From an uncultured Rubrobacteraceae bacterium (lineage in GTDB: Bacteria > Actinomycetota > Rubrobacteria > Rubrobacterales > Rubrobacteraceae): a DNA stretch of 53,380 nucleotides. The notes under the pieces are model-generated. The model saw only the letters and a program-made list of their open reading frames with translations. It had not been told where the DNA came from and made no database searches. A program made the translations under genes and the position numbers. Below are positions 1 to 53,380 of this stretch, piece by piece. The first letter of the stretch is position 1, and each line of letters begins with the position of its first letter. Location: positions 1 through 53,380 of the forward strand of contig CADCUT010000022.1 in the NCBI GenBank assembly GCA_902805975.1, in the 5' to 3' direction.

Positions 1-111
1 GGATCCGAGGCCGAGGCGCGCAGGGTCTACGGTTTTCTGGCGCGTCGCGGTTACTCGGCCGGGGTCTGCGCCGAGGTCGCAAGGGAGCATCGCGGGCCGG
101 CGCAGTCCTAA
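1..111 (+). CDS. recX: RecX C-terminal end (partial)
   Basis: The window opens inside an open frame of 36 codons ending in TAA at 109-111. The residues are typical of a RecX C-terminal three-helix repeat (RRVYGFLARRGYSAGVCAEV). RecX modulates RecA filament assembly. A position just upstream of rny fits the recA-recX-rny order common in Gram-positive bacteria. The 5' part lies outside the window, and the call rests on a short segment plus context. Confidence 0.7.
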   Translation, partial: GSEAEARRVYGFLARRGYSAGVCAEVAREHRGPAQS

Positions 112-177
112 GGTGTGACTGTCCGATAAACTCGACGCCGGGCCCGCAGCACCGGGGCCCGTTGAAGGAGACAACCC

Positions 178-1722
178 GTGAACGTTCTGTTGCTCGCCCT
201 CGGGCTCGTCGTCGGCTTGGCCGGCGGGGTCGCCGCGGGCTATCTCGTGAGCCGATCTCGCATGAGTGCCAGCCAGGCCCAGGCCCGCGCCGACGCCAAG
301 TCGATAGTAGAAGACGCCAGGCGCGAGGCCGAGGCCAGCCGCCGGGAGGGCGAGCTCGCCGCCAAGGAGGCCGCGCTAAAGGTCAAGGACGACGCCGAGG
401 CCGAGGTCCGCGCCCGGCGGGCCGAGATCTCCCGCGTCGAGGAACGCCTGGATAACCGCGACGCCGCCCTCGAGCGCCGCGAGGGCGAGCTCGAGTCCCG
501 CCGGGCGCGCCTGGGCGAGCAGGAAGAGTCCCTCGCCCGCCGGCGGGCCGAGCTCGAGGAGAAGGAGTCCGAGCAGCTCAGGGTCCTAGAAGAGATCTCC
601 GGCCTCACCCGGGCCGAGGCCGAACGGCGTCTCTTCACGGGCCTTGAGAACGAGCTGGAGAGCCGGCTCGGCCAGATGGTCCGCGACCGGACTCTCGAGG
701 CCGAGGAGAAGGCCGACCAGGAGGCGCGCAGGCTTATAGCAACGACCATGGAGCGCGTCGCCTCCGACCTGACCTCGGAGTCCACCGTGAAAGCCGTGAG
801 CCTCCCCTCCGACGATATGAAGGGCCGGGTCATAGGCCGCGAGGGCCGCAACATCCGGGCGTTCGAGGCCGCCACCGGCGTCGATGTCATCATCGACGAC
901 ACCCCCGAGACGGTCGTCATCTCGTCTTTTGATCCCGTCCGCCGGGAGGTCGCCCGCGTCTCGATGGGCCGCCTCGTCCAGGACGGGCGCATCCACCCGG
1001 GGCGCATCGAGGGGATCGTGGCCAAGGCGAAGAAGGATGTCGAGAAGGAGATGAAGGCGGCGGGCCGCCAGGCGGTCTACGACGCCAAGATCACCGGCAA
1101 CGTGCACAACGACCTCACCCGCCTGCTAGGCGCCCTGAAGTACCGCACCTCCTACGGCCAGAACGTGCTCGCCCACTCCGTCGAGGTCGCCAACATCTGC
1201 GGCATGATGGCCCAGGAGTTGGGCGCCAACGCCAAGCTCGCCCGCAGGGCCGCCCTCCTCCACGACGTCGGCAAGGCGATAGACCACGAGGTCGAGGGGA
1301 CCCACGCCATCATCGGGGGGCGCTTCGCCAAAAAGTCCGGCGAATCCGACGACGTGGTCCGCGCCATCCAGGCCCACCACCACGAGATCGAGATGGAGAC
1401 CGTCGAGGACGTGCTCGTGGCCGCCGCCGACGCCGTCTCAGCCGCCCGCCCGGGCGCCCGCCGCGAGACGACCGAGACCTACATCGAGCGTTTGCGCTCT
1501 CTGGAGGACATAGCCCTCGGCCACCGCGGCGTGGACAAGGCATACGCGATACAGGCCGGGCGTGAGATCCGGGTGATGGTCCAGCCCTCAGAGGTCGACG
1601 ACCGCATCGCCGCCAAGCTCGCCTACGACATCTCCCAGCAGATAGAGACGGACCTCGAGTACCCCGGCCAGATCAAGGTGACCGTCATCCGCGAGAGCCG
1701 CGTGAGCGAGGTCGCCCGCTAG
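178..1722 (+). CDS. rny: Ribonuclease Y
   Basis: Membrane-anchored endoribonuclease that starts mRNA decay. The 514-aa product has the full family layout: an N-terminal membrane helix (about residues 3-25), a long charged coiled coil (about 30-190), a KH RNA-binding domain (about 201-280, with GRVIGREGRNIRAFE), and an HD domain whose metal-binding pair is in LLHDVGKA (H362/D363). The GTG start is chosen because GAAGGAG lies about 9 nt upstream and the membrane helix follows at once. The next gene starts 3 nt after the stop, so they are probably co-transcribed. Confidence 0.96.
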   Translation: MNVLLLALGLVVGLAGGVAAGYLVSRSRMSASQAQARADAKSIVEDARREAEASRREGELAAKEAALKVKDDAEAEVRARRAEISRVEERLDNRDAALERREGELESRRARLGEQEESLARRRAELEEKESEQLRVLEEISGLTRAEAERRLFTGLENELESRLGQMVRDRTLEAEEKADQEARRLIATTMERVASDLTSESTVKAVSLPSDDMKGRVIGREGRNIRAFEAATGVDVIIDDTPETVVISSFDPVRREVARVSMGRLVQDGRIHPGRIEGIVAKAKKDVEKEMKAAGRQAVYDAKITGNVHNDLTRLLGALKYRTSYGQNVLAHSVEVANICGMMAQELGANAKLARRAALLHDVGKAIDHEVEGTHAIIGGRFAKKSGESDDVVRAIQAHHHEIEMETVEDVLVAAADAVSAARPGARRETTETYIERLRSLEDIALGHRGVDKAYAIQAGREIRVMVQPSEVDDRIAAKLAYDISQQIETDLEYPGQIKVTVIRESRVSEVAR

Positions 1723-1724
1723 CG

Positions 1725-2645
1725 TTGGACGGCCCCTACAGGGACCTCGGCGCGGGCTTCGCCCGGCTGACGGGTGTGGAGGGCGCCCGCCGCGGCCCCT
1801 CGCGCATAGCCCACGTCGAGGACGCCCTCCTAGAGCTCCTGCGCAACGCCCGCGACGCCGGCGCCCGCAACGTCCTCGTCGCCTCGACCCTGACCCGCCG
1901 CCGCTTCCGCACGCTCACCGTCATCGACGACGGCTCCGGCATACCAGCCCCCTACGTCAGCCTCGTCTTTGAACCCGGCGTCACCACCCGCCATCTCGAC
2001 CCCGTCCTCGACCCCTCAGACGGGCCCGCCCCCCACGGCGCGGGCCTCTCCCTCTACCACATAAGAGAGGCCGCCCTCCAGGCGGAGGTCCTCTCCCCGT
2101 CAAAGCCAACCGCCATACGCGCCACCTTCGACACCCGCACCCTGCCCGAACGCGCCCTCCAATCCGGCACCCGCCCCTCAAGGAGCAACCTCCGCGCCGT
2201 ACTCCAGACCTTCTCCCAGAGCCTCCAGACCGATACCCCGATAAACGCCTACTACGGACCCCCCGCCAGAATCCTCGCCACCCTCCTCCATAACCACATA
2301 ATACAAACAAACGGGGGAGCCCCGGGGATCAGGACGGCGGCCGGGGCTATTGGCCTCGATCTATCGCTACGCACCGTGCAGCGGGTCATTCGGGGGGATG
2401 TGGCGCAACTTCAGCCCGTCTCTTTGGGGTCCGAGGTTCGTGCGCTGGCCGGGTCACGGAGGGCGAGGGGTGATGGGGGGCCGGTGCTCGCGCTCGGGGA
2501 TGAGGAAAGGGCCGGGATCGCGGATATACTGGGGCGGGCCGCGAGGGCCGGGTACCTTGAGATAGAAGATTTGAGATTCGAGTCGCGTCCCGGGGAGATC
2601 TCCTTGCGGGCCCGGGTCTACGAACCGGAGGAAGAGTATGAGTGA
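1725..2645 (+). CDS. GHKL-type ATP-binding protein of unknown role
   Basis: A 306-aa protein with a Bergerat (GHKL) ATP fold in its N-terminal third: N-box ELLRNARDAGA (residues 37-47), G1 box DDGSGIP (68-74) and G2 box HGAGLSLYHI (104-113). This arrangement resembles topoisomerase VI-B and MutL ATPases more than sensor kinases. No phosphoacceptor or kinase dimerisation domain is seen. The C-terminal half is unrecognised; residues about 185-222 could form a helix-turn-helix. The start is TTG, 3 nt after rny, and the end overlaps miaB by 8 nt, so it is a fixed member of this operon. No function is assigned beyond ATP binding. Confidence 0.85.
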   Translation: MDGPYRDLGAGFARLTGVEGARRGPSRIAHVEDALLELLRNARDAGARNVLVASTLTRRRFRTLTVIDDGSGIPAPYVSLVFEPGVTTRHLDPVLDPSDGPAPHGAGLSLYHIREAALQAEVLSPSKPTAIRATFDTRTLPERALQSGTRPSRSNLRAVLQTFSQSLQTDTPINAYYGPPARILATLLHNHIIQTNGGAPGIRTAAGAIGLDLSLRTVQRVIRGDVAQLQPVSLGSEVRALAGSRRARGDGGPVLALGDEERAGIADILGRAARAGYLEIEDLRFESRPGEISLRARVYEPEEEYE

Positions 2646-3993
2646 GGCCACACGCGTCCCGAGACCCATCCCGCTCGCCACCAAGCCGCGGCCCCGCGCG
2701 GCCGGCCGGCCCGGTTCGGGCAAAACGGCCTGCATAAGGACCTTCGGCTGCCAGATGAACGTCCACGACTCTGACCGGATGCGGCGCATGATCCTCGACG
2801 CCGGGTACGCCGAGGTGAACGCCTACGAGGACGCCGATATCGTCATCCTCAACACCTGCTACGTCCGCGAGAACGCCGTAGACCGCGTCCGCGGGCACCT
2901 CGGCGAGCTCAACCGACTCCGCAAGGAGGGCCGCGTCAAAAAGGTGGCCCTCACAGGCTGTATCGGCGCCGCCGAAGAGTCCGAAACCCTCCGCCGCCAG
3001 TTCGGCATAGACCTCGTGTTGGGTACTCATAATACGTACGAGCTGGCGGAGTTCGTGGGGCTGCCGACGATGGAGGAGACTTACACGCCGGATCTGCCGG
3101 GAACTGAGGGCGAGCATGCGGCCTTCGTTACGATAATGACCGGATGTAACTACCAATGCAGCTACTGCATAGTCCCGACCGTCAGGGGCAGGATGGTCTG
3201 CCGGAGCAAGGAGAGCGTGCTCTCTGAGGTGGACCGGCTGGTCGCCTCCGGCACGAGGTACGTGACGCTTCTCGGGCAGACCGTTGATGCGTGGAGGCAC
3301 GAGGGTGATCGTTTCTGCGACCTGCTCGAGGCGGTGGCCGACAGGGCCCCGCGGGTCTCCTTTACGACCAGCCACCCCTCGAACATGGAAGACCGGACGC
3401 TGGAGGCCATCGGCCAGAAGGACACGATAGTCAAGAGGCTGCACCTTCCCGTGCAGTCCGGCTCTGACAGGATGCTCCGGGTCATGCACCGCGGCTACAA
3501 GGCCGAGAGGTACAGGAGGAAGATCGGGGTTTTCAGGGAGGCCGCCCCGGATGGGACGCTAAGCACGGATATCATAGTGGGTCACCCGGGAGAGACCGAG
3601 GAGGACCACGAGGCGACGCTGGGGCTGGTCGAGGACTGCGCCTTCGACTCGGCCTACGTCTTCAAGTTCTCGCCAAGGGAGGGCACTGAGGCGGCGAGCC
3701 TCGGCGAGGTCGTACCCCCGAAGGTCGCCCAGCGGCGGTTTTTGGAGGTCTTGCGGGCCGTGGAGGGCAACGCGTTCGCGCGGAACCAGCGCAAGATCGG
3801 CGGCACCGAGGAGGTCTACGTGCGACACGGCGCCAACGAAGACGGCAGGGCCATCGGCGAGACCTGGAGCGGCCACGCCGTGCACCTCAGGACCGAGGCA
3901 ACGCCCGGAGAGTACGTCAGGGTGGCCATCGAGTCCGCAGGCCCCCACGTCCTCTACGCCGGAGATCCCCTCGTCGAGACGGGATCCGGCTAG
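2638..3993 (+). CDS. miaB: tRNA-2-methylthio-N6-dimethylallyladenosine synthase
   Basis: Radical-SAM methylthiotransferase that adds the 2-methylthio group to i6A37 in tRNA, acting after MiaA, encoded next. The N-terminal UPF0004 domain has its three cluster cysteines in FGCQMN, NTCYVREN and LTGCIG. The radical SAM motif CNYQCSYC lies at about residues 170-177, and a TRAM-like RNA-binding region ends the protein. The 451-aa length is normal. The ATG lies inside the 3' end of the GHKL gene, with GGAGGAAG just upstream. The first ~28 residues are Pro/Arg-rich and precede the conserved domain. Confidence 0.95.
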   Translation: MSEATRVPRPIPLATKPRPRAAGRPGSGKTACIRTFGCQMNVHDSDRMRRMILDAGYAEVNAYEDADIVILNTCYVRENAVDRVRGHLGELNRLRKEGRVKKVALTGCIGAAEESETLRRQFGIDLVLGTHNTYELAEFVGLPTMEETYTPDLPGTEGEHAAFVTIMTGCNYQCSYCIVPTVRGRMVCRSKESVLSEVDRLVASGTRYVTLLGQTVDAWRHEGDRFCDLLEAVADRAPRVSFTTSHPSNMEDRTLEAIGQKDTIVKRLHLPVQSGSDRMLRVMHRGYKAERYRRKIGVFREAAPDGTLSTDIIVGHPGETEEDHEATLGLVEDCAFDSAYVFKFSPREGTEAASLGEVVPPKVAQRRFLEVLRAVEGNAFARNQRKIGGTEEVYVRHGANEDGRAIGETWSGHAVHLRTEATPGEYVRVAIESAGPHVLYAGDPLVETGSG

Positions 3994-4002
3994 GCCGGGC
4001 TC

Positions 4003-4872
4003 TTGGCCGACCCGGCAAAGACCGCCTTTGTAGTCTGCGGCCCGACGGCGGCCGGCAAGAGCGCCGTGGCCGACGACCTCGCCGACCAACTCACGATCGA
4101 CCTCGGCCTGCGGGCGCCGGCCATCGTGGTCGACTCCGTACAGGTCTACAGGGGCCTCGGGAGGATCTCCAACCAGGCCCGCCGCAGGCCCGCCGAGCTG
4201 GTCGGCGTGGCGCCGGTGACCGAGCGGTGGACCATGGCGCGCCACAGGGAGGCCGCGGACGCCGTGATCTCCGCCTCAGGACCATCTTTCGTGCTCGACG
4301 CCGGCACGGGCATGTACCTCAACGCCTTGCTCCTGGACATCCCCCTGGCCCCCCAGGTACCGGAAGAGGTGAGGGAGAAGGCCAAACGAGACGCCGCCGG
4401 GTCCCCGAACCCGAGGAGGTCTTCGAGGGAGATGGAGCTTAAGATGGTGGGAGCCGGAGAGCGGGGTTCCATCTGGTCCGGCGAACCGAGGTACAAAACG
4501 AAGATCCTGTACCTGCGTCCGGACAGGCACACCCTCGACCGCGCCATAGCCCGACGGTCGGGAAAGATCGCCGACGAAGGCCTCGAGGAGGCTGAGACCC
4601 TGTATCAGATGGTCGAGGAAGGGAGGGACGTGAACCCCTCCGTGCTAGAGGCCGTCGGCGTGAGGGAGCTGCTAGATCACCTCTCGGGACGCGCCTCCCT
4701 CCCGGACGCGCAAGAGCGTATCGCAACCCGTACCCGCCAACTCGCCAGACGCCAGACCCGCTGGTTCGATAAGCTCGCCCGCACCCTCCAGGGACGTGCC
4801 CACGTCTCCGTTACCGACAACCCGACGGCGCACCACCTTTTACATACCATGCATGATACAATGGGGGCATGA
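4003..4872 (+). CDS. miaA: tRNA dimethylallyltransferase (divergent)
   Basis: Transfers a dimethylallyl group to A37 of UNN-reading tRNAs, making the substrate of MiaB. Seen: P-loop GPTAAGKS (residues about 11-18), DSVQVYRG, GTGMYLNALL, and the terminal TRQLARRQTRWF signature. It is short (289 aa) and divergent: the usual downstream segment with an R-x-x-RALE-type helix is replaced by a charged stretch. TTG start 9 nt after the miaB stop. The end overlaps hflX as ATGA. Identity is well supported by context, but the altered core merits a model-based check. Confidence 0.88.
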   Translation: MADPAKTAFVVCGPTAAGKSAVADDLADQLTIDLGLRAPAIVVDSVQVYRGLGRISNQARRRPAELVGVAPVTERWTMARHREAADAVISASGPSFVLDAGTGMYLNALLLDIPLAPQVPEEVREKAKRDAAGSPNPRRSSREMELKMVGAGERGSIWSGEPRYKTKILYLRPDRHTLDRAIARRSGKIADEGLEEAETLYQMVEEGRDVNPSVLEAVGVRELLDHLSGRASLPDAQERIATRTRQLARRQTRWFDKLARTLQGRAHVSVTDNPTAHHLLHTMHDTMGA

Positions 4873-6188
4873 CAGAGAACAGGGAAGAAGGAGTTGGCCT
4901 CGAAGCGCGGGCGGTGCTCGTCGGGGCGGGGGAGCCGCGCCACATGGAGGAGCTCGGCCGTTTGGCGACGACGCTCGGGATGGAGGTCGTCGGGGTCCTC
5001 GAGCAGGGTCGCAGGGACAATGCCGGCTACGTCGGCCGGGGCAAGCGCGAGGAGTTAAGAGACCTGGTCGGCGAGCTCGGGGCCGGGTTCGTCGTGACCG
5101 ACGATGAGTTGACGGCCTCCCAGGCCAGGGTGCTCGAGCGGGCTGCCGGCGCCGTGGTCGTCGACCGGACGGAGCTTATCATCCGGATCTTTGAGGTCCA
5201 CGCCGGGGACGCGGCTAGCAGCCTCGAGGTCGAGCTTGCGGACCTCCAGTACCGGCTGCCGCGGGTCAAGGGGCGCAACCCCGAGTTGAGCCGCCTGGGG
5301 GGCGGTCGCGGTGGCGCGGGTGGCGGGGCCAGGCGCGGGAGCGGCGAGCAGCAGCTGGAGTACGACCGCCGCGTCATCCGCGGGCGGATAGATACCATAA
5401 ACCGCAAGCTAGAGCGCGAGAAGACCGGCAGGGAGGTGCGGGGTGCTAGGCTCAGGGAGGCAAACACGCCGACCGTTGCCCTCGTCGGCTATACCAACGC
5501 CGGCAAGACGACCATCCTGAACGCCCTGAGCGGCGCCGGGAGATCCACCAAAGACAGGCTCTTCGAGACGCTTGAGACGACGACGCGCCTCGTCGAGGGC
5601 GCCGCGGTCGGCAACGGCGCCCAGGGCGCGCACCCCGACTTTGTCGTAACCGATACGGTGGGCTTTATAAGGAAGCTGCCGACCCAGCTCGTCCACTCCT
5701 TCGCATCCACCCTCGAAGCGGCCAACCAGGCGGATGTAAAGGTCCTGTGCGCCGACGCCTCGAGCCTCGAGCTCGAAGACGAGATAGCCACCGTCGGACG
5801 CACGCTCTCGGAGGGTGCCTCGGAAGGTGCCTCGGAAGGTGCCGGGGAAGAGGACGGACCAACGCAAGCCCCGACGATACTCTGCCTCAACAAGATGGAC
5901 CTCGTCTCCGAGGAACGGTCCGGGGAGCTCGAGAGGCTCTACCCTGAGGCCGTCAGGATCAGCGCCGTCTCAGACGCGGTCCCGCTGCTGGACGCCATCT
6001 ACGAAGCGATCGCCGGCGACCGGGAGCGCATGCAGGTGCTGATACCGCACGACGACTACGGGGCCGCCAGCCGCCTCTACGGCCTCGCCGACATCCACTC
6101 CCGCCAGACCACCGAGGAGGGTGTCTTTATGGATATCAGCCTCCCGCATGCCGCCTCAGCCAAATACGCCCCCTACAAAGTCCCCTGA
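4869..6188 (+). CDS. hflX: GTPase HflX
   Basis: Ribosome-associated GTPase involved in ribosome splitting or rescue. Seen: an N-terminal HflX domain with a Gly-rich linker (about residues 150-165), then the G domain with GYTNAGKTT (G1), DTVGF (G3) and NKMD (G4). A low-complexity SEGA repeat (DNA 5811-5850) sits just before NKMD, an unusual insertion. Length 439 aa. The start ATG overlaps the miaA stop. The -10-like TACAAT at 4857-4862 lies only 6 nt before the ATG, so a leaderless transcript is possible. Confidence 0.95.
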   Translation: MTENREEGVGLEARAVLVGAGEPRHMEELGRLATTLGMEVVGVLEQGRRDNAGYVGRGKREELRDLVGELGAGFVVTDDELTASQARVLERAAGAVVVDRTELIIRIFEVHAGDAASSLEVELADLQYRLPRVKGRNPELSRLGGGRGGAGGGARRGSGEQQLEYDRRVIRGRIDTINRKLEREKTGREVRGARLREANTPTVALVGYTNAGKTTILNALSGAGRSTKDRLFETLETTTRLVEGAAVGNGAQGAHPDFVVTDTVGFIRKLPTQLVHSFASTLEAANQADVKVLCADASSLELEDEIATVGRTLSEGASEGASEGAGEEDGPTQAPTILCLNKMDLVSEERSGELERLYPEAVRISAVSDAVPLLDAIYEAIAGDRERMQVLIPHDDYGAASRLYGLADIHSRQTTEEGVFMDISLPHAASAKYAPYKVP

Positions 6189-6346
6189 ACCAACAGGCCG
6201 ATAACCACATAATACACGCGAACTCTGTACGCTCGCCAGAAGGACTGAGCCTGTACCCGCACAAGCACCTAAGAGCTCTGGAAGAAGGGGAAGAGATCTA
6301 CGGGGAACTGGAGCTACCTCGGTCCCAAGGTGAGTTTCCCCATGCG

Positions 6347-6979
6347 GTGATAAACATGGTTTCGTCGGTAGATGGTGAGACATCGGTCTCCGGCAAGGCC
6401 TCCGGTATCGGCGGCCGTGTAGATCGTGCGGTGATGCGTACCTTACGATCTAAAGTGGACGCCGTCATGATCGGTGCCGGAACCTTGCGCGCTGAGAGGC
6501 TGAACCTGGGCCTTGACGACCCGGCTCTGCCGCAGCCACTGGCCGTCGTCGTGGGCGGCCGGGGAGAGTTGCCCCTGGAAGAGCACCTGATAACCAATAA
6601 CCAGAGGGTTCTCGTGGTGCTACCGGAAGGCACCGAAGGAGGAGTCGACGACTTCGCGGAGGTCCTCTACGCGCCCCGCAGTCAGGAAACACCTGGAGGA
6701 TCTGGCATTGACCTTCCGTGGGTCCTCAGGCGTCTCAGGGCGGATCACGATGTGGGACTGCTCCTGATCGAAGGCGGACCCTCGCTGAACCGGCAACTGG
6801 TCTCTCAGAACCTTGTGGGCGAGATCTTCCTGACCATCTCCCCGGTACTGGTAGCATCTGGGTCTGAGTCTATCCTCTCACAGGGCCTCGGCTTCTCCCG
6901 TAGAGACTTGAGCCTCATATCCGTGCATACAGCGGACGACCACCTCTTCCTGCGCTACCGGATTCACGATAACACATAG
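6347..6979 (+). CDS. RibD C-terminal / dihydrofolate reductase-like protein
   Basis: NADPH-dependent reductase fold of the RibD C-terminal family. Seen: INMVSSVDGETS at the N-terminus and the family motif LLIEGGPSLNRQL about residue 142 onward. The substrate is unknown; nothing else for riboflavin synthesis is nearby. The first usual start is GTG 6347, given here, but the frame is open upstream back into the hflX 3' end and the translation there looks like the normal N-terminal lead of this family. AGAAGGA at 6238-6244 lies 6 nt before an in-frame CTG at 6251, so the true protein may be 242 aa from a CTG start. Base composition is more AT-rich than the neighbours. Confidence 0.8.
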   Translation: MINMVSSVDGETSVSGKASGIGGRVDRAVMRTLRSKVDAVMIGAGTLRAERLNLGLDDPALPQPLAVVVGGRGELPLEEHLITNNQRVLVVLPEGTEGGVDDFAEVLYAPRSQETPGGSGIDLPWVLRRLRADHDVGLLLIEGGPSLNRQLVSQNLVGEIFLTISPVLVASGSESILSQGLGFSRRDLSLISVHTADDHLFLRYRIHDNT

Positions 6980-7058
6980 CCAGTGAGGTTCTGATGATCC
7001 CAAACTGTCAACTTCCGAGAATTACCGTTATGCGAAGTTCGATGATTGTCGGAGAAGA

Positions 7059-7739
7059 TCAGTGGGACGCTAGTGGGAGGCGTGCGAGCACTTCTGCTTC
7101 CAGCGACGGGTACACCAATTCTTTGGAGACTACCAGTTCGTGGACCTCGGTCGCCGCTTGGGCGCTTGTGTCCTCGAGGACGGCGAGGAAATTTGCGGGC
7201 GCAGAGAGCGGACCGCGATAGCGAAACAGTGTTGTGTGTACTAGATCAGCCTCGTTAAGGGTTTCGGAAGGCAAGTGGAGACGCTCGCGGATCATCTCGC
7301 GGATTCGGTTCACGGGTCCGGCCGGCCTGGCAAGGGCGATCACAGCCGAGTCGGTTGCTATGACATCCTCGTAGACAATCCGAAAATTCTCTCTCTGGGC
7401 GACGATCCGGTTCAATTCCGCCATCCACTCATCTCCGTGGCGTTCCCAGAGAACGTCCTTGGGCACCGGATAGCTCGCGCGTACGGCGAGCAGCCACGCA
7501 ACGCTTACGTGTAGCGTCTCCTTGGGACAGACCAGAAGGTTTGGCTCCGCTAGCAGGAGACACTCCTGCGTTTTCCCGAGCGCCGATCTGGTACCGGGAT
7601 CCAGTTCGATCTGGAGATTGTAGGCCCGACATGGCCTCGACCAAGACCTATCAACTCGAACCTCATTGCGCGCCACCTTCTCTCGGTGAGTATCTCTTAG
7701 CTCCTCACCCTTATGAAGATCCGGGTCTAAATTACGCAA
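7059..7739 (-). CDS. 2H phosphoesterase / LigT-like protein
   Basis: A 226-aa protein with the two HxT/S motifs that define 2H phosphoesterases (2'-5' RNA ligase, cyclic phosphodiesterase): HVS at residues 77-79 and HTT at 168-170. They are spaced about 90 residues apart, as in the family. Members act on 2',3'-cyclic phosphates, 2'-5' linkages or ADP-ribose derivatives; the substrate cannot be read from the sequence. It is isolated, convergent with the RibD-like gene, and clearly lower in GC than the flanking operons, suggesting acquisition. A TATAAT box on this strand lies at 7782-7787. Confidence 0.75.
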   Translation of the reverse strand: MRNLDPDLHKGEELRDTHREKVARNEVRVDRSWSRPCRAYNLQIELDPGTRSALGKTQECLLLAEPNLLVCPKETLHVSVAWLLAVRASYPVPKDVLWERHGDEWMAELNRIVAQRENFRIVYEDVIATDSAVIALARPAGPVNRIREMIRERLHLPSETLNEADLVHTTLFRYRGPLSAPANFLAVLEDTSAQAATEVHELVVSKELVYPSLEAEVLARLPLASH

Positions 7740-7766
7740 GCACTCCTCCTGCGTCGCTCCTGCGCC

Positions 7767-8717
7767 TTATATCGGTAGTGTATTATACTGATATGCCTTG
7801 CTGGCGAGCTCTTCGGCGCGGCGGATGTAGCGCATGGTTGTCTTGGGGTCTGAGTGGCCGAGGAACTGCTGGATGACGAGGAGCGGGGCCTCGTTTACGG
7901 CCATGTTGGTCCCGACGGTGTGGCGGATGGAGTGCGGGCTTATGGGTTTGGTTATGCCGGCGGCGCGGACGTACTTCTTTACTATGTTCTGGACGGAGCG
8001 GGTCGTAAGGGGCTTGTCCTTACCCACACGGGATGTGAGGAGGGGTTTGCGGGCGTCGGCATGAGAGTTGAGGCTGCGTCCGGAGAGGAGGATAAAGCGC
8101 TGGACGAGGCGCCAGAGGTCGGGCGAGATCGGGACATTACGGATCTTATCCCCCTTGCCGAGCACCCGGAGCATAACCGTATCGTTGCCAGAGTCCTGAA
8201 AATCGGAGAGCTTGAGCCCGACAACCTCAGCCTCGCGAAGACCGCACCCGGCCATGACCGCGAGGAGCACGTAGTCCCGGTAGTTGTCAGCCCGGGCGGC
8301 ACCCAGCATGCGCTGGAGCTCGTCCTCGGTCAGGACGTTGTAGGCCGGGTCCTGCCGGACGCGCGGGCTCTTGGCGAAGTAGCGCAAGGCTTCCGGGTTG
8401 ACTGTCGTAGCACCGGTCATGAAAGTGAAGATCAAAAATCGCCTGAGTACGGCCAGCTTCTTCGCCGCCGTCGCCGCGGCGTAGGTGTTTATCAGGTACT
8501 CCCTGTAGATGGAGACGTCCTCTGCCGTAAGGTGTGAGAGGTCCTTGCCCATCTCCCCCAGTGTGTAGGCGACGAAGAGTCGTATCTCTGTATTATAAGT
8601 TTTTATCGTCTGGGGGCTGGACAGGGTGCGGAGGTAGAGGGTGATAAGGCGGTCGGTTTCAGGGGGGAGGTTGGTGGCGGGGGTGAGATCTCTGGCGGGG
8701 AGTGGTAGGTCACTCAT
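7767..8717 (-). CDS. Tyrosine recombinase (XerC/XerD family)
   Basis: Site-specific DNA recombinase of 316 aa with an N-terminal SAM-like core-binding domain (about 20-105) and a catalytic domain with the full set: R161 (GLREAEV), K188 (GKGDK), H262-x-x-R265 (PHSIRHT), H288 (GHSD) and nucleophile Y297 (TMRYIRR). It overlaps the apt 3' end by 8 nt. It may be the chromosomal Xer protein or an integrase; length and motif spacing fit both. Its last codons overlap a near-perfect inverted repeat with an 8-bp core at 7769-7794, listed separately. Confidence 0.9.
   Translation of the reverse strand: MSDLPLPARDLTPATNLPPETDRLITLYLRTLSSPQTIKTYNTEIRLFVAYTLGEMGKDLSHLTAEDVSIYREYLINTYAAATAAKKLAVLRRFLIFTFMTGATTVNPEALRYFAKSPRVRQDPAYNVLTEDELQRMLGAARADNYRDYVLLAVMAGCGLREAEVVGLKLSDFQDSGNDTVMLRVLGKGDKIRNVPISPDLWRLVQRFILLSGRSLNSHADARKPLLTSRVGKDKPLTTRSVQNIVKKYVRAAGITKPISPHSIRHTVGTNMAVNEAPLLVIQQFLGHSDPKTTMRYIRRAEELASKAYQYNTLPI
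7769..7794. other. lox/dif-like palindrome at the recombinase 3' end
   Basis: Two 9-bp arms, ATATCGGTA (7769-7777) and TACTGATAT (7786-7794), are inverted repeats matching at 8 of 9 positions and separated by an 8-bp core (GTGTATTA). Two inverted arms around a 6-8 bp crossover region is the usual layout of tyrosine recombinase sites. It also overlaps a TATAAT promoter box for the 2H gene, so an operator is the main alternative. Function is inferred. Confidence 0.4.
7782..7787 (-). promoter_or_regulatory. TATAAT -10 box upstream of the 2H gene
   Basis: Perfect TATAAT on the minus strand, 42 nt upstream of the 2H start codon and inside the palindrome described above. No convincing -35 hexamer was identified. 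Confidence 0.4.
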
Positions 8718-9261
8718 CGGGGGTGGCGTAGGTTATCAGGGAGATGACGTCGTAGGGGCTTAGGCGGGATCTCCCTCTCAGGTAGCCTAGCTCTATGAGG
8801 AAGGCTACGCCCGCCACCGTTCCTCCGGCGTTCTCCACGAGGTCGCACATGGCGCGGGCCGTGCCGCCGGTGGCGAGGAGGTCATCGGAGATCAGGACGC
8901 GGGTCCCGGCCCGGATCGAGTCGGCGTGGGCTTCCAGGGTGTCGGTACCGTACTCGAGGTCGTAGGAGGCGGAGATCGTCTCGCGGGGGAGTTTGTTTGG
9001 TTTGCGGGCCAGGATCAGGCCTTTCCTGGTCCGGTAGGCGAGCGCCGTGCCAAAGACGAAGCCGCGGGCCTCGGCCGAGAGGATGAGGTCGTAGCTGAGG
9101 TGTTCGGTGGCGCGGTGGAGGGCGTCGGTGGCGGCGTGGAGGGCAGGCCCGTCCTCTATTAGGGGGGTGATGTCCTTGTATGAGATGCCGGGTTTCGGGA
9201 AGTCCGGGACGGTGCGGATGCGGTCCCGGACGGTCTTCAGGGCGTCTTCCTGGACGGTCAT
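8710..9261 (-). CDS. apt: Adenine phosphoribosyltransferase
   Basis: Purine salvage enzyme converting adenine and PRPP to AMP. Seen: FPKPGISYKDITPL near the N-terminus and the PRPP-binding loop VLISDDLLATGGTA (residues 122-135). The 183-aa length is normal. It lies 3 nt downstream of the MerR-type gene and overlaps the recombinase start, so all three may be co-transcribed. Confidence 0.96.
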   Translation of the reverse strand: MTVQEDALKTVRDRIRTVPDFPKPGISYKDITPLIEDGPALHAATDALHRATEHLSYDLILSAEARGFVFGTALAYRTRKGLILARKPNKLPRETISASYDLEYGTDTLEAHADSIRAGTRVLISDDLLATGGTARAMCDLVENAGGTVAGVAFLIELGYLRGRSRLSPYDVISLITYATPDE

Positions 9262-9263
9262 CC

Positions 9264-10097
9264 TTAAGGGGCAAAGGTGTCTATTACGTTCGCCATCATG
9301 AGCTCCTTCATGCGGGAGTCTACGGAGGCGAGGTGGCGGGCCTTGTTCACCGCTTCGGCGACCCTGCCCTCATCACCGCTCCGAAGCTCGGGGTTGACGA
9401 CCTGCTTGAAGAGGGCGGCCTCGCGGTCCACGGCGGCCATGATGCCGCGCAGGTGGCGGGGTTGAATCGAGAACTTGGCCATCTCAAGAGCCATGCGCGC
9501 GATCTCGGCGTCCCGCTGGGTGAGCTCGCCGGTGCGGCCGATCACCCCGACGGTCACGAGCTCGTCCACGAAGCGGGAGTCGGTCTCGAGGGTGTCGGCG
9601 AGCTCCTCGCGGGTGTAGGTCCGATCCTCAAGCACCCGCGAGAGGTCGTTGGCCGAGTCGCCGCCGGCCGTCAGCCCTCCCCCACCTTCGATACGCTTCT
9701 TGATCACCTTGAGGGGCAGGTACTCTTTGTCCTGGAGGGTGAGGATGTACTTCAGAAGCTCGATATCCTGGCCGGAGAAGAGCCGGTAGCCGCCGCGGGT
9801 GCGGGTCAGGTTGATCAGGCGCCGGCGCTCTAGGTACCGGATCTTGCTTACGGAGAGCGTCGGGAACTCGGGCCGCAGGCGCTCGACGACCTCGCCTATG
9901 GTGTAGGAATCCTTGGAGCCGCCCCTCCCCCGCATCCTCTGCCCAGGGTCAGGGACCGGGTCGTCGTGGGCTGGGAAACCCTCTGCCGCCTCGTCTTCGA
10001 GGGGCACCCCGCCGTCTTCCCGTGCGGGGTCGTCCCTCATGGGGTCGTTCCACCTGCGCTGATTTGCGTCTCCGTTCTCCACGGGATTCGCTCCCAT
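9264..10097 (-). CDS. ftsR: MerR-family regulator, FtsR-like
   Basis: DNA-binding regulator with a winged HTH of MerR type from about residue 62: YTIGEVVERLRPEFP, then SKIRYLERRRLI, GGYRLFSGQD and LPLKVIKKRI. This closely follows the pattern of mycobacterial Rv1828/FtsR, which activates ftsZ, and like it the gene sits beside an FHA (GarA-type) gene. The ~60-residue acidic N-terminal leader is poorly conserved in composition, so the start (ATG after GGAGAGG) is uncertain. The target genes here are not known. Confidence 0.85.
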   Translation of the reverse strand: MGANPVENGDANQRRWNDPMRDDPAREDGGVPLEDEAAEGFPAHDDPVPDPGQRMRGRGGSKDSYTIGEVVERLRPEFPTLSVSKIRYLERRRLINLTRTRGGYRLFSGQDIELLKYILTLQDKEYLPLKVIKKRIEGGGGLTAGGDSANDLSRVLEDRTYTREELADTLETDSRFVDELVTVGVIGRTGELTQRDAEIARMALEMAKFSIQPRHLRGIMAAVDREAALFKQVVNPELRSGDEGRVAEAVNKARHLASVDSRMKELMMANVIDTFAP

Positions 10098-10142
10098 CCT
10101 CTCCGTCGCGCTCGGCGCACTTGCCGGACCCTTGCGGGGCCC

Positions 10143-10598
10143 TCAGGCAAGCACGAACCTGAACCGGTACTTTCCTACCTGAATCTCGTCCCCGTTGCGC
10201 AGGTCCACGGAGTCGACCCTCACCCTGTTGACGTAGGTGCCGTTGAGGCTGCCAACGTCCCGGATCAAGAACCCCCGTTCGCCGCGCAGGATCTCGGCGT
10301 GCTTGCGCGAGACGGTCACGTCGTCCAGGAAGATGCTGCTCTCCTGGCCGCGGCCTACGGTGACGACCTCATCGTCTATGTCGTGCATGCGCCGGCCGGC
10401 CGTACCCTCGACCTGATCGAGCTCTATGAGCGACGCCTCGCCCGACCCGGCGTCGGAAGGGACGTGCTGCTCCGCGTCCTCGCCGAAGCTCGGGGCGAAG
10501 GAGACCGTGCTCTGGCCGGCGTCGAGCTTCATGCCGCACTCGGCACAGAACCTCATCTTGGGGGTGATCTCGGCCGCGCAATTCGGGCAGACCATCAT
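10143..10598 (-). CDS. Zinc-ribbon FHA protein, GarA/OdhI-like
   Basis: A 151-aa protein with an N-terminal zinc ribbon (C4, C7, C18, C21) and a C-terminal FHA phosphothreonine-binding domain (about 78-148: VGRGQESSI, SRKHAEI, GSLNGTYVN). The position beside an FtsR-like gene matches GarA, which controls 2-oxoglutarate metabolism under Ser/Thr kinase control. The ETTS phospho-switch of GarA is absent; only a weaker STVSF is seen after the ribbon. The start is set at the tandem ATGATG (10593-10598), which overlaps the TGA of the RsiG-like gene. The longer upstream frame is that gene's shadow. Confidence 0.85.
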   Translation of the reverse strand: MMVCPNCAAEITPKMRFCAECGMKLDAGQSTVSFAPSFGEDAEQHVPSDAGSGEASLIELDQVEGTAGRRMHDIDDEVVTVGRGQESSIFLDDVTVSRKHAEILRGERGFLIRDVGSLNGTYVNRVRVDSVDLRNGDEIQVGKYRFRFVLA

Positions 10599-10849
10599 CT
10601 CTCCCGCTCCTCGCCGAGCAAGACCCGAGCGAGCTCCTCGGTGGACAGGGCGGCCACACCCCGCCCGGCGAGCTCGGCCCGGATCAGGGCAACCCTGCCC
10701 CGCAAGAGCTCGTGCCGGTACGCCGCCCGCCGCTCCTCCTCGCCAACCAGCGCGAGAAGCTCCCTGAGCTCGGGCTCGGGGAGGGCCGTGAAGTCTTCGG
10801 ACGACTCCCAATCGAAGCCCCCGGACGGCGTGAAGCGCTGGTCAGACAC
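10595..10849 (-). CDS. RsiG-family small helical protein with degenerate c-di-GMP motif
   Basis: An 84-aa protein, mostly helical after residue 25. Its central stretch aligns by eye with the anti-sigma factor RsiG, including the conserved YR, GR and IRAEL landmarks (residues 44-60). RsiG binds c-di-GMP through E-x3-S-x2-R-x3-Q-x3-D. Here the aligned positions are E39, A43, H46, R50 and A54, so only the Glu is kept. It is translationally coupled to the FHA gene (ATGATGA). It may be an RsiG paralogue that binds a sigma factor or other partner without the second messenger. The family call is by recollection of the motif, not by search. Confidence 0.6.
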   Translation of the reverse strand: MSDQRFTPSGGFDWESSEDFTALPEPELRELLALVGEEERRAAYRHELLRGRVALIRAELAGRGVAALSTEELARVLLGEERER

Positions 10850-10888
10850 GGACGCTAGTATAGCGGAGTCTCAACCTGAAGCGCAATG

Positions 10889-13405
10889 TCAGCTTGAGGT
10901 TTCTGACCCCGCCCCTTCCTGTATGAGGGAGCGGACGAGGTCCACGTACTCGCCGGCGAGGGCGCGCCCGTCGCCGGCGCCATTACCGGGCTCCGCGTAG
11001 ACGTAGAAGACGGGGGCGTCGGGGTCGGGGAGCATGAGCACCCAGCCGCCATCGACGCTCAGGCGCACGCCCTCGGTCAGGATGGCGTCGGGGTCGCCCC
11101 CGAACTTCTCGGCCAAACCCCGCATCACGCGCCCCTTCGCCGTCCACGGGCACTCCAGGCGCTCGCGGACCACCCCGCCAAACGATTCCCCGAACTCCCG
11201 CCGGACGGCCGCCAGCGAATCCGTGCGGAAGACTTCGAGCGCCCGGGAGATCGTAATAAAGCAGTCCGGGGCAGGGAGGAAGGAGGGGAAGATGTAGCGG
11301 CCGTCGGCTAGAGAGGCGAGGTCCGAGCGCGAGTTCGCCGCCCTTATCGCCAGGCTGCCGATGCCGGTGCGGCTGATCTCGACGGTGCCGCCGCCCTCTT
11401 CGGTGAGGTTTGCGTAGCCGGTGGAGAGGTTTATCGGGAAGACGGCCTTGCGCGGGCGGGTGGCCCGTATCAGGCAGGCAAGCATGACGTCGTCGGGGAC
11501 GAGCTCTCCCTCATCGTCCACGAAACGGACCACCTCGGCCTCGGGGCCGACGACGGCGCCGAAGGCGGCCCCGACGGTAGGAACTATGCGCGCCACCCGC
11601 TCGATGCTCTCCTGGAGGTCGGCCCCGGAGCCGCTGCTCACGACGTTCGCGTTCGCGAAGCCCTCCATGACGACGGCGCCCACGCCCAGGCGGGAGAAGA
11701 CGCTGCTCGCGACGAGGCCCGCCACGCCGCCGAAGAAGTCCACGACGATCGTGGCGCCCGAGGTCTTCTCGCGGTCCACGACCCGCTCCAGGCGCTCGAC
11801 GAACTGCTCGACGACGCGGCCGGGGTAGATCAACTCCCCAATATCCTCGCCGTGGGCCCTGCGGTACTCCTCCCGCACGAACGCCTTCTCCACGGACCGC
11901 TGGTCGCCCTCGGTCATGGGTGTGGCCTCGGAGGCGAAGAACAGTATCTCGACGTCGCCGGGGTCAGCACCCGCCCGGACGTGCGCCCCCGCCGAAGACC
12001 TGCCAGAGAGCACGTCGTGGCGCACCACGCCGGCGTGGGAGGCCCGAAGGTCGCGGATGTGGATCCCGGTCCCGAGGAGGGCCGCGGTCATCGCCCGCTT
12101 GGCGACCTGGGCGGCGCGGGATGAGTCGCGGCCCAAGGTGACGACGGCGCCAGGGTCGAGGGTCGTTCCAAAAGAGGAGGCGAGACGCGTGACGAACTCG
12201 GGGGTGAGGTTCACGTTGAACTTGCCGGTGACCACACCGCCCTTGAAGATCGTGCGCAGGCCCATGGTCTCGTAGATCAGGGACTGGGTGACGTTGGCCC
12301 CGGCCTCTATGGTCTTGTGCGGGTAGACCTTGACGTCAGGGGCGATGGTGGCCCCCTCGCCCACGATCACGTCGTCCCCGAGAGCGCTGCGCTCGAGGAT
12401 CCGGGCCCTCGCCTGGACGTAGGAGTTGCGGCCGACAAGCGTGTCCTTGAGCTCGGCCCCCTCGCCCACGTAGGTGCCGTCCGCAACGATGCTCCGCTCG
12501 ATGGAAGCGCCCGCCGAGACCACGACGTTATCTGCTATGACGGTGTAGGGGCTGATCTTCGCCCCCGGATCGATGCGGGCGTTCTCCCCGATCACGACCG
12601 GACCCTCTAGCTCCTCGTCCGGCACCTCCGCCCGCCGGCCCACGAAGATGTTCTCCCTCAGACGTGTCCCCGGGGGCCTGACGTCCTTTACCCTGCCATC
12701 GAGCACATCCCGCTGCGCGGAGGCGAACTGCTCGAGGGTGCCGATGTCCTCCCAGTAGTCCTCCGTGACGTAGCCGTACATCGGACGTCCCGCTTCGAGC
12801 AGCTTCGGAAAGAGCTCTTTGGAGAAGTCGTACTCGCCCTCCTTTGGTATCTCGTCCATGACGGAGGGCTCGAGCAGGTAGATGCCCGTGTTCACCGTGT
12901 CGGAGAAGACCTGGCCCCACGCCGGCTTCTCCAGAAAGCGCGAGATCTTCCCGTCCTCTTCCAGGATGACGATCCCGAAATCGAGCGGGTTCTCAACACT
13001 TTTCAAGACCATCGTCGCCTCGGAGCCCTTCTCCTCGTGGAAGCGCAAGAGGCGCGTGAGGTCCGCGTCGGTGAGGGCGTCGCCGCTGATGATGAGGAGG
13101 CGCTCGCCCTGGAGGCCGAGCTGCTGCTCGGCCATCTTCACGGAGCCCGCGGTGCCGGCGGGGGCGTCCTCGACGGAGTAGTCCATCTTCACACCCCACT
13201 CAGAGCCGTCCCCGAAGTAGTCCCGGATCTCCTCTGGCATGAACTGCAGCGTCACGGTGATGTCGTCGAAGCCGTGGCGCTTCAAGAGCCCCACGATGTG
13301 CTCCATGCAAGGCAGGTTGGCTATGGGGATCATGGGCTTTGGCTGGTCGCTGGTGAGCGGCCTCAGGCGCGTCCCCTGCCCCCCGGCCATGATAACGGCC
13401 TTCAT
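10889..13405 (-). CDS. Mannose-1-phosphate guanylyltransferase / phosphomannomutase-like fusion
   Basis: An 838-aa three-part protein: an NTP-transferase domain (1-~235, with MAGGQGTRLRPLT and the KP motif), left-handed beta-helix hexapeptide repeats (~250-370), and a C-terminal phosphohexomutase-like domain (~380-830). It probably makes GDP-mannose or another NDP-sugar for cell envelope glycans. The mutase domain keeps a serine loop (GRDSSRAA), but the DGDGDR metal loop expected later is replaced by a GPEAEVVRF segment, so mutase activity is doubtful. Such fusions are known in actinobacteria and cyanobacteria. The exact sugar is not determinable. Confidence 0.88.
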   Translation of the reverse strand: MKAVIMAGGQGTRLRPLTSDQPKPMIPIANLPCMEHIVGLLKRHGFDDITVTLQFMPEEIRDYFGDGSEWGVKMDYSVEDAPAGTAGSVKMAEQQLGLQGERLLIISGDALTDADLTRLLRFHEEKGSEATMVLKSVENPLDFGIVILEEDGKISRFLEKPAWGQVFSDTVNTGIYLLEPSVMDEIPKEGEYDFSKELFPKLLEAGRPMYGYVTEDYWEDIGTLEQFASAQRDVLDGRVKDVRPPGTRLRENIFVGRRAEVPDEELEGPVVIGENARIDPGAKISPYTVIADNVVVSAGASIERSIVADGTYVGEGAELKDTLVGRNSYVQARARILERSALGDDVIVGEGATIAPDVKVYPHKTIEAGANVTQSLIYETMGLRTIFKGGVVTGKFNVNLTPEFVTRLASSFGTTLDPGAVVTLGRDSSRAAQVAKRAMTAALLGTGIHIRDLRASHAGVVRHDVLSGRSSAGAHVRAGADPGDVEILFFASEATPMTEGDQRSVEKAFVREEYRRAHGEDIGELIYPGRVVEQFVERLERVVDREKTSGATIVVDFFGGVAGLVASSVFSRLGVGAVVMEGFANANVVSSGSGADLQESIERVARIVPTVGAAFGAVVGPEAEVVRFVDDEGELVPDDVMLACLIRATRPRKAVFPINLSTGYANLTEEGGGTVEISRTGIGSLAIRAANSRSDLASLADGRYIFPSFLPAPDCFITISRALEVFRTDSLAAVRREFGESFGGVVRERLECPWTAKGRVMRGLAEKFGGDPDAILTEGVRLSVDGGWVLMLPDPDAPVFYVYAEPGNGAGDGRALAGEYVDLVRSLIQEGAGSETSS

Positions 13406-13510
13406 CGGAACAAGCCCTCCACCGCTAGATTAGACCAGACCTTACGCATCCTGCCTCCCCTTCTACCTCTCAGACGCCGGTCGGCGCCTCCCCGAACGTA
13501 TACCCCGACC

Positions 13511-13538
13511 ATCATACCCGACCCTGGAGCCCGGTTAA
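13511..13538 (-). promoter_or_regulatory. Putative promoter for the NDP-sugar fusion gene
   Basis: On the minus strand TTAACC (13533-13538) and TATGAT (13511-13516) are separated by 16 bp in the der-to-fusion gap. The leader would be about 100 nt. The same -10 hexamer recurs in the window upstream of pyrG and the STAND regulator. Confidence 0.4.
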
Positions 13539-14839
13539 CGGCTGCTCTTGGTCCTGACCCCCACGGCGACACCCCACAGGTCATAGCGCTCCCTGAGGGC
13601 GTTCTCGACGTAGCGCAGGTAGTTGTCCGGCAGGTCGTCGGGGCGATTGGCGAAGAGCGTGAACCTGGGCGGGGTCGTCCCCGTCTGGGTGGCGTACCGG
13701 ATCTTCACTCCCCCGGGCGGCGAGGTCCGGTCCACGAGCGCGTTCACGAACTCCGCCACCTCGTGAGTGGTGACCCGCAACCGGTAAGCCCGCCTTATGC
13801 GCGAGGCAAAGGGCAGTATCTTCTCAACACCAGCCCCCGTCAGCGCGGAGATGGCGAGGAACCGCGGCTTGAGGTCCGTCAACCTGGCCGCAACACCCTC
13901 CTGGACCTCCCTAAGGCGGTCCGGGGAGACGAGATCCCTCTTGTTGATCAGAACCCCGCACGCCCGCCCGGCCTCCTGGATCTCGCGCGCCACCCTCATG
14001 TCACCGGCGACCAGCCCATCGACCGCGTCCACCAGCAGCAAAGACACGTCCGAGCGTCGGATCGCCTCACTCGTCCGCAGCGACGAGTAGTAGGGAACCC
14101 CGCTCGCCCGCCGGATGCCCTTGGCAACCCCCGCGGTATCCAGCAACAGGTACCGCTCGACTTCTCCTTCTACCTCAACCTGAACCTCACCCGCCACCGC
14201 GTCGGTCGTGGTGCCGGCGACCTCGGAGACGACGGCCCGTTCGGCGCCTAAGAGCCGGTTGAGGAGCGTGCTCTTCCCGACGTTGGGCCTGCCGACTATG
14301 GCGAGCCTGGGCAGCTCGGGCCCTTCATCGGGCGCGACCTCGGGCAGCTGGGCGACGACGGCGTCCAGGAGGTCGCCGACGCCGAGGCCGTGGACCGCGG
14401 AGACCGCGTGGGGCTCCCCTTCGCCCAAGGTGTAGAAGCGGTGGCGCTCGGTGTCGTCGTCGGGGTTGTCAAGCTTGTTGACGGCGAGGACGACCCTGGC
14501 AGAGGAGCGGCGCAGCTCGCGGGCGACGGCGGCGTCGGCCTCTGTTGGGCCCAGGCGGGCGTCCGTGAGGTGCAGGATCACGTCGGCCTCCTCGACAGCG
14601 ACCCTGGCCTGGAGGGTGACGAGGGCTTGGAGGCCGACCTTCGCCGTCGGCTCCATCCCCCCGGTGTCGACGAGGTCGAACTCCGCGCCGGCCCACTCGG
14701 CCCTGTTGTAGGAGCGGTCCCGGGTCGTGCCGGGCTGGTCGGAGACGACGGCGCTCCTGCGGCGCAGGATGCGGTTTATGAGGGAGCTCTTGCCGACGTT
14801 CGGAGCACCGACGACGGCCACGACGGGGAGCCGGCTCAT
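13535..14839 (-). CDS. der: Ribosome biogenesis GTPase Der (EngA)
   Basis: Essential GTPase for 50S maturation with two tandem G domains: GAPNVGKSS, DTGGM and NKLD in the first; GRPNVGKST, DTAG and NKRD in the second. A KH-like C-terminal domain follows. The second G4 motif reads NKRD rather than the usual NKWD. Length 434 aa. The ATG overlaps the plsC stop as ATGA. It is the last gene of the scp-rluB-aroA-cmk-plsC-der block. Confidence 0.96.
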   Translation of the reverse strand: MSRLPVVAVVGAPNVGKSSLINRILRRRSAVVSDQPGTTRDRSYNRAEWAGAEFDLVDTGGMEPTAKVGLQALVTLQARVAVEEADVILHLTDARLGPTEADAAVARELRRSSARVVLAVNKLDNPDDDTERHRFYTLGEGEPHAVSAVHGLGVGDLLDAVVAQLPEVAPDEGPELPRLAIVGRPNVGKSTLLNRLLGAERAVVSEVAGTTTDAVAGEVQVEVEGEVERYLLLDTAGVAKGIRRASGVPYYSSLRTSEAIRRSDVSLLLVDAVDGLVAGDMRVAREIQEAGRACGVLINKRDLVSPDRLREVQEGVAARLTDLKPRFLAISALTGAGVEKILPFASRIRRAYRLRVTTHEVAEFVNALVDRTSPPGGVKIRYATQTGTTPPRFTLFANRPDDLPDNYLRYVENALRERYDLWGVAVGVRTKSSR

Positions 14840-15471
14840 CCGGCATCCCCTTTCGGCAGGGCGTAGATGGTTCTCAAGACTTCGTCGGCGGCCTCGCGGT
14901 AGGCCTTGCCGCCGCGCAGGTTAGGGTCCATGCGGACCGGGTCGCCGACGATCAGGCGCAGGCGCTCCCCGCGCAGGCGGGCGAGGGGGCCTGGCAACTT
15001 GCTTACGAAGACGGGCAGGATGGGGGCATTGCCCCGGATGGCGAGCATCACGGCCCCGCTCTTTGCCTCCCTGGCCGTCCCGTCGTCCTTGTGGGTGCCC
15101 TCGGGAAAGATGCCGATCGGCCACCCTTCGGTCAGGTAGGAAAGGGCGATCCGCACCCCGGCGCGCCCGCCGCCCTCGCGGTCCACCGGGAAGGAGCCTA
15201 TGAACTCGAAGAACCTCTTGTACGGGGGCTCGTAGAGTTCTTTTTTCCCCATCCACTGCATGCGGCGGGGGATCGCCATGCACACGAGCACGGGGTCAGG
15301 ATACTGGCGGTGGTTGGCAGCTATGACCAGCGGGCCCGTCTTCGGCACGCGCTCCATGCCCCGGATCTCCAACCCGAAGAGGAGGCGGCTGAGAAGGATC
15401 ATGAACCGCCGGAACAGGTCATACCTGCGGGACATGCGAACCGGCGTGCTCTGTCCTTTGAAGGCGCTCAC
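14836..15471 (-). CDS. plsC: 1-acyl-sn-glycerol-3-phosphate acyltransferase (PlsC family)
   Basis: Membrane-associated enzyme that forms phosphatidic acid from lysophosphatidic acid. Seen: the HX4D catalytic motif in NHRQYPDP and the substrate motif FPEGTH. The N-terminus has a hydrophobic segment (about 22-38). 211 aa. Placement between cmk and der is typical of many Gram-positive genomes. Acyl specificity is not determinable. Confidence 0.9.
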   Translation of the reverse strand: MSAFKGQSTPVRMSRRYDLFRRFMILLSRLLFGLEIRGMERVPKTGPLVIAANHRQYPDPVLVCMAIPRRMQWMGKKELYEPPYKRFFEFIGSFPVDREGGGRAGVRIALSYLTEGWPIGIFPEGTHKDDGTAREAKSGAVMLAIRGNAPILPVFVSKLPGPLARLRGERLRLIVGDPVRMDPNLRGGKAYREAADEVLRTIYALPKGDAG

Positions 15472-15478
15472 GACCCGC

Positions 15479-16144
15479 TCACGCCCCCCGCCGCAGCCCG
15501 TTCGCGAGGTCGAGCACCCGCGTGACCACCTCTTCGAGGGCGAGCTCCGTCGTATCGAGCACGACGGCGTCGGGGGCGGGCTTTAGCGGCGAGACCTCGC
15601 GCTCTGAGTCCTGGCGGTCGCGGCGCGAGATGGCCTCCCTGATGCGGTCGAGCTCCCCCTCGCGCCCGGTCTGCCGCGCCCGCCTTCGCGCCCGTTCCTC
15701 GGGGTCTGCCGAGAGAAAGATCTTGAGCTCCGCGTCCGGCAGCACGACGGTTCCTATGTCCCGGCCCTCGACTACGGCCCCGCCCCCGTCCCTCGCCTCG
15801 TTCGCCGCGGCCCGCTGGACGGGCAGCAGGACCTCCCGCAGGCCGGCGCCGGCTGAGACCCTGGAGGCGGCGGCCGCCACCTCGGGCGTCCTGAGGTCTG
15901 GGTCCGGCACGCGTTTGCCGTCGATGCTGGCACCCCCGGGGTCGAGGCCGACGCGGCGCGCGAGATCCGCCACCCTCGGCCCGTCGGAGAGGTCGGCGCC
16001 CTCGCGGAGGGCGAGCAGGGCGGCGGCCCGGTAGGCGGCGCCCGTGTTGAGGTTGACGAAGCCGAGCCGCCCGGCTACCTGCCGCGCGACGGAACTTTTC
16101 CCGCTCCCGGCGGGCCCATCTATGGTTACGAGGATTCCCTTCAT
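15479..16144 (-). CDS. cmk: Cytidylate kinase
   Basis: Phosphorylates CMP and dCMP. Seen: P-loop DGPAGSGKSSVAR (residues 9-21), LNTGAAYRA, the GRDIGTVVLPDAELKIFL signature and the LID-region RRARRQ. 221 aa. It lies 7 nt upstream of plsC and 34 nt downstream of aroA in one operon. Confidence 0.95.
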   Translation of the reverse strand: MKGILVTIDGPAGSGKSSVARQVAGRLGFVNLNTGAAYRAAALLALREGADLSDGPRVADLARRVGLDPGGASIDGKRVPDPDLRTPEVAAAASRVSAGAGLREVLLPVQRAAANEARDGGGAVVEGRDIGTVVLPDAELKIFLSADPEERARRRARQTGREGELDRIREAISRRDRQDSEREVSPLKPAPDAVVLDTTELALEEVVTRVLDLANGLRRGA

Positions 16145-16178
16145 CGACGAGAGGAGTATAGCCGAAAGCCCTGGGGGT

Positions 16179-17519
16179 TCATCGAAGCCCGTCGAGCACC
16201 CGGAAGTACCCCGGAAAGGTCTTGGTCACGCAGCCGGGGTCCCCAATGGTGACCGCCGGCGCCGGAGCCGCAAGCCCCGCCACGGCGAACGCCATCGCCA
16301 TTCTGTGGTCCCCGTAGGTCTCCACGACGGCGGGCCGCAGCGGGCCTGGAGTGATGCGAAGCCCGTCCCTCCACTCCTCGACTCCAACACCGAGGCGCGC
16401 GAGCTCGGTGGCGACGGCCGAGATGCGGTCGGTCTCCTGGTGGCGGGTGTGGCCGATGTTGGTGATGGTGGTCGGCGAGGAGGCGAAGGGCGCTATGGCG
16501 GCCAGGGTCATCATGGTGTCCGAGAAGGCCCCCATATCTACCTCTACCCCCCGCAAGCGCTCGGGACCCCGCACCCCGACGTGGTCGTCGCCGAGGTCGA
16601 CGTCGCAGCCCATCTTCTCCAGGACGTCCGCAAAGTGCAAGTCCCCCTGGGAGGAGCCGGAGCCGAGGCCCGGCACCCGTACGCGTCCCCCCGTAACGGC
16701 CGCCAGCGCCAGGAAGTAAGAGGCGGCCGACGCGTCGGGCTCGACCTCGAACCGGCGCGCCCGGTACGGGCCGCGCGCCACGGAGAGCCGGCCGAAACCT
16801 CCGTCCGCCTCGACTTCGACGCCGAAGTGGCGCATGACGCCTGCGGTGACCCCGACGTAGGGCCAGCTCTCGCGGCCCTCGACGTCCAGCGTGACGGCGT
16901 GCTCGGCGTAGGGTGCTGCCATGATCAGGCCGCTGACGAACTGGCTGCTCCCGCCGGCGCGCACGACGGTCCTGCCGCCCGGCAACCCGCCGCCGCGCAC
17001 GACGATGGGGAAGCGGCCGTCCTTGTCGGCGTATTCCACACCTGCGCCGAGCCCGCGCATCGCGTCCACGAGGTCTTTTATGGGGCGCTCCCGCATCCGG
17101 GGCACGCCGTCAACGGTGTAGGGGCCGGGCCCGAGCGCGAGCGCCGGCGGCAGGAACCGCGCGACGGTGCCCGCGTTCCCGACAAAGACCCCGACGCCGC
17201 CACGGGGTATCCCGCCGGCGAGCCCCGCTACCCTTACCTCGCCCGCCTGCATGTCGGCCCGGACGTCGAAACCCAGGCGCGCCAGGGACTCGAGCAGGTA
17301 GTAAGGGTCGTCGGAGAAGAGCGGGTTCTTTATAGTGGAGACGCCATCCGCGAGCGCCGCCACGAGCAGGGCCCTGTTCGTGACGCTCTTGGAGCCCGGC
17401 ACCGTGACCTCGGCGTCTACCGGGCGCCCGAGCGGGCCTATCTCCAGGGTCTCCGGGAACTCGCCCCTGACGTCATCCAAGGTGAAGTCCCTGCCGGGCA
17501 CGCCCTCCACACGGCTCAC
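16179..17519 (-). CDS. aroA: 3-phosphoshikimate 1-carboxyvinyltransferase (EPSP synthase)
   Basis: Sixth step of the shikimate pathway: joins PEP to shikimate-3-phosphate. Seen: PGSKSVTNRALLVAALA, GNAGTVARFLPP (the GNAGTA-type motif), RMRERPI, SSQFVSGL, and YGDHRMAM near the C-terminus. 446 aa with a 25-residue N-terminal lead. The GTG start overlaps the rluB stop as GTGA. The remaining shikimate genes in this window are in a separate operon at 29301-32459. Confidence 0.95.
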   Translation of the reverse strand: MSRVEGVPGRDFTLDDVRGEFPETLEIGPLGRPVDAEVTVPGSKSVTNRALLVAALADGVSTIKNPLFSDDPYYLLESLARLGFDVRADMQAGEVRVAGLAGGIPRGGVGVFVGNAGTVARFLPPALALGPGPYTVDGVPRMRERPIKDLVDAMRGLGAGVEYADKDGRFPIVVRGGGLPGGRTVVRAGGSSQFVSGLIMAAPYAEHAVTLDVEGRESWPYVGVTAGVMRHFGVEVEADGGFGRLSVARGPYRARRFEVEPDASAASYFLALAAVTGGRVRVPGLGSGSSQGDLHFADVLEKMGCDVDLGDDHVGVRGPERLRGVEVDMGAFSDTMMTLAAIAPFASSPTTITNIGHTRHQETDRISAVATELARLGVGVEEWRDGLRITPGPLRPAVVETYGDHRMAMAFAVAGLAAPAPAVTIGDPGCVTKTFPGYFRVLDGLR

Positions 17520-18217
17520 CCCAGTGCCCCAAGCTCATCCTCCGTAAGCGGACGATGCTCCCCTTCTGCGAGGTCTCCCAGTAGCACGGGCCCGACCCTT
17601 ACCCTATGCAGCGCGATGAGGTTCAGGCCGGCGGCGGCGCACGCTCGGCGTATTATGCGGTTACGGCCCTCGTGGATGGTGAGGTTGAGGGTGGTCCGGC
17701 GTGGGCCTGAGTTGAGGTTGGAGATGGTGGGTGGGGACATGGGGCCGTCTTCGAGGCGGGGGCCTGCGGCGAGGGTTTCTAGGGCCTTGGCGGGGACGGG
17801 GTTGTTGAGGGTCAGGCTGTACTCTTTTTCGATCATCGATGAGGGGTGGGTGATGCGGTGGGCGAGCGGGCCGTCGTTGGTGAGGATCAGGAGCCCGGTC
17901 GTCTCGGCGTCGAGGCGGCCTGCGGGGACGAGGCCCGGCACGTTTGGCATCAGGTCGGCCACGGTGGGACGGTTCTTGTCCGGCTCGTCTTTAAGGGTGG
18001 TGAGGTAGCCGGCGGGTTTGTTCAGGGCAAACGAGGCGTGGGTGGACGGGAGGAGGACGCGCCGGCCGGAGAGGAGGACCTCTTCCTCTCCGGAGACGGA
18101 GGCGCCTATGGAGGCGGTCTCCCCGTCGACGGTGACGTGTCCGCCTTTGATCAGGGCCTCGGCCTTGCGCCTCGACGGGGCCGCGCCCGCCCGGGCGAGA
18201 AAGGCTTGCAACCGCAT
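17516..18217 (-). CDS. rluB: 23S rRNA pseudouridine synthase (RluB family)
   Basis: RsuA/RluB-type pseudouridine synthase. The N-terminal S4 domain (residues 1-~60) begins MRLQAFLARAGAAPSRRKAE. The catalytic Asp is in GRLDAETTGLLILTNDG. 233 aa. The scpA-scpB-rluB order is conserved across Firmicutes and Actinobacteria and supports this member of the family. The exact modified base is inferred. Confidence 0.92.
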   Translation of the reverse strand: MRLQAFLARAGAAPSRRKAEALIKGGHVTVDGETASIGASVSGEEEVLLSGRRVLLPSTHASFALNKPAGYLTTLKDEPDKNRPTVADLMPNVPGLVPAGRLDAETTGLLILTNDGPLAHRITHPSSMIEKEYSLTLNNPVPAKALETLAAGPRLEDGPMSPPTISNLNSGPRRTTLNLTIHEGRNRIIRRACAAAGLNLIALHRVRVGPVLLGDLAEGEHRPLTEDELGALG

Positions 18218-18805
18218 CTAGCCTTCTCTCTCGTCCGGGGCCTCTTCGGTCGAGGTCAGGCGCTCGCGGACGCGGGCGAGCTCCTCGGGCGAGACGAGCG
18301 AGTCGAGCGGGGGGAAGTCCTCCCCGGAGCCCGCGTCGGCGGCGGCGAGAAAGTCGTCGCTCACGCCGAGGAGGGCGGGCGCGCCCGGCGCGTCCCTGTC
18401 GGCACCGACCTCGGAGATCAGGCCCCGCTCCAGAAGGTTTCGGATCACGGCGTCTGAGTTCACGCCCCTGACCCGCGAGACCGCGCCGCGGGTCAGGGGA
18501 CCCAGGTAGAGGGCGCAGGCGAGCACCTCGTGGGCGGCGCCCGAGAGCGGCGCGGGCCTCGCCTCCTCCCTGAAACGCTCCACGACGCCGGCGCAGGCCG
18601 GGTTCGTCGAGAGGAGGTGGCCGCCGGCGACGGCCCGGAGGACTATGCCGGAGCCCTCCGGCGCGTACCGGGCGGAGAGGTTCTCGAGCGCCGCCTCCGT
18701 CTCCGGTTCGGAGAGCCCCGTGGCGGAGGCAAGGTCTCCGAGCCGGACGGGACGGGGGCTCACGAGCAGGACCGCCTCCACCAGGTGCTCGGGGGCCGGG
18801 CTCAC
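18218..18805 (-). CDS. scpB: Segregation and condensation protein B
   Basis: Winged-helix partner of ScpA and SMC in chromosome condensation. 195 aa, with VEAVLLVSPRPVRLGDLA at the N-terminus and the second winged helix including ALYLGPLTRGAVSRVRG. ATGA overlap with scpA, and directly followed by rluB. Confidence 0.92.
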   Translation of the reverse strand: MSPAPEHLVEAVLLVSPRPVRLGDLASATGLSEPETEAALENLSARYAPEGSGIVLRAVAGGHLLSTNPACAGVVERFREEARPAPLSGAAHEVLACALYLGPLTRGAVSRVRGVNSDAVIRNLLERGLISEVGADRDAPGAPALLGVSDDFLAAADAGSGEDFPPLDSLVSPEELARVRERLTSTEEAPDEREG

Positions 18806-19536
18806 GCGCCGGGGTCCAGGGGCTCAAAGGTGAGGTCGCCCAGAGGTTCAGCCTGCAGGAGCTTAACTGCGCCCTCCTGGGCCAGGGAGAGTGCGGCGGC
18901 GAAGGCCACGGCCGAGCGCAGGCGGTCCATGCCGCGGGTCAGGTCCTCGTAGGAGACCGGCCCGCGCAGTAGGCCGGCCCGGATCAGGCCGGCCAGCTCC
19001 TGGAGCGTCACCGTTATGGGTCCGAGGTGCCTGACGGGCGGCTCAACGAGGCGCGAGAAGGCCCGCCTGCCGGCGAGCGTTAACCGGTCGCTTGAGATGC
19101 GCAGCCGGCCGGGTTTCGGCGCGACCGCGTGGGCCGAGGGGTAGTGCCCCGAGGCGCGGGCGAATCGTTCGCGCAGGTGCTCGGCGGCGCGCCGGATCTT
19201 GAGGTACTCCTGCAGGCGTTCGGCGAGCTCCTCCGGGGAGGCAGCGGTGGCGTCCTCATCGTCGGGCTCCGCTTCCAGGGCCGGCGAGAGGGTGCGGCTC
19301 TTGAGCAGTATAAGGGCCGCCGCAGAACCCGCGAAGTCCGTGTCCCGGTCCAGCGCGTTGGCGGACCCTGGGTCGCGGGAGCCCGCGTAGAGGCCGACGA
19401 GCTCGCGCAGGGGGATCTCGAAGATCTCCAACTCATCTTTGAGGACCAGGGCTAGAAGCCACTCGTACGGGCCCGAGTAGACGTCGAGCTCGACGGTGAA
19501 GTCCGCCAGGGACCGGCCGGTCGACGGGGCGCTCAA
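18802..19536 (-). CDS. scpA: Segregation and condensation protein A
   Basis: Kleisin subunit bridging SMC heads. The homologous part begins LADFTVELDVYSGPYEWLL, with LLLALVKKDELDI-type similarity following; the C-terminal winged helix ends at FEPLDPGA. The open frame extends far upstream, but that part is the antisense-like shadow of ald. The TTG at 19536 is chosen because it overlaps the ald TGA (TTGA), giving 244 aa, a normal length. The adjacent gene upstream uses the same TTGA junction. Confidence 0.92.
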   Translation of the reverse strand: MSAPSTGRSLADFTVELDVYSGPYEWLLALVLKDELEIFEIPLRELVGLYAGSRDPGSANALDRDTDFAGSAAALILLKSRTLSPALEAEPDDEDATAASPEELAERLQEYLKIRRAAEHLRERFARASGHYPSAHAVAPKPGRLRISSDRLTLAGRRAFSRLVEPPVRHLGPITVTLQELAGLIRAGLLRGPVSYEDLTRGMDRLRSAVAFAAALSLAQEGAVKLLQAEPLGDLTFEPLDPGA

Positions 19537-20666
19537 CGCGCCTCCGGATGGAGCGGCAGGACGGATGAGAGCTCGCTGTGGTCGGACCCTGTCGCCCTGG
19601 CGAGGACGGAGTCGACGACCCGCCCCTCCGCGACGGCCACCCCGCGGGCGAGGCCCGCGTCGGACTTCAGGGCGTCGGCGAGGCCTAAGGACGCGAGCCG
19701 GCGGACGTGGGGCAGGAGGGCGTTGCTTAAAGCGCGGGTGGCGGTCACGGGGACGGCCGCCGGGACGTTCTTGACGCAGTAGTGGATCACGCCGCCGTCC
19801 ACGAAGGTGGGGTCGTCCAGGGTAGTCGGCCGCGAGGTCTCGACGCAGCCGCCGTAGTCGACGTCTACGTCGACGATCACGGCCCCATCGTTCATCCCCT
19901 CGACGGTGGCCCGGTCGACGAGGGCGGGCGTGCGGTCGCCGACGACGTGGACGGCCCCTATGAGCAGGTCGGCCCGCAGAACGGCGTCGCGGATGCTTAT
20001 GGTGCTCGCGGCGAGCGTGGTAACGCCGGGGATGCGGGCGAGCTCGAGCTCGCGCAGCCGGTCCACGTCGCGGTCGATCACGACCACCTGGGCGCCGAGC
20101 CCGCTCGCCATCCTGGCCGCCCCCGAGCCGACGATGCCGCACCCGAGAACCACGACCCGCCCCGGCCTCACACCCGCAGCACCCCCGAGCATGACGCCCC
20201 GTCCGCCGGACTGGTGCAGGAGGAGGTGGGCCCCGATCTGGGGCGTCAGGCGGCCGGCGATCTCGCTCATCGGCGCGAGGATTGGCAGCCGTCCCCTCGC
20301 GTCCCTGACCGTCTCCATGGCGAACGCGACACACCGGGAGCCGAGGAGGTCCCGCATGAGATCCCGGTTTATCGGCAGCGAGAGAAACGAGAGCAATACG
20401 AGCCCCTCCCGCAACCGCTCCCGCTCCTCCTCGACCGGCCCGTAGACCTTGACGACGAGCTCGGAGTCGTCCCATACCCTGGCCGCGTCCCCGACGACCC
20501 TGGCGCCGGCCTCCTCGTAGGCCGCGTCCGGGATACCAGATGCCTCCCCCGCCCCGGCCTCGACGAGCACCCGATGACCGGCCCGACTCAGCTCGTGCGC
20601 CGCGTGCGGGCCAAGCGCCACCCGCGTCTCCCCCGGCGTCATCTCCCTGGTAGTCCCTATCCTCAA
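19533..20666 (-). CDS. Alanine dehydrogenase-like protein lacking the catalytic His
   Basis: A 377-aa member of the AlaDH/PntA family. Seen: RIGTTREMTPGETRVAL at the N-terminus, substrate Lys K73 (VVKVYGP), a Rossmann loop VVVLGCGIVGSGAARMA, VDVDYGGCVETS and HYCVKNVPAAVP. The proton-transfer histidine expected in the LHLA motif (H96 in characterised enzymes) is Ser (S96, FLSLPIN), so ordinary alanine oxidation is uncertain. TTG start overlapping the upstream TGA (TTGA). Location between a gene of unknown function and scpA is not informative. Confidence 0.85.
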   Translation of the reverse strand: MRIGTTREMTPGETRVALGPHAAHELSRAGHRVLVEAGAGEASGIPDAAYEEAGARVVGDAARVWDDSELVVKVYGPVEEERERLREGLVLLSFLSLPINRDLMRDLLGSRCVAFAMETVRDARGRLPILAPMSEIAGRLTPQIGAHLLLHQSGGRGVMLGGAAGVRPGRVVVLGCGIVGSGAARMASGLGAQVVVIDRDVDRLRELELARIPGVTTLAASTISIRDAVLRADLLIGAVHVVGDRTPALVDRATVEGMNDGAVIVDVDVDYGGCVETSRPTTLDDPTFVDGGVIHYCVKNVPAAVPVTATRALSNALLPHVRRLASLGLADALKSDAGLARGVAVAEGRVVDSVLARATGSDHSELSSVLPLHPEAR

Positions 20667-21148
20667 GGGTCGACCCCGAGCCGGCCGTCGAGGCTCCACC
20701 GGGGGTGTTCCCGCAGAAACTCCCGCAAGCCCTCCTCCTCGCCCCTGACGCCGAGGGCCAGCCCGCCGTCCTTTACGGGGTCCCAGCAGGGCGCGAGACG
20801 GACCCGAAAACCGGCCCGCCAGAGGTCCGCCGCCAGCGCCTGCACGAGGTCGGGGCGGAACCCGCGCGGCGGAGCCTCCCGCAGGACGCGCATCTCGAGC
20901 ACCGCCCCCGAGACGGCCGCGGCGCCTGAGACCCGGCGCATCACGCGCTCCAGCGCCCCGCCGAGGCCCGTCAGCGCTCTTACGCTCCCGCGCACCTCGA
21001 GGCGGGTCCCGCAGGGCGACAGCGACTCTTCGAGGTCGTGCCTGAAGGGGCCGGCCGGGTCGGGCAGGCACGAGGGTGGGTGCCGCGGCGCCTCATCCCA
21101 CTCCAGCACGGCGCGGAAGTCCGCGAGGCCCGCGGCGCGCGTCGCCAC
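20663..21148 (-). CDS. Hypothetical protein between pyrG and ald
   Basis: A 161-aa protein I do not recognise. It has no membrane segment or signal peptide and is mixed alpha/beta by eye, with the segments LEMRVLREAPPRG and LAPCWDPVKDGGLALG. It is held between pyrG (69 nt upstream) and the ald-like gene (TTGA overlap), so it is very likely translated. The frame stays open upstream into the pyrG 3' end without an ATG, GTG or TTG, so the GTG at 21148 may be too short a start. Confidence 0.65.
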   Translation of the reverse strand: MATRAAGLADFRAVLEWDEAPRHPPSCLPDPAGPFRHDLEESLSPCGTRLEVRGSVRALTGLGGALERVMRRVSGAAAVSGAVLEMRVLREAPPRGFRPDLVQALAADLWRAGFRVRLAPCWDPVKDGGLALGVRGEEEGLREFLREHPRWSLDGRLGVDP

Positions 21149-21216
21149 GGTCCCGGCGGGCTCCCCGGTCAGGGTCAGGCACCCGGCGGCGGGGAGCGTC
21201 GCCCCCGGCGCGGGGC

Positions 21217-23019
<1,803 letters not shown>

Positions 23020-23028
23020 TCACGGAAC

Positions 23029-23034
23029 ATCATA
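23029..23034 (-). promoter_or_regulatory. TATGAT -10-like box upstream of pyrG
   Basis: A minus-strand GTATGAT about 150 nt upstream of the pyrG ATG, in the divergent gap with the EamA gene. No good -35 is visible. Confidence 0.3.
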
Positions 23035-23119
23035 CTACCGCCGATGGCCCGAGAATTAAATAGCGCCGGCAACCTTTCTGCCTGGCCGAACGGCTCTGGA
23101 GTCTCTACGCTATGCGCCT

Positions 23120-23989
23120 ATGCCCGCCGCTAGATCCAACGGTCCCCTCTTTGTCGTCCTCGCGGCTATCCTGTGGGGGACGGGCGGCACGGCCCAGGCG
23201 TTGGCCCCCGGGGCCGAGGACCCCCTCTCCGTTGGAGCCCTCAAGATCGGCATCGGGGGGGCGGCGATGCTGGCGTTCTCTGTCATGTCCGGTGGGTGGT
23301 CGAAGGGCGCGTCCGCGAAGTGGCGACCCTTTCCGGTGCTCGCCTGCGCGATGCTGGTCGCCTCCTACCAGGTGCTCTTCTTCACGGGGATCACGCTAAC
23401 GGGCGTCGCGGTGGGCACCCTCTCGGCAATCGGCAGCCTTCCGGTGTGGGCAGGACTGATAGACCTGCTGTTCGGGAAGCGGCCCGACGCGCGGTGGCTG
23501 GGCGCCACGTCCCTCGCCGTCGCCGGCTCCGTGCTTCTGGTCGGCTCGGGCGGCTCCCTCTCCGTGGACCCAATCGGCGTCCTGCTCTGCATCGCCTCGG
23601 GCGGGGGGCTGGTCGCGTTTACGGCCATAGCGAAGGGACTTCTGGAGGAACGGCCGCACTCGGTGGTGATGGGCGTAACCTTCACGCTGGGCGCCGTCCT
23701 CCTCTCGCCGACCTTGCTGTTCTCGGATCCCGGATGGGTACTCTCCCCCACAGGCCTGGCCGTCGCCCTCGAACTCGGCCTGGGGGCGACCGCGCTGGCG
23801 TACATACTGTTCGCGAACGGGCTCTCCAGAGTCTCCGTCTCGACGGCGGCCACGCTCTCCCTCGCCGAGCCGTTGACGGCGGCGCTTCTGGGGGTCCTGA
23901 TCCTGGGCGAGCGGCTCTCCCCCACGGCGATGGCCGGCATGGCTCTCCTCGTGCTGGGCCTTCTGCTCGCAACCGTGAGACGCGAATAA
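23120..23989 (+). CDS. EamA/DMT-family transporter
   Basis: A 289-aa inner membrane protein with about ten hydrophobic helices arranged as two EamA repeats (first ~8-140, second ~148-287; for example LSLAEPLTAALLGVLILGE at the C-terminus). Substrate unknown: the family exports amino acids and other metabolites. Transcribed alone, divergent from pyrG and convergent with recN, with a terminator-like hairpin behind it. Confidence 0.88.
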   Translation: MPAARSNGPLFVVLAAILWGTGGTAQALAPGAEDPLSVGALKIGIGGAAMLAFSVMSGGWSKGASAKWRPFPVLACAMLVASYQVLFFTGITLTGVAVGTLSAIGSLPVWAGLIDLLFGKRPDARWLGATSLAVAGSVLLVGSGGSLSVDPIGVLLCIASGGGLVAFTAIAKGLLEERPHSVVMGVTFTLGAVLLSPTLLFSDPGWVLSPTGLAVALELGLGATALAYILFANGLSRVSVSTAATLSLAEPLTAALLGVLILGERLSPTAMAGMALLVLGLLLATVRRE

Positions 23990-24008
23990 CCGCGAACCGG
24001 AGCGCGCC

Positions 24009-24050
24009 GGAGCGTCCCGTTCCCAACGCTCCATCTGTTGTATTATGGGT
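24009..24050 (+). terminator. Terminator-like hairpin after the EamA gene
   Basis: GGAGCG (24009-24014) pairs with CGCTCC (24027-24032), followed by a T-rich stretch (24034-24050) unusual for this GC level. It lies between convergent genes, so it may serve both. Confidence 0.5.
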
Positions 24051-24051
24051 A

Positions 24052-25716
24052 TTATTTGTGGGTGAGGAGTTCGGAGGCGTGGGCGAGGGAGGCTTCGTCG
24101 ATGCGGCCGGAGAGCATGCGGGCCATCTCCTTGAGGCGTTCATCGCCGCTTACGCGGGTTATGCGGGTGATGGTGCGGCCCTGGGCCTCTTCCTTGGCGA
24201 CGACGACGTGGGAGGCGGCTTCGGAGGCTATCTGGGGCAGGTGGGTGATGGTGAGGACCTGGTTGCGCATCCCGAGCTGGCGCAGCTTGGCGCCGACGGC
24301 GGTGGCCGTCTCGCCGCCGATACCGGCGTCGACCTCATCGAAGACGTAGGTGGCGCCGGGTTCGACGCGCTCCTGGGCGAGGCGGATGGCGAGCATAATG
24401 CGGGAGAGTTCGCCGCCCGAGGCGTAGCGCCTGACGGGGAGCTCGGGCTCGCCGGGGTTGGGCCGGATCTCGAACTCCACCCGCTCCCTTCCCGTTGGCC
24501 CCGCCTCCGCCGGCACGAGCCGCGCCCTGAACTCCGTCCTCCCAAGGTTCAGCCCCGAGAGGTTCTCCTGCACTTTCTTCGCGAGGCGCGCTGCGGCCTT
24601 CGCCCGGCCCGCGGAGAGCGTCCCGGCGAGCCCGGCGAGGCGACGCTCGCCGTCCGCGACGCGCGCTTGGAGCCCCCCCGTCTCCTCGTCCAGGTTCTCA
24701 AGGCGCGCGAGTCGGGCGCGGGCGTCGTCCAGGTAGCCCTCCACGTCCCCGTACTTGCGCTCCAGCGCGCGCATGGCGGCGATACGGTCCTCCACCGTCT
24801 CGAGGCGGCCGGGATCGGCTTCAAGCTCCTCGACATAGGAGCGGAGCTCGTAGAGCACGTCTTCGAGCTCCGCCGAGAGGCCGCCTAAGCGTTCCAGCAG
24901 CCCGGAGAGGCCCGCGTCGAAGCGGAGGGCCGTCTCGAGCTCCCCGGCGGCGCTGGCGACGGAGTCAACCGCGCCGCCGCCCTCTTCGGAGGAGAGGAAG
25001 GCGGCGGCCGCGGCCGCGGCCTGCTGGAGGTCCGTGACGTTGCGCAGCCGGTCGCGCTCGCGCGCGAGGTCTTCCGCTTCTTGCGAACTGTACCCGGCCG
25101 CCTCGAGCTCAGAGACCTGGAAGCGCAGGAAGTCCGCCTCGCGCAGGCGGGCCTCCCCCGTGGCGCGGACCTCCGCGAGCTCCCGGCGGGCGGCCTCGAC
25201 GGAGCGCCAGACGTCCTCGTGGTCTTGCCTGGCCTTCGATGCCTTGCCGGTCAGGAAGTCGTCCAGGATGGCGAGCTGCTCCGCGGGCTCGGTGAGCTTG
25301 GCCTGCTCCCGCTGGCTGTGGTAGGAGACGAGGCGCTCGCCGAGGGTGCCGAGGGCGCGCACCGGAACAGAGACGCCGCCGACAAAGCAGCGGGACCTCC
25401 CCTCCCCCGTCAGGGTGCGGCGGAGAACCAGGCCGTCTTCGGCGTCGACCTCCTCTGCCAGATCGCCCAGGGCCTCGGCGAGGAGCTCGGGGCCGGTCTC
25501 CTCCGGCAGGACGAAGGTGCCCTCTATGGTGGCCTTCTCCGCGCCAGCGCGGACGGCCTCGGAGCGGGCGCGGCCCCCGAGCAGCAGTTGGAGGGCGGTC
25601 GCCAGCAGCGTCTTGCCGGCGCCGGTCTCGCCGGTGATGGCGTTCAGGCCGGGGGAGAGTTCGAGGGTGGCCTCTTCGATCAGGGCGACGTTCTTGACCG
25701 AGATCTCCGTCAGCAT
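24052..25716 (-). CDS. recN: DNA repair protein RecN
   Basis: SMC-like ATPase for double-strand-break repair, 554 aa. Seen: Walker A ITGETGAGKTLL near residue 35, a coiled-coil centre, the ABC signature YASGGELSRIMLAIRLA and Walker B TYVFDEVDAGIGG. The start ATG (25714-25716) overlaps the nadK TAA by one base (TAATG). It is the last gene of the long minus-strand operon; the tlyA-nadK-recN order is widely conserved. Confidence 0.96.
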   Translation of the reverse strand: MLTEISVKNVALIEEATLELSPGLNAITGETGAGKTLLATALQLLLGGRARSEAVRAGAEKATIEGTFVLPEETGPELLAEALGDLAEEVDAEDGLVLRRTLTGEGRSRCFVGGVSVPVRALGTLGERLVSYHSQREQAKLTEPAEQLAILDDFLTGKASKARQDHEDVWRSVEAARRELAEVRATGEARLREADFLRFQVSELEAAGYSSQEAEDLARERDRLRNVTDLQQAAAAAAAFLSSEEGGGAVDSVASAAGELETALRFDAGLSGLLERLGGLSAELEDVLYELRSYVEELEADPGRLETVEDRIAAMRALERKYGDVEGYLDDARARLARLENLDEETGGLQARVADGERRLAGLAGTLSAGRAKAAARLAKKVQENLSGLNLGRTEFRARLVPAEAGPTGRERVEFEIRPNPGEPELPVRRYASGGELSRIMLAIRLAQERVEPGATYVFDEVDAGIGGETATAVGAKLRQLGMRNQVLTITHLPQIASEAASHVVVAKEEAQGRTITRITRVSGDERLKEMARMLSGRIDEASLAHASELLTHK

Positions 25717-26498
25717 TACAGGAACGTCCGCCTGACGGCCCGCCACCAGCTCCAGTCCTCGGTGCGCCCGATCCTGACGCTCCTCGGGGAGAGCCGGATC
25801 TCGATCTTCCCCCCCTCCGCCACCTCGCGCGGATCATCCCCGTCTAACGAGAGCAGCGCCTCCCGCCCGACCACCGAAAGCTCGACGACCTGTTCCTCAC
25901 CGAGCACGAGCGGCCGGCTGACGAGCGCGTGCGGCGCTATGGGCACGAGCACGTAACACCCGGCATCGCCCGAGATTATGGGCCCGCCCGCCGAGAGCGC
26001 GTAGGCCGTCGAGCCGAGCGGCGTGGCCGCGATAAAGCCGTCGCACCTGAAGGCGAAGAGCTCCTCCCCCCCGATCGAGACGTCCACGGAGACGAGCTGG
26101 TGGGGCCGCTTCTTGATGAGCACGGCGTCGTTGGCCGCGAGCTCCGGCTCCTCGCCGGGCCTGCGCACCTCTAGCATCCGGTACTCCTGGACGGAGAGAC
26201 CGCCGTTGAGGACCTTCTCGACGCCCATCTCCATCTCGTCGGGGAGCATTCCGGACATAAAGCCGACCTTGCCGAGGTTTACGCCGAGCAGGACGCGCCC
26301 GGGGTACATCCTGGCCGCCTTGAGCATCGTCCCGTCGCCGCCGAGCACGAAGACGAGGTCGGGATCTGTGGCCCCGTCGGGCTCGCCCTGGGGCCTGACG
26401 TCCGCGACCTCCACGCCCCCCTTCTCGAGCGCGGCCATAAGACGGTCTGAGTGACCGTTATCAACCCTCGGGTTCGCCACGACCGCAACGCGCCGCAC
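25716..26498 (-). CDS. nadK: NAD kinase
   Basis: Makes NADP from NAD. Seen: GGDGTML, NDAVL and LGSTAYALSAGGPI. The start chosen is GTG at 26498, giving 260 aa that begin with the typical RRVAVVANPR strand; GAGGAGG lies 13-14 nt upstream. An upstream GTG at 26525, overlapping the tlyA stop, would add 9 residues. The much longer frame is the shadow of tlyA. Confidence 0.93.
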   Translation of the reverse strand: MRRVAVVANPRVDNGHSDRLMAALEKGGVEVADVRPQGEPDGATDPDLVFVLGGDGTMLKAARMYPGRVLLGVNLGKVGFMSGMLPDEMEMGVEKVLNGGLSVQEYRMLEVRRPGEEPELAANDAVLIKKRPHQLVSVDVSIGGEELFAFRCDGFIAATPLGSTAYALSAGGPIISGDAGCYVLVPIAPHALVSRPLVLGEEQVVELSVVGREALLSLDGDDPREVAEGGKIEIRLSPRSVRIGRTEDWSWWRAVRRTFL

Positions 26499-26517
26499 CT
26501 CTCCGATACCGACCTCC

Positions 26518-27309
26518 TCAGGCACCCGACACGACCTCGCGCACGCGCCCCTCATCCAGGGTGGCCGCCGTATCCCGCAGCAGCCGTAGCGGGTACTCCT
26601 GGTTGCCGGACCGGCGGCCCGTGACGGCCGCGGGCGCGAGGTCGACGGCGCCGAAGCCGAGTTCGGCAAAGGACTCCACGACCTTCAGGATCACGCCTCT
26701 CCGGACCCCCGGGTCGCCCACGACCCCGCCGCGTCCCACGAGGCCCGGACCCGCCTCGAACTGGGGCTTCACGAGCACGACCGCCTCCGCAAGTGACGGC
26801 GTCGTGGAGAGGAGGGTCCGGAGCGCGACCCCGAGCGAGATAAACGAGAGGTCCGCGACGAGCAGGTCCGGCCCGAAGGGCAGGTCGGAGCCCTTCAGGT
26901 ACCTGACGTTGGTCCGTTCGAGGACGGTCACCCTCGGGTCCTGGCGCAAGGACCAGGCCAGTTGCCCGTAGCCGACGTCTACCGACAATACCTTCTCGGC
27001 GCCACGCTTGAGGAGAACGTCGGTGAACCCGCCGGTCGAGGCGCCGGCGTCCAGACACGGGCGGCCCGCGACCTCGATACCGAAGGCGTCGAGCGCGGCG
27101 TCGAGCTTCTCGCCGGCGCGGGAGACGAAGCGGTTACCCTGCACTACAGAGAGAGGTTGGTCCGGGGGGATGCGGGAGCCTGCTTTCGTGACGACGTGAT
27201 CGCCGACGCGAACCGCGCCGGCCAGGATCAGGCCCTGCGCCCGGCTGCGGGTCTCGGCGAGTCCCCGCTCGACCATTAGGGTGTCCAGCCGCTGGCCCTT
27301 GGCCTCCAT
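26518..27309 (-). CDS. tlyA: TlyA family rRNA 2'-O-methyltransferase
   Basis: 263 aa with an N-terminal S4 domain (RLDTLMVERGLAETRSRAQ) and a Rossmann methyltransferase (LDAGASTGGFTDVLL, VDVGYGQLAW). The mycobacterial enzyme methylates 16S and 23S rRNA and sets capreomycin sensitivity. It lies 9 nt after the prenyl synthase and just before nadK. Confidence 0.93.
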   Translation of the reverse strand: MEAKGQRLDTLMVERGLAETRSRAQGLILAGAVRVGDHVVTKAGSRIPPDQPLSVVQGNRFVSRAGEKLDAALDAFGIEVAGRPCLDAGASTGGFTDVLLKRGAEKVLSVDVGYGQLAWSLRQDPRVTVLERTNVRYLKGSDLPFGPDLLVADLSFISLGVALRTLLSTTPSLAEAVVLVKPQFEAGPGLVGRGGVVGDPGVRRGVILKVVESFAELGFGAVDLAPAAVTGRRSGNQEYPLRLLRDTAATLDEGRVREVVSGA

Positions 27310-27318
27310 GTCCGCGGG

Positions 27319-28218
27319 CTAGCTCCCCCGGTTGCGCACGAAGCGGGCCATCTCTTCGAGCCCCGAGGTGTCTCCGTCGACCCGCGAGAGCGCGGCCAGG
27401 GCCCGCTCCTCGGAGGCGTCGGCCTGCCTTCTCGCGCCCTCCAGGCCGTAAACCCCGACGAAGGTGGCCTTGCCCTGCTCGGCGTCGCTGCCGGCGCTCT
27501 TGCCGAGCTCCTCGCGGGTGGCCGTGGCGTTCAGGAGGTCGTCGACGATCTGGAAGCAGAGACCAAGCTCAGACGCGTACTCGCTCACGGCGGCCTGCTC
27601 CGCCTCCGGGGCCCCCGCGAGTATCGCGCCGATACGCGCCGAGGACTTGATGAGTGCCCCGGTCTTGAACTTGTGGATCAGGTGCAGGGTCTCCGGGTCC
27701 GTGTCGTCCCCCACCCCTGTCTGCTGCATGTCTATGACCTGCCCGCCGACCATGCCGTTCACCCCGGTAGATCCCGCCAGCTCCCGCACGACCTCAAGGA
27801 CCTGCTCGACCTCGGCTTTCTGGTGGACGGTGATGAGGGCCAGAGCCTCCCCGAAAAAGGCGTCCCCGGCGAGTATCGCCATCGCCTCCCCGTACTTCTT
27901 GTGCGCGGTCGGCCTGCCCCGGCGGTAGTCGTCGTCGTCCATGGCGGGCAGATCGTCGTGGATCAAAGAATACGTGTGGATGAGCTCTATGGCCGCCGCC
28001 GACGGGAGCACGTGCGCGGGCTCGTCCCCGAAGACCCATGCGGTCTCCATGCAAAGCGTCGGCCGCACCCGCTTGCCCCCCGCGAGCATGGAGTACCTCA
28101 TCGCCTCCTCGAGCCCGGCCAAGCGCGGTTCCCCGGTGAACCTCAAACCCTCGAGGTACCCCTCGAAGTGGCGGCGGTGCGACTCCCAGCGCAGCGCGCT
28201 GCGAGCTCCCTCAGCCAT
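27319..28218 (-). CDS. Short-chain polyprenyl diphosphate synthase
   Basis: 299 aa trans-prenyltransferase, probably farnesyl or geranylgeranyl diphosphate synthase, supplying isoprenoids. First Asp-rich motif in HDDLPAMDDDDYRRG. The second is DDLLN instead of DDxxD, losing the last Asp. Product chain length cannot be read with confidence. The start overlaps nusB by 8 nt. The exonuclease VII genes often found here (xseA, xseB) are absent. Confidence 0.88.
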   Translation of the reverse strand: MAEGARSALRWESHRRHFEGYLEGLRFTGEPRLAGLEEAMRYSMLAGGKRVRPTLCMETAWVFGDEPAHVLPSAAAIELIHTYSLIHDDLPAMDDDDYRRGRPTAHKKYGEAMAILAGDAFFGEALALITVHQKAEVEQVLEVVRELAGSTGVNGMVGGQVIDMQQTGVGDDTDPETLHLIHKFKTGALIKSSARIGAILAGAPEAEQAAVSEYASELGLCFQIVDDLLNATATREELGKSAGSDAEQGKATFVGVYGLEGARRQADASEERALAALSRVDGDTSGLEEMARFVRNRGS

Positions 28219-28621
28219 GCTGCACCCCGCCTAAGACCCGGGTCTCTGCGCCGCGCAACACGCCGCCGACGAAGGCGGGCGCCTCGTCGCCGGAGAACCC
28301 TTTGGCGAGCTCGACCGCCTCCCCGACGGCCACATCGGGCGGGACGTCTTCGGAGTGGATCATCTCGAAGAGCGCGAGCCTCAAGATGGAGCGGTCCACG
28401 GCGCTCATGCGATGGACGGGCCACCCCTCGGAGACCTCGGAGAGCACCTCATCAAGCGCGTCTCTCTCGACGTCCACGCCCCGCAGAAGCCGGACGGCGT
28501 AGGCGTCGAGGTCGCCCCTGTACTCGCGCCAGCGGGCCACGGTCTCGCCGAGGGGCTTGCCCGTCACGTCGCTCTGGTAGAGGGTCAGGAACGCCTGTTT
28601 ACGCGCGGTCCGCCGGCTCAA
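28211..28621 (-). CDS. nusB: Transcription antitermination factor NusB
   Basis: 136 aa all-helical RNA-binding factor for rRNA antitermination. Seen: RRTARKQAFLTLYQ at the N-terminus, VDRSILRLALFEM and the C-terminal FVGGVLRGA. Follows efp by 22 nt, a classic efp-nusB pair. Confidence 0.94.
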   Translation of the reverse strand: MSRRTARKQAFLTLYQSDVTGKPLGETVARWREYRGDLDAYAVRLLRGVDVERDALDEVLSEVSEGWPVHRMSAVDRSILRLALFEMIHSEDVPPDVAVGEAVELAKGFSGDEAPAFVGGVLRGAETRVLGGVQHG

Positions 28622-28643
28622 AGGGTCGCTCTCTCCATCGGGC

Positions 28644-29201
28644 TCAGACCCGCGTCAGATACTCGTTGGACCGCGTGTCGACCCGCACCCGGTCTCCGGG
28701 GTTTACGAAGAGCGGCACCTGCACCACGACGCCCGTCTCGAGCGTCGCGGGCTTGCTCCCGCCCTGCGCGGTGTCCCCCTTGAGCCCCGGGTCGGTCTGC
28801 GTGACCTCGAGGTCGACGTGCGCCGGGGGCTCCACGCTCACGACCTCCCCGTCCGCGGAGAGCACGCTCACGGTCCCGCCCTCAACGACGTAGCCCGCAG
28901 ACTCGCCGACGACCTCGGCCGGCACGGCGACCTGGTCGTAGGTATCCGCGTCCATGAAGTGCATCAGGTCCCCGTCCCGGTACAGGTAGGTCATCGGGCG
29001 CGACTGGGTCGTGACGCCCTCGAGCTTCTCCCCGGCGCGGAAGGTCTTCTCGACCACGGCCCCCGAGTCGATGTTGCGCAGGCGCGTCCTGACGAACGCC
29101 CCGCCCTTGCCGGGCTTGACGTGCTGGAAAAACAAAATGGTGAACCGCTTGCCATCCACGCGGATGGCGCCGCCGTTCCTGAACTGGTTGGTAGATATCA
29201 T
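28644..29201 (-). CDS. efp: Elongation factor P
   Basis: 185 aa factor that rescues ribosomes stalled at polyproline. Three beta-barrel domains. The modification loop [13 protein letters not shown] is present, its Lys usually being modified or unmodified according to lineage. The ATG at 29199-29201 begins the homologous [18 protein letters not shown] lies about 9 nt upstream. Confidence 0.95.
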
Positions 29202-29276
29202 GCCCGAAGTCCCCCTTCGAGATGCCGCTTCGAGTGGTGTAGTTGTGCGCCGGAAGCCCCGCCCCAACGCCGCGAT

Positions 29277-29304
29277 ATTATCGCACAGATCAACCCGCGG
29301 TCAG
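29277..29304 (-). promoter_or_regulatory. Putative promoter upstream of efp
   Basis: Minus strand: CTGACC (29299-29304), 16-bp spacer, GATAAT (29277-29282), about 70 nt before efp. It would allow efp-nusB and the genes below to be transcribed apart from the aro genes. Confidence 0.45.
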
Positions 29305-29732
29305 GCCCCTCCCCGGGCGCCGAGAACGTACCCGACGGCCGCCCTGTACCCGTAGGCCCCCATGCCGGCCACCACCGCGTCCACCGCCGGCGAGACGACC
29401 GACCGCCGGCGCCACTCCTCCCGACCATGAACGTTAGATAGATGTACCTCGACTTTCGGTACATCCACCGCCTCCAGCGCGTCGTGGAGCGCGTAGGAGT
29501 AGTGCGTCCACGCCCCCGGGTTTACCACGATCCCCGCTGACGCAGCCGCCTCGCGCACGAACCCGACCATCTCCCCCTCGAAATCCGTCTGCCCGAACCG
29601 GAACTCGACCCCAGGGAAAGCCTCCCGCAAGTCTCTCTCTATGTCATCGAGGGTGAGGGTCCCGTAGACCTCCGGGCGGCGGGTGCCTAAGGCGCCGAGG
29701 TTGACGCCGTTCAGGACGTGGACGCTAGCCAA
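29301..29732 (-). CDS. aroQ: 3-dehydroquinate dehydratase, type II
   Basis: Third shikimate step. 143 aa, the normal length of the dodecameric type II enzyme. Seen: LNGVNLGALGTRRPEVYG, NPGAWTHYSYAL and HLSNVHGREEWRRRSVVSP, which carry the substrate-binding and catalytic residues. Start overlaps aroB by 8 nt. Confidence 0.94.
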   Translation of the reverse strand: MASVHVLNGVNLGALGTRRPEVYGTLTLDDIERDLREAFPGVEFRFGQTDFEGEMVGFVREAAASAGIVVNPGAWTHYSYALHDALEAVDVPKVEVHLSNVHGREEWRRRSVVSPAVDAVVAGMGAYGYRAAVGYVLGARGGA

Positions 29733-30804
29733 CGACGGCTCCTATCGCGCGGCGGGCCTCGTCGTCGCCCACGGCCACGCCATAGACGGGTAGGCCGACG
29801 TCTCTGAGCAGGACGAAGCGGTGGTCCGCCCTGCCGTCCTCGGCGGTCCGTTTCTTGTCGCGCGACAAGGCCAGGTGCGCGGCCTCCGCGTCGATACCGG
29901 GGGAGCGGCGGGGCAGGCCGGCGGCTTCGAGGAGTTCCTCGTGGAGGTTTGTCAGGTCCGTGTTGAAGCGCTCGGCGGAGAGGCCCGCCTCGGCGACCAT
30001 GCCGGCGGCGACGGCGGAGCCGTGCGGGAGGGCGTAGTCGGCGGCGGCCTCAAGGGCGTGGCCGATGGTGTGGCCGTAGTTGAGGATGGCGCGGCGGCCC
30101 CCTTCCCGTTCATCCTCGGCAACGATTTCGGCCTTGAAGCGGATGGAGTGCAGGATCAGGGCGCGCAAGGCGACCGCGTCTCCGGCGCGGGCCGCCGGGA
30201 TGAGGGCCAGGTCCTCGAAGAACCGCCCCCCCGCGAGAAGGCCCATCTTGACGACCTCGGCGAGACCGTTCGAGACCTCGGCCTCCGGCAGCGTCCGGAG
30301 CCAGCCAGGCTCGGCCGCGACAAGGGCGGGTCTGACGAAGGCGCCTATGAGGTTCTTGCCCTCGGGGAGGTCGAGGCCCGTCTTGCCGCCGACGGCGCTG
30401 TCCACCATCGCGAGCAGCGAGGTCGGGAGCATCACGAGTTCTATCCCGCGCATGTAGGTCGCGGCGACGAACCCGCCGAGATCCCCCACCACGCCGCCAC
30501 CCAGGGCAAAGAGCGCGCCGTCGCGGGTGAGGCCCATCCGGGCGAGACGGCGCACGACGTCCTCGTAGGCTGCGACACCCTTCGAGGCCTCTCCGGCCGG
30601 TATCTCAACGACGCCGACCACGGTCCAGCCCGCGCTTTCGAGGGAGCGGCCGAGTTCGGCGGCGTACAGGGGCCCTACGTTAGAGTCGGTCAGGATGGCG
30701 CAGGGGCGGGGGTCCAGCGCGTCGGCGATGCTCCGGTAGACGTTCTCGCCCACCGTCACCGGGTAGGGCGGGCTCACCCGCACCTCTACCGTGTCATCAG
30801 CCAT
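29725..30804 (-). CDS. aroB: 3-dehydroquinate synthase
   Basis: Second shikimate step, NAD-dependent cyclisation of DAHP. 359 aa. Seen: GGGVVGDLGGFVAATYMRG, TSLLAMVDSAVGGKTGLD and the metal-binding NYGHTIGHALE. It overlaps aroK by 19 nt and aroQ by 8 nt. Confidence 0.95.
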   Translation of the reverse strand: MADDTVEVRVSPPYPVTVGENVYRSIADALDPRPCAILTDSNVGPLYAAELGRSLESAGWTVVGVVEIPAGEASKGVAAYEDVVRRLARMGLTRDGALFALGGGVVGDLGGFVAATYMRGIELVMLPTSLLAMVDSAVGGKTGLDLPEGKNLIGAFVRPALVAAEPGWLRTLPEAEVSNGLAEVVKMGLLAGGRFFEDLALIPAARAGDAVALRALILHSIRFKAEIVAEDEREGGRRAILNYGHTIGHALEAAADYALPHGSAVAAGMVAEAGLSAERFNTDLTNLHEELLEAAGLPRRSPGIDAEAAHLALSRDKKRTAEDGRADHRFVLLRDVGLPVYGVAVGDDEARRAIGAVVG

Positions 30805-31289
30805 CGCTCCACCTCCTCGGCGACCTCCGCAGCGCCCCGGCCTTCGGCCCGCACCTCGACGTCCGAGACCTCGCGGTAGAGCGGCAGCCGCTCCGCGTAG
30901 CGTTGGGCGAAGTCTTCTCTGGTATTGCCCTTCAGGGGTCTGTCGGGGCCCCGGGTTCTGGTGTAGAGAACGTTGATGGGTTCCGTGAGGAAGACCGTGG
31001 GTGTGTGGCGTAAGGCGGCGCGGTTATCCAGGCGCACGACGGCCCCGCCGCCGCAGGAGATCACGGCCGGCTCGGGGCGGTCGAGGGCGGAGAGCAGGGC
31101 CGCGTGCTCGAGGTCGCGGAAGCGGTCCTCGCCCCAATCGGCGAAGATCTCGGGGATGGTGCGGCCGGCTCGGCGTGAGACCTCGTGGTCGAGGTCGACG
31201 AAGTCGCGGCGGGTGCGCCGGGCGAGCAGGCGCCCGACGGTCGTCTTTCCGCTGCCCATGTAGCCGACGATCGCCACGTGGTCGCCCAA
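30786..31289 (-). CDS. aroK: Shikimate kinase
   Basis: Fifth shikimate step. 167 aa. P-loop GYMGSGKTTVGRLLA, substrate site FVDLDHEV and GGGAVV, LID motif RGPDRPL. It follows aroC by 3 nt. Confidence 0.95.
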   Translation of the reverse strand: MGDHVAIVGYMGSGKTTVGRLLARRTRRDFVDLDHEVSRRAGRTIPEIFADWGEDRFRDLEHAALLSALDRPEPAVISCGGGAVVRLDNRAALRHTPTVFLTEPINVLYTRTRGPDRPLKGNTREDFAQRYAERLPLYREVSDVEVRAEGRGAAEVAEEVERWLMTR

Positions 31290-31292
31290 CCC

Positions 31293-32459
31293 CTAGCGGG
31301 CCGCGACGCCGGCCTCCGAGAGGCGGCGGGCGTAGGCGTCGTGGGCGGCGTGGATGTCGGCCATGTTGTCCGCGCCGAACTTCTCCAGAAACGCCTCGGC
31401 GAGCACGACCGCAACCATCGACTCCCCGATAACCGCCGCCGCGGGGACCGCGCACGAGTCGGCCCGCTCCTTGAAGGCCTTCGTCTCATCACCCGTGGAG
31501 ATATCTACGGTTCTCAGCTGTTTGGAGATCGTGGAGATCGGCTTCATGGCCGCCGAGACGAGGACGGGCTCCCCGTTGGTCATGCCGCCCTCGATGCCGC
31601 CCAGACGGTTGCTCGCGCGCTCCAGGTGGCCGTTGCCGGCCAGGATCTCGTCCTGGACCTCGCTCGAGCGGTGGGCGGCGACGCCGAAGCCCATCCCGAC
31701 CTCCACACCCTTGATGGCGTTGATGCTCATCACGGCCGCCGCGAGGCGGGCGTCGATCTTGTCGCGCCAGTCCACGTAGGAGCCGAGCCCCGGCGGGCAT
31801 CCGCGGGCGACGACCACGAACTCGCCGCCGAGGGCGTCGCGGGCGTAGCGGGCCGCGTCGATCTCGGCCTTCATCTCCTCGGTGACCTCGGGGTCGGGGC
31901 AGCGCACGTCGGACTCGTCGGCGCGGGCGGCGTTCTCGGCGGCCTTCTCCTTCGGGTACGCGACGGCGCCTATGCGGTAGACGGCGCTGTGGATCTCGAC
32001 GCCGAACTCGGCGAGAAGCTTTCTGGCGATGCCGCCGGCGGCGACCCTGGCGGTGGTCTCCCTGGCGCTGGAGCGCTCCAGCACGTTGCGCAGGTCGTCG
32101 AAGGCGTACTTCTGCATCCCGGCGAGGTCCGCGTGGCCCGGCCTCGGCAGGGTTATCGGGTCGGGCGGGTCCTCGACGGGCGCGGGCGACATCCTGTGCT
32201 CCCAGTTGGCGTAGTCCTTGTTCCGGACGAGCATCGCCACGGGCGAACCCAGGGTGTAGCCGTGCCGCACGCCGCCCAGAAACTCCGCCTGGTCCCGCTC
32301 TATCTTCTGGCGCCCGCCGCGGCCGTAGCCCTGCTGCCTGCGCGCCAGGTCCCGGTTCACGTCCTCGGCGAGCAGGCCTAGCCCCGCCGGGACGCCGTGC
32401 ACCAGCGCCACCTCCGCCGGGCCGTGCGACTCACCCGCGGTCGAAAAACCGAACCTCAA
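31293..32459 (-). CDS. aroC: Chorismate synthase
   Basis: Last shikimate step, FMN-dependent. 388 aa. Seen: FSTAGESHGPAEVALVHG at the N-terminus, RRQQGYGRGGRQ, SSARETTARVAAG and GGMTNGEP. First gene of the aroCKBQ block; 96 nt separate it from the pilus operon upstream, so read-through is likely. Confidence 0.96.
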   Translation of the reverse strand: MRFGFSTAGESHGPAEVALVHGVPAGLGLLAEDVNRDLARRQQGYGRGGRQKIERDQAEFLGGVRHGYTLGSPVAMLVRNKDYANWEHRMSPAPVEDPPDPITLPRPGHADLAGMQKYAFDDLRNVLERSSARETTARVAAGGIARKLLAEFGVEIHSAVYRIGAVAYPKEKAAENAARADESDVRCPDPEVTEEMKAEIDAARYARDALGGEFVVVARGCPPGLGSYVDWRDKIDARLAAAVMSINAIKGVEVGMGFGVAAHRSSEVQDEILAGNGHLERASNRLGGIEGGMTNGEPVLVSAAMKPISTISKQLRTVDISTGDETKAFKERADSCAVPAAAVIGESMVAVVLAEAFLEKFGADNMADIHAAHDAYARRLSEAGVAAR

Positions 32460-32555
32460 TCCTGCCTCCGAACTCGAAACCGTGCCCTACGTGTCCCCGC
32501 TAATATAAACCACGCGGCCGGCTCTATCCGAACCCGTACGGTGTCAGCCGGACGC

Positions 32556-33347
32556 CTACCGGGGGGAGAGCGTACCCCCGCTGTCAAAGAGGTCATCCGA
32601 ACCGCCCCCTCCACCGGAACCTCCCCCACCGGAACCTCCCCCACCGGAACCTCCCCCACCGCCACCGGAGCCTGCGTCTCCCCCGGTGTCGCCGCCTCCG
32701 CCGGTCCCGGCGCCTCCCCCGCCCTGCTGGCCGTCCTCCACGCCGTTAAGGTCTGAGTCGTCTTCCCCGTCTTGGATGCCGTCCTCGTCGGTATCGGGGT
32801 TGCGCGGGTCCTGGCCGAGGCTCGCCTCCTGGCGGTTGGTGAGACCGTCGCCGTCTGAGTCGTTTCTGGATCGGTCGCCCCCGCCGCCCGCGCCGCTCCC
32901 CTGGCCTCCGCCGTCGTCTTCTGTGGGCGTCGTGCCCCCGGGGGGGACGGACGCGGTCGTGGGGTTCTCGGGAGGGGTGGATGCGTCCGTCGTGTTCCCG
33001 GAGCCGGAGGTGCCCCCGGAGGCGTCCCCGGAGGTAGACTCCGACGCCGGGGCGAGAAGCTGGCGGAACGGGTCCTTGTTGCGGTAGGCGGCGTAGGAGT
33101 CGGCGTCGCGGTCCTCAACCTCGGGGGCGTCGGCGCCTGCGGCCGGGTCTCTGGACTGGACCAGTTCCGCTTCGCCAGAGTTGGACCCTTCCCCGTCCGG
33201 GCCGGACATAAAGGCCCCGGCCAGGACCCAGGCGAACAGGAGAAGGGCGAGCAGGGCCAGGACCGGCGGGAGGACCTTGTTATCCCGAACGAGGGCGTCG
33301 AACACGCCGCGCCAGAGGTCCGAGATCCGGGCGCCGAGGTTACCCAC
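32556..33347 (-). CDS. PilP-position protein with TSP3-like repeats and Gly-Ser tail
   Basis: A 263-aa protein in the pilP slot after pilO. One membrane helix (about 25-47), then the KDPFRQLL segment (about 91-98) that resembles the DPFxPL motif of PilP. A Ser/Thr/Pro-rich stalk follows, then a calcium-binding thrombospondin type 3-like stretch (about 160-205: [27 protein letters not shown]), and a Gly-Ser tail made of GGGGS units. The start chosen is GTG 33347 overlapping the pilO stop. It probably links PilNO to surface or assembly components. The PilP relationship is inferred from position and the short motif. Confidence 0.7.
32614..32658. repeat. Three 15-bp tandem repeats encoding GGGGS units
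   Basis: The unit CCGGAACCTCCCCCA occurs three times head to tail at 32614-32628, 32629-32643 and 32644-32658. It codes on the minus strand for the flexible Gly-Ser tail and could vary in copy number by slippage. Confidence 0.85.
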
Positions 33348-33348
33348 G

Positions 33349-33987
33349 CTACTCGGCCGCCGGGGATGCGGTGGTGGTCTCCGGGGGGACCGGTGCTGCG
33401 GGCGCAATCCCCTCGGGGACGTCCGTGGGCTGGTAGTAGACCTCGGCCTCTATCTCAACCGTAAGGTTCTGTTCCACGTCGGGCGCCGCGGTCGTGCCCT
33501 CCTCCGCGACCTCGTAGGTCACGTTGTTTACGGTTATCAGCCGGACGAGGTCGTCGGCCAGCCTCAAGAACTCGAGCAGCTCCTCGTAGGTGCCCTCGAA
33601 AGACATTGTAATAGGCTGGACCGTGAAGTCGCCACCGCCGACGGGCGGGACGGGGTCGCCGCGCACGATCTGGGTCTGGGTCACCCCCGCCGTCTGCGCT
33701 ATGTCTTCTATCTGGACCACGAGCGTCTCGACCTCGGGCTGGGTCGGGATGCGCTTGTTCAACTCCAGCAACTGGCGCTGGAGCTCCGGGGAGTTACGCC
33801 GCACCTCCTCAAGCCGCGCCACCTCGGCCTGGAGATCCGAGAGGGTGGCCCGCCGCTGGTCGCGGGCCGCGGCCCGCTCATCGAGGCTCCCCAAGAGCGG
33901 GCTCAGAAGCAGGAAGTAGAACGCGACGACGAGCAGCACCAGGCCGAGGACGCTGAGCAGGATCACGTTTCGGTCCCTGTTCCCCAT
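33349..33987 (-). CDS. pilO: Type IV pilus assembly protein PilO
   Basis: 212 aa inner-membrane platform protein: one helix (about 8-30), a coiled coil (about 33-75), and a ferredoxin-like periplasmic-type domain with [18 protein letters not shown], typical of PilO. The start overlaps the pilN stop (TGATG). Confidence 0.9.
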
Positions 33988-34739
33988 CAGCGCCGCGCCC
34001 CGGCACCATCGTACTGGTCGGCGGCGGAGCCGGCGTTCGCGACCTCCCTGAAGGCCTCGTCGCCGTCGTCCTCGGGTGCCGAGGCGATCTCGGACGGGTC
34101 CCCGCCCTCGATGCGGACCTCCGTCCCCTTCTCGCCCGAGACGGTAAGGAGCTCTGAGGCAACCTCGAACTCTATGGCGGGCTCGACGAAGGTCTCCCGG
34201 TCGAGCTCGGCGGAGTTGAGCTGGGCGTTTGAGAGGTGCTCCAGGTTGTTCATCCTGACCACGAAGTCCGCGACGTTCTGGTACCGGGGCAGGGCGACCC
34301 CCGTGAAGGTGACGGCCCCTGGCGGGTCGAGGGGCTGCTCGGCGGGCGCCTCGACGTCGACCGGGGCCGCCTCGCCGGTGAGGGTCTGGAGGGCGGTCGT
34401 CTCCGGCACGACGAACGCGAGGCCCTGCAGAAAGTCGTCCCAGGGGAAGCGGGTGCGGAAGATCCCGTCCGCCACCGGCTTTTTCTCCTCGAGCCGCGCC
34501 TGGAGGTCCCTGAACGGGGCGAGCTCCTGAAGACGCGCGTTCTGCTGTGAGATCTGCCCGTCGAGGTCGGCGACTTCTTCTTCGAGGCCGTTGAGCCTGA
34601 GGAGAAAGACGAGGTACACGACCGCGAGCGCGATGAGCAGCGCCGCGCCGGCGACGAGGAACAGCCCCAGAAGACCGCCGGGCACCCCCTCGGTGCGGGA
34701 CCTGCGGTCCTCCGGCGGGAGGAGGTTGACACGCCTCAC
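33987..34739 (-). CDS. pilN: Type IV pilus assembly protein PilN
   Basis: 250 aa. The N-terminal VNLLPPE is the segment by which PilN docks on PilM. A membrane helix (about 24-46) and a coiled coil with a globular domain follow. ATGA overlap with pilM. The C-terminal 40 residues are acidic and low-complexity. Confidence 0.9.
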   Translation of the reverse strand: MRRVNLLPPEDRRSRTEGVPGGLLGLFLVAGAALLIALAVVYLVFLLRLNGLEEEVADLDGQISQQNARLQELAPFRDLQARLEEKKPVADGIFRTRFPWDDFLQGLAFVVPETTALQTLTGEAAPVDVEAPAEQPLDPPGAVTFTGVALPRYQNVADFVVRMNNLEHLSNAQLNSAELDRETFVEPAIEFEVASELLTVSGEKGTEVRIEGGDPSEIASAPEDDGDEAFREVANAGSAADQYDGAGARR

Positions 34740-35851
34740 GCCTCCTCCATCGCCAATCCTAAAGCGACCGCGAGGACGGGCTCCATCGCGCGCAGTTGCT
34801 CCTCAGAGATGTTGGAGCGGTTGGTGGCGAGCTTCTCGGCGGGCCTCGCGTTCTCGGCGGGCAGGCCGAGCAACTCACCGAGGTGGGCGGCGAGGCCGGA
34901 GATAAGCGCCCCCTCCCCGGAGAGCAGGAGCCGGACGACCTCGCGGGCGTGCGGCTGGGCGTGGTGGTACTCGATGGAGCTTCGCACCTCCTCGGCGAGG
35001 TCCGCGGCGGCCTCCTCCAGCCCCCGCCGGGCGTCGTAGGCGAGCGCGGGGTCCCAGTCCCCCCCCTCTTCGCCGCCCGTCTCCTCGGGTTCGTCGCCGA
35101 GGCCGGTCCGGGGGTCGAGGGACCGCTTCTCGGCCTCGTCGTCTGGCAGGTCCGCGGCCCGAGCCACGGCGCCCACGAAGTTGGAGAAGCCCACGGGGAC
35201 GAAGCGCGTCATGGCTGGCACCTCCCCCTCGGCGACCACGAGGTTGGAGATCTCGGGCCCCACGTCGAGCAGCACGACCGCCCCCTCGTCCCCGAAGAAG
35301 TTGTTGGGCAAGGCCGAGCGGGTAAGCGCGAGCGCCTTGACGTCCACGCCGACGGCCCGCAGCCCACCGGCCCTCACGGCTGAGGTGTAGCGCTGTACCA
35401 TCTCCCTCTGCGCCGCCACGACCAGGACGCGGTCCCCCTCCCCGGGTTCGCCGCGCGGCCCGAGCACGACGTGGTCGAGCACGCTCTCGTCGAGGGGCAT
35501 GGGGATGTGCTCCTCGGCCTCGAAGCCGATGGCGCCCTCGAGGTCCTCGGAGGACATGGGCGGCATCTCCAGCACGCGGGCCACCACGTTCCGGTTCGCG
35601 ATGCCGATAAAGACGGACTTGTTACCAAACCCGTGGGCCTCCCAGAACTCGCCTATCTCCTCGGCAAGCAGGCCCTCGTCGGCGACCTCCCCGTCAACGA
35701 TGGTGCCGGGAGGGAGCCTGTGGTAGCCAACGTGCCTGAGGGCGTACTCGCCCCCCCTGTAGGACACCTCGACCGCCTTGATGGCACCCCTGTCGATATC
35801 CATGCCTATAGAGGTACTGCCGAGGCGCGCCACCTTCCTCAAATGCTCCAA
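34736..35851 (-). CDS. pilM: Type IV pilus assembly ATPase-like protein PilM
   Basis: 371 aa actin/FtsA-like cytoplasmic protein. Seen: STSIGMDIDRGAIKAVEV (phosphate 1), VVLLDVGPEISNLVVAEG (phosphate 2) and LLSGEGALISGLAAHL (adenosine region). First gene of the pilMNO operon. TTG start with GAGGGGC adjacent. No PilQ secretin follows, as expected for a monoderm. Confidence 0.9.
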   Translation of the reverse strand: MEHLRKVARLGSTSIGMDIDRGAIKAVEVSYRGGEYALRHVGYHRLPPGTIVDGEVADEGLLAEEIGEFWEAHGFGNKSVFIGIANRNVVARVLEMPPMSSEDLEGAIGFEAEEHIPMPLDESVLDHVVLGPRGEPGEGDRVLVVAAQREMVQRYTSAVRAGGLRAVGVDVKALALTRSALPNNFFGDEGAVVLLDVGPEISNLVVAEGEVPAMTRFVPVGFSNFVGAVARAADLPDDEAEKRSLDPRTGLGDEPEETGGEEGGDWDPALAYDARRGLEEAAADLAEEVRSSIEYHHAQPHAREVVRLLLSGEGALISGLAAHLGELLGLPAENARPAEKLATNRSNISEEQLRAMEPVLAVALGLAMEEA

Positions 35852-35889
35852 GCCCCTCAGCGCCCCTCGCCCGCCGGGTTGACTTCAGG

Positions 35890-35943
35890 GTCCGGTTGGA
35901 GGCCGGACGGGACGACCGCCGTCGAAACGGAGGGCGGCGGTCG
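35890..35943 (-). terminator. Two hairpins between the acetyltransferase and pilM
   Basis: A 9-bp perfect stem (35913-35921 with 35935-35943, 13-nt loop) lies 2 nt after the acetyltransferase stop. A second 6-bp stem (35890-35895 with 35903-35908) lies nearer pilM. No T-tract. They are likely to separate or attenuate expression between the two units. Confidence 0.5.
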
Positions 35944-35945
35944 CC

Positions 35946-36533
35946 TCAACCGCCCTCCCGGGCGACGTGGCGCGCCGCCTCGACCTCGACCTCGACCCCG
36001 ACCTCGGCCTTTCGCCCGATGCTCGCGTTGGCCCCGATCACGGCCCTGGCCCCGACCCGCGCCCCCGGTCCGACCACCGCGCCAGCCGAGATCCAAACCC
36101 CCGCCCCGACCTCGGCGTCACGGTCCACCACGGCGCCGGGGCCGACAAAGCAATGGCTCCCCACCGAAGCGTCCGGATGCACCACGGCACCGGCCGCCAG
36201 CACGCTACCATCGCCGACCACCGCGACGTCCGAGACGTGGGCGAGCGGGTGGGCCGGGGTAAAGAACTCACCGCCCAACCGCCGCAAGGTATTAGCGATG
36301 CGCAGCCGCGCCTCGTTGGCCGTTATCGCCACGACGACGTGCGCGGGCTCCACGGAGAGCATGCTCTTGAGCATCTCGACGTCCCCCAGGACCGGATAAC
36401 CCCGAATCCTCCCCGGCAATACCGCGTGCGCGTCGTCGTAAAACCCCAGGGTCCGGTCCCCGAACCCACCGGCCAGCAGAACGTCCAGGGCCACGCGGCC
36501 GAAGCCGCCAGCCCCCACGACGACTACCCTCAT
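35946..36533 (-). CDS. PglD/NeuD-type sugar acetyltransferase
   Basis: 195 aa: an N-terminal Rossmann-like PglD domain (MRVVVVGAGGFGRVALDVL) and left-handed beta-helix hexapeptide repeats (from about residue 100), as in acetyltransferases of sugar amines. Its position next to the pilus operon makes a role in glycan or pilin glycan modification possible, but this is inference. The frame is open for 42 codons upstream of the ATG with an acidic, coding-like translation but no usual start codon, so the N-terminus is uncertain. Confidence 0.82.
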   Translation of the reverse strand: MRVVVVGAGGFGRVALDVLLAGGFGDRTLGFYDDAHAVLPGRIRGYPVLGDVEMLKSMLSVEPAHVVVAITANEARLRIANTLRRLGGEFFTPAHPLAHVSDVAVVGDGSVLAAGAVVHPDASVGSHCFVGPGAVVDRDAEVGAGVWISAGAVVGPGARVGARAVIGANASIGRKAEVGVEVEVEAARHVAREGG

Positions 36534-36729
36534 CTCGTCGTCGAGCGCCAGGCGCTGTACTTCTACTTCCGGTTCAGGTGTTCTGGTGGTGGTCTCGGGC
36601 TCCCGGATCTCGGCCTCCTCCCCGGCGTTTTGACCCAGCTTAACGGCCGAAGTTTAGCACCGCCGCTGACACCTTGCCCCGATCCCCACATTCCGACGTT
36701 CCGCGTCCCGGCCCGCCCCCGACACGATC

Positions 36730-37653
36730 CTACCGGCTGAGGAAAACCCCTTCCAACTGGTGTCCGAGCAGGAAATCCCGGGCCTCCATGCGCCTACCTC
36801 CCGGGGCCTGCAACTCCATCACCTCGAGGACCCCGACCCCGCATTGCACGCGAATACGACCCTCTGGGGTAGAGATCTTGCCCGGAGACGCATCCGCCGC
36901 GGACTCGTCCGCCACCCCCGCGCGCCAGATCTTGACCGCCCCCCCGATAGCCTCGTGGAACGCGCGCGCCCCGATACCCGGCGCCAGCGCCCGGACGAGA
37001 TCATGCACCCCCCGGACCCCGCCCTCCCACCGAACAACCTTATCCTCATCTAGAAGCTTAGACGCATATGTTGCATTAAGACTGTCCTGATCGGAGACGG
37101 TTAGCCTTTCCTCTTCGAACAAAGTCAGAGCCTCTACTATAGCGTTAGACCCGATCCGGGCGAGCTGCTCGGTCAGTTCGCCGCCGGTCATGTCGGGTGG
37201 GATCTCCGTGGGGCGCTGGAGGGCGATGGGACCGGTGTCGAGTCCTTCGTCCATGCGCATTATGGTAATGCCCGTCTCGCGCTCGCCTTCCATGATGGCG
37301 CGTTCTACGGGGGCGGCGCCGCGGTATTTGGGGAGGAGGGAAGCGTGGACGTTCCAGGCTCCATGGGGGGCGGCATAGAGGGTGTCGGGGCGCAGTATCT
37401 GGCCGAAGGCCGCGACGATAAGGGCGTCGTGGGAGGAGATCCCGGTCGCCACCTCGCCAATGCGAGCTGGTTGGGCCAGGGGTAGACCTTCAGAGCGGGC
37501 GAGAGACGAGACGGCCGTCGGGTTTGTCTTGCGCCCCCGGCCCCGGCGGCGGTCAGGCTGGGAGATCACGAGCCCAACCTCGTGGTCGGAGGCGAGCAGG
37601 CCGCGGAGGATGGTCGCGGCGAAGGGCGGGGTTCCGGCGAAAGCTACCCTCAC
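36730..37653 (-). CDS. fmt: Methionyl-tRNA formyltransferase
   Basis: Formylates initiator Met-tRNA. 307 aa. Seen: VAFAGTPPFAATIL, the formyl-folate site HASLLPKYRGAAPVERAI and MDEGLDTGPI, and a C-terminal OB-like domain. GTG start 10 nt after def. The pair fmt-def is universally linked. Confidence 0.95.
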   Translation of the reverse strand: MRVAFAGTPPFAATILRGLLASDHEVGLVISQPDRRRGRGRKTNPTAVSSLARSEGLPLAQPARIGEVATGISSHDALIVAAFGQILRPDTLYAAPHGAWNVHASLLPKYRGAAPVERAIMEGERETGITIMRMDEGLDTGPIALQRPTEIPPDMTGGELTEQLARIGSNAIVEALTLFEEERLTVSDQDSLNATYASKLLDEDKVVRWEGGVRGVHDLVRALAPGIGARAFHEAIGGAVKIWRAGVADESAADASPGKISTPEGRIRVQCGVGVLEVMELQAPGGRRMEARDFLLGHQLEGVFLSR

Positions 37654-37663
37654 GGCCTGAGGG

Positions 37664-38170
37664 TCAGGCGTTCTGGGCGAGCAGGCGCTCGCGCCACTCG
37701 CGCAGGGCGGCCTTGCGCGACTCCCGGTCCGTGCGGTCCAGGATCAGCACGCCGTCGAGGTGGTCCACCTCGTGCTGGAAGACCCTCGCGAGGAGGCCTT
37801 CCGCCTCCAGGCGCAAGTCCTCTCCGGCGGCGTCCTGGCCGGTTATGGTGACCGCCACGGGGCGCTCCACCTCCACCTGGATGCCCGGAATAGAGAGGCA
37901 GCCTTCGGCCAGCACCTCGGTCTCCTTGGAGGAGGCCTCGATCACGGGGTTGACGACGACGTATTCGTCCTCCTCGACCGCGGCGACGAGCACGCGCCGG
38001 AGGCGTCCCACCTGGTTCGCCGCGAGGCCGACCCCCTCCCGCTCGTGCATCGTGACGAGCATGTCCTCGGTGAGGCGCAGCAGGGCGTCGTCGAACTCCT
38101 TAACCTTGGCGGCCCGCGTCTTCAGCACCGGGTCTCCAAACGTCTTGACTTCCAGCGCCACGGCGCTCAC
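37664..38170 (-). CDS. def: Peptide deformylase
   Basis: Removes the N-formyl group. 168 aa with the three metal motifs GVGLAANQVG, EGCLSIPG and QHEVDHLDG. GTG start overlapping the priA stop (GTGA). Confidence 0.96.
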   Translation of the reverse strand: MSAVALEVKTFGDPVLKTRAAKVKEFDDALLRLTEDMLVTMHEREGVGLAANQVGRLRRVLVAAVEEDEYVVVNPVIEASSKETEVLAEGCLSIPGIQVEVERPVAVTITGQDAAGEDLRLEAEGLLARVFQHEVDHLDGVLILDRTDRESRKAALREWRERLLAQNA

Positions 38171-40446
38171 ACCTCCTCGGGGTCAACCAAAATACGTGCC
38201 TCCATCCCGCGCGTCCCGGCGGCCAGGCGTGCGGCCCGTCCCGCGGCCCTGGCGACGGCCCGGCGGTCACGGGAGCGGAGCAGGACCTTCCATGATGCCG
38301 GCCCGCCCGTACCCGCTACGGGCACGGGATCTGACACCTCGACGCCCTCGCCGAGACCCGGGCGCAGCCGGGATTCTACCGCACCGAAGACCGTCCTCCT
38401 CGGCCCCGAGAGGACTACCGTTGCCAGGTGGGCGAAGGGCGGGTAGCCCGCGGCCCGGAGCCGCGGCGCCTCGGCCGCGGCGAAGGACTCGTAGTCGTCG
38501 CTGGCCGCCGCGCCGAGGACGTAATGCTCGGGGGTGCGGGTCTGGATCAGGAGCACCCCCCGCGCCGACTCGGCCGCCCGGTAGACCAGACGGAAGGAGC
38601 GCTCGGCGGCCCCGATACCGCCTCCATGCAGCGCCGCGTCCACGTCCGGCACCAGAACGGCGTCCCAGGTCTCCTGCAGGACGCACCGGGCCGTCCCGAC
38701 GACCACGGCAGCGTCCTCGAGCTCCCGCCGCCCCGCGGTTACGAGGCCGACCGGCCTCCCGAGCGCCGACGAGAGCTCCTCGCGCACTCTCTCAACCGCG
38801 ATCCCGGCGGGGCTCAGTCGGTCGGAGCCGCACTCCGGGCAGGGCGCGTCGCGCGCCTCCCGGTGCCCGCACCCGGAGCAGACCAGGGATCGCGCCCGGT
38901 CGTGCAGCGCGAGTGGCAGGTCGCACTCCGGGCAGCGCCGGACGGCGCCGCAGCGGTTGCAGGAGACCGCGGAGGCGTAACCCAGCCGGTCCACCACGAC
39001 GCCCGCGCGTCCGCCACCGTCAACGAGACGCCGGCAGGTATCCACCAGGGTAGAGCTCAGGACGGCGCCGGAGCCCCGCATGTCCACGATGCGAACCGCG
39101 GGCCACTCCGTCGCCGGCCGCGCGGGCAGCTCTCTGACCCCCGACGCGCCGCGCCGCGGGGCGGCGAAGAGGCGCAGGGAGGGCGTCGGGGAGAGACAGA
39201 TGACCACGGCGCCTTCCGCTCGGCCCCTGGCGATGGCGACATCCCTGGCGTGGATAGGGATGCCCTCGTACCCGGGTTCGGCGCGGTGGGACTCGTCGTG
39301 TTCGTCCAGGAGGCAAAACGCCCCGGGGCGGGCCAGCGGCAACAGGGCCGCAGCTCGCGTGCCGACGATAACGTCCACCTCCCCCCGGCGGGCCGCCTCG
39401 AAGACCGCCGCCCGGTCCCTCCCGAGCCCGCTGTGGTACGCGGCGACGGTGTGCCCGAGGGGCAGAGCGCGACGCAGGTGGCGGGCCAGGCGCTCGACCG
39501 ACGCTTTCTCGGGGGCCAGGATCAGGGCCTGATCCCCCTCCCCGACGACCGCCCGCGCGATGGCGGCGATGGCTTCCGGCTCATCCTTCGTCGGGACCCG
39601 CCACACGAACGCGCCGCCGCGACCCACCGCCCTCGACGCGTCGGCCTCGAAAGAACCTTTCTCAGAGCCACCGGCAGTCGAAAGAAGCGGTGGCGGTTCC
39701 GGCCGGCGGGCGAGCCGGACGGCCCCCCGGCGGGCGAGCTCGCGCAGCACGGCACGGCCCGCTCCGGCTTCTTCGAGAAGAGCCGCCGCCGGCAGGGCGC
39801 CGCCACGTTCCTTCAAGTGTTCGAAGAGCTGCCGCTGTCGCGGCGCGCGCCGGAGGTCCGGCTCCGCCGCCCCCCTGACCACAGCCCACTCTACGGTCTT
39901 GCGGGGCGGGATGGTCGGCGAGAGCAGAACCCTGCCTTCTTCCTCAGCCTCCTTGAGCCCATCGGGCCCGAGCGCCCGCTTCAGCGCGGCGCGGGAGACG
40001 GCGTCGCCCTTCGCCCACGGCCAGCCTTCGACCGGCCGGGTAACGACGAAGCGGCCCGCATCGATGCCGGGCGGGAGTGCCGCCCGCAGGACGGTCGGAA
40101 GGGAGACCGCGGCGGACTCTCCAACCCACCGGCACGCCTCCAGGAGTTCCGGTGGGACGGAGAGACCTTCAGCCACCGAGTAGAGATCCTCCAGTTCCCG
40201 GTCGGGCTCGGGCTCCTCGCCCAGCACGACCCCGAGGCGCGAGCGGCCGGAGAGCGGGGCGACAACCAGAGAGCCCGCGGAGACGCCACGTCGCAGGCGG
40301 GCCGGGACCCGGTAGCTCAGCGGGGGCAGGGCGTGCGTGGGGATCAGGAGGCAGACCCGGACGTTTGCATACCCGGCGTTGGCGTACCTGCCCTCGACGT
40401 ACCCGCGGGCGGCGGCCGCCGCGCGTTGCCCCGTGGCGCGGACCAA
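38167..40446 (-). CDS. priA: Primosomal protein N' (PriA), helicase motifs degenerate
   Basis: 759 aa replication restart protein. The N-terminal DNA-binding domain (LIPTHALPPLSYRVPA) and the eight zinc-binding cysteines (CNRCG, CPEC, CSGCG, CPECG) are present. The Walker A site expected near residue 285 is replaced by WRVPTKDEPEA, and Walker B reads LLDEHDESH rather than a clean DEEH. Actinobacterial PriA is known to lack recognisable helicase motifs, so this is probably a functional, non-helicase form and not a pseudogene. TTG start directly after the metK stop. Confidence 0.9.
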   Translation of the reverse strand: MVRATGQRAAAAARGYVEGRYANAGYANVRVCLLIPTHALPPLSYRVPARLRRGVSAGSLVVAPLSGRSRLGVVLGEEPEPDRELEDLYSVAEGLSVPPELLEACRWVGESAAVSLPTVLRAALPPGIDAGRFVVTRPVEGWPWAKGDAVSRAALKRALGPDGLKEAEEEGRVLLSPTIPPRKTVEWAVVRGAAEPDLRRAPRQRQLFEHLKERGGALPAAALLEEAGAGRAVLRELARRGAVRLARRPEPPPLLSTAGGSEKGSFEADASRAVGRGGAFVWRVPTKDEPEAIAAIARAVVGEGDQALILAPEKASVERLARHLRRALPLGHTVAAYHSGLGRDRAAVFEAARRGEVDVIVGTRAAALLPLARPGAFCLLDEHDESHRAEPGYEGIPIHARDVAIARGRAEGAVVICLSPTPSLRLFAAPRRGASGVRELPARPATEWPAVRIVDMRGSGAVLSSTLVDTCRRLVDGGGRAGVVVDRLGYASAVSCNRCGAVRRCPECDLPLALHDRARSLVCSGCGHREARDAPCPECGSDRLSPAGIAVERVREELSSALGRPVGLVTAGRRELEDAAVVVGTARCVLQETWDAVLVPDVDAALHGGGIGAAERSFRLVYRAAESARGVLLIQTRTPEHYVLGAAASDDYESFAAAEAPRLRAAGYPPFAHLATVVLSGPRRTVFGAVESRLRPGLGEGVEVSDPVPVAGTGGPASWKVLLRSRDRRAVARAAGRAARLAAGTRGMEARILVDPEEV

Positions 40447-41685
<1,239 letters not shown>

Positions 41686-41688
41686 GCT

Positions 41689-42780
41689 CTACCTCTCCTC
41701 GTCTTTAAGCGCCAGGACCTCGCCCAGTATCTCCCTGGCGACTTCGGTTTTGGTCGCCCGCGGAACGAAGCGCTCCCCGCGGCCCGAGACCACGTAGACC
41801 TCGTTCTCCTCCGCGCCGAAACCGACGCCCTCGCGGGAGATGTCGTTGCCGACGATGACGTCGGCGCCCTTCTTCCCGAGCTTCTCTCGGGCGTCGGACG
41901 CGGGGTCACCGTGGGTCGCCGCGAATCCTACCATAAAGAGTTCGGGATTCTGCTCCCGAACCGCCCGCAAGACGTCGGGCGTCGGCGCGAGCTCGATGCT
42001 CCGCACCCCGGAACTGCGACGGATCTTCTCCCGTTCGGGCGCCGCGGGCGTGAAGTCCGAGACGGCCGCCGCCATCACGAGCACGTCAGCCCCACCCGCC
42101 TCCCGCAAAACCTCGTCCCGAAGCTCCTCGACGGTGCGCACGTCGCGCCACCCCACCCCCGGCTCCCGCCGCGCGATGTTCGCCGCGACCACGGTCACCG
42201 CCGCCCCCATCCTGAGCGCCTCCCTGGCGACCGCCAGGCCCATCTTCCCCGAAGAGAGGTTCCCGATGAACCGGACGCTGTCGAGCGGCTCGTGGGTCCC
42301 CCCGGCGGTCACCAGCACCCGCAGGCCCGCCATCGGCCCACCAAGGCCGCCGAGCACCCCCGCGACGACCTCGTCGACACCGGCCATGCCCCCGCCCTCA
42401 CCCAGAAGGATCTTCGTACCCTCCTCCCTCAAGGTGTCCAGGTTGGATCTCACAGCGGGGTTCTTAGCAGTCGCCGCATCGAGGTCGGGGACAACGAAGG
42501 CGGGTGCGCCGCCCTCCAGCGCCTCCGCCGCCGGGTGATCGAGGCCGCGGGCGAGCCTGGCCAGCGTGCCGGCCGTCGCCGGCAGGAACAGGACCGCCTC
42601 CGGGGCGCCTGATGGACCCTCGACGACCTCTGAGATGGGCAGAAAAGCGCCCGGCCCGACGAAGTGGTCGGTGCCGGGCTCAAGTAGGACCTGGACCTCG
42701 TGTCCCGCGGCCGCCAGTTCCCGGACGACGGGCGGGGCCGCGAGCGCCCCCGCCGTGGGGCCGACGGAGACCAGGATCAA
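41689..42780 (-). CDS. coaBC: CoaBC with an intact CoaB and a degenerate CoaC half
   Basis: 363 aa in the usual rpoZ-metK slot. CoaB (phosphopantothenoylcysteine synthetase, from about 152) is complete: VLVTAGGTHEPLDSVRF, N174 in FIGNLSSGKMG and the later Lys in EREKIRR. The CoaC flavoprotein half (1-~145) keeps the FMN fold and LPATAGTLA, but PxMNxxMW reads PDLDAATA (98-105), the catalytic Cys loop reads LLGEGGGMAG (125-134, no Cys), and the substrate His segment is deleted. Decarboxylation is probably done by another protein, or this half is structural. Confidence 0.85.
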   Translation of the reverse strand: MILVSVGPTAGALAAPPVVRELAAAGHEVQVLLEPGTDHFVGPGAFLPISEVVEGPSGAPEAVLFLPATAGTLARLARGLDHPAAEALEGGAPAFVVPDLDAATAKNPAVRSNLDTLREEGTKILLGEGGGMAGVDEVVAGVLGGLGGPMAGLRVLVTAGGTHEPLDSVRFIGNLSSGKMGLAVAREALRMGAAVTVVAANIARREPGVGWRDVRTVEELRDEVLREAGGADVLVMAAAVSDFTPAAPEREKIRRSSGVRSIELAPTPDVLRAVREQNPELFMVGFAATHGDPASDAREKLGKKGADVIVGNDISREGVGFGAEENEVYVVSGRGERFVPRATKTEVAREILGEVLALKDEER

Positions 42781-42789
42781 GGGTTCGCC

Positions 42790-43164
42790 CTAGGCCGCGC
42801 CTGCGCCTTCCTCGTCGTCCTGCGGGGCGCCGGAATCGACGGAGGTCGCCTCGGGGGCGCCGGCGCCGCCCGGCGGGCTGACGAAGGCGTCGCCGGCGGC
42901 GGCGCCGACCTGCTCCTCGGTCTCCTCGGGGGACTGCTTGAAGGTGACCTCGAGCTTGTCCTGGCGGAGCTCCTCGATGGCGATCGTCAGGGGGTGCTGC
43001 GAGCGCGTGTGAACCTGGGGGCCCGGGATGCCAAGGGCGTCGTTCAGGCCGAGGGTAGAGGTGTACTCGTTGATCTGGCGCGCCCGCTTGGCGCTTGAGA
43101 CGACCAGCCCGTAACGCGAGTCCACCTTGCCCAAAAGCTCGTCGATCTTCAAATCATTCAGCAT
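42790..43164 (-). CDS. rpoZ: RNA polymerase omega subunit
   Basis: 124 aa. The omega core DSRYGLVVSSAKRARQIN is at residues 15-32. The C-terminal ~45 residues are an acidic Ala/Gly-rich tail. Overlaps gmk by 11 nt. Confidence 0.94.
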   Translation of the reverse strand: MLNDLKIDELLGKVDSRYGLVVSSAKRARQINEYTSTLGLNDALGIPGPQVHTRSQHPLTIAIEELRQDKLEVTFKQSPEETEEQVGAAAGDAFVSPPGGAGAPEATSVDSGAPQDDEEGAGAA

Positions 43165-43741
43165 CTTTGCCTCCCGCTACTATGTTTTCCATGGTCTCTA
43201 TCATATCCTGGCGGGCCCGGTCCCACTCGCCGTTGACGACCTCGAAGTCGAACTCGTCGCGGGCCGCCACCTCGCCCACCGCCGTCGCAAGCCGCGTCTC
43301 CATGGCCTCGGCCGTCTCGGTGGCCCTGCCGGAGAGCCTGCGCCGCGTCTCTTCCAGTGACGGCGCCCGGACGAAGACCATCGCGGCATCCGGCCGCTTT
43401 TGGCGCACCTGCCTGGCCCCCTGGAGCTCTATCTCAAGGATAACCGACCGGCCCGCGTCCAACATCTCCTCGACCTTCCCTTCCGGCGTCCCGTAGAGGT
43501 TACCCGAGTATTCGGCCCACTCAAGGAACTTTCCCTCCCCGATCCAGCGCTCGAACTCGTCCCTGGAGAGAAAGACGTAGTGCTCGCCATCGACCTCGCC
43601 GGGCCTCGCCGCCCGGGTCGTCGCCGAGACGGAGTAGGCCAGCTCCGGCACGGAGTGGAGCGCCTCCCGGATCAGGGTGGACTTCCCCGCCCCGGACGGG
43701 CCCGAGACGACGATCAGGCGTCCTCTCAGGCCTCCTCGCAA
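43154..43741 (-). CDS. gmk: Guanylate kinase
   Basis: 195 aa. P-loop SGPSGAGKSTL, GMP site YSVSATTRAARPGEVDG and EWAEYSGNLYGTP. TTG start overlapping the end of mihF. Confidence 0.96.
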   Translation of the reverse strand: MRGGLRGRLIVVSGPSGAGKSTLIREALHSVPELAYSVSATTRAARPGEVDGEHYVFLSRDEFERWIGEGKFLEWAEYSGNLYGTPEGKVEEMLDAGRSVILEIELQGARQVRQKRPDAAMVFVRAPSLEETRRRLSGRATETAEAMETRLATAVGEVAARDEFDFEVVNGEWDRARQDMIETMENIVAGGKDAE

Positions 43742-44049
43742 CCGAGCGCCCCGAGTAGTCGGTCCCGCTGCCCGTGCGTCAGGCCAACGAGGGTCTTCGA
43801 ACGGCTTATGCCGGCCTCCCTGAGCACGCGCGTGACCTTGATCCTGCCCATCCCCTTCATCGCGAGAAGCATCTCTTCAACCTTGGCGCCCCGCAACTCC
43901 TCGGAAGGGTCCATGAGCAGGTCGTAGACGTCCAGGGCCCCGCTCTTGAGGTCCCGCTTGGTCGCGGCCCTGGCGAAGCGTACCCTGTTCGCCTCTTCGA
44001 GCGCGTTGCGGCGCTCATCGACCGTTCTCTCTGGTGCCCGCCTCAGCAT
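43726..44049 (-). CDS. mihF: Actinobacterial integration host factor (mIHF)
   Basis: 107 aa nucleoid protein of the H2TH type, unrelated to the alpha/beta IHF of proteobacteria. Seen: RNALEEANRVRFARAATKR at the N-terminus, DPSEELRGAKVEEMLLAMKGMGRIKV and a helix-two-turn-helix end. The ATG at 44047-44049 is chosen; the longer frame has no domain support. A -10 box ends 9 nt upstream with no Shine-Dalgarno sequence, so the mRNA is probably leaderless. Confidence 0.94.
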   Translation of the reverse strand: MLRRAPERTVDERRNALEEANRVRFARAATKRDLKSGALDVYDLLMDPSEELRGAKVEEMLLAMKGMGRIKVTRVLREAGISRSKTLVGLTHGQRDRLLGALGCEEA

Positions 44050-44058
44050 CAGCGCGCA

Positions 44059-44088
44059 AGTATACCATCGCCGCCTACACCCCGTCAC
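44059..44088 (-). promoter_or_regulatory. mihF promoter, likely leaderless
   Basis: Minus strand GTGACG (44083-44088), 18-bp spacer, TATACT (44059-44064). Transcription would start about 3 nt before or at the mihF ATG. Confidence 0.6.
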
Positions 44089-44197
44089 CCGCCCGCGCGC
44101 GTTGGGCCGACGCGCGCAGAAGTGACCCGCTTCCCGACGCGGCGGGCGCCTGTCCGTTTCGGGCCCGAACACCCCGCCGGGAGTCGCTCTCCCCCGT

Positions 44198-44226
44198 CCG
44201 CCCCCACACTGCGAGCGTGGGGGCGG
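44198..44226. repeat. Perfect 10-bp inverted repeat overlapping the tandem repeats
   Basis: CCGCCCCCAC (44198-44207) and GTGGGGGCGG (44217-44226) around a 9-nt loop. The right arm is part of the tandem 11-mer array. It could be an opposite-facing single site for the same regulator or a hairpin. Confidence 0.6.
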
Positions 44227-44247
44227 TGTGGGTGCGGTGTGGGTGGT
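44215..44247 (+). promoter_or_regulatory. Three tandem 11-bp repeats upstream of the FAD-oxidase operon
   Basis: GCGTGGGGGCG (44215-44225), GTGTGGGTGCG (44226-44236) and GTGTGGGTGGT (44237-44247) are direct repeats at one-helical-turn spacing. The array ends at the -35 position of a candidate promoter whose -10-like CAAGCT is at 44267-44272, within the shared GCARRCTGG. The same three-repeat array at the same distance occurs at 49155-49187. Probably an activator site. Confidence 0.7.
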
Positions 44248-44312
44248 TCGCATCCGGTGGGAACGGCAAGCTGGTGGCCAGAGCAGATCGTTCAGAGAAA
44301 GGAGGGCATCGG

Positions 44313-44537
44313 ATGTTTACGGGGATGGAGTCGCTGGTGGCCCATCAGGAGCGCGGTGAGTTGGCGCGGGAAATCCACGCGGGTCGCCTCGACCGGGGGC
44401 TGTGGACGGGCCTTTGGTTCCGCCGCGAGGGGCGGTGGTCTCTCTGGCGCCCACGCGAGATCCCGGCTCCGACCAGCATGCCATCCTCGCGGAAGATAGC
44501 TCATTTGCGTGATGTCGGGTTTTTCACCCGGATCTAA
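44313..44537 (+). CDS. Small protein, first gene of the FAD-oxidase operon
   Basis: A 74-aa protein of unknown function. The ATG has an excellent Shine-Dalgarno sequence (AAAGGAGG, 44298-44305, 7-nt spacing) and follows the tandem-repeat promoter. The N-terminal half has a helix (LVAHQERGELAREIHAGRL) like the short leaders of many small actinobacterial proteins; the rest is Arg/Trp-rich and without a membrane segment. It ends 33 nt before the oxidase. Confidence 0.65.
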   Translation: MFTGMESLVAHQERGELAREIHAGRLDRGLWTGLWFRREGRWSLWRPREIPAPTSMPSSRKIAHLRDVGFFTRI

Positions 44538-44570
44538 GCTGCGTCAATCGAGAAGAGATAGGAGCAGATC

Positions 44571-45977
44571 ATGGAGACAGTAGGTATTGGTTCGACGCTC
44601 GAGTCCTTGCGGGCTGGCCTGAAGGGCACGGCGTACGCGGCGGGCGAGGAAGGCTACGACGAGGCGTCCAGGGCGTGGAACCTGAGCGCCCACCAGGAAC
44701 CCGCCGTGGTCGTAATGGCCGAGGGTGCCGTGGACGTGATCGCCGCCGTACGCTTCGCCCGGGATCTCGGGGTGGGCGTGGGCGTGATGGCGACCGGTCA
44801 CGGCCTCGGCGCCCCCTGCGACGGCGGCGTCCTCGTCAACACCTCCCGCATGAGGGGCGTGCGGGTGGACCCGGTAGCCCGGACGGCCAGGGTCGAGGCC
44901 GGCGCGTTGTGGACGGACGTGATCCCCGAGGCCCAGGCGCACGGCCTCGCCGGCCTCGTCGGCTCCTCCTCCCACGTCGGCGTCGTCGGCTATACGATGG
45001 GCGGCGGCTTCGGCTGGCTCGGGCGCCGGTACGGCCTGAACGCGGCGAGCGTCCTTGAGGCCGACGTCGTGACCGCCGACGGCGAGCTCCTGCGCGTGAG
45101 CGCTGGCGAGCACCCCGACCTGTTCTGGGGCCTCGGGGGCGGGGGCGGCAACTTCGGGATCGTCACATCCCTGGAGTTCCGGCTCTACCCGATTACGGCC
45201 GTCTACGGCGGCAACGTCTTCTACCCGATCGAGAAGGCCAGGGAGGTGCTGGAGCTCTACGCCCGGTGGAGCGCGGATCTCCCGCAGGAGATGACGACGG
45301 CCGTCACCTTCCTGAACGTACCCCCGCTGCCGGACATACCCGAGCCCCTGCGCGGCGGTTCGTTCGTGGTCGTGCGGGGCTGCTATTCCGGGGAGAACCC
45401 CGAGGACGGCGAGGAGCTGTTTCGTCCCGCACGGATGGGTATCGGAGACCCTGTTATGGACACGTTCGGGGTGATGCCCGTCGCGGCGATGGACGCGATC
45501 AGCATGGACCCGGTAGACCCGATAGCCTCCGTCCAGCACTCCGAGATGCTGCGGGACCTCTCGTCCGGGGCCATAGACGCCCTCGTCGAGGTGGCCGGTC
45601 CGGACTCCGGTTCGCCGCTCATACTGCTCGAGATCCGTCAGCTGGGAGGCGCGCTCGCCCGCGTCCCCGAACGCCTCTCGCCCATGGGAGGTGGCAAAGC
45701 CGGCTTCATCATGAACGGCGTCGGCGCGGCCTTTACCCCCGAGATGGCCGAGGGCGTGAAGGCACACCTCGCCCGCGTGGGAGAGGCGACACGCGAACAC
45801 CAGACCGGCGAGACCTACGTCAACTTTATGGAGCTCGACGCCGCCGGCGAGGAAAGGGTGCGGGCCGCCTACCCCACAGAAGACTTCGAGCGGCTCGTCG
45901 CCCTCAAGGACCGGCGCGACCCCGACAACTTGTTCCGCTTCAACCGCAACATCGCCCCCACGAGGGACGCCAAGTAA
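44571..45977 (+). CDS. FAD-binding oxidoreductase, berberine-bridge-enzyme type
   Basis: 468 aa VAO/PCMH-fold flavoprotein. An FAD_binding_4 domain (about 40-215: ATGHGLG with H77 for 8-alpha-histidyl FAD, then MGGGFGWLGRRYGLNA) and a C-terminal BBE segment (DPDNLFRFNRNIAP). The Cys that gives a second covalent bond in bicovalent members is Ser here (S133 in GSSSHVG). Such enzymes oxidise alcohols, sugars or polyketides. With a SnoaL-like gene downstream, a small natural-product or detoxification step is plausible; the substrate is unknown. Confidence 0.88.
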   Translation: METVGIGSTLESLRAGLKGTAYAAGEEGYDEASRAWNLSAHQEPAVVVMAEGAVDVIAAVRFARDLGVGVGVMATGHGLGAPCDGGVLVNTSRMRGVRVDPVARTARVEAGALWTDVIPEAQAHGLAGLVGSSSHVGVVGYTMGGGFGWLGRRYGLNAASVLEADVVTADGELLRVSAGEHPDLFWGLGGGGGNFGIVTSLEFRLYPITAVYGGNVFYPIEKAREVLELYARWSADLPQEMTTAVTFLNVPPLPDIPEPLRGGSFVVVRGCYSGENPEDGEELFRPARMGIGDPVMDTFGVMPVAAMDAISMDPVDPIASVQHSEMLRDLSSGAIDALVEVAGPDSGSPLILLEIRQLGGALARVPERLSPMGGGKAGFIMNGVGAAFTPEMAEGVKAHLARVGEATREHQTGETYVNFMELDAAGEERVRAAYPTEDFERLVALKDRRDPDNLFRFNRNIAPTRDAK

Positions 45978-45999
45978 CGGCGCCGGCGAGGGGCGAAGC

Positions 46000-46028
46000 A
46001 CCGGGGGTCGCGGCGCGCGGCCCCCGGT
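46000..46028 (+). other. Strong hairpin between oxidase and 50-aa gene
   Basis: 8-bp perfect stem (46000-46007 with 46021-46028) with further CGCG pairs inside the loop. No T-tract. It may attenuate or protect the mRNA inside the operon. Confidence 0.55.
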
Positions 46029-46057
46029 CAGAAAGCAACCGAAACGGAGGAGCAGAG

Positions 46058-46210
46058 ATGATCGCCGAAAGATTCGCCAACGAGGGGACCCGCGCCCTCG
46101 CGGTCGTCGTCCCCTCGGAAGTCCTATCAAACCCCATGCCCCGGCTCCTGCCAGCCGGTGCCCGCGAGGGTCTCACACCCTCCGCATCCGAACCGGGGGT
46201 CGACGCATGA
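46058..46210 (+). CDS. 50-aa protein of unknown function
   Basis: Short frame with a clear GGAGGAG ribosome-binding site 7 nt upstream, ending in an ATGA overlap with the SnoaL-like gene. Both signals point to real translation or at least coupling. No domain recognised: no signal peptide and no membrane helix, rich in Pro and Ala. Confidence 0.55.
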   Translation: MIAERFANEGTRALAVVVPSEVLSNPMPRLLPAGAREGLTPSASEPGVDA

Positions 46211-46614
46211 TCTCCGGCCGCCCCCGGCACGGTACGTTCCCCGTACCCGGCGAGTTTCTGGAGGATGTAACGAGGGTGCGGGCGGCGTACCGGGCTCTCG
46301 AGGCCGGTGACATACACACGCTGACCCGCCACCTGGACCCGCGGGTCGAGTGGGTCCACCCCGCGGTCACCCGCCTCCCCTTCGACGGCATCGTCCGCGG
46401 CCTGCCCTCGGTCCTGCGGTCCGCCTTCCGCCAGAGCGAGAGCGGGGACAGACCGCGGATCTCGGCCGGTTCCTTTCTGGAGCTGGGCGACGGCGTTCTC
46501 GTCGTTGGACGGTTCGCGGAGGGTCATGGAACCGAAGCGGCCGGGGCTCCATTCCTGCACGAGTGCTCTGTGAGGAACGGTAGGATCTTCCGGATACGGG
46601 AGTACCCGGCGTAG
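46207..46614 (+). CDS. SnoaL-like / NTF2-fold protein
   Basis: 135 aa alpha+beta barrel of the SnoaL/ketosteroid isomerase-like type. Seen: VRAAYRALEAGDIHTLTRHLDPRVEW, GIVRGLPSVLRS and a final sheet with FLHECSVRNGRIFRIREY. Such proteins act as cyclases, isomerases or small-ligand binders. Last gene of the operon, ATGA-coupled to the 50-aa gene. Confidence 0.82.
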   Translation: MISGRPRHGTFPVPGEFLEDVTRVRAAYRALEAGDIHTLTRHLDPRVEWVHPAVTRLPFDGIVRGLPSVLRSAFRQSESGDRPRISAGSFLELGDGVLVVGRFAEGHGTEAAGAPFLHECSVRNGRIFRIREYPA

Positions 46615-46623
46615 CCTTCGACG

Positions 46624-46638
46624 CGGGCGTGACGCCCG
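46624..46638. terminator. Hairpin between convergent genes
   Basis: CGGGCG-TGA-CGCCCG-type stem-loop between the SnoaL-like gene and the STAND regulator, which converge. No T-tract, so terminator function is tentative. Confidence 0.4.
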
Positions 46639-46660
46639 GCCATGACGGTTCGGCGGCTAC

Positions 46661-48991
46661 CTACCCTTCGAGGGCGTATTCGACGGCCTCCCCGGTCGCC
46701 ATATCCCTTCCCTCTTCCCTGTGGTCCTCGAAGGCCGACACTCCAAGTCGGGAGCGCACCTCGGTCAGCGTGTTCCGGTACAGAGACGCGTCCGTCCGGT
46801 AGTAGGTGTGGCCGCGGAGCCCGATCTCCTCGATCAGGCCCTCCGCCGCCCCGAACAGCCGCGCCGAGCGACCCAACTCCCCGCGCTTCCCGGCCACGAC
46901 CGCGAGGCCTTCCAGAATGTGGGCGACGTTGCCCGTGTCTCCCATCTCCTCTGAAGGCGGGATGCCCTCGGCGAACCTGCGGGCGGCCAGGTCGAGGTCT
47001 TCCTCCGAGAGCGCCAGTTGCGCCAGGTTGAAGAGCGCGTTGCATACCGCCAGCCTGTCGCCTATGTGGCGGCCCAGCGCCAACCCCTCCTCGAACCTCC
47101 TTTTCGCCCCATCGTTCGCGCCCTGCAACAGCAGCACCGTCCCGATCCAGGTGTGCGTCTGCGCGGCCATGCCGTCTTCTTCGCCCGATTCCAGAAACAG
47201 CGGCAGCCCCTTCTCCAGGTGCTCCACGGCCGCCCCGTACTCGCCCCGGACCGTTGCCACGAGGCCGAAGCCGGCCCTGGCGTACGCCTCCGCGTGCGCG
47301 TCGCCGCCGAGGTCGCGCGACAAGTCCATCAGCTCCCGCGCGTGCCGCTCGACGGCCTCGCCGTCGGCCTGGCCGTACGCCATCGCCTCCGCGGCCATGA
47401 TCGCGCGCGCCCGGACCGGCGGCGGCAGCTCCTCGCGCCCATCGAGGACCCGCTCCATCCACCGGCGGCCCTCCCGCTGGTAGTTGTGGATCCACCAGAA
47501 CGCCCACAGCGACCAGCCCATGCGCGCGGCCTCCTCGATGCGCCCGGCGGAGAGCGTCCAGGTCAGGGCGGCGCGCAGGTTGCCGTTCTCCCGCTCCAGC
47601 CTCGCCAGCCACTCGACCTGCGGCGCCGCCCTGAGGTGCGGACGCGCCCGCTCGGCCAGGGAGAGAAAGAAGGCGGCGTGCCGCCCGTGGACCTCCCCGG
47701 CCTCCCCGGCCTCCTCCAGCTTCTCCCTGGCGTACTGGCGTATCGGCTCCAGCATCCCGTAGCGAACCTCGCCATCCGGGTCCGGATCCACGCCCACCAG
47801 CGACTGCTCCGCCAGGCCCCCGAGAAGCTCCAGCACATCGCCACCCTCGCCGGCCGAGCCCACCGCCTCCGCGGCCTCCAGTGAGAACCCGCCGGTAAAG
47901 ACCGCGAGCCTCCGGAACAGCGCCTGCTGCGGCCCGGAGAGGAGGCCGTGGCTCCAGTCGAGGGTGGCCCGCATGGTCCTCTGGCGCTCCGGAAGATCCC
48001 TCGCCCAGCCCGCCGAGAGAGCCCGGTCAAGACGCGAGAGGAGGGTTGCGGGGTCGAGGAACCTGACCTTGGCGGCCGCGAGCTCCAGGGCCAGCGGCAA
48101 CCCATCCAGGCGCCAGCAGATAGCGGCCACCGCCCACGCGTTCTCCGCCGTGAGACCGAAGGCCGGGGCGGCCGCCCGGGCACGGTCCACGAACAGGCGC
48201 CCCGAGGGCGAGTCGAGGACATCCTCGACGGCGGGGTTACGGGTTGAGGCGGGCAGGGCCAGGGGCGAGACCGGGTACTCCTGCTCACCCCTCACGCGCA
48301 GGCGGGCGCGGCTGGTCGAGAGCACGGTCAGGTCTCTGCAGGACTCGATCAGGGCCGCCACGGCCGGGGCCGCCTCTAGCAGGTGCTCGAAGTTGTCGAG
48401 CACTAGGAGGAGCCGCTTGCCTTGCAGGTGGGCGCGCAGCGCCTCGTGCGGGTCCTGGCCTTCGGTCTCCGTGAGGCCCAGGGAACGGGCGATGGTCGGG
48501 ACCACGAGCGCGGGGTCCTCCAGGGGGGCCAGGCCGACAAAGGCGACGCCGTCCGCGAAGCTCTCGGCCGCGTCCCGCGCGACCTCGATCGCCAGCCGGG
48601 TCTTTCCGATGCCCCCGGGCCCGGTGAGCGTCAACAGCCGGTCCCCGTCTCGGGAGAGAAGCGCCCCCACCTCCCCCGCCTCGCGCCGGCGCCCGATAAG
48701 CGGCGTCGGCGGCGCGGACGGCAGGGATTGCGCCACGGCCGGCGATGGTGCCGCTTCGCGCCCCGGAACGGACCGTACCAGCGCCTCCTTCGAATCCTCG
48801 GAGAGATGCAAGGCCTCCGCGAGCGAGCGCAGGGTGTGGGGATAGGGGCGCTTCCTCTCGCCGCGCTCGAGGGCGCTTATGCCCTTGGCGGTAAGCCCCG
48901 CCCGCTTTGCCAGCTCCTCTTGTGTCAGACCGGCCTCTTCCCGCAAGCGCTTTAGTCTCTCGCCGAACGTGCCGATCCCCGTCGCGCTCAT
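46661..48991 (-). CDS. STAND regulator: XRE HTH, NTPase and TPR-like repeats
   Basis: 776 aa. N-terminal XRE/Cro HTH (about 8-63: GERLKRLREEAGLTQEELAK), an NB-ARC/AfsR-like NTPase (about 95-400: Walker A GPGGIGKT at 124-131, Walker B LLLVLDNFEH), and a C-terminal helical TPR-like region (about 430-760). This is the layout of signal-sensing STAND transcription factors. ATG at 48991 with GAGGGGC upstream; the longer frame is not supported. It lies between two promoters carrying the same tandem repeats and has repeats in its own upstream region, so it is the best candidate for the factor binding them. Confidence 0.88.
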   Translation of the reverse strand: MSATGIGTFGERLKRLREEAGLTQEELAKRAGLTAKGISALERGERKRPYPHTLRSLAEALHLSEDSKEALVRSVPGREAAPSPAVAQSLPSAPPTPLIGRRREAGEVGALLSRDGDRLLTLTGPGGIGKTRLAIEVARDAAESFADGVAFVGLAPLEDPALVVPTIARSLGLTETEGQDPHEALRAHLQGKRLLLVLDNFEHLLEAAPAVAALIESCRDLTVLSTSRARLRVRGEQEYPVSPLALPASTRNPAVEDVLDSPSGRLFVDRARAAAPAFGLTAENAWAVAAICWRLDGLPLALELAAAKVRFLDPATLLSRLDRALSAGWARDLPERQRTMRATLDWSHGLLSGPQQALFRRLAVFTGGFSLEAAEAVGSAGEGGDVLELLGGLAEQSLVGVDPDPDGEVRYGMLEPIRQYAREKLEEAGEAGEVHGRHAAFFLSLAERARPHLRAAPQVEWLARLERENGNLRAALTWTLSAGRIEEAARMGWSLWAFWWIHNYQREGRRWMERVLDGREELPPPVRARAIMAAEAMAYGQADGEAVERHARELMDLSRDLGGDAHAEAYARAGFGLVATVRGEYGAAVEHLEKGLPLFLESGEEDGMAAQTHTWIGTVLLLQGANDGAKRRFEEGLALGRHIGDRLAVCNALFNLAQLALSEEDLDLAARRFAEGIPPSEEMGDTGNVAHILEGLAVVAGKRGELGRSARLFGAAEGLIEEIGLRGHTYYRTDASLYRNTLTEVRSRLGVSAFEDHREEGRDMATGEAVEYALEG

Positions 48992-49039
48992 GCCCCTCGC
49001 CGCTCCGAACCCTGTCTGTGTATACCCCGTGCAGTCCGA

Positions 49040-49045
49040 ATCATA
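49040..49045 (-). promoter_or_regulatory. TATGAT -10-like box for the STAND regulator
   Basis: Minus-strand GTATGAT about 50 nt before the regulator ATG. A second candidate, TATACA, is at 49019-49024. No clear -35. Confidence 0.35.
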
Positions 49046-49126
49046 CAGAACCCGGGAACGCGGGCGCATCACCGGGATGGGCAGACCCGGGCGCTCCTGT
49101 TGCGCGACGTAACGACGGCCACGCCC

Positions 49127-49148
49127 GGCTCCCACGCCACCCCCACGC
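49127..49148 (-). promoter_or_regulatory. Two 11-bp direct repeats facing the STAND regulator
   Basis: On the minus strand GCGTGGGGGTG (49148-49138) and GCGTGGGAGCC (49137-49127) resemble the repeats of the two (+) promoters and are oriented towards the regulator gene. Suggests autoregulation. Confidence 0.5.
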
Positions 49149-49154
49149 CCCGGA

Positions 49155-49187
49155 CTGTGGGTGCTGCGTGGGGGCGGTGTGGATGGT
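49155..49187 (+). promoter_or_regulatory. Three tandem 11-bp repeats upstream of the secreted-protein gene
   Basis: CTGTGGGTGCT (49155-49165), GCGTGGGGGCG (49166-49176) and GTGTGGATGGT (49177-49187). The -10-like CAGACT is at 49207-49212, 19 nt after the array, exactly as at 44215-44272. Confidence 0.7.
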
Positions 49188-49324
49188 CGGCGGCCAGGCC
49201 GGGCCGCAGACTGGCACCCATGAAAACGGACGGAGGCGAGCGACCCGGAAAGGAGCATCAGAACGGAGAGCCGGTGAAGTACCAGAAGGCGGCAGAACGG
49301 GTTACCCGGAGAACGGAGAGAGCG

Positions 49325-50128
49325 ATGACGAAGAAGATAGCGATAAAGGCAATATCGGTCGGAAGGGCGACGGTCTTTGCCCTGGGGCTTGCGATGATCC
49401 TCGCGGTGGTGCTCGGGGTTGCCTCGTCGGCATTGGCCGCCAACGGCAAGCCCTTCCTGCTCGGCAAGGGCAACATCGCGACGAGGGTGAGCACGCTCGT
49501 AAATAACGGCGTCGGGCCGGCGCTCGGGTTAAAGGTGGCCGCGGATCAGGCCCCGCTAACGGTCAACCCTGAGGCCGGGACGGCCACGAACCTCAGCGCC
49601 GACGAGCTGGACGGCAAGAACTCGGACGCGTTCCTCGGCCGGACGGAGAAGGCCGCGAGCGCGGCGAGCGCCGACAACGCCAACACGCTGGACGGCGTTG
49701 ACTCCGCCGCGTTCGCCAGGACGTCCTCCGAGGCCTGGCGCGGGGTCGGGTCCGCCGGTCAGCCCGCCTTCAACACCCATTCCCAGAACGCGCCGATGTG
49801 GGAGAACTTCGACGACGGGCACAACTCCGTGGGCTTCTACAAGGACTCGACGGGTACCGTGCACCTCAAGGGGTTGGCGAGGTGGATCACCATCCCGGGT
49901 AACACCGGTACCATCCGGCTCGCCTGCAACTCCGGCAACGAAGTGTTCGAGTTGCCGCAGGGCTACCGTCCCGCGGTCAGGGAGGTGGTGCTGACCGTCT
50001 CCAATGACGTCCCGCTCAGGGTCAACATCGACAATGACGGCGGTGTCTACCCTTGCAACACGACCCGCGACTGGGCCAACGGAGCGTGGGTCTCCCTCGA
50101 CAACATCGACTTCCGGGCGGGCAACTAA
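49325..50128 (+). CDS. Secreted protein with LDG repeats and tail-fibre-like end
   Basis: 267 aa. Signal peptide of about 37 residues (MTKKIAIK, a hydrophobic core, then SSALAA before NG). The middle has LDGK/LDGVDS repeats (about 93-140) common in actinobacterial secreted proteins. The C-terminal domain (VHLKGLARW, LPQGYRPAVREV) resembles the head domains of phage tail fibres. Start chosen at ATG 49325 with GGAGAGAG upstream. An in-frame ATG at 49220 coincides with the predicted transcription start and would give a leaderless, 35-residue longer form. Function unknown, probably surface or extracellular binding. Confidence 0.8.
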   Translation: MTKKIAIKAISVGRATVFALGLAMILAVVLGVASSALAANGKPFLLGKGNIATRVSTLVNNGVGPALGLKVAADQAPLTVNPEAGTATNLSADELDGKNSDAFLGRTEKAASAASADNANTLDGVDSAAFARTSSEAWRGVGSAGQPAFNTHSQNAPMWENFDDGHNSVGFYKDSTGTVHLKGLARWITIPGNTGTIRLACNSGNEVFELPQGYRPAVREVVLTVSNDVPLRVNIDNDGGVYPCNTTRDWANGAWVSLDNIDFRAGN

Positions 50129-50132
50129 ACGA

Positions 50133-50179
50133 CCACGATCCGGGACGCACCTCAACCAGAGGCGCGTCCCAGATCGTGG
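50133..50179. terminator. Long bidirectional terminator-like hairpin
   Basis: 16-bp stem (50133-50148 with 50164-50179, one mismatch) with a further 4-bp stem in the loop, between the convergent secreted-protein and DUF6010 genes. Confidence 0.65.
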
Positions 50180-50218
50180 CGCCGGCGGGGACGAACCCCG
50201 CGATACCACCGTCGGGCT

Positions 50219-50620
50219 CTACCCGCCAGCGCGTTCCGGTCTTCGGCGTAGAAGGCCGTATACGGATGGGGCGCCCGCGAAGAACCAGAGGGCTATCACC
50301 GGGTCGCTGATGGCGCATCCCAGCGACGATTCCGCGGCGAACGGAACGATGGGGTTCCCGTACAGGTGATGCAGCACGTCCCACCCGGTATGCAACATCC
50401 ACGCGATCCCTATAAAAGTGTAGGACCGCAACCCCCTGTAGGCGCAGTAGGTGACCAGGGCGGTAAAGGCGAACTCCCAGATACCAGAACCCCCGCTCAA
50501 ATACGCGGCGCCCGCCCCCGCGACGAAGACGGCGTTGAAGTTCTGCCGGACGGGCTCTTTCAACAGGGAAGCGAGCAGGATAAAGACGACCGCTATGATG
50601 ACCGGCGCGACGACGTTCAT
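50219..50620 (-). CDS. DUF6010 family membrane protein
   Basis: 133 aa with about four membrane helices. The sequence pattern (MNVVAPVIIAVVFILLASLL, YCAYRGLRSY, LHTGWDVLHHLYGNPI, CAISDPVIALWFFAGAPS) is that of the uncharacterised DUF6010 family. The HTGWDxxHH motif is its most striking conserved feature and could bind metal. Divergent from the GlxA-type regulator gene. Confidence 0.75.
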   Translation of the reverse strand: MNVVAPVIIAVVFILLASLLKEPVRQNFNAVFVAGAGAAYLSGGSGIWEFAFTALVTYCAYRGLRSYTFIGIAWMLHTGWDVLHHLYGNPIVPFAAESSLGCAISDPVIALWFFAGAPSVYGLLRRRPERAGG

Positions 50621-50749
50621 GACGCTCGATCGAGACCCCGGAACAAAACGGGCTCGGGGAGCATCGACACGTTCCTCTCTACGGGCCTTCGCCCGGCGGA
50701 CTGCACCAATTCACCCGTCCACACTAGGCCACCGATAGAAAAAGCAGAA

Positions 50750-50786
50750 GTGGCCCGTTTGCCAAACATCAACGGGTTCTGGCCAC
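50750..50786. promoter_or_regulatory. Candidate operator in the DUF6010/GlxA divergent gap
   Basis: GTGGCC (50750-50755) and GGCCAC (50781-50786) form a 6-bp inverted repeat with centres 31 bp apart, about three helical turns, in the 257-nt gap. The rest of the gap shows nothing else I can name. Confidence 0.3.
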
Positions 50787-50877
50787 AAGATGAAACGAGC
50801 AGCCTTTGCAGGGAAAACGGTCACAAGAGACCCAAGTAGGGACTGCAGAGAAGCTTTCGGCGGGGTATCGTGGGGTG

Positions 50878-51816
50878 ATGCACACGGTCGCTGTTCTGGC
50901 CCTGGATGGTGTTCTGGCCTTCGATCTATCCACGCCGGTCGAGACCTTTGGTCGCGTCCGGCTGCCCGACGGACGGGCGCCCTACCGGGTGCGCGTCTGC
51001 GCCCCATCAAACGAGGTAGACGCGGGGCCTTTCTCCCTGCGCGTCCCGTGGGGTCTGGACGCGCTGGCCGGGGCCGACACCGTCGTCCTGCCCGGCCTGG
51101 CCGACCCAACGGTGAAGGTACCGGAGCACGTCCTGGACGCGGTACGGGAGGCCGCGGGCGGCGGCGCCCGCGTCGCCTCGATCTGCGTGGGCGCGTTCAC
51201 CCTGGCCGCCACGGGGCTCCTGAACGGGCGGCGCGCGACGACCCACTGGGCTGCGGCGGGAGAGCTATCCCGAAGGTACCCGGACGTCGAGGTCGACGCG
51301 GACGTACTCTTCGTCGATAACGGGCAGGTCCTGACCTCGGCCGGGGCGGCCGCCGGGCTGGACCTTTGCCTGCACATGATCCGGGCGGACCACGGCTCCG
51401 CGGTGGCGGCCGACGCCGCCAGGGTCGCCGTGATGCCCCTGGAGCGCGACGGCGGGCAGGCCCAGTACATCGTGCGCGAACAACCTGGCGCGGACGGGGC
51501 GAGCCTCGAACCGCTGCTGCGGTGGATGGAGGAGAACTCCCACAGGGAGCTTGCCCTCGACGACATCGCCACCAGGGCGACGATGAGCACCCGCACCCTG
51601 AACCGGCGCTTCCGCCAGCAGACCGGCACGACCCCGCTCCAGTGGCTGCACGGGTCCCGGATCCGCCGAGCCCGGTACCTGCTCGAGACCACCGGGCACC
51701 CTGTCGGCCGCATCGCCACCCAGGTCGGCTTCGGCTCCCAGACGAGCTTCCGGGACCGCTTCAAGAGGCTCGTCGGCACCAGCCCGCAAGCCTACCGGCG
51801 TACGTTCCGGAGCTGA
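50878..51816 (+). CDS. GlxA-type AraC-family transcriptional regulator
   Basis: 312 aa: an N-terminal DJ-1/PfpI-like domain (about 1-185, nucleophile-elbow Cys C103 in SICVGAF) and a C-terminal AraC HTH (about 210-310: LALDDIATRATMSTRTLNRRFRQQ, GRIATQVGFGSQTSFRDRFKRL). GlxA members respond to small amino or quaternary compounds; the ligand is unknown. ATG 50878 chosen because the domain begins there. Possible targets are its own promoter and the DUF6010 gene. Confidence 0.9.
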   Translation: MHTVAVLALDGVLAFDLSTPVETFGRVRLPDGRAPYRVRVCAPSNEVDAGPFSLRVPWGLDALAGADTVVLPGLADPTVKVPEHVLDAVREAAGGGARVASICVGAFTLAATGLLNGRRATTHWAAAGELSRRYPDVEVDADVLFVDNGQVLTSAGAAAGLDLCLHMIRADHGSAVAADAARVAVMPLERDGGQAQYIVREQPGADGASLEPLLRWMEENSHRELALDDIATRATMSTRTLNRRFRQQTGTTPLQWLHGSRIRRARYLLETTGHPVGRIATQVGFGSQTSFRDRFKRLVGTSPQAYRRTFRS

Positions 51817-52002
51817 CCGGAAGACCGTTCCCCGGGGCTTCGGAAGCGCCGGAAAACCGCGCAGCCGGTCTCAGAGTCGAGGCCCCGCAGAGCTACGCAA
51901 GAAGTTGAACTGCGATCCGTTGAAGGACTCGGTGGGAGCCGAGATGGTGGCTGGTGCCGCACCGAGAGGGCCGCGAGGCGATTCTCTGCCCGGAAACCGG
52001 CG

Positions 52003-52017
52003 CGGCCCTTCGGGCCG
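52003..52017. terminator. Hairpin between the GlxA gene and pyrD
   Basis: Perfect 6-bp GC stem with a 3-nt loop (CGGCCC-TTC-GGGCCG), 9 nt beyond the pyrD stop. The 209-nt convergent gap also holds a weaker CTCGG/CCGAG hairpin. Confidence 0.5.
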
Positions 52018-52025
52018 TGACGAGC

Positions 52026-52916
52026 CTAGATGAGGGCGCCCGTCAGGTCCGCCGCGCCCATGCCGGCCTCGCTCAGGTAATCGGAGAACTCGGCCAGGAT
52101 CTCGGCCGGGTCGCGGACGAAGCTTGCCGTCCCGACCTGGACCACGGTCGCCCCGGCGAGCATGAACTCGGCCACGTCGACGCCGCTCGTCACGCCCCCG
52201 CCACCCAGGATCGGCACGCCGACGGTCCTGGCGACGTCGTGGACGGCCTTGAGCGCGACGGGCTTGACGGCGGGACCCGAGAGCCCGCCCCGGACCAGCA
52301 CCGACCTCTTCTTCGCGTCGATGGTGAGGGCCGGTATGGTGTTCATGACCGTCAGCGCGTCGGCGCCGGCGGATTCGGCCGCCCGGGCGTTCCTGACGAC
52401 CCCCTCGTGGGTGAGCTTGGCGAAGAGCGGTTTGGTCGGCGCAGCGGCGCGGCAGGCGGAGACGACCTCATCGACGGCGGCGGGTCCCGCGCAGAAGGTG
52501 AGCCCGCCGTGCTCGACGTTGGGGCAGGAGAGGTTCAGCTCTATGGCGGCCACGCGGCGGTCTTCGGAGACCCGCTCGCAGAGGGCGGCGAAATCCCGAA
52601 CCGTCTCCCCCGCCACCGAGACGAAGATCGGGACGCCAAGGTCGAAGGCGTCGAGGTCCTCCATGAAGCGCTCGACGCCGGGGTTCTGCAGCCCGATGGA
52701 GTTGACCATCCCGGCGGGCGTCTCGGCGACGCGCGGGGGCGGGTTTCCGGCCCGAGCCGCAGGGGTCGTGGTCTTCGGCAGGATAGCCCCGTAGACACCC
52801 CCGACCTCCCCGAGCGCCTCCTTCGCCAGCGTCCCGGAGGCCGAAACGAGCGGGGTGCCAAGGGTCATACCGCACAAATCAACCGAGAGGTCGACACCCG
52901 TCGCCTTCTCCCGCAC
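52026..52916 (-). CDS. pyrD: Dihydroorotate dehydrogenase B, catalytic subunit
   Basis: 296 aa FMN TIM-barrel enzyme of pyrimidine synthesis, class 1B because pyrK precedes it. Seen: LVSASGTL, NSIGLQNPG, the active-site Cys in NLSCPNVEHGG and GGGGVTSGVD. The GTG at 52916 overlaps the pyrK TAG by one base; the longer frame is unsupported. Confidence 0.94.
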   Translation of the reverse strand: MREKATGVDLSVDLCGMTLGTPLVSASGTLAKEALGEVGGVYGAILPKTTTPAARAGNPPPRVAETPAGMVNSIGLQNPGVERFMEDLDAFDLGVPIFVSVAGETVRDFAALCERVSEDRRVAAIELNLSCPNVEHGGLTFCAGPAAVDEVVSACRAAAPTKPLFAKLTHEGVVRNARAAESAGADALTVMNTIPALTIDAKKRSVLVRGGLSGPAVKPVALKAVHDVARTVGVPILGGGGVTSGVDVAEFMLAGATVVQVGTASFVRDPAEILAEFSDYLSEAGMGAADLTGALI

Positions 52917-53380
52917 TACCAAGCCAGTAACTCCGCCCGGAAGACCGGACCCTCGATGCAGGAGCGTACGTAGCCCCCGTCCACCGGCACCACGCAGCCG
53001 TTGCACGAGCCGTTGCCACAGCCCATCCGCTCCTCCACGGAGAGCTGGCGCAGCCCTTCAGGCCCGGCCGCCCTCTTGACGGCCGCCAGCATGGCGTTAG
53101 GGCCGCAGGCGTAGACGGCCGGGTACCCCGCGAGATCCGGGACGACATCGAGCACCGTGCCGTGGGTGCCGGCCGACCCGTCCATCGTGGCGACGGACGC
53201 GCCGGGGAAATCGTCGGCGACGGCGGCCGTTTTCGCGTCGAGAAAGCCGAGGAACAAGTCGTGGGCGATGCCGCGGGCCGCAAGCTGCCTGCCGAGGATC
53301 TTGAGCGGCGCGACCCCGATGCCCCCGCCGAGCAGCGCGGCCATCCCGCCCGGGCCCCCGATCTCGAATCCCTTGCCGAG
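52916..53380 (-). CDS. pyrK: Dihydroorotate dehydrogenase B electron-transfer subunit (partial)
   Basis: The C-terminal 154 residues; the 5' end lies beyond the window. Seen: GGGIGVAPLKIL (NAD-binding), YACGPNAML and the 2Fe-2S cysteines in MGCGNGSCNGCVVP and YVRSC. It passes electrons from PyrD to NAD. Confidence 0.93.
   Translation of the reverse strand, partial: LGKGFEIGGPGGMAALLGGGIGVAPLKILGRQLAARGIAHDLFLGFLDAKTAAVADDFPGASVATMDGSAGTHGTVLDVVPDLAGYPAVYACGPNAMLAAVKRAAGPEGLRQLSVEERMGCGNGSCNGCVVPVDGGYVRSCIEGPVFRAELLAW

Follow-up and report, generated by a model that had tools for sequence, protein, structure and literature searches.

Within a 53,380-nt stretch of DNA from an uncultured Rubrobacteraceae bacterium (the window), three 11-bp units stand head to tail ahead of a promoter-like element at two places, and the gene of an XRE-STAND-TPR protein lies between them. 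The locus raises the question of which protein reads these arrays, and whether they mark one shared regulon, as a sequence-only reading had proposed.

Architecture of the arrays and the genes they precede

Array 1 (44215..44247, + strand) reads GCGTGGGGGCG GTGTGGGTGCG GTGTGGGTGGT and scores 44.7 bits against a position weight matrix (PWM) of the repeats. Array 2 (49155..49187, + strand), which is oriented divergently from the regulator gene, reads CTGTGGGTGCT GCGTGGGGGCG GTGTGGATGGT and reaches 56.2 bits in leave-one-out scoring, with the second-best place in its region at -19.7. Each array is followed after 18 nt by a -10-like element on the + strand, GCAAGCT (GCAAGCTGG, 44266..44272) past array 1 and GCAGACT (GCAGACTGG, 49206..49212) past array 2, while a TGGT element stands 17–18 bp ahead of the weak CAGACT -10. 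The letters and coordinates of both sets of three 11-mers are as the sequence-only reading gave them, and its distance of 19 nt from array to CANNCT corresponds to the 18 nt followed by GCARRCT seen at both places. Tandem doublets (at most 2 mismatches) occur 5 times in the window compared with 0.31 expected from dinucleotide shuffles, and 0 of 100 windows shuffled in this way reached 5.

Both arrays are in addition preceded by inverted copies of the 11-mer that had gone unnoticed. Upstream of array 1 these comprise one or more half-sites on the - strand (44198..44212; CCGCCCCCACACTGC, reverse complement GCAGTGTGGGGGCGG), and upstream of array 2 two inverted tandem 11-mers (49129..49150, - strand; GCGTGGGGGTG GCGTGGGAG) face the regulator gene. 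An inverted copy of the array's own core (at least 5/6 bases, at most 30 nt upstream) accompanies 37 of 48 arrays, against 7–10 of 48 in controls.

The first gene past array 1 is a short ORF (44313..44537, + strand; beginning MFTGMESLVAHQERGE...), also missed earlier, which separates the array from the FAD-oxidase gene and has no Pfam match. The predicted targets beyond it are a FAD-binding oxidoreductase with a BBE domain (44571..45977, + strand), whose top NCBIfam model is BagK/FevA1 with a score far under that model's cut-off, and a SnoaL-like protein (46207..46614, + strand). The predicted target of array 2 is a putative secreted protein (49325..50128, + strand) with an N-terminal hydrophobic stretch in its sequence and no Pfam match; a DJ-1/PfpI plus AraC-type regulator (50806-51816) is encoded downstream of it. 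At six arrays (the window, L043, L045, L067, L071 and L229) a short ORF of ~49-80 aa starting with MFT or LFT, of the pattern MFTxxExSLxxxRRxRLLxEI, is the first reading frame past the array.

The regulator, its paralogs and their arrays

The gene between the arrays (46661..48991, - strand) encodes a 776-aa XRE-NOD(STAND)-TPR regulator. Its helix-turn-helix (HTH) is of the XRE type, matching HTH_31 at 3e-15 and aligning with the 434 repressor over the full length, residue by residue (E 6e-6). The NOD (Pfam AAA_22 5e-9, NB-ARC 1e-7) has the NB-ARC/AAA core with P-loop and Walker B of a STAND protein, as judged from Pfam, from conserved motifs (P-loop G124xGGxGKT131 invariant and LLVLDN conserved among 21 homologs) and from Foldseek, in which the top match of the predicted structure (pLDDT 82, pTM 0.63) is the STAND-TPR structure 6mfv (E 1e-9), followed by plant NLRs, Apaf-1 and CED-4, with TPR structures also present. 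Helical repeats at ~431-723, predicted with high confidence, make up a C-terminal TPR sensor; the TPR_12 match (E 1.2e-6, 29.1 bits) falls slightly below the cut-off of 30.1. Neither a BTAD plus OmpR-type winged HTH, which would mark a SARP/AfsR protein, nor a C-terminal LuxR-type HTH, as in LAL/MalT proteins, was matched in the regulator (for the former in Pfam), and the AfsR NCBIfam model gives 55.7 of 1430 bits, far short of its cut-off.

The assembly of the window's genome (3.5 Mb, 238 contigs) was scanned by sequence patterns, without a matrix, using the doublet and the last repeat followed by 18 nt and GCAGACT. The doublet pattern finds other strong arrays only on C29 (two) and C208, all of which adjoin homologs of the window XRE-STAND protein. 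A divergent array is present at 8/8 XRE-HTH STAND paralogs of this genome (C22, C29, C208, C87, C52 (two), C120 and C24), ~100-190 bp from the HTH, and the only two arrays beyond these, satellites at 44215 and C29:14375, each lie at most 5 kb from a paralog. The genome therefore holds about ten array sites, every one within 5 kb of one of the eight paralogous regulators. The last-repeat scan returns these ten sites; its other two-mismatch matches are C26:680 and C79:11624 (the latter tRNA-like by eye), the three-mismatch matches C52:17771 and C24:9675 are true arrays, and beyond these the three-mismatch matches do not exceed those of the reversed control. The letters are specific to each paralog, with core variants GTGTGGATGGT, CTGTGCGTGGT, GTGTTGGTGGT, GTGTGCATGGT and GTGTCTGTGGT. 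Hence the common array architecture behind the proposed regulon stands, whereas a single regulon does not, and the arrays are better described as many self-wired regulator-target cassettes. The predicted targets are short and diverse, including cupins, GNAT acetyltransferases, CAAX-protease-like membrane proteins, RTX-repeat and beta-propeller secreted proteins, an ABM monooxygenase, a sulfotransferase and the FAD oxidase; no one common pathway emerges among them, which likewise argues for many private switches and against one regulon.

Related genomes were sampled in sets of 61 and then 40, and the regions around XRE-STAND homologs were read with a PWM built from 20 sites, trained on Rubrobacteraceae only and scored by leave-one-out. 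Upstream of XRE-STANDs the scores are ~15-60 bits with second-best places negative and no reverse-strand matches, and sites above 8 bits number 48 in 1.49 Mb versus 1 in ~4.5 Mb of shuffled sequence (one strand). Conservation of the -10 within the PWM is not independent evidence because the seeds were picked partly by GCAGACT; in an array-only search, which controls for that only in part, GCAGACT (at least 5/7) lies at offset 18 in 26/27 upstream regions, with no other offset above 4 in these 27. The last-repeat-plus-GCAGACT pattern is found in 10/10 family genomes with these regulators (counting G006, in which the strict match is not an array and the true array has two mismatches) versus 1/30 other genomes, and the reversed control gave 0 matches in the relatives. 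Weaker PWM matches lie beside XRE-STANDs elsewhere, in Nostocoides (28.8 bits), Blastococcus (26.3 and 14.8), Actinotalea (20.1) and Pedococcus (9.1, weak), the site in Pedococcus and Blastococcus lying past the 3' end of the regulator gene.

Loss of the arrays where the operon is kept had been named as a result that would count against the sequence-only reading. It did not occur: the relative G004 (L229) keeps the array, with an extra fourth 11-mer in register, the short ORF, the FAD oxidase (91% identical), the SnoaL protein (83%) and the end part of a convergent STAND gene (71%). It is highly improbable that the arrays are left over from a mobile or replication repeat (an iteron, attachment site or REP-like element) and lie upstream of genes by chance. 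Tandem and inverted units in multiple copies per genome beside paralogous genes are what such an origin would produce, but the 18 nt to GCAGACT is constant, nearly all arrays are oriented towards a coding start, their letters track an HTH residue (see below), and a relative at 91% protein identity has kept array and operon together. The pairing of array and regulator has exceptions. Orphan arrays without an adjacent STAND occur in G002, G003 and G004 (L226, L228, L231, L232, L233 (two), L235 and L237), and three regulators of the clade, G003.C42b, G002.C43 and the second on G002.C66, are without a clear array; contig breaks account for only some of these.

A SARP/AfsR-type (BTAD, OmpR-like) activator could in principle bind the arrays, with the XRE-STAND adjacency due to chance. 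SARP sites are typically 11-bp direct repeats, spaced 11 or 22 bp, that follow one DNA turn and overlap the -35 of a weak promoter (PMC10936776), AfsR of Streptomyces shares both the NOD-TPR and the 11-bp spacing with the window system, and the window's genome encodes NOD proteins that resemble the window protein only past its HTH (e.g. C43 and C74). Three differences make such an activator very unlikely. Firstly, the window regulator is without a BTAD/OmpR-type DNA-binding domain, and among NOD ORFs, in which XRE HTHs were recognised by HMM, an array lies at most 250 bp from the HTH end in 30/81 with an XRE HTH versus 0/60 without one. Secondly, the repeat spacing agrees with that of SARP sites but the distance to the -10 does not, being 8 bp from the 3' repeat in SARP promoters (PMC10936776) versus 18 nt to GCAGACT here (the offset in 26/27 regions). 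Finally, the array letters track the XRE recognition residue, something no SARP could supply. NODs with another DNA-binding domain were also considered as owners of the arrays and rejected, arrays being absent near them.

Covariation of the array letters with the recognition helix

The 434 repressor contacts bases through Gln28, Gln29 and Gln33. Among 34 regulator-array pairs, the HTH column that covaries most strongly with base 6 of the repeat is the recognition-helix residue aligned to Gln29 (z 8.5, versus 4.2 for the second-ranked column), which in the window regulator is K36 (codon 48884-48886). Where this residue is Lys, base 6 of the middle repeat is G in 12/12 cases, versus 2/22 for non-Lys regulators (Fisher p=1.7e-7), and with Asn, His, Arg or Asp base 6 is mostly C or T. 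The residue has switched at least 9 times on the best tree built without the HTH, and in phylogenetically independent pairs (6 pairs only, from well-supported branches of a tree excluding the HTH) the operator follows the residue in 5.6/6 and opposes it in 0 (p=0.031). The Lys-G association is weaker in the third repeat, the one that overlaps the promoter (11/12 vs 8/22, p=0.003; p=0.125 in independent pairs). No one-letter code that accounts for every base was arrived at: with Asn regulators base 6 can be C, T or G, and further positions must therefore play a part. One orphan array in G003 (L231:9039) has a Lys-type (GG) core, yet the regulators found in G003 are all Asn-type.

The covariation speaks strongly, if indirectly, for contact between the array and the HTH of the neighbouring STAND, and the window arrays are very probably landing sites of the XRE-STAND-TPR protein encoded between them. 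The earlier assignment of the arrays to the STAND protein has good support: they adjoin its paralogs, are absent at NODs without an XRE HTH and covary with the recognition residue. Since the core follows the residue equivalent to 434 Gln29, paralogs that differ at this position are probably insulated from one another.

Two further motif classes were seen by eye. A second clade of XRE-STANDs, with TPQAIGLLERG as recognition helix, has tandem TTGTTTGGG units that end in TTGTCGCTGGG, mostly 18 nt ahead of GCANGAT, upstream of G001.C504, G033.C26, G008.C491, G002.C42, G005.C77b, G015.C118, G005.C81, G015.C206 and G062.C117. Far XRE-STAND homologs (e.g. G125 and G089) have CGGTGAC units ~11 bp apart and then a TGGT-like element; the units lie upstream at L217, L218, L219 and L224, with 18 nt and then CAGACT in L217 and L219, so that the layout recurs with another motif.

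A proposed switch and its relation to known systems

As a whole, the observations are likely explained by an adjacent XRE-STAND-TPR protein that binds the array head to tail and recruits RNA polymerase, each paralog having a private cassette of regulator, array and small target operon. Each protomer would use its 434-repressor-like HTH to bind one 11-bp unit, which spans one turn of DNA. Activation sensed by the TPR would lead to NOD-mediated assembly of three or more protomers, arranged head to tail on the array with the last one over the -35 region (TGGT), and from there this row would contact RNA polymerase and bring it to the divergent target operon. The upstream inverted half-site would probably serve autoregulation or nucleation. 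The arrays, their spacing, their gene neighbours and the covariation are seen in the sequence; direct binding, activation as opposed to repression, oligomerisation on the array and control by a ligand or inducer are inferred.

Alternatively, the XRE-STAND may bind the arrays chiefly to repress or autoregulate the divergent pair, and not as an oligomeric activator. XRE/434-type domains are mostly dimeric repressors, arrays commonly come with an inverted half-site that faces the regulator gene, and they extend over the -35. We regard this as unlikely, in that three head-to-tail units in one fixed register with the -10, together with a weak-looking -10/-35, match activators such as PhoB, SARPs and MalT in geometry. 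Moreover, the satellite arrays at 44215 and C29:14375 lie at targets away from the regulator gene, so autoregulation is not the sole role of the arrays.

By its NOD fold and TPR sensor the regulator groups with MalT, AfsR and the STAND-TPR structure 6mfv, and proteins of this kind oligomerise on activation. The HTH aligns over its full length with those of 434/lambda-type XRE repressors and C.AhdI-type controllers, which act as dimers on palindromes and are without NOD or TPR. MalT boxes are direct and near the -35, and GutR, the glucitol activator of Bacillus subtilis, has an N-terminal HTH; GutR, likened by description alone, differs in being a single dedicated sugar regulator. MalT, which activates the maltose system of E. 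coli, has a STAND NOD and TPR-like sensor, as does the window regulator, but a C-terminal LuxR-type HTH in contrast to the N-terminal XRE/434-type HTH here, where the family consists of many paralogs with a single local cassette apiece and 11-bp units. MalT passes from an ADP-bound monomer to an ATP-bound oligomer that binds promoters cooperatively (PMC10427625), and GutR and MalT are cited as prototypical bacterial STAND regulators activated by inducer and ATP (PMC10936776). In the open-access literature searched we found no description of XRE-STAND arrays or of their operator code.

It is somewhat more likely than not that XRE-STAND-TPRs have radiated widely in Actinomycetota and neighbouring phyla into many near-orthogonal sensor-promoter cassettes, each comprising an activator, a divergent operator of 11-bp units with an inverted half-site, a fixed 18-nt link to CANNCT and an amino acid-to-base code at the 434 Gln29 position that sets which array is read. 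An HTH type that reads palindromes is apparently used head to tail by NLR-like switches, the one-turn geometry shared with the unrelated SARPs being a convergent solution. Because the array letters shift in step with the DNA-reading helix, the wiring between protein and promoter may be read from sequence and is testable, and paralogs with matched operators would make the evolution of specificity traceable and predictable. Sequence alone could assign targets to otherwise uncharacterised STAND proteins, the parts could be used as orthogonal regulator-promoter pairs, and bacterial relatives of immune NLRs would gain a testable output.
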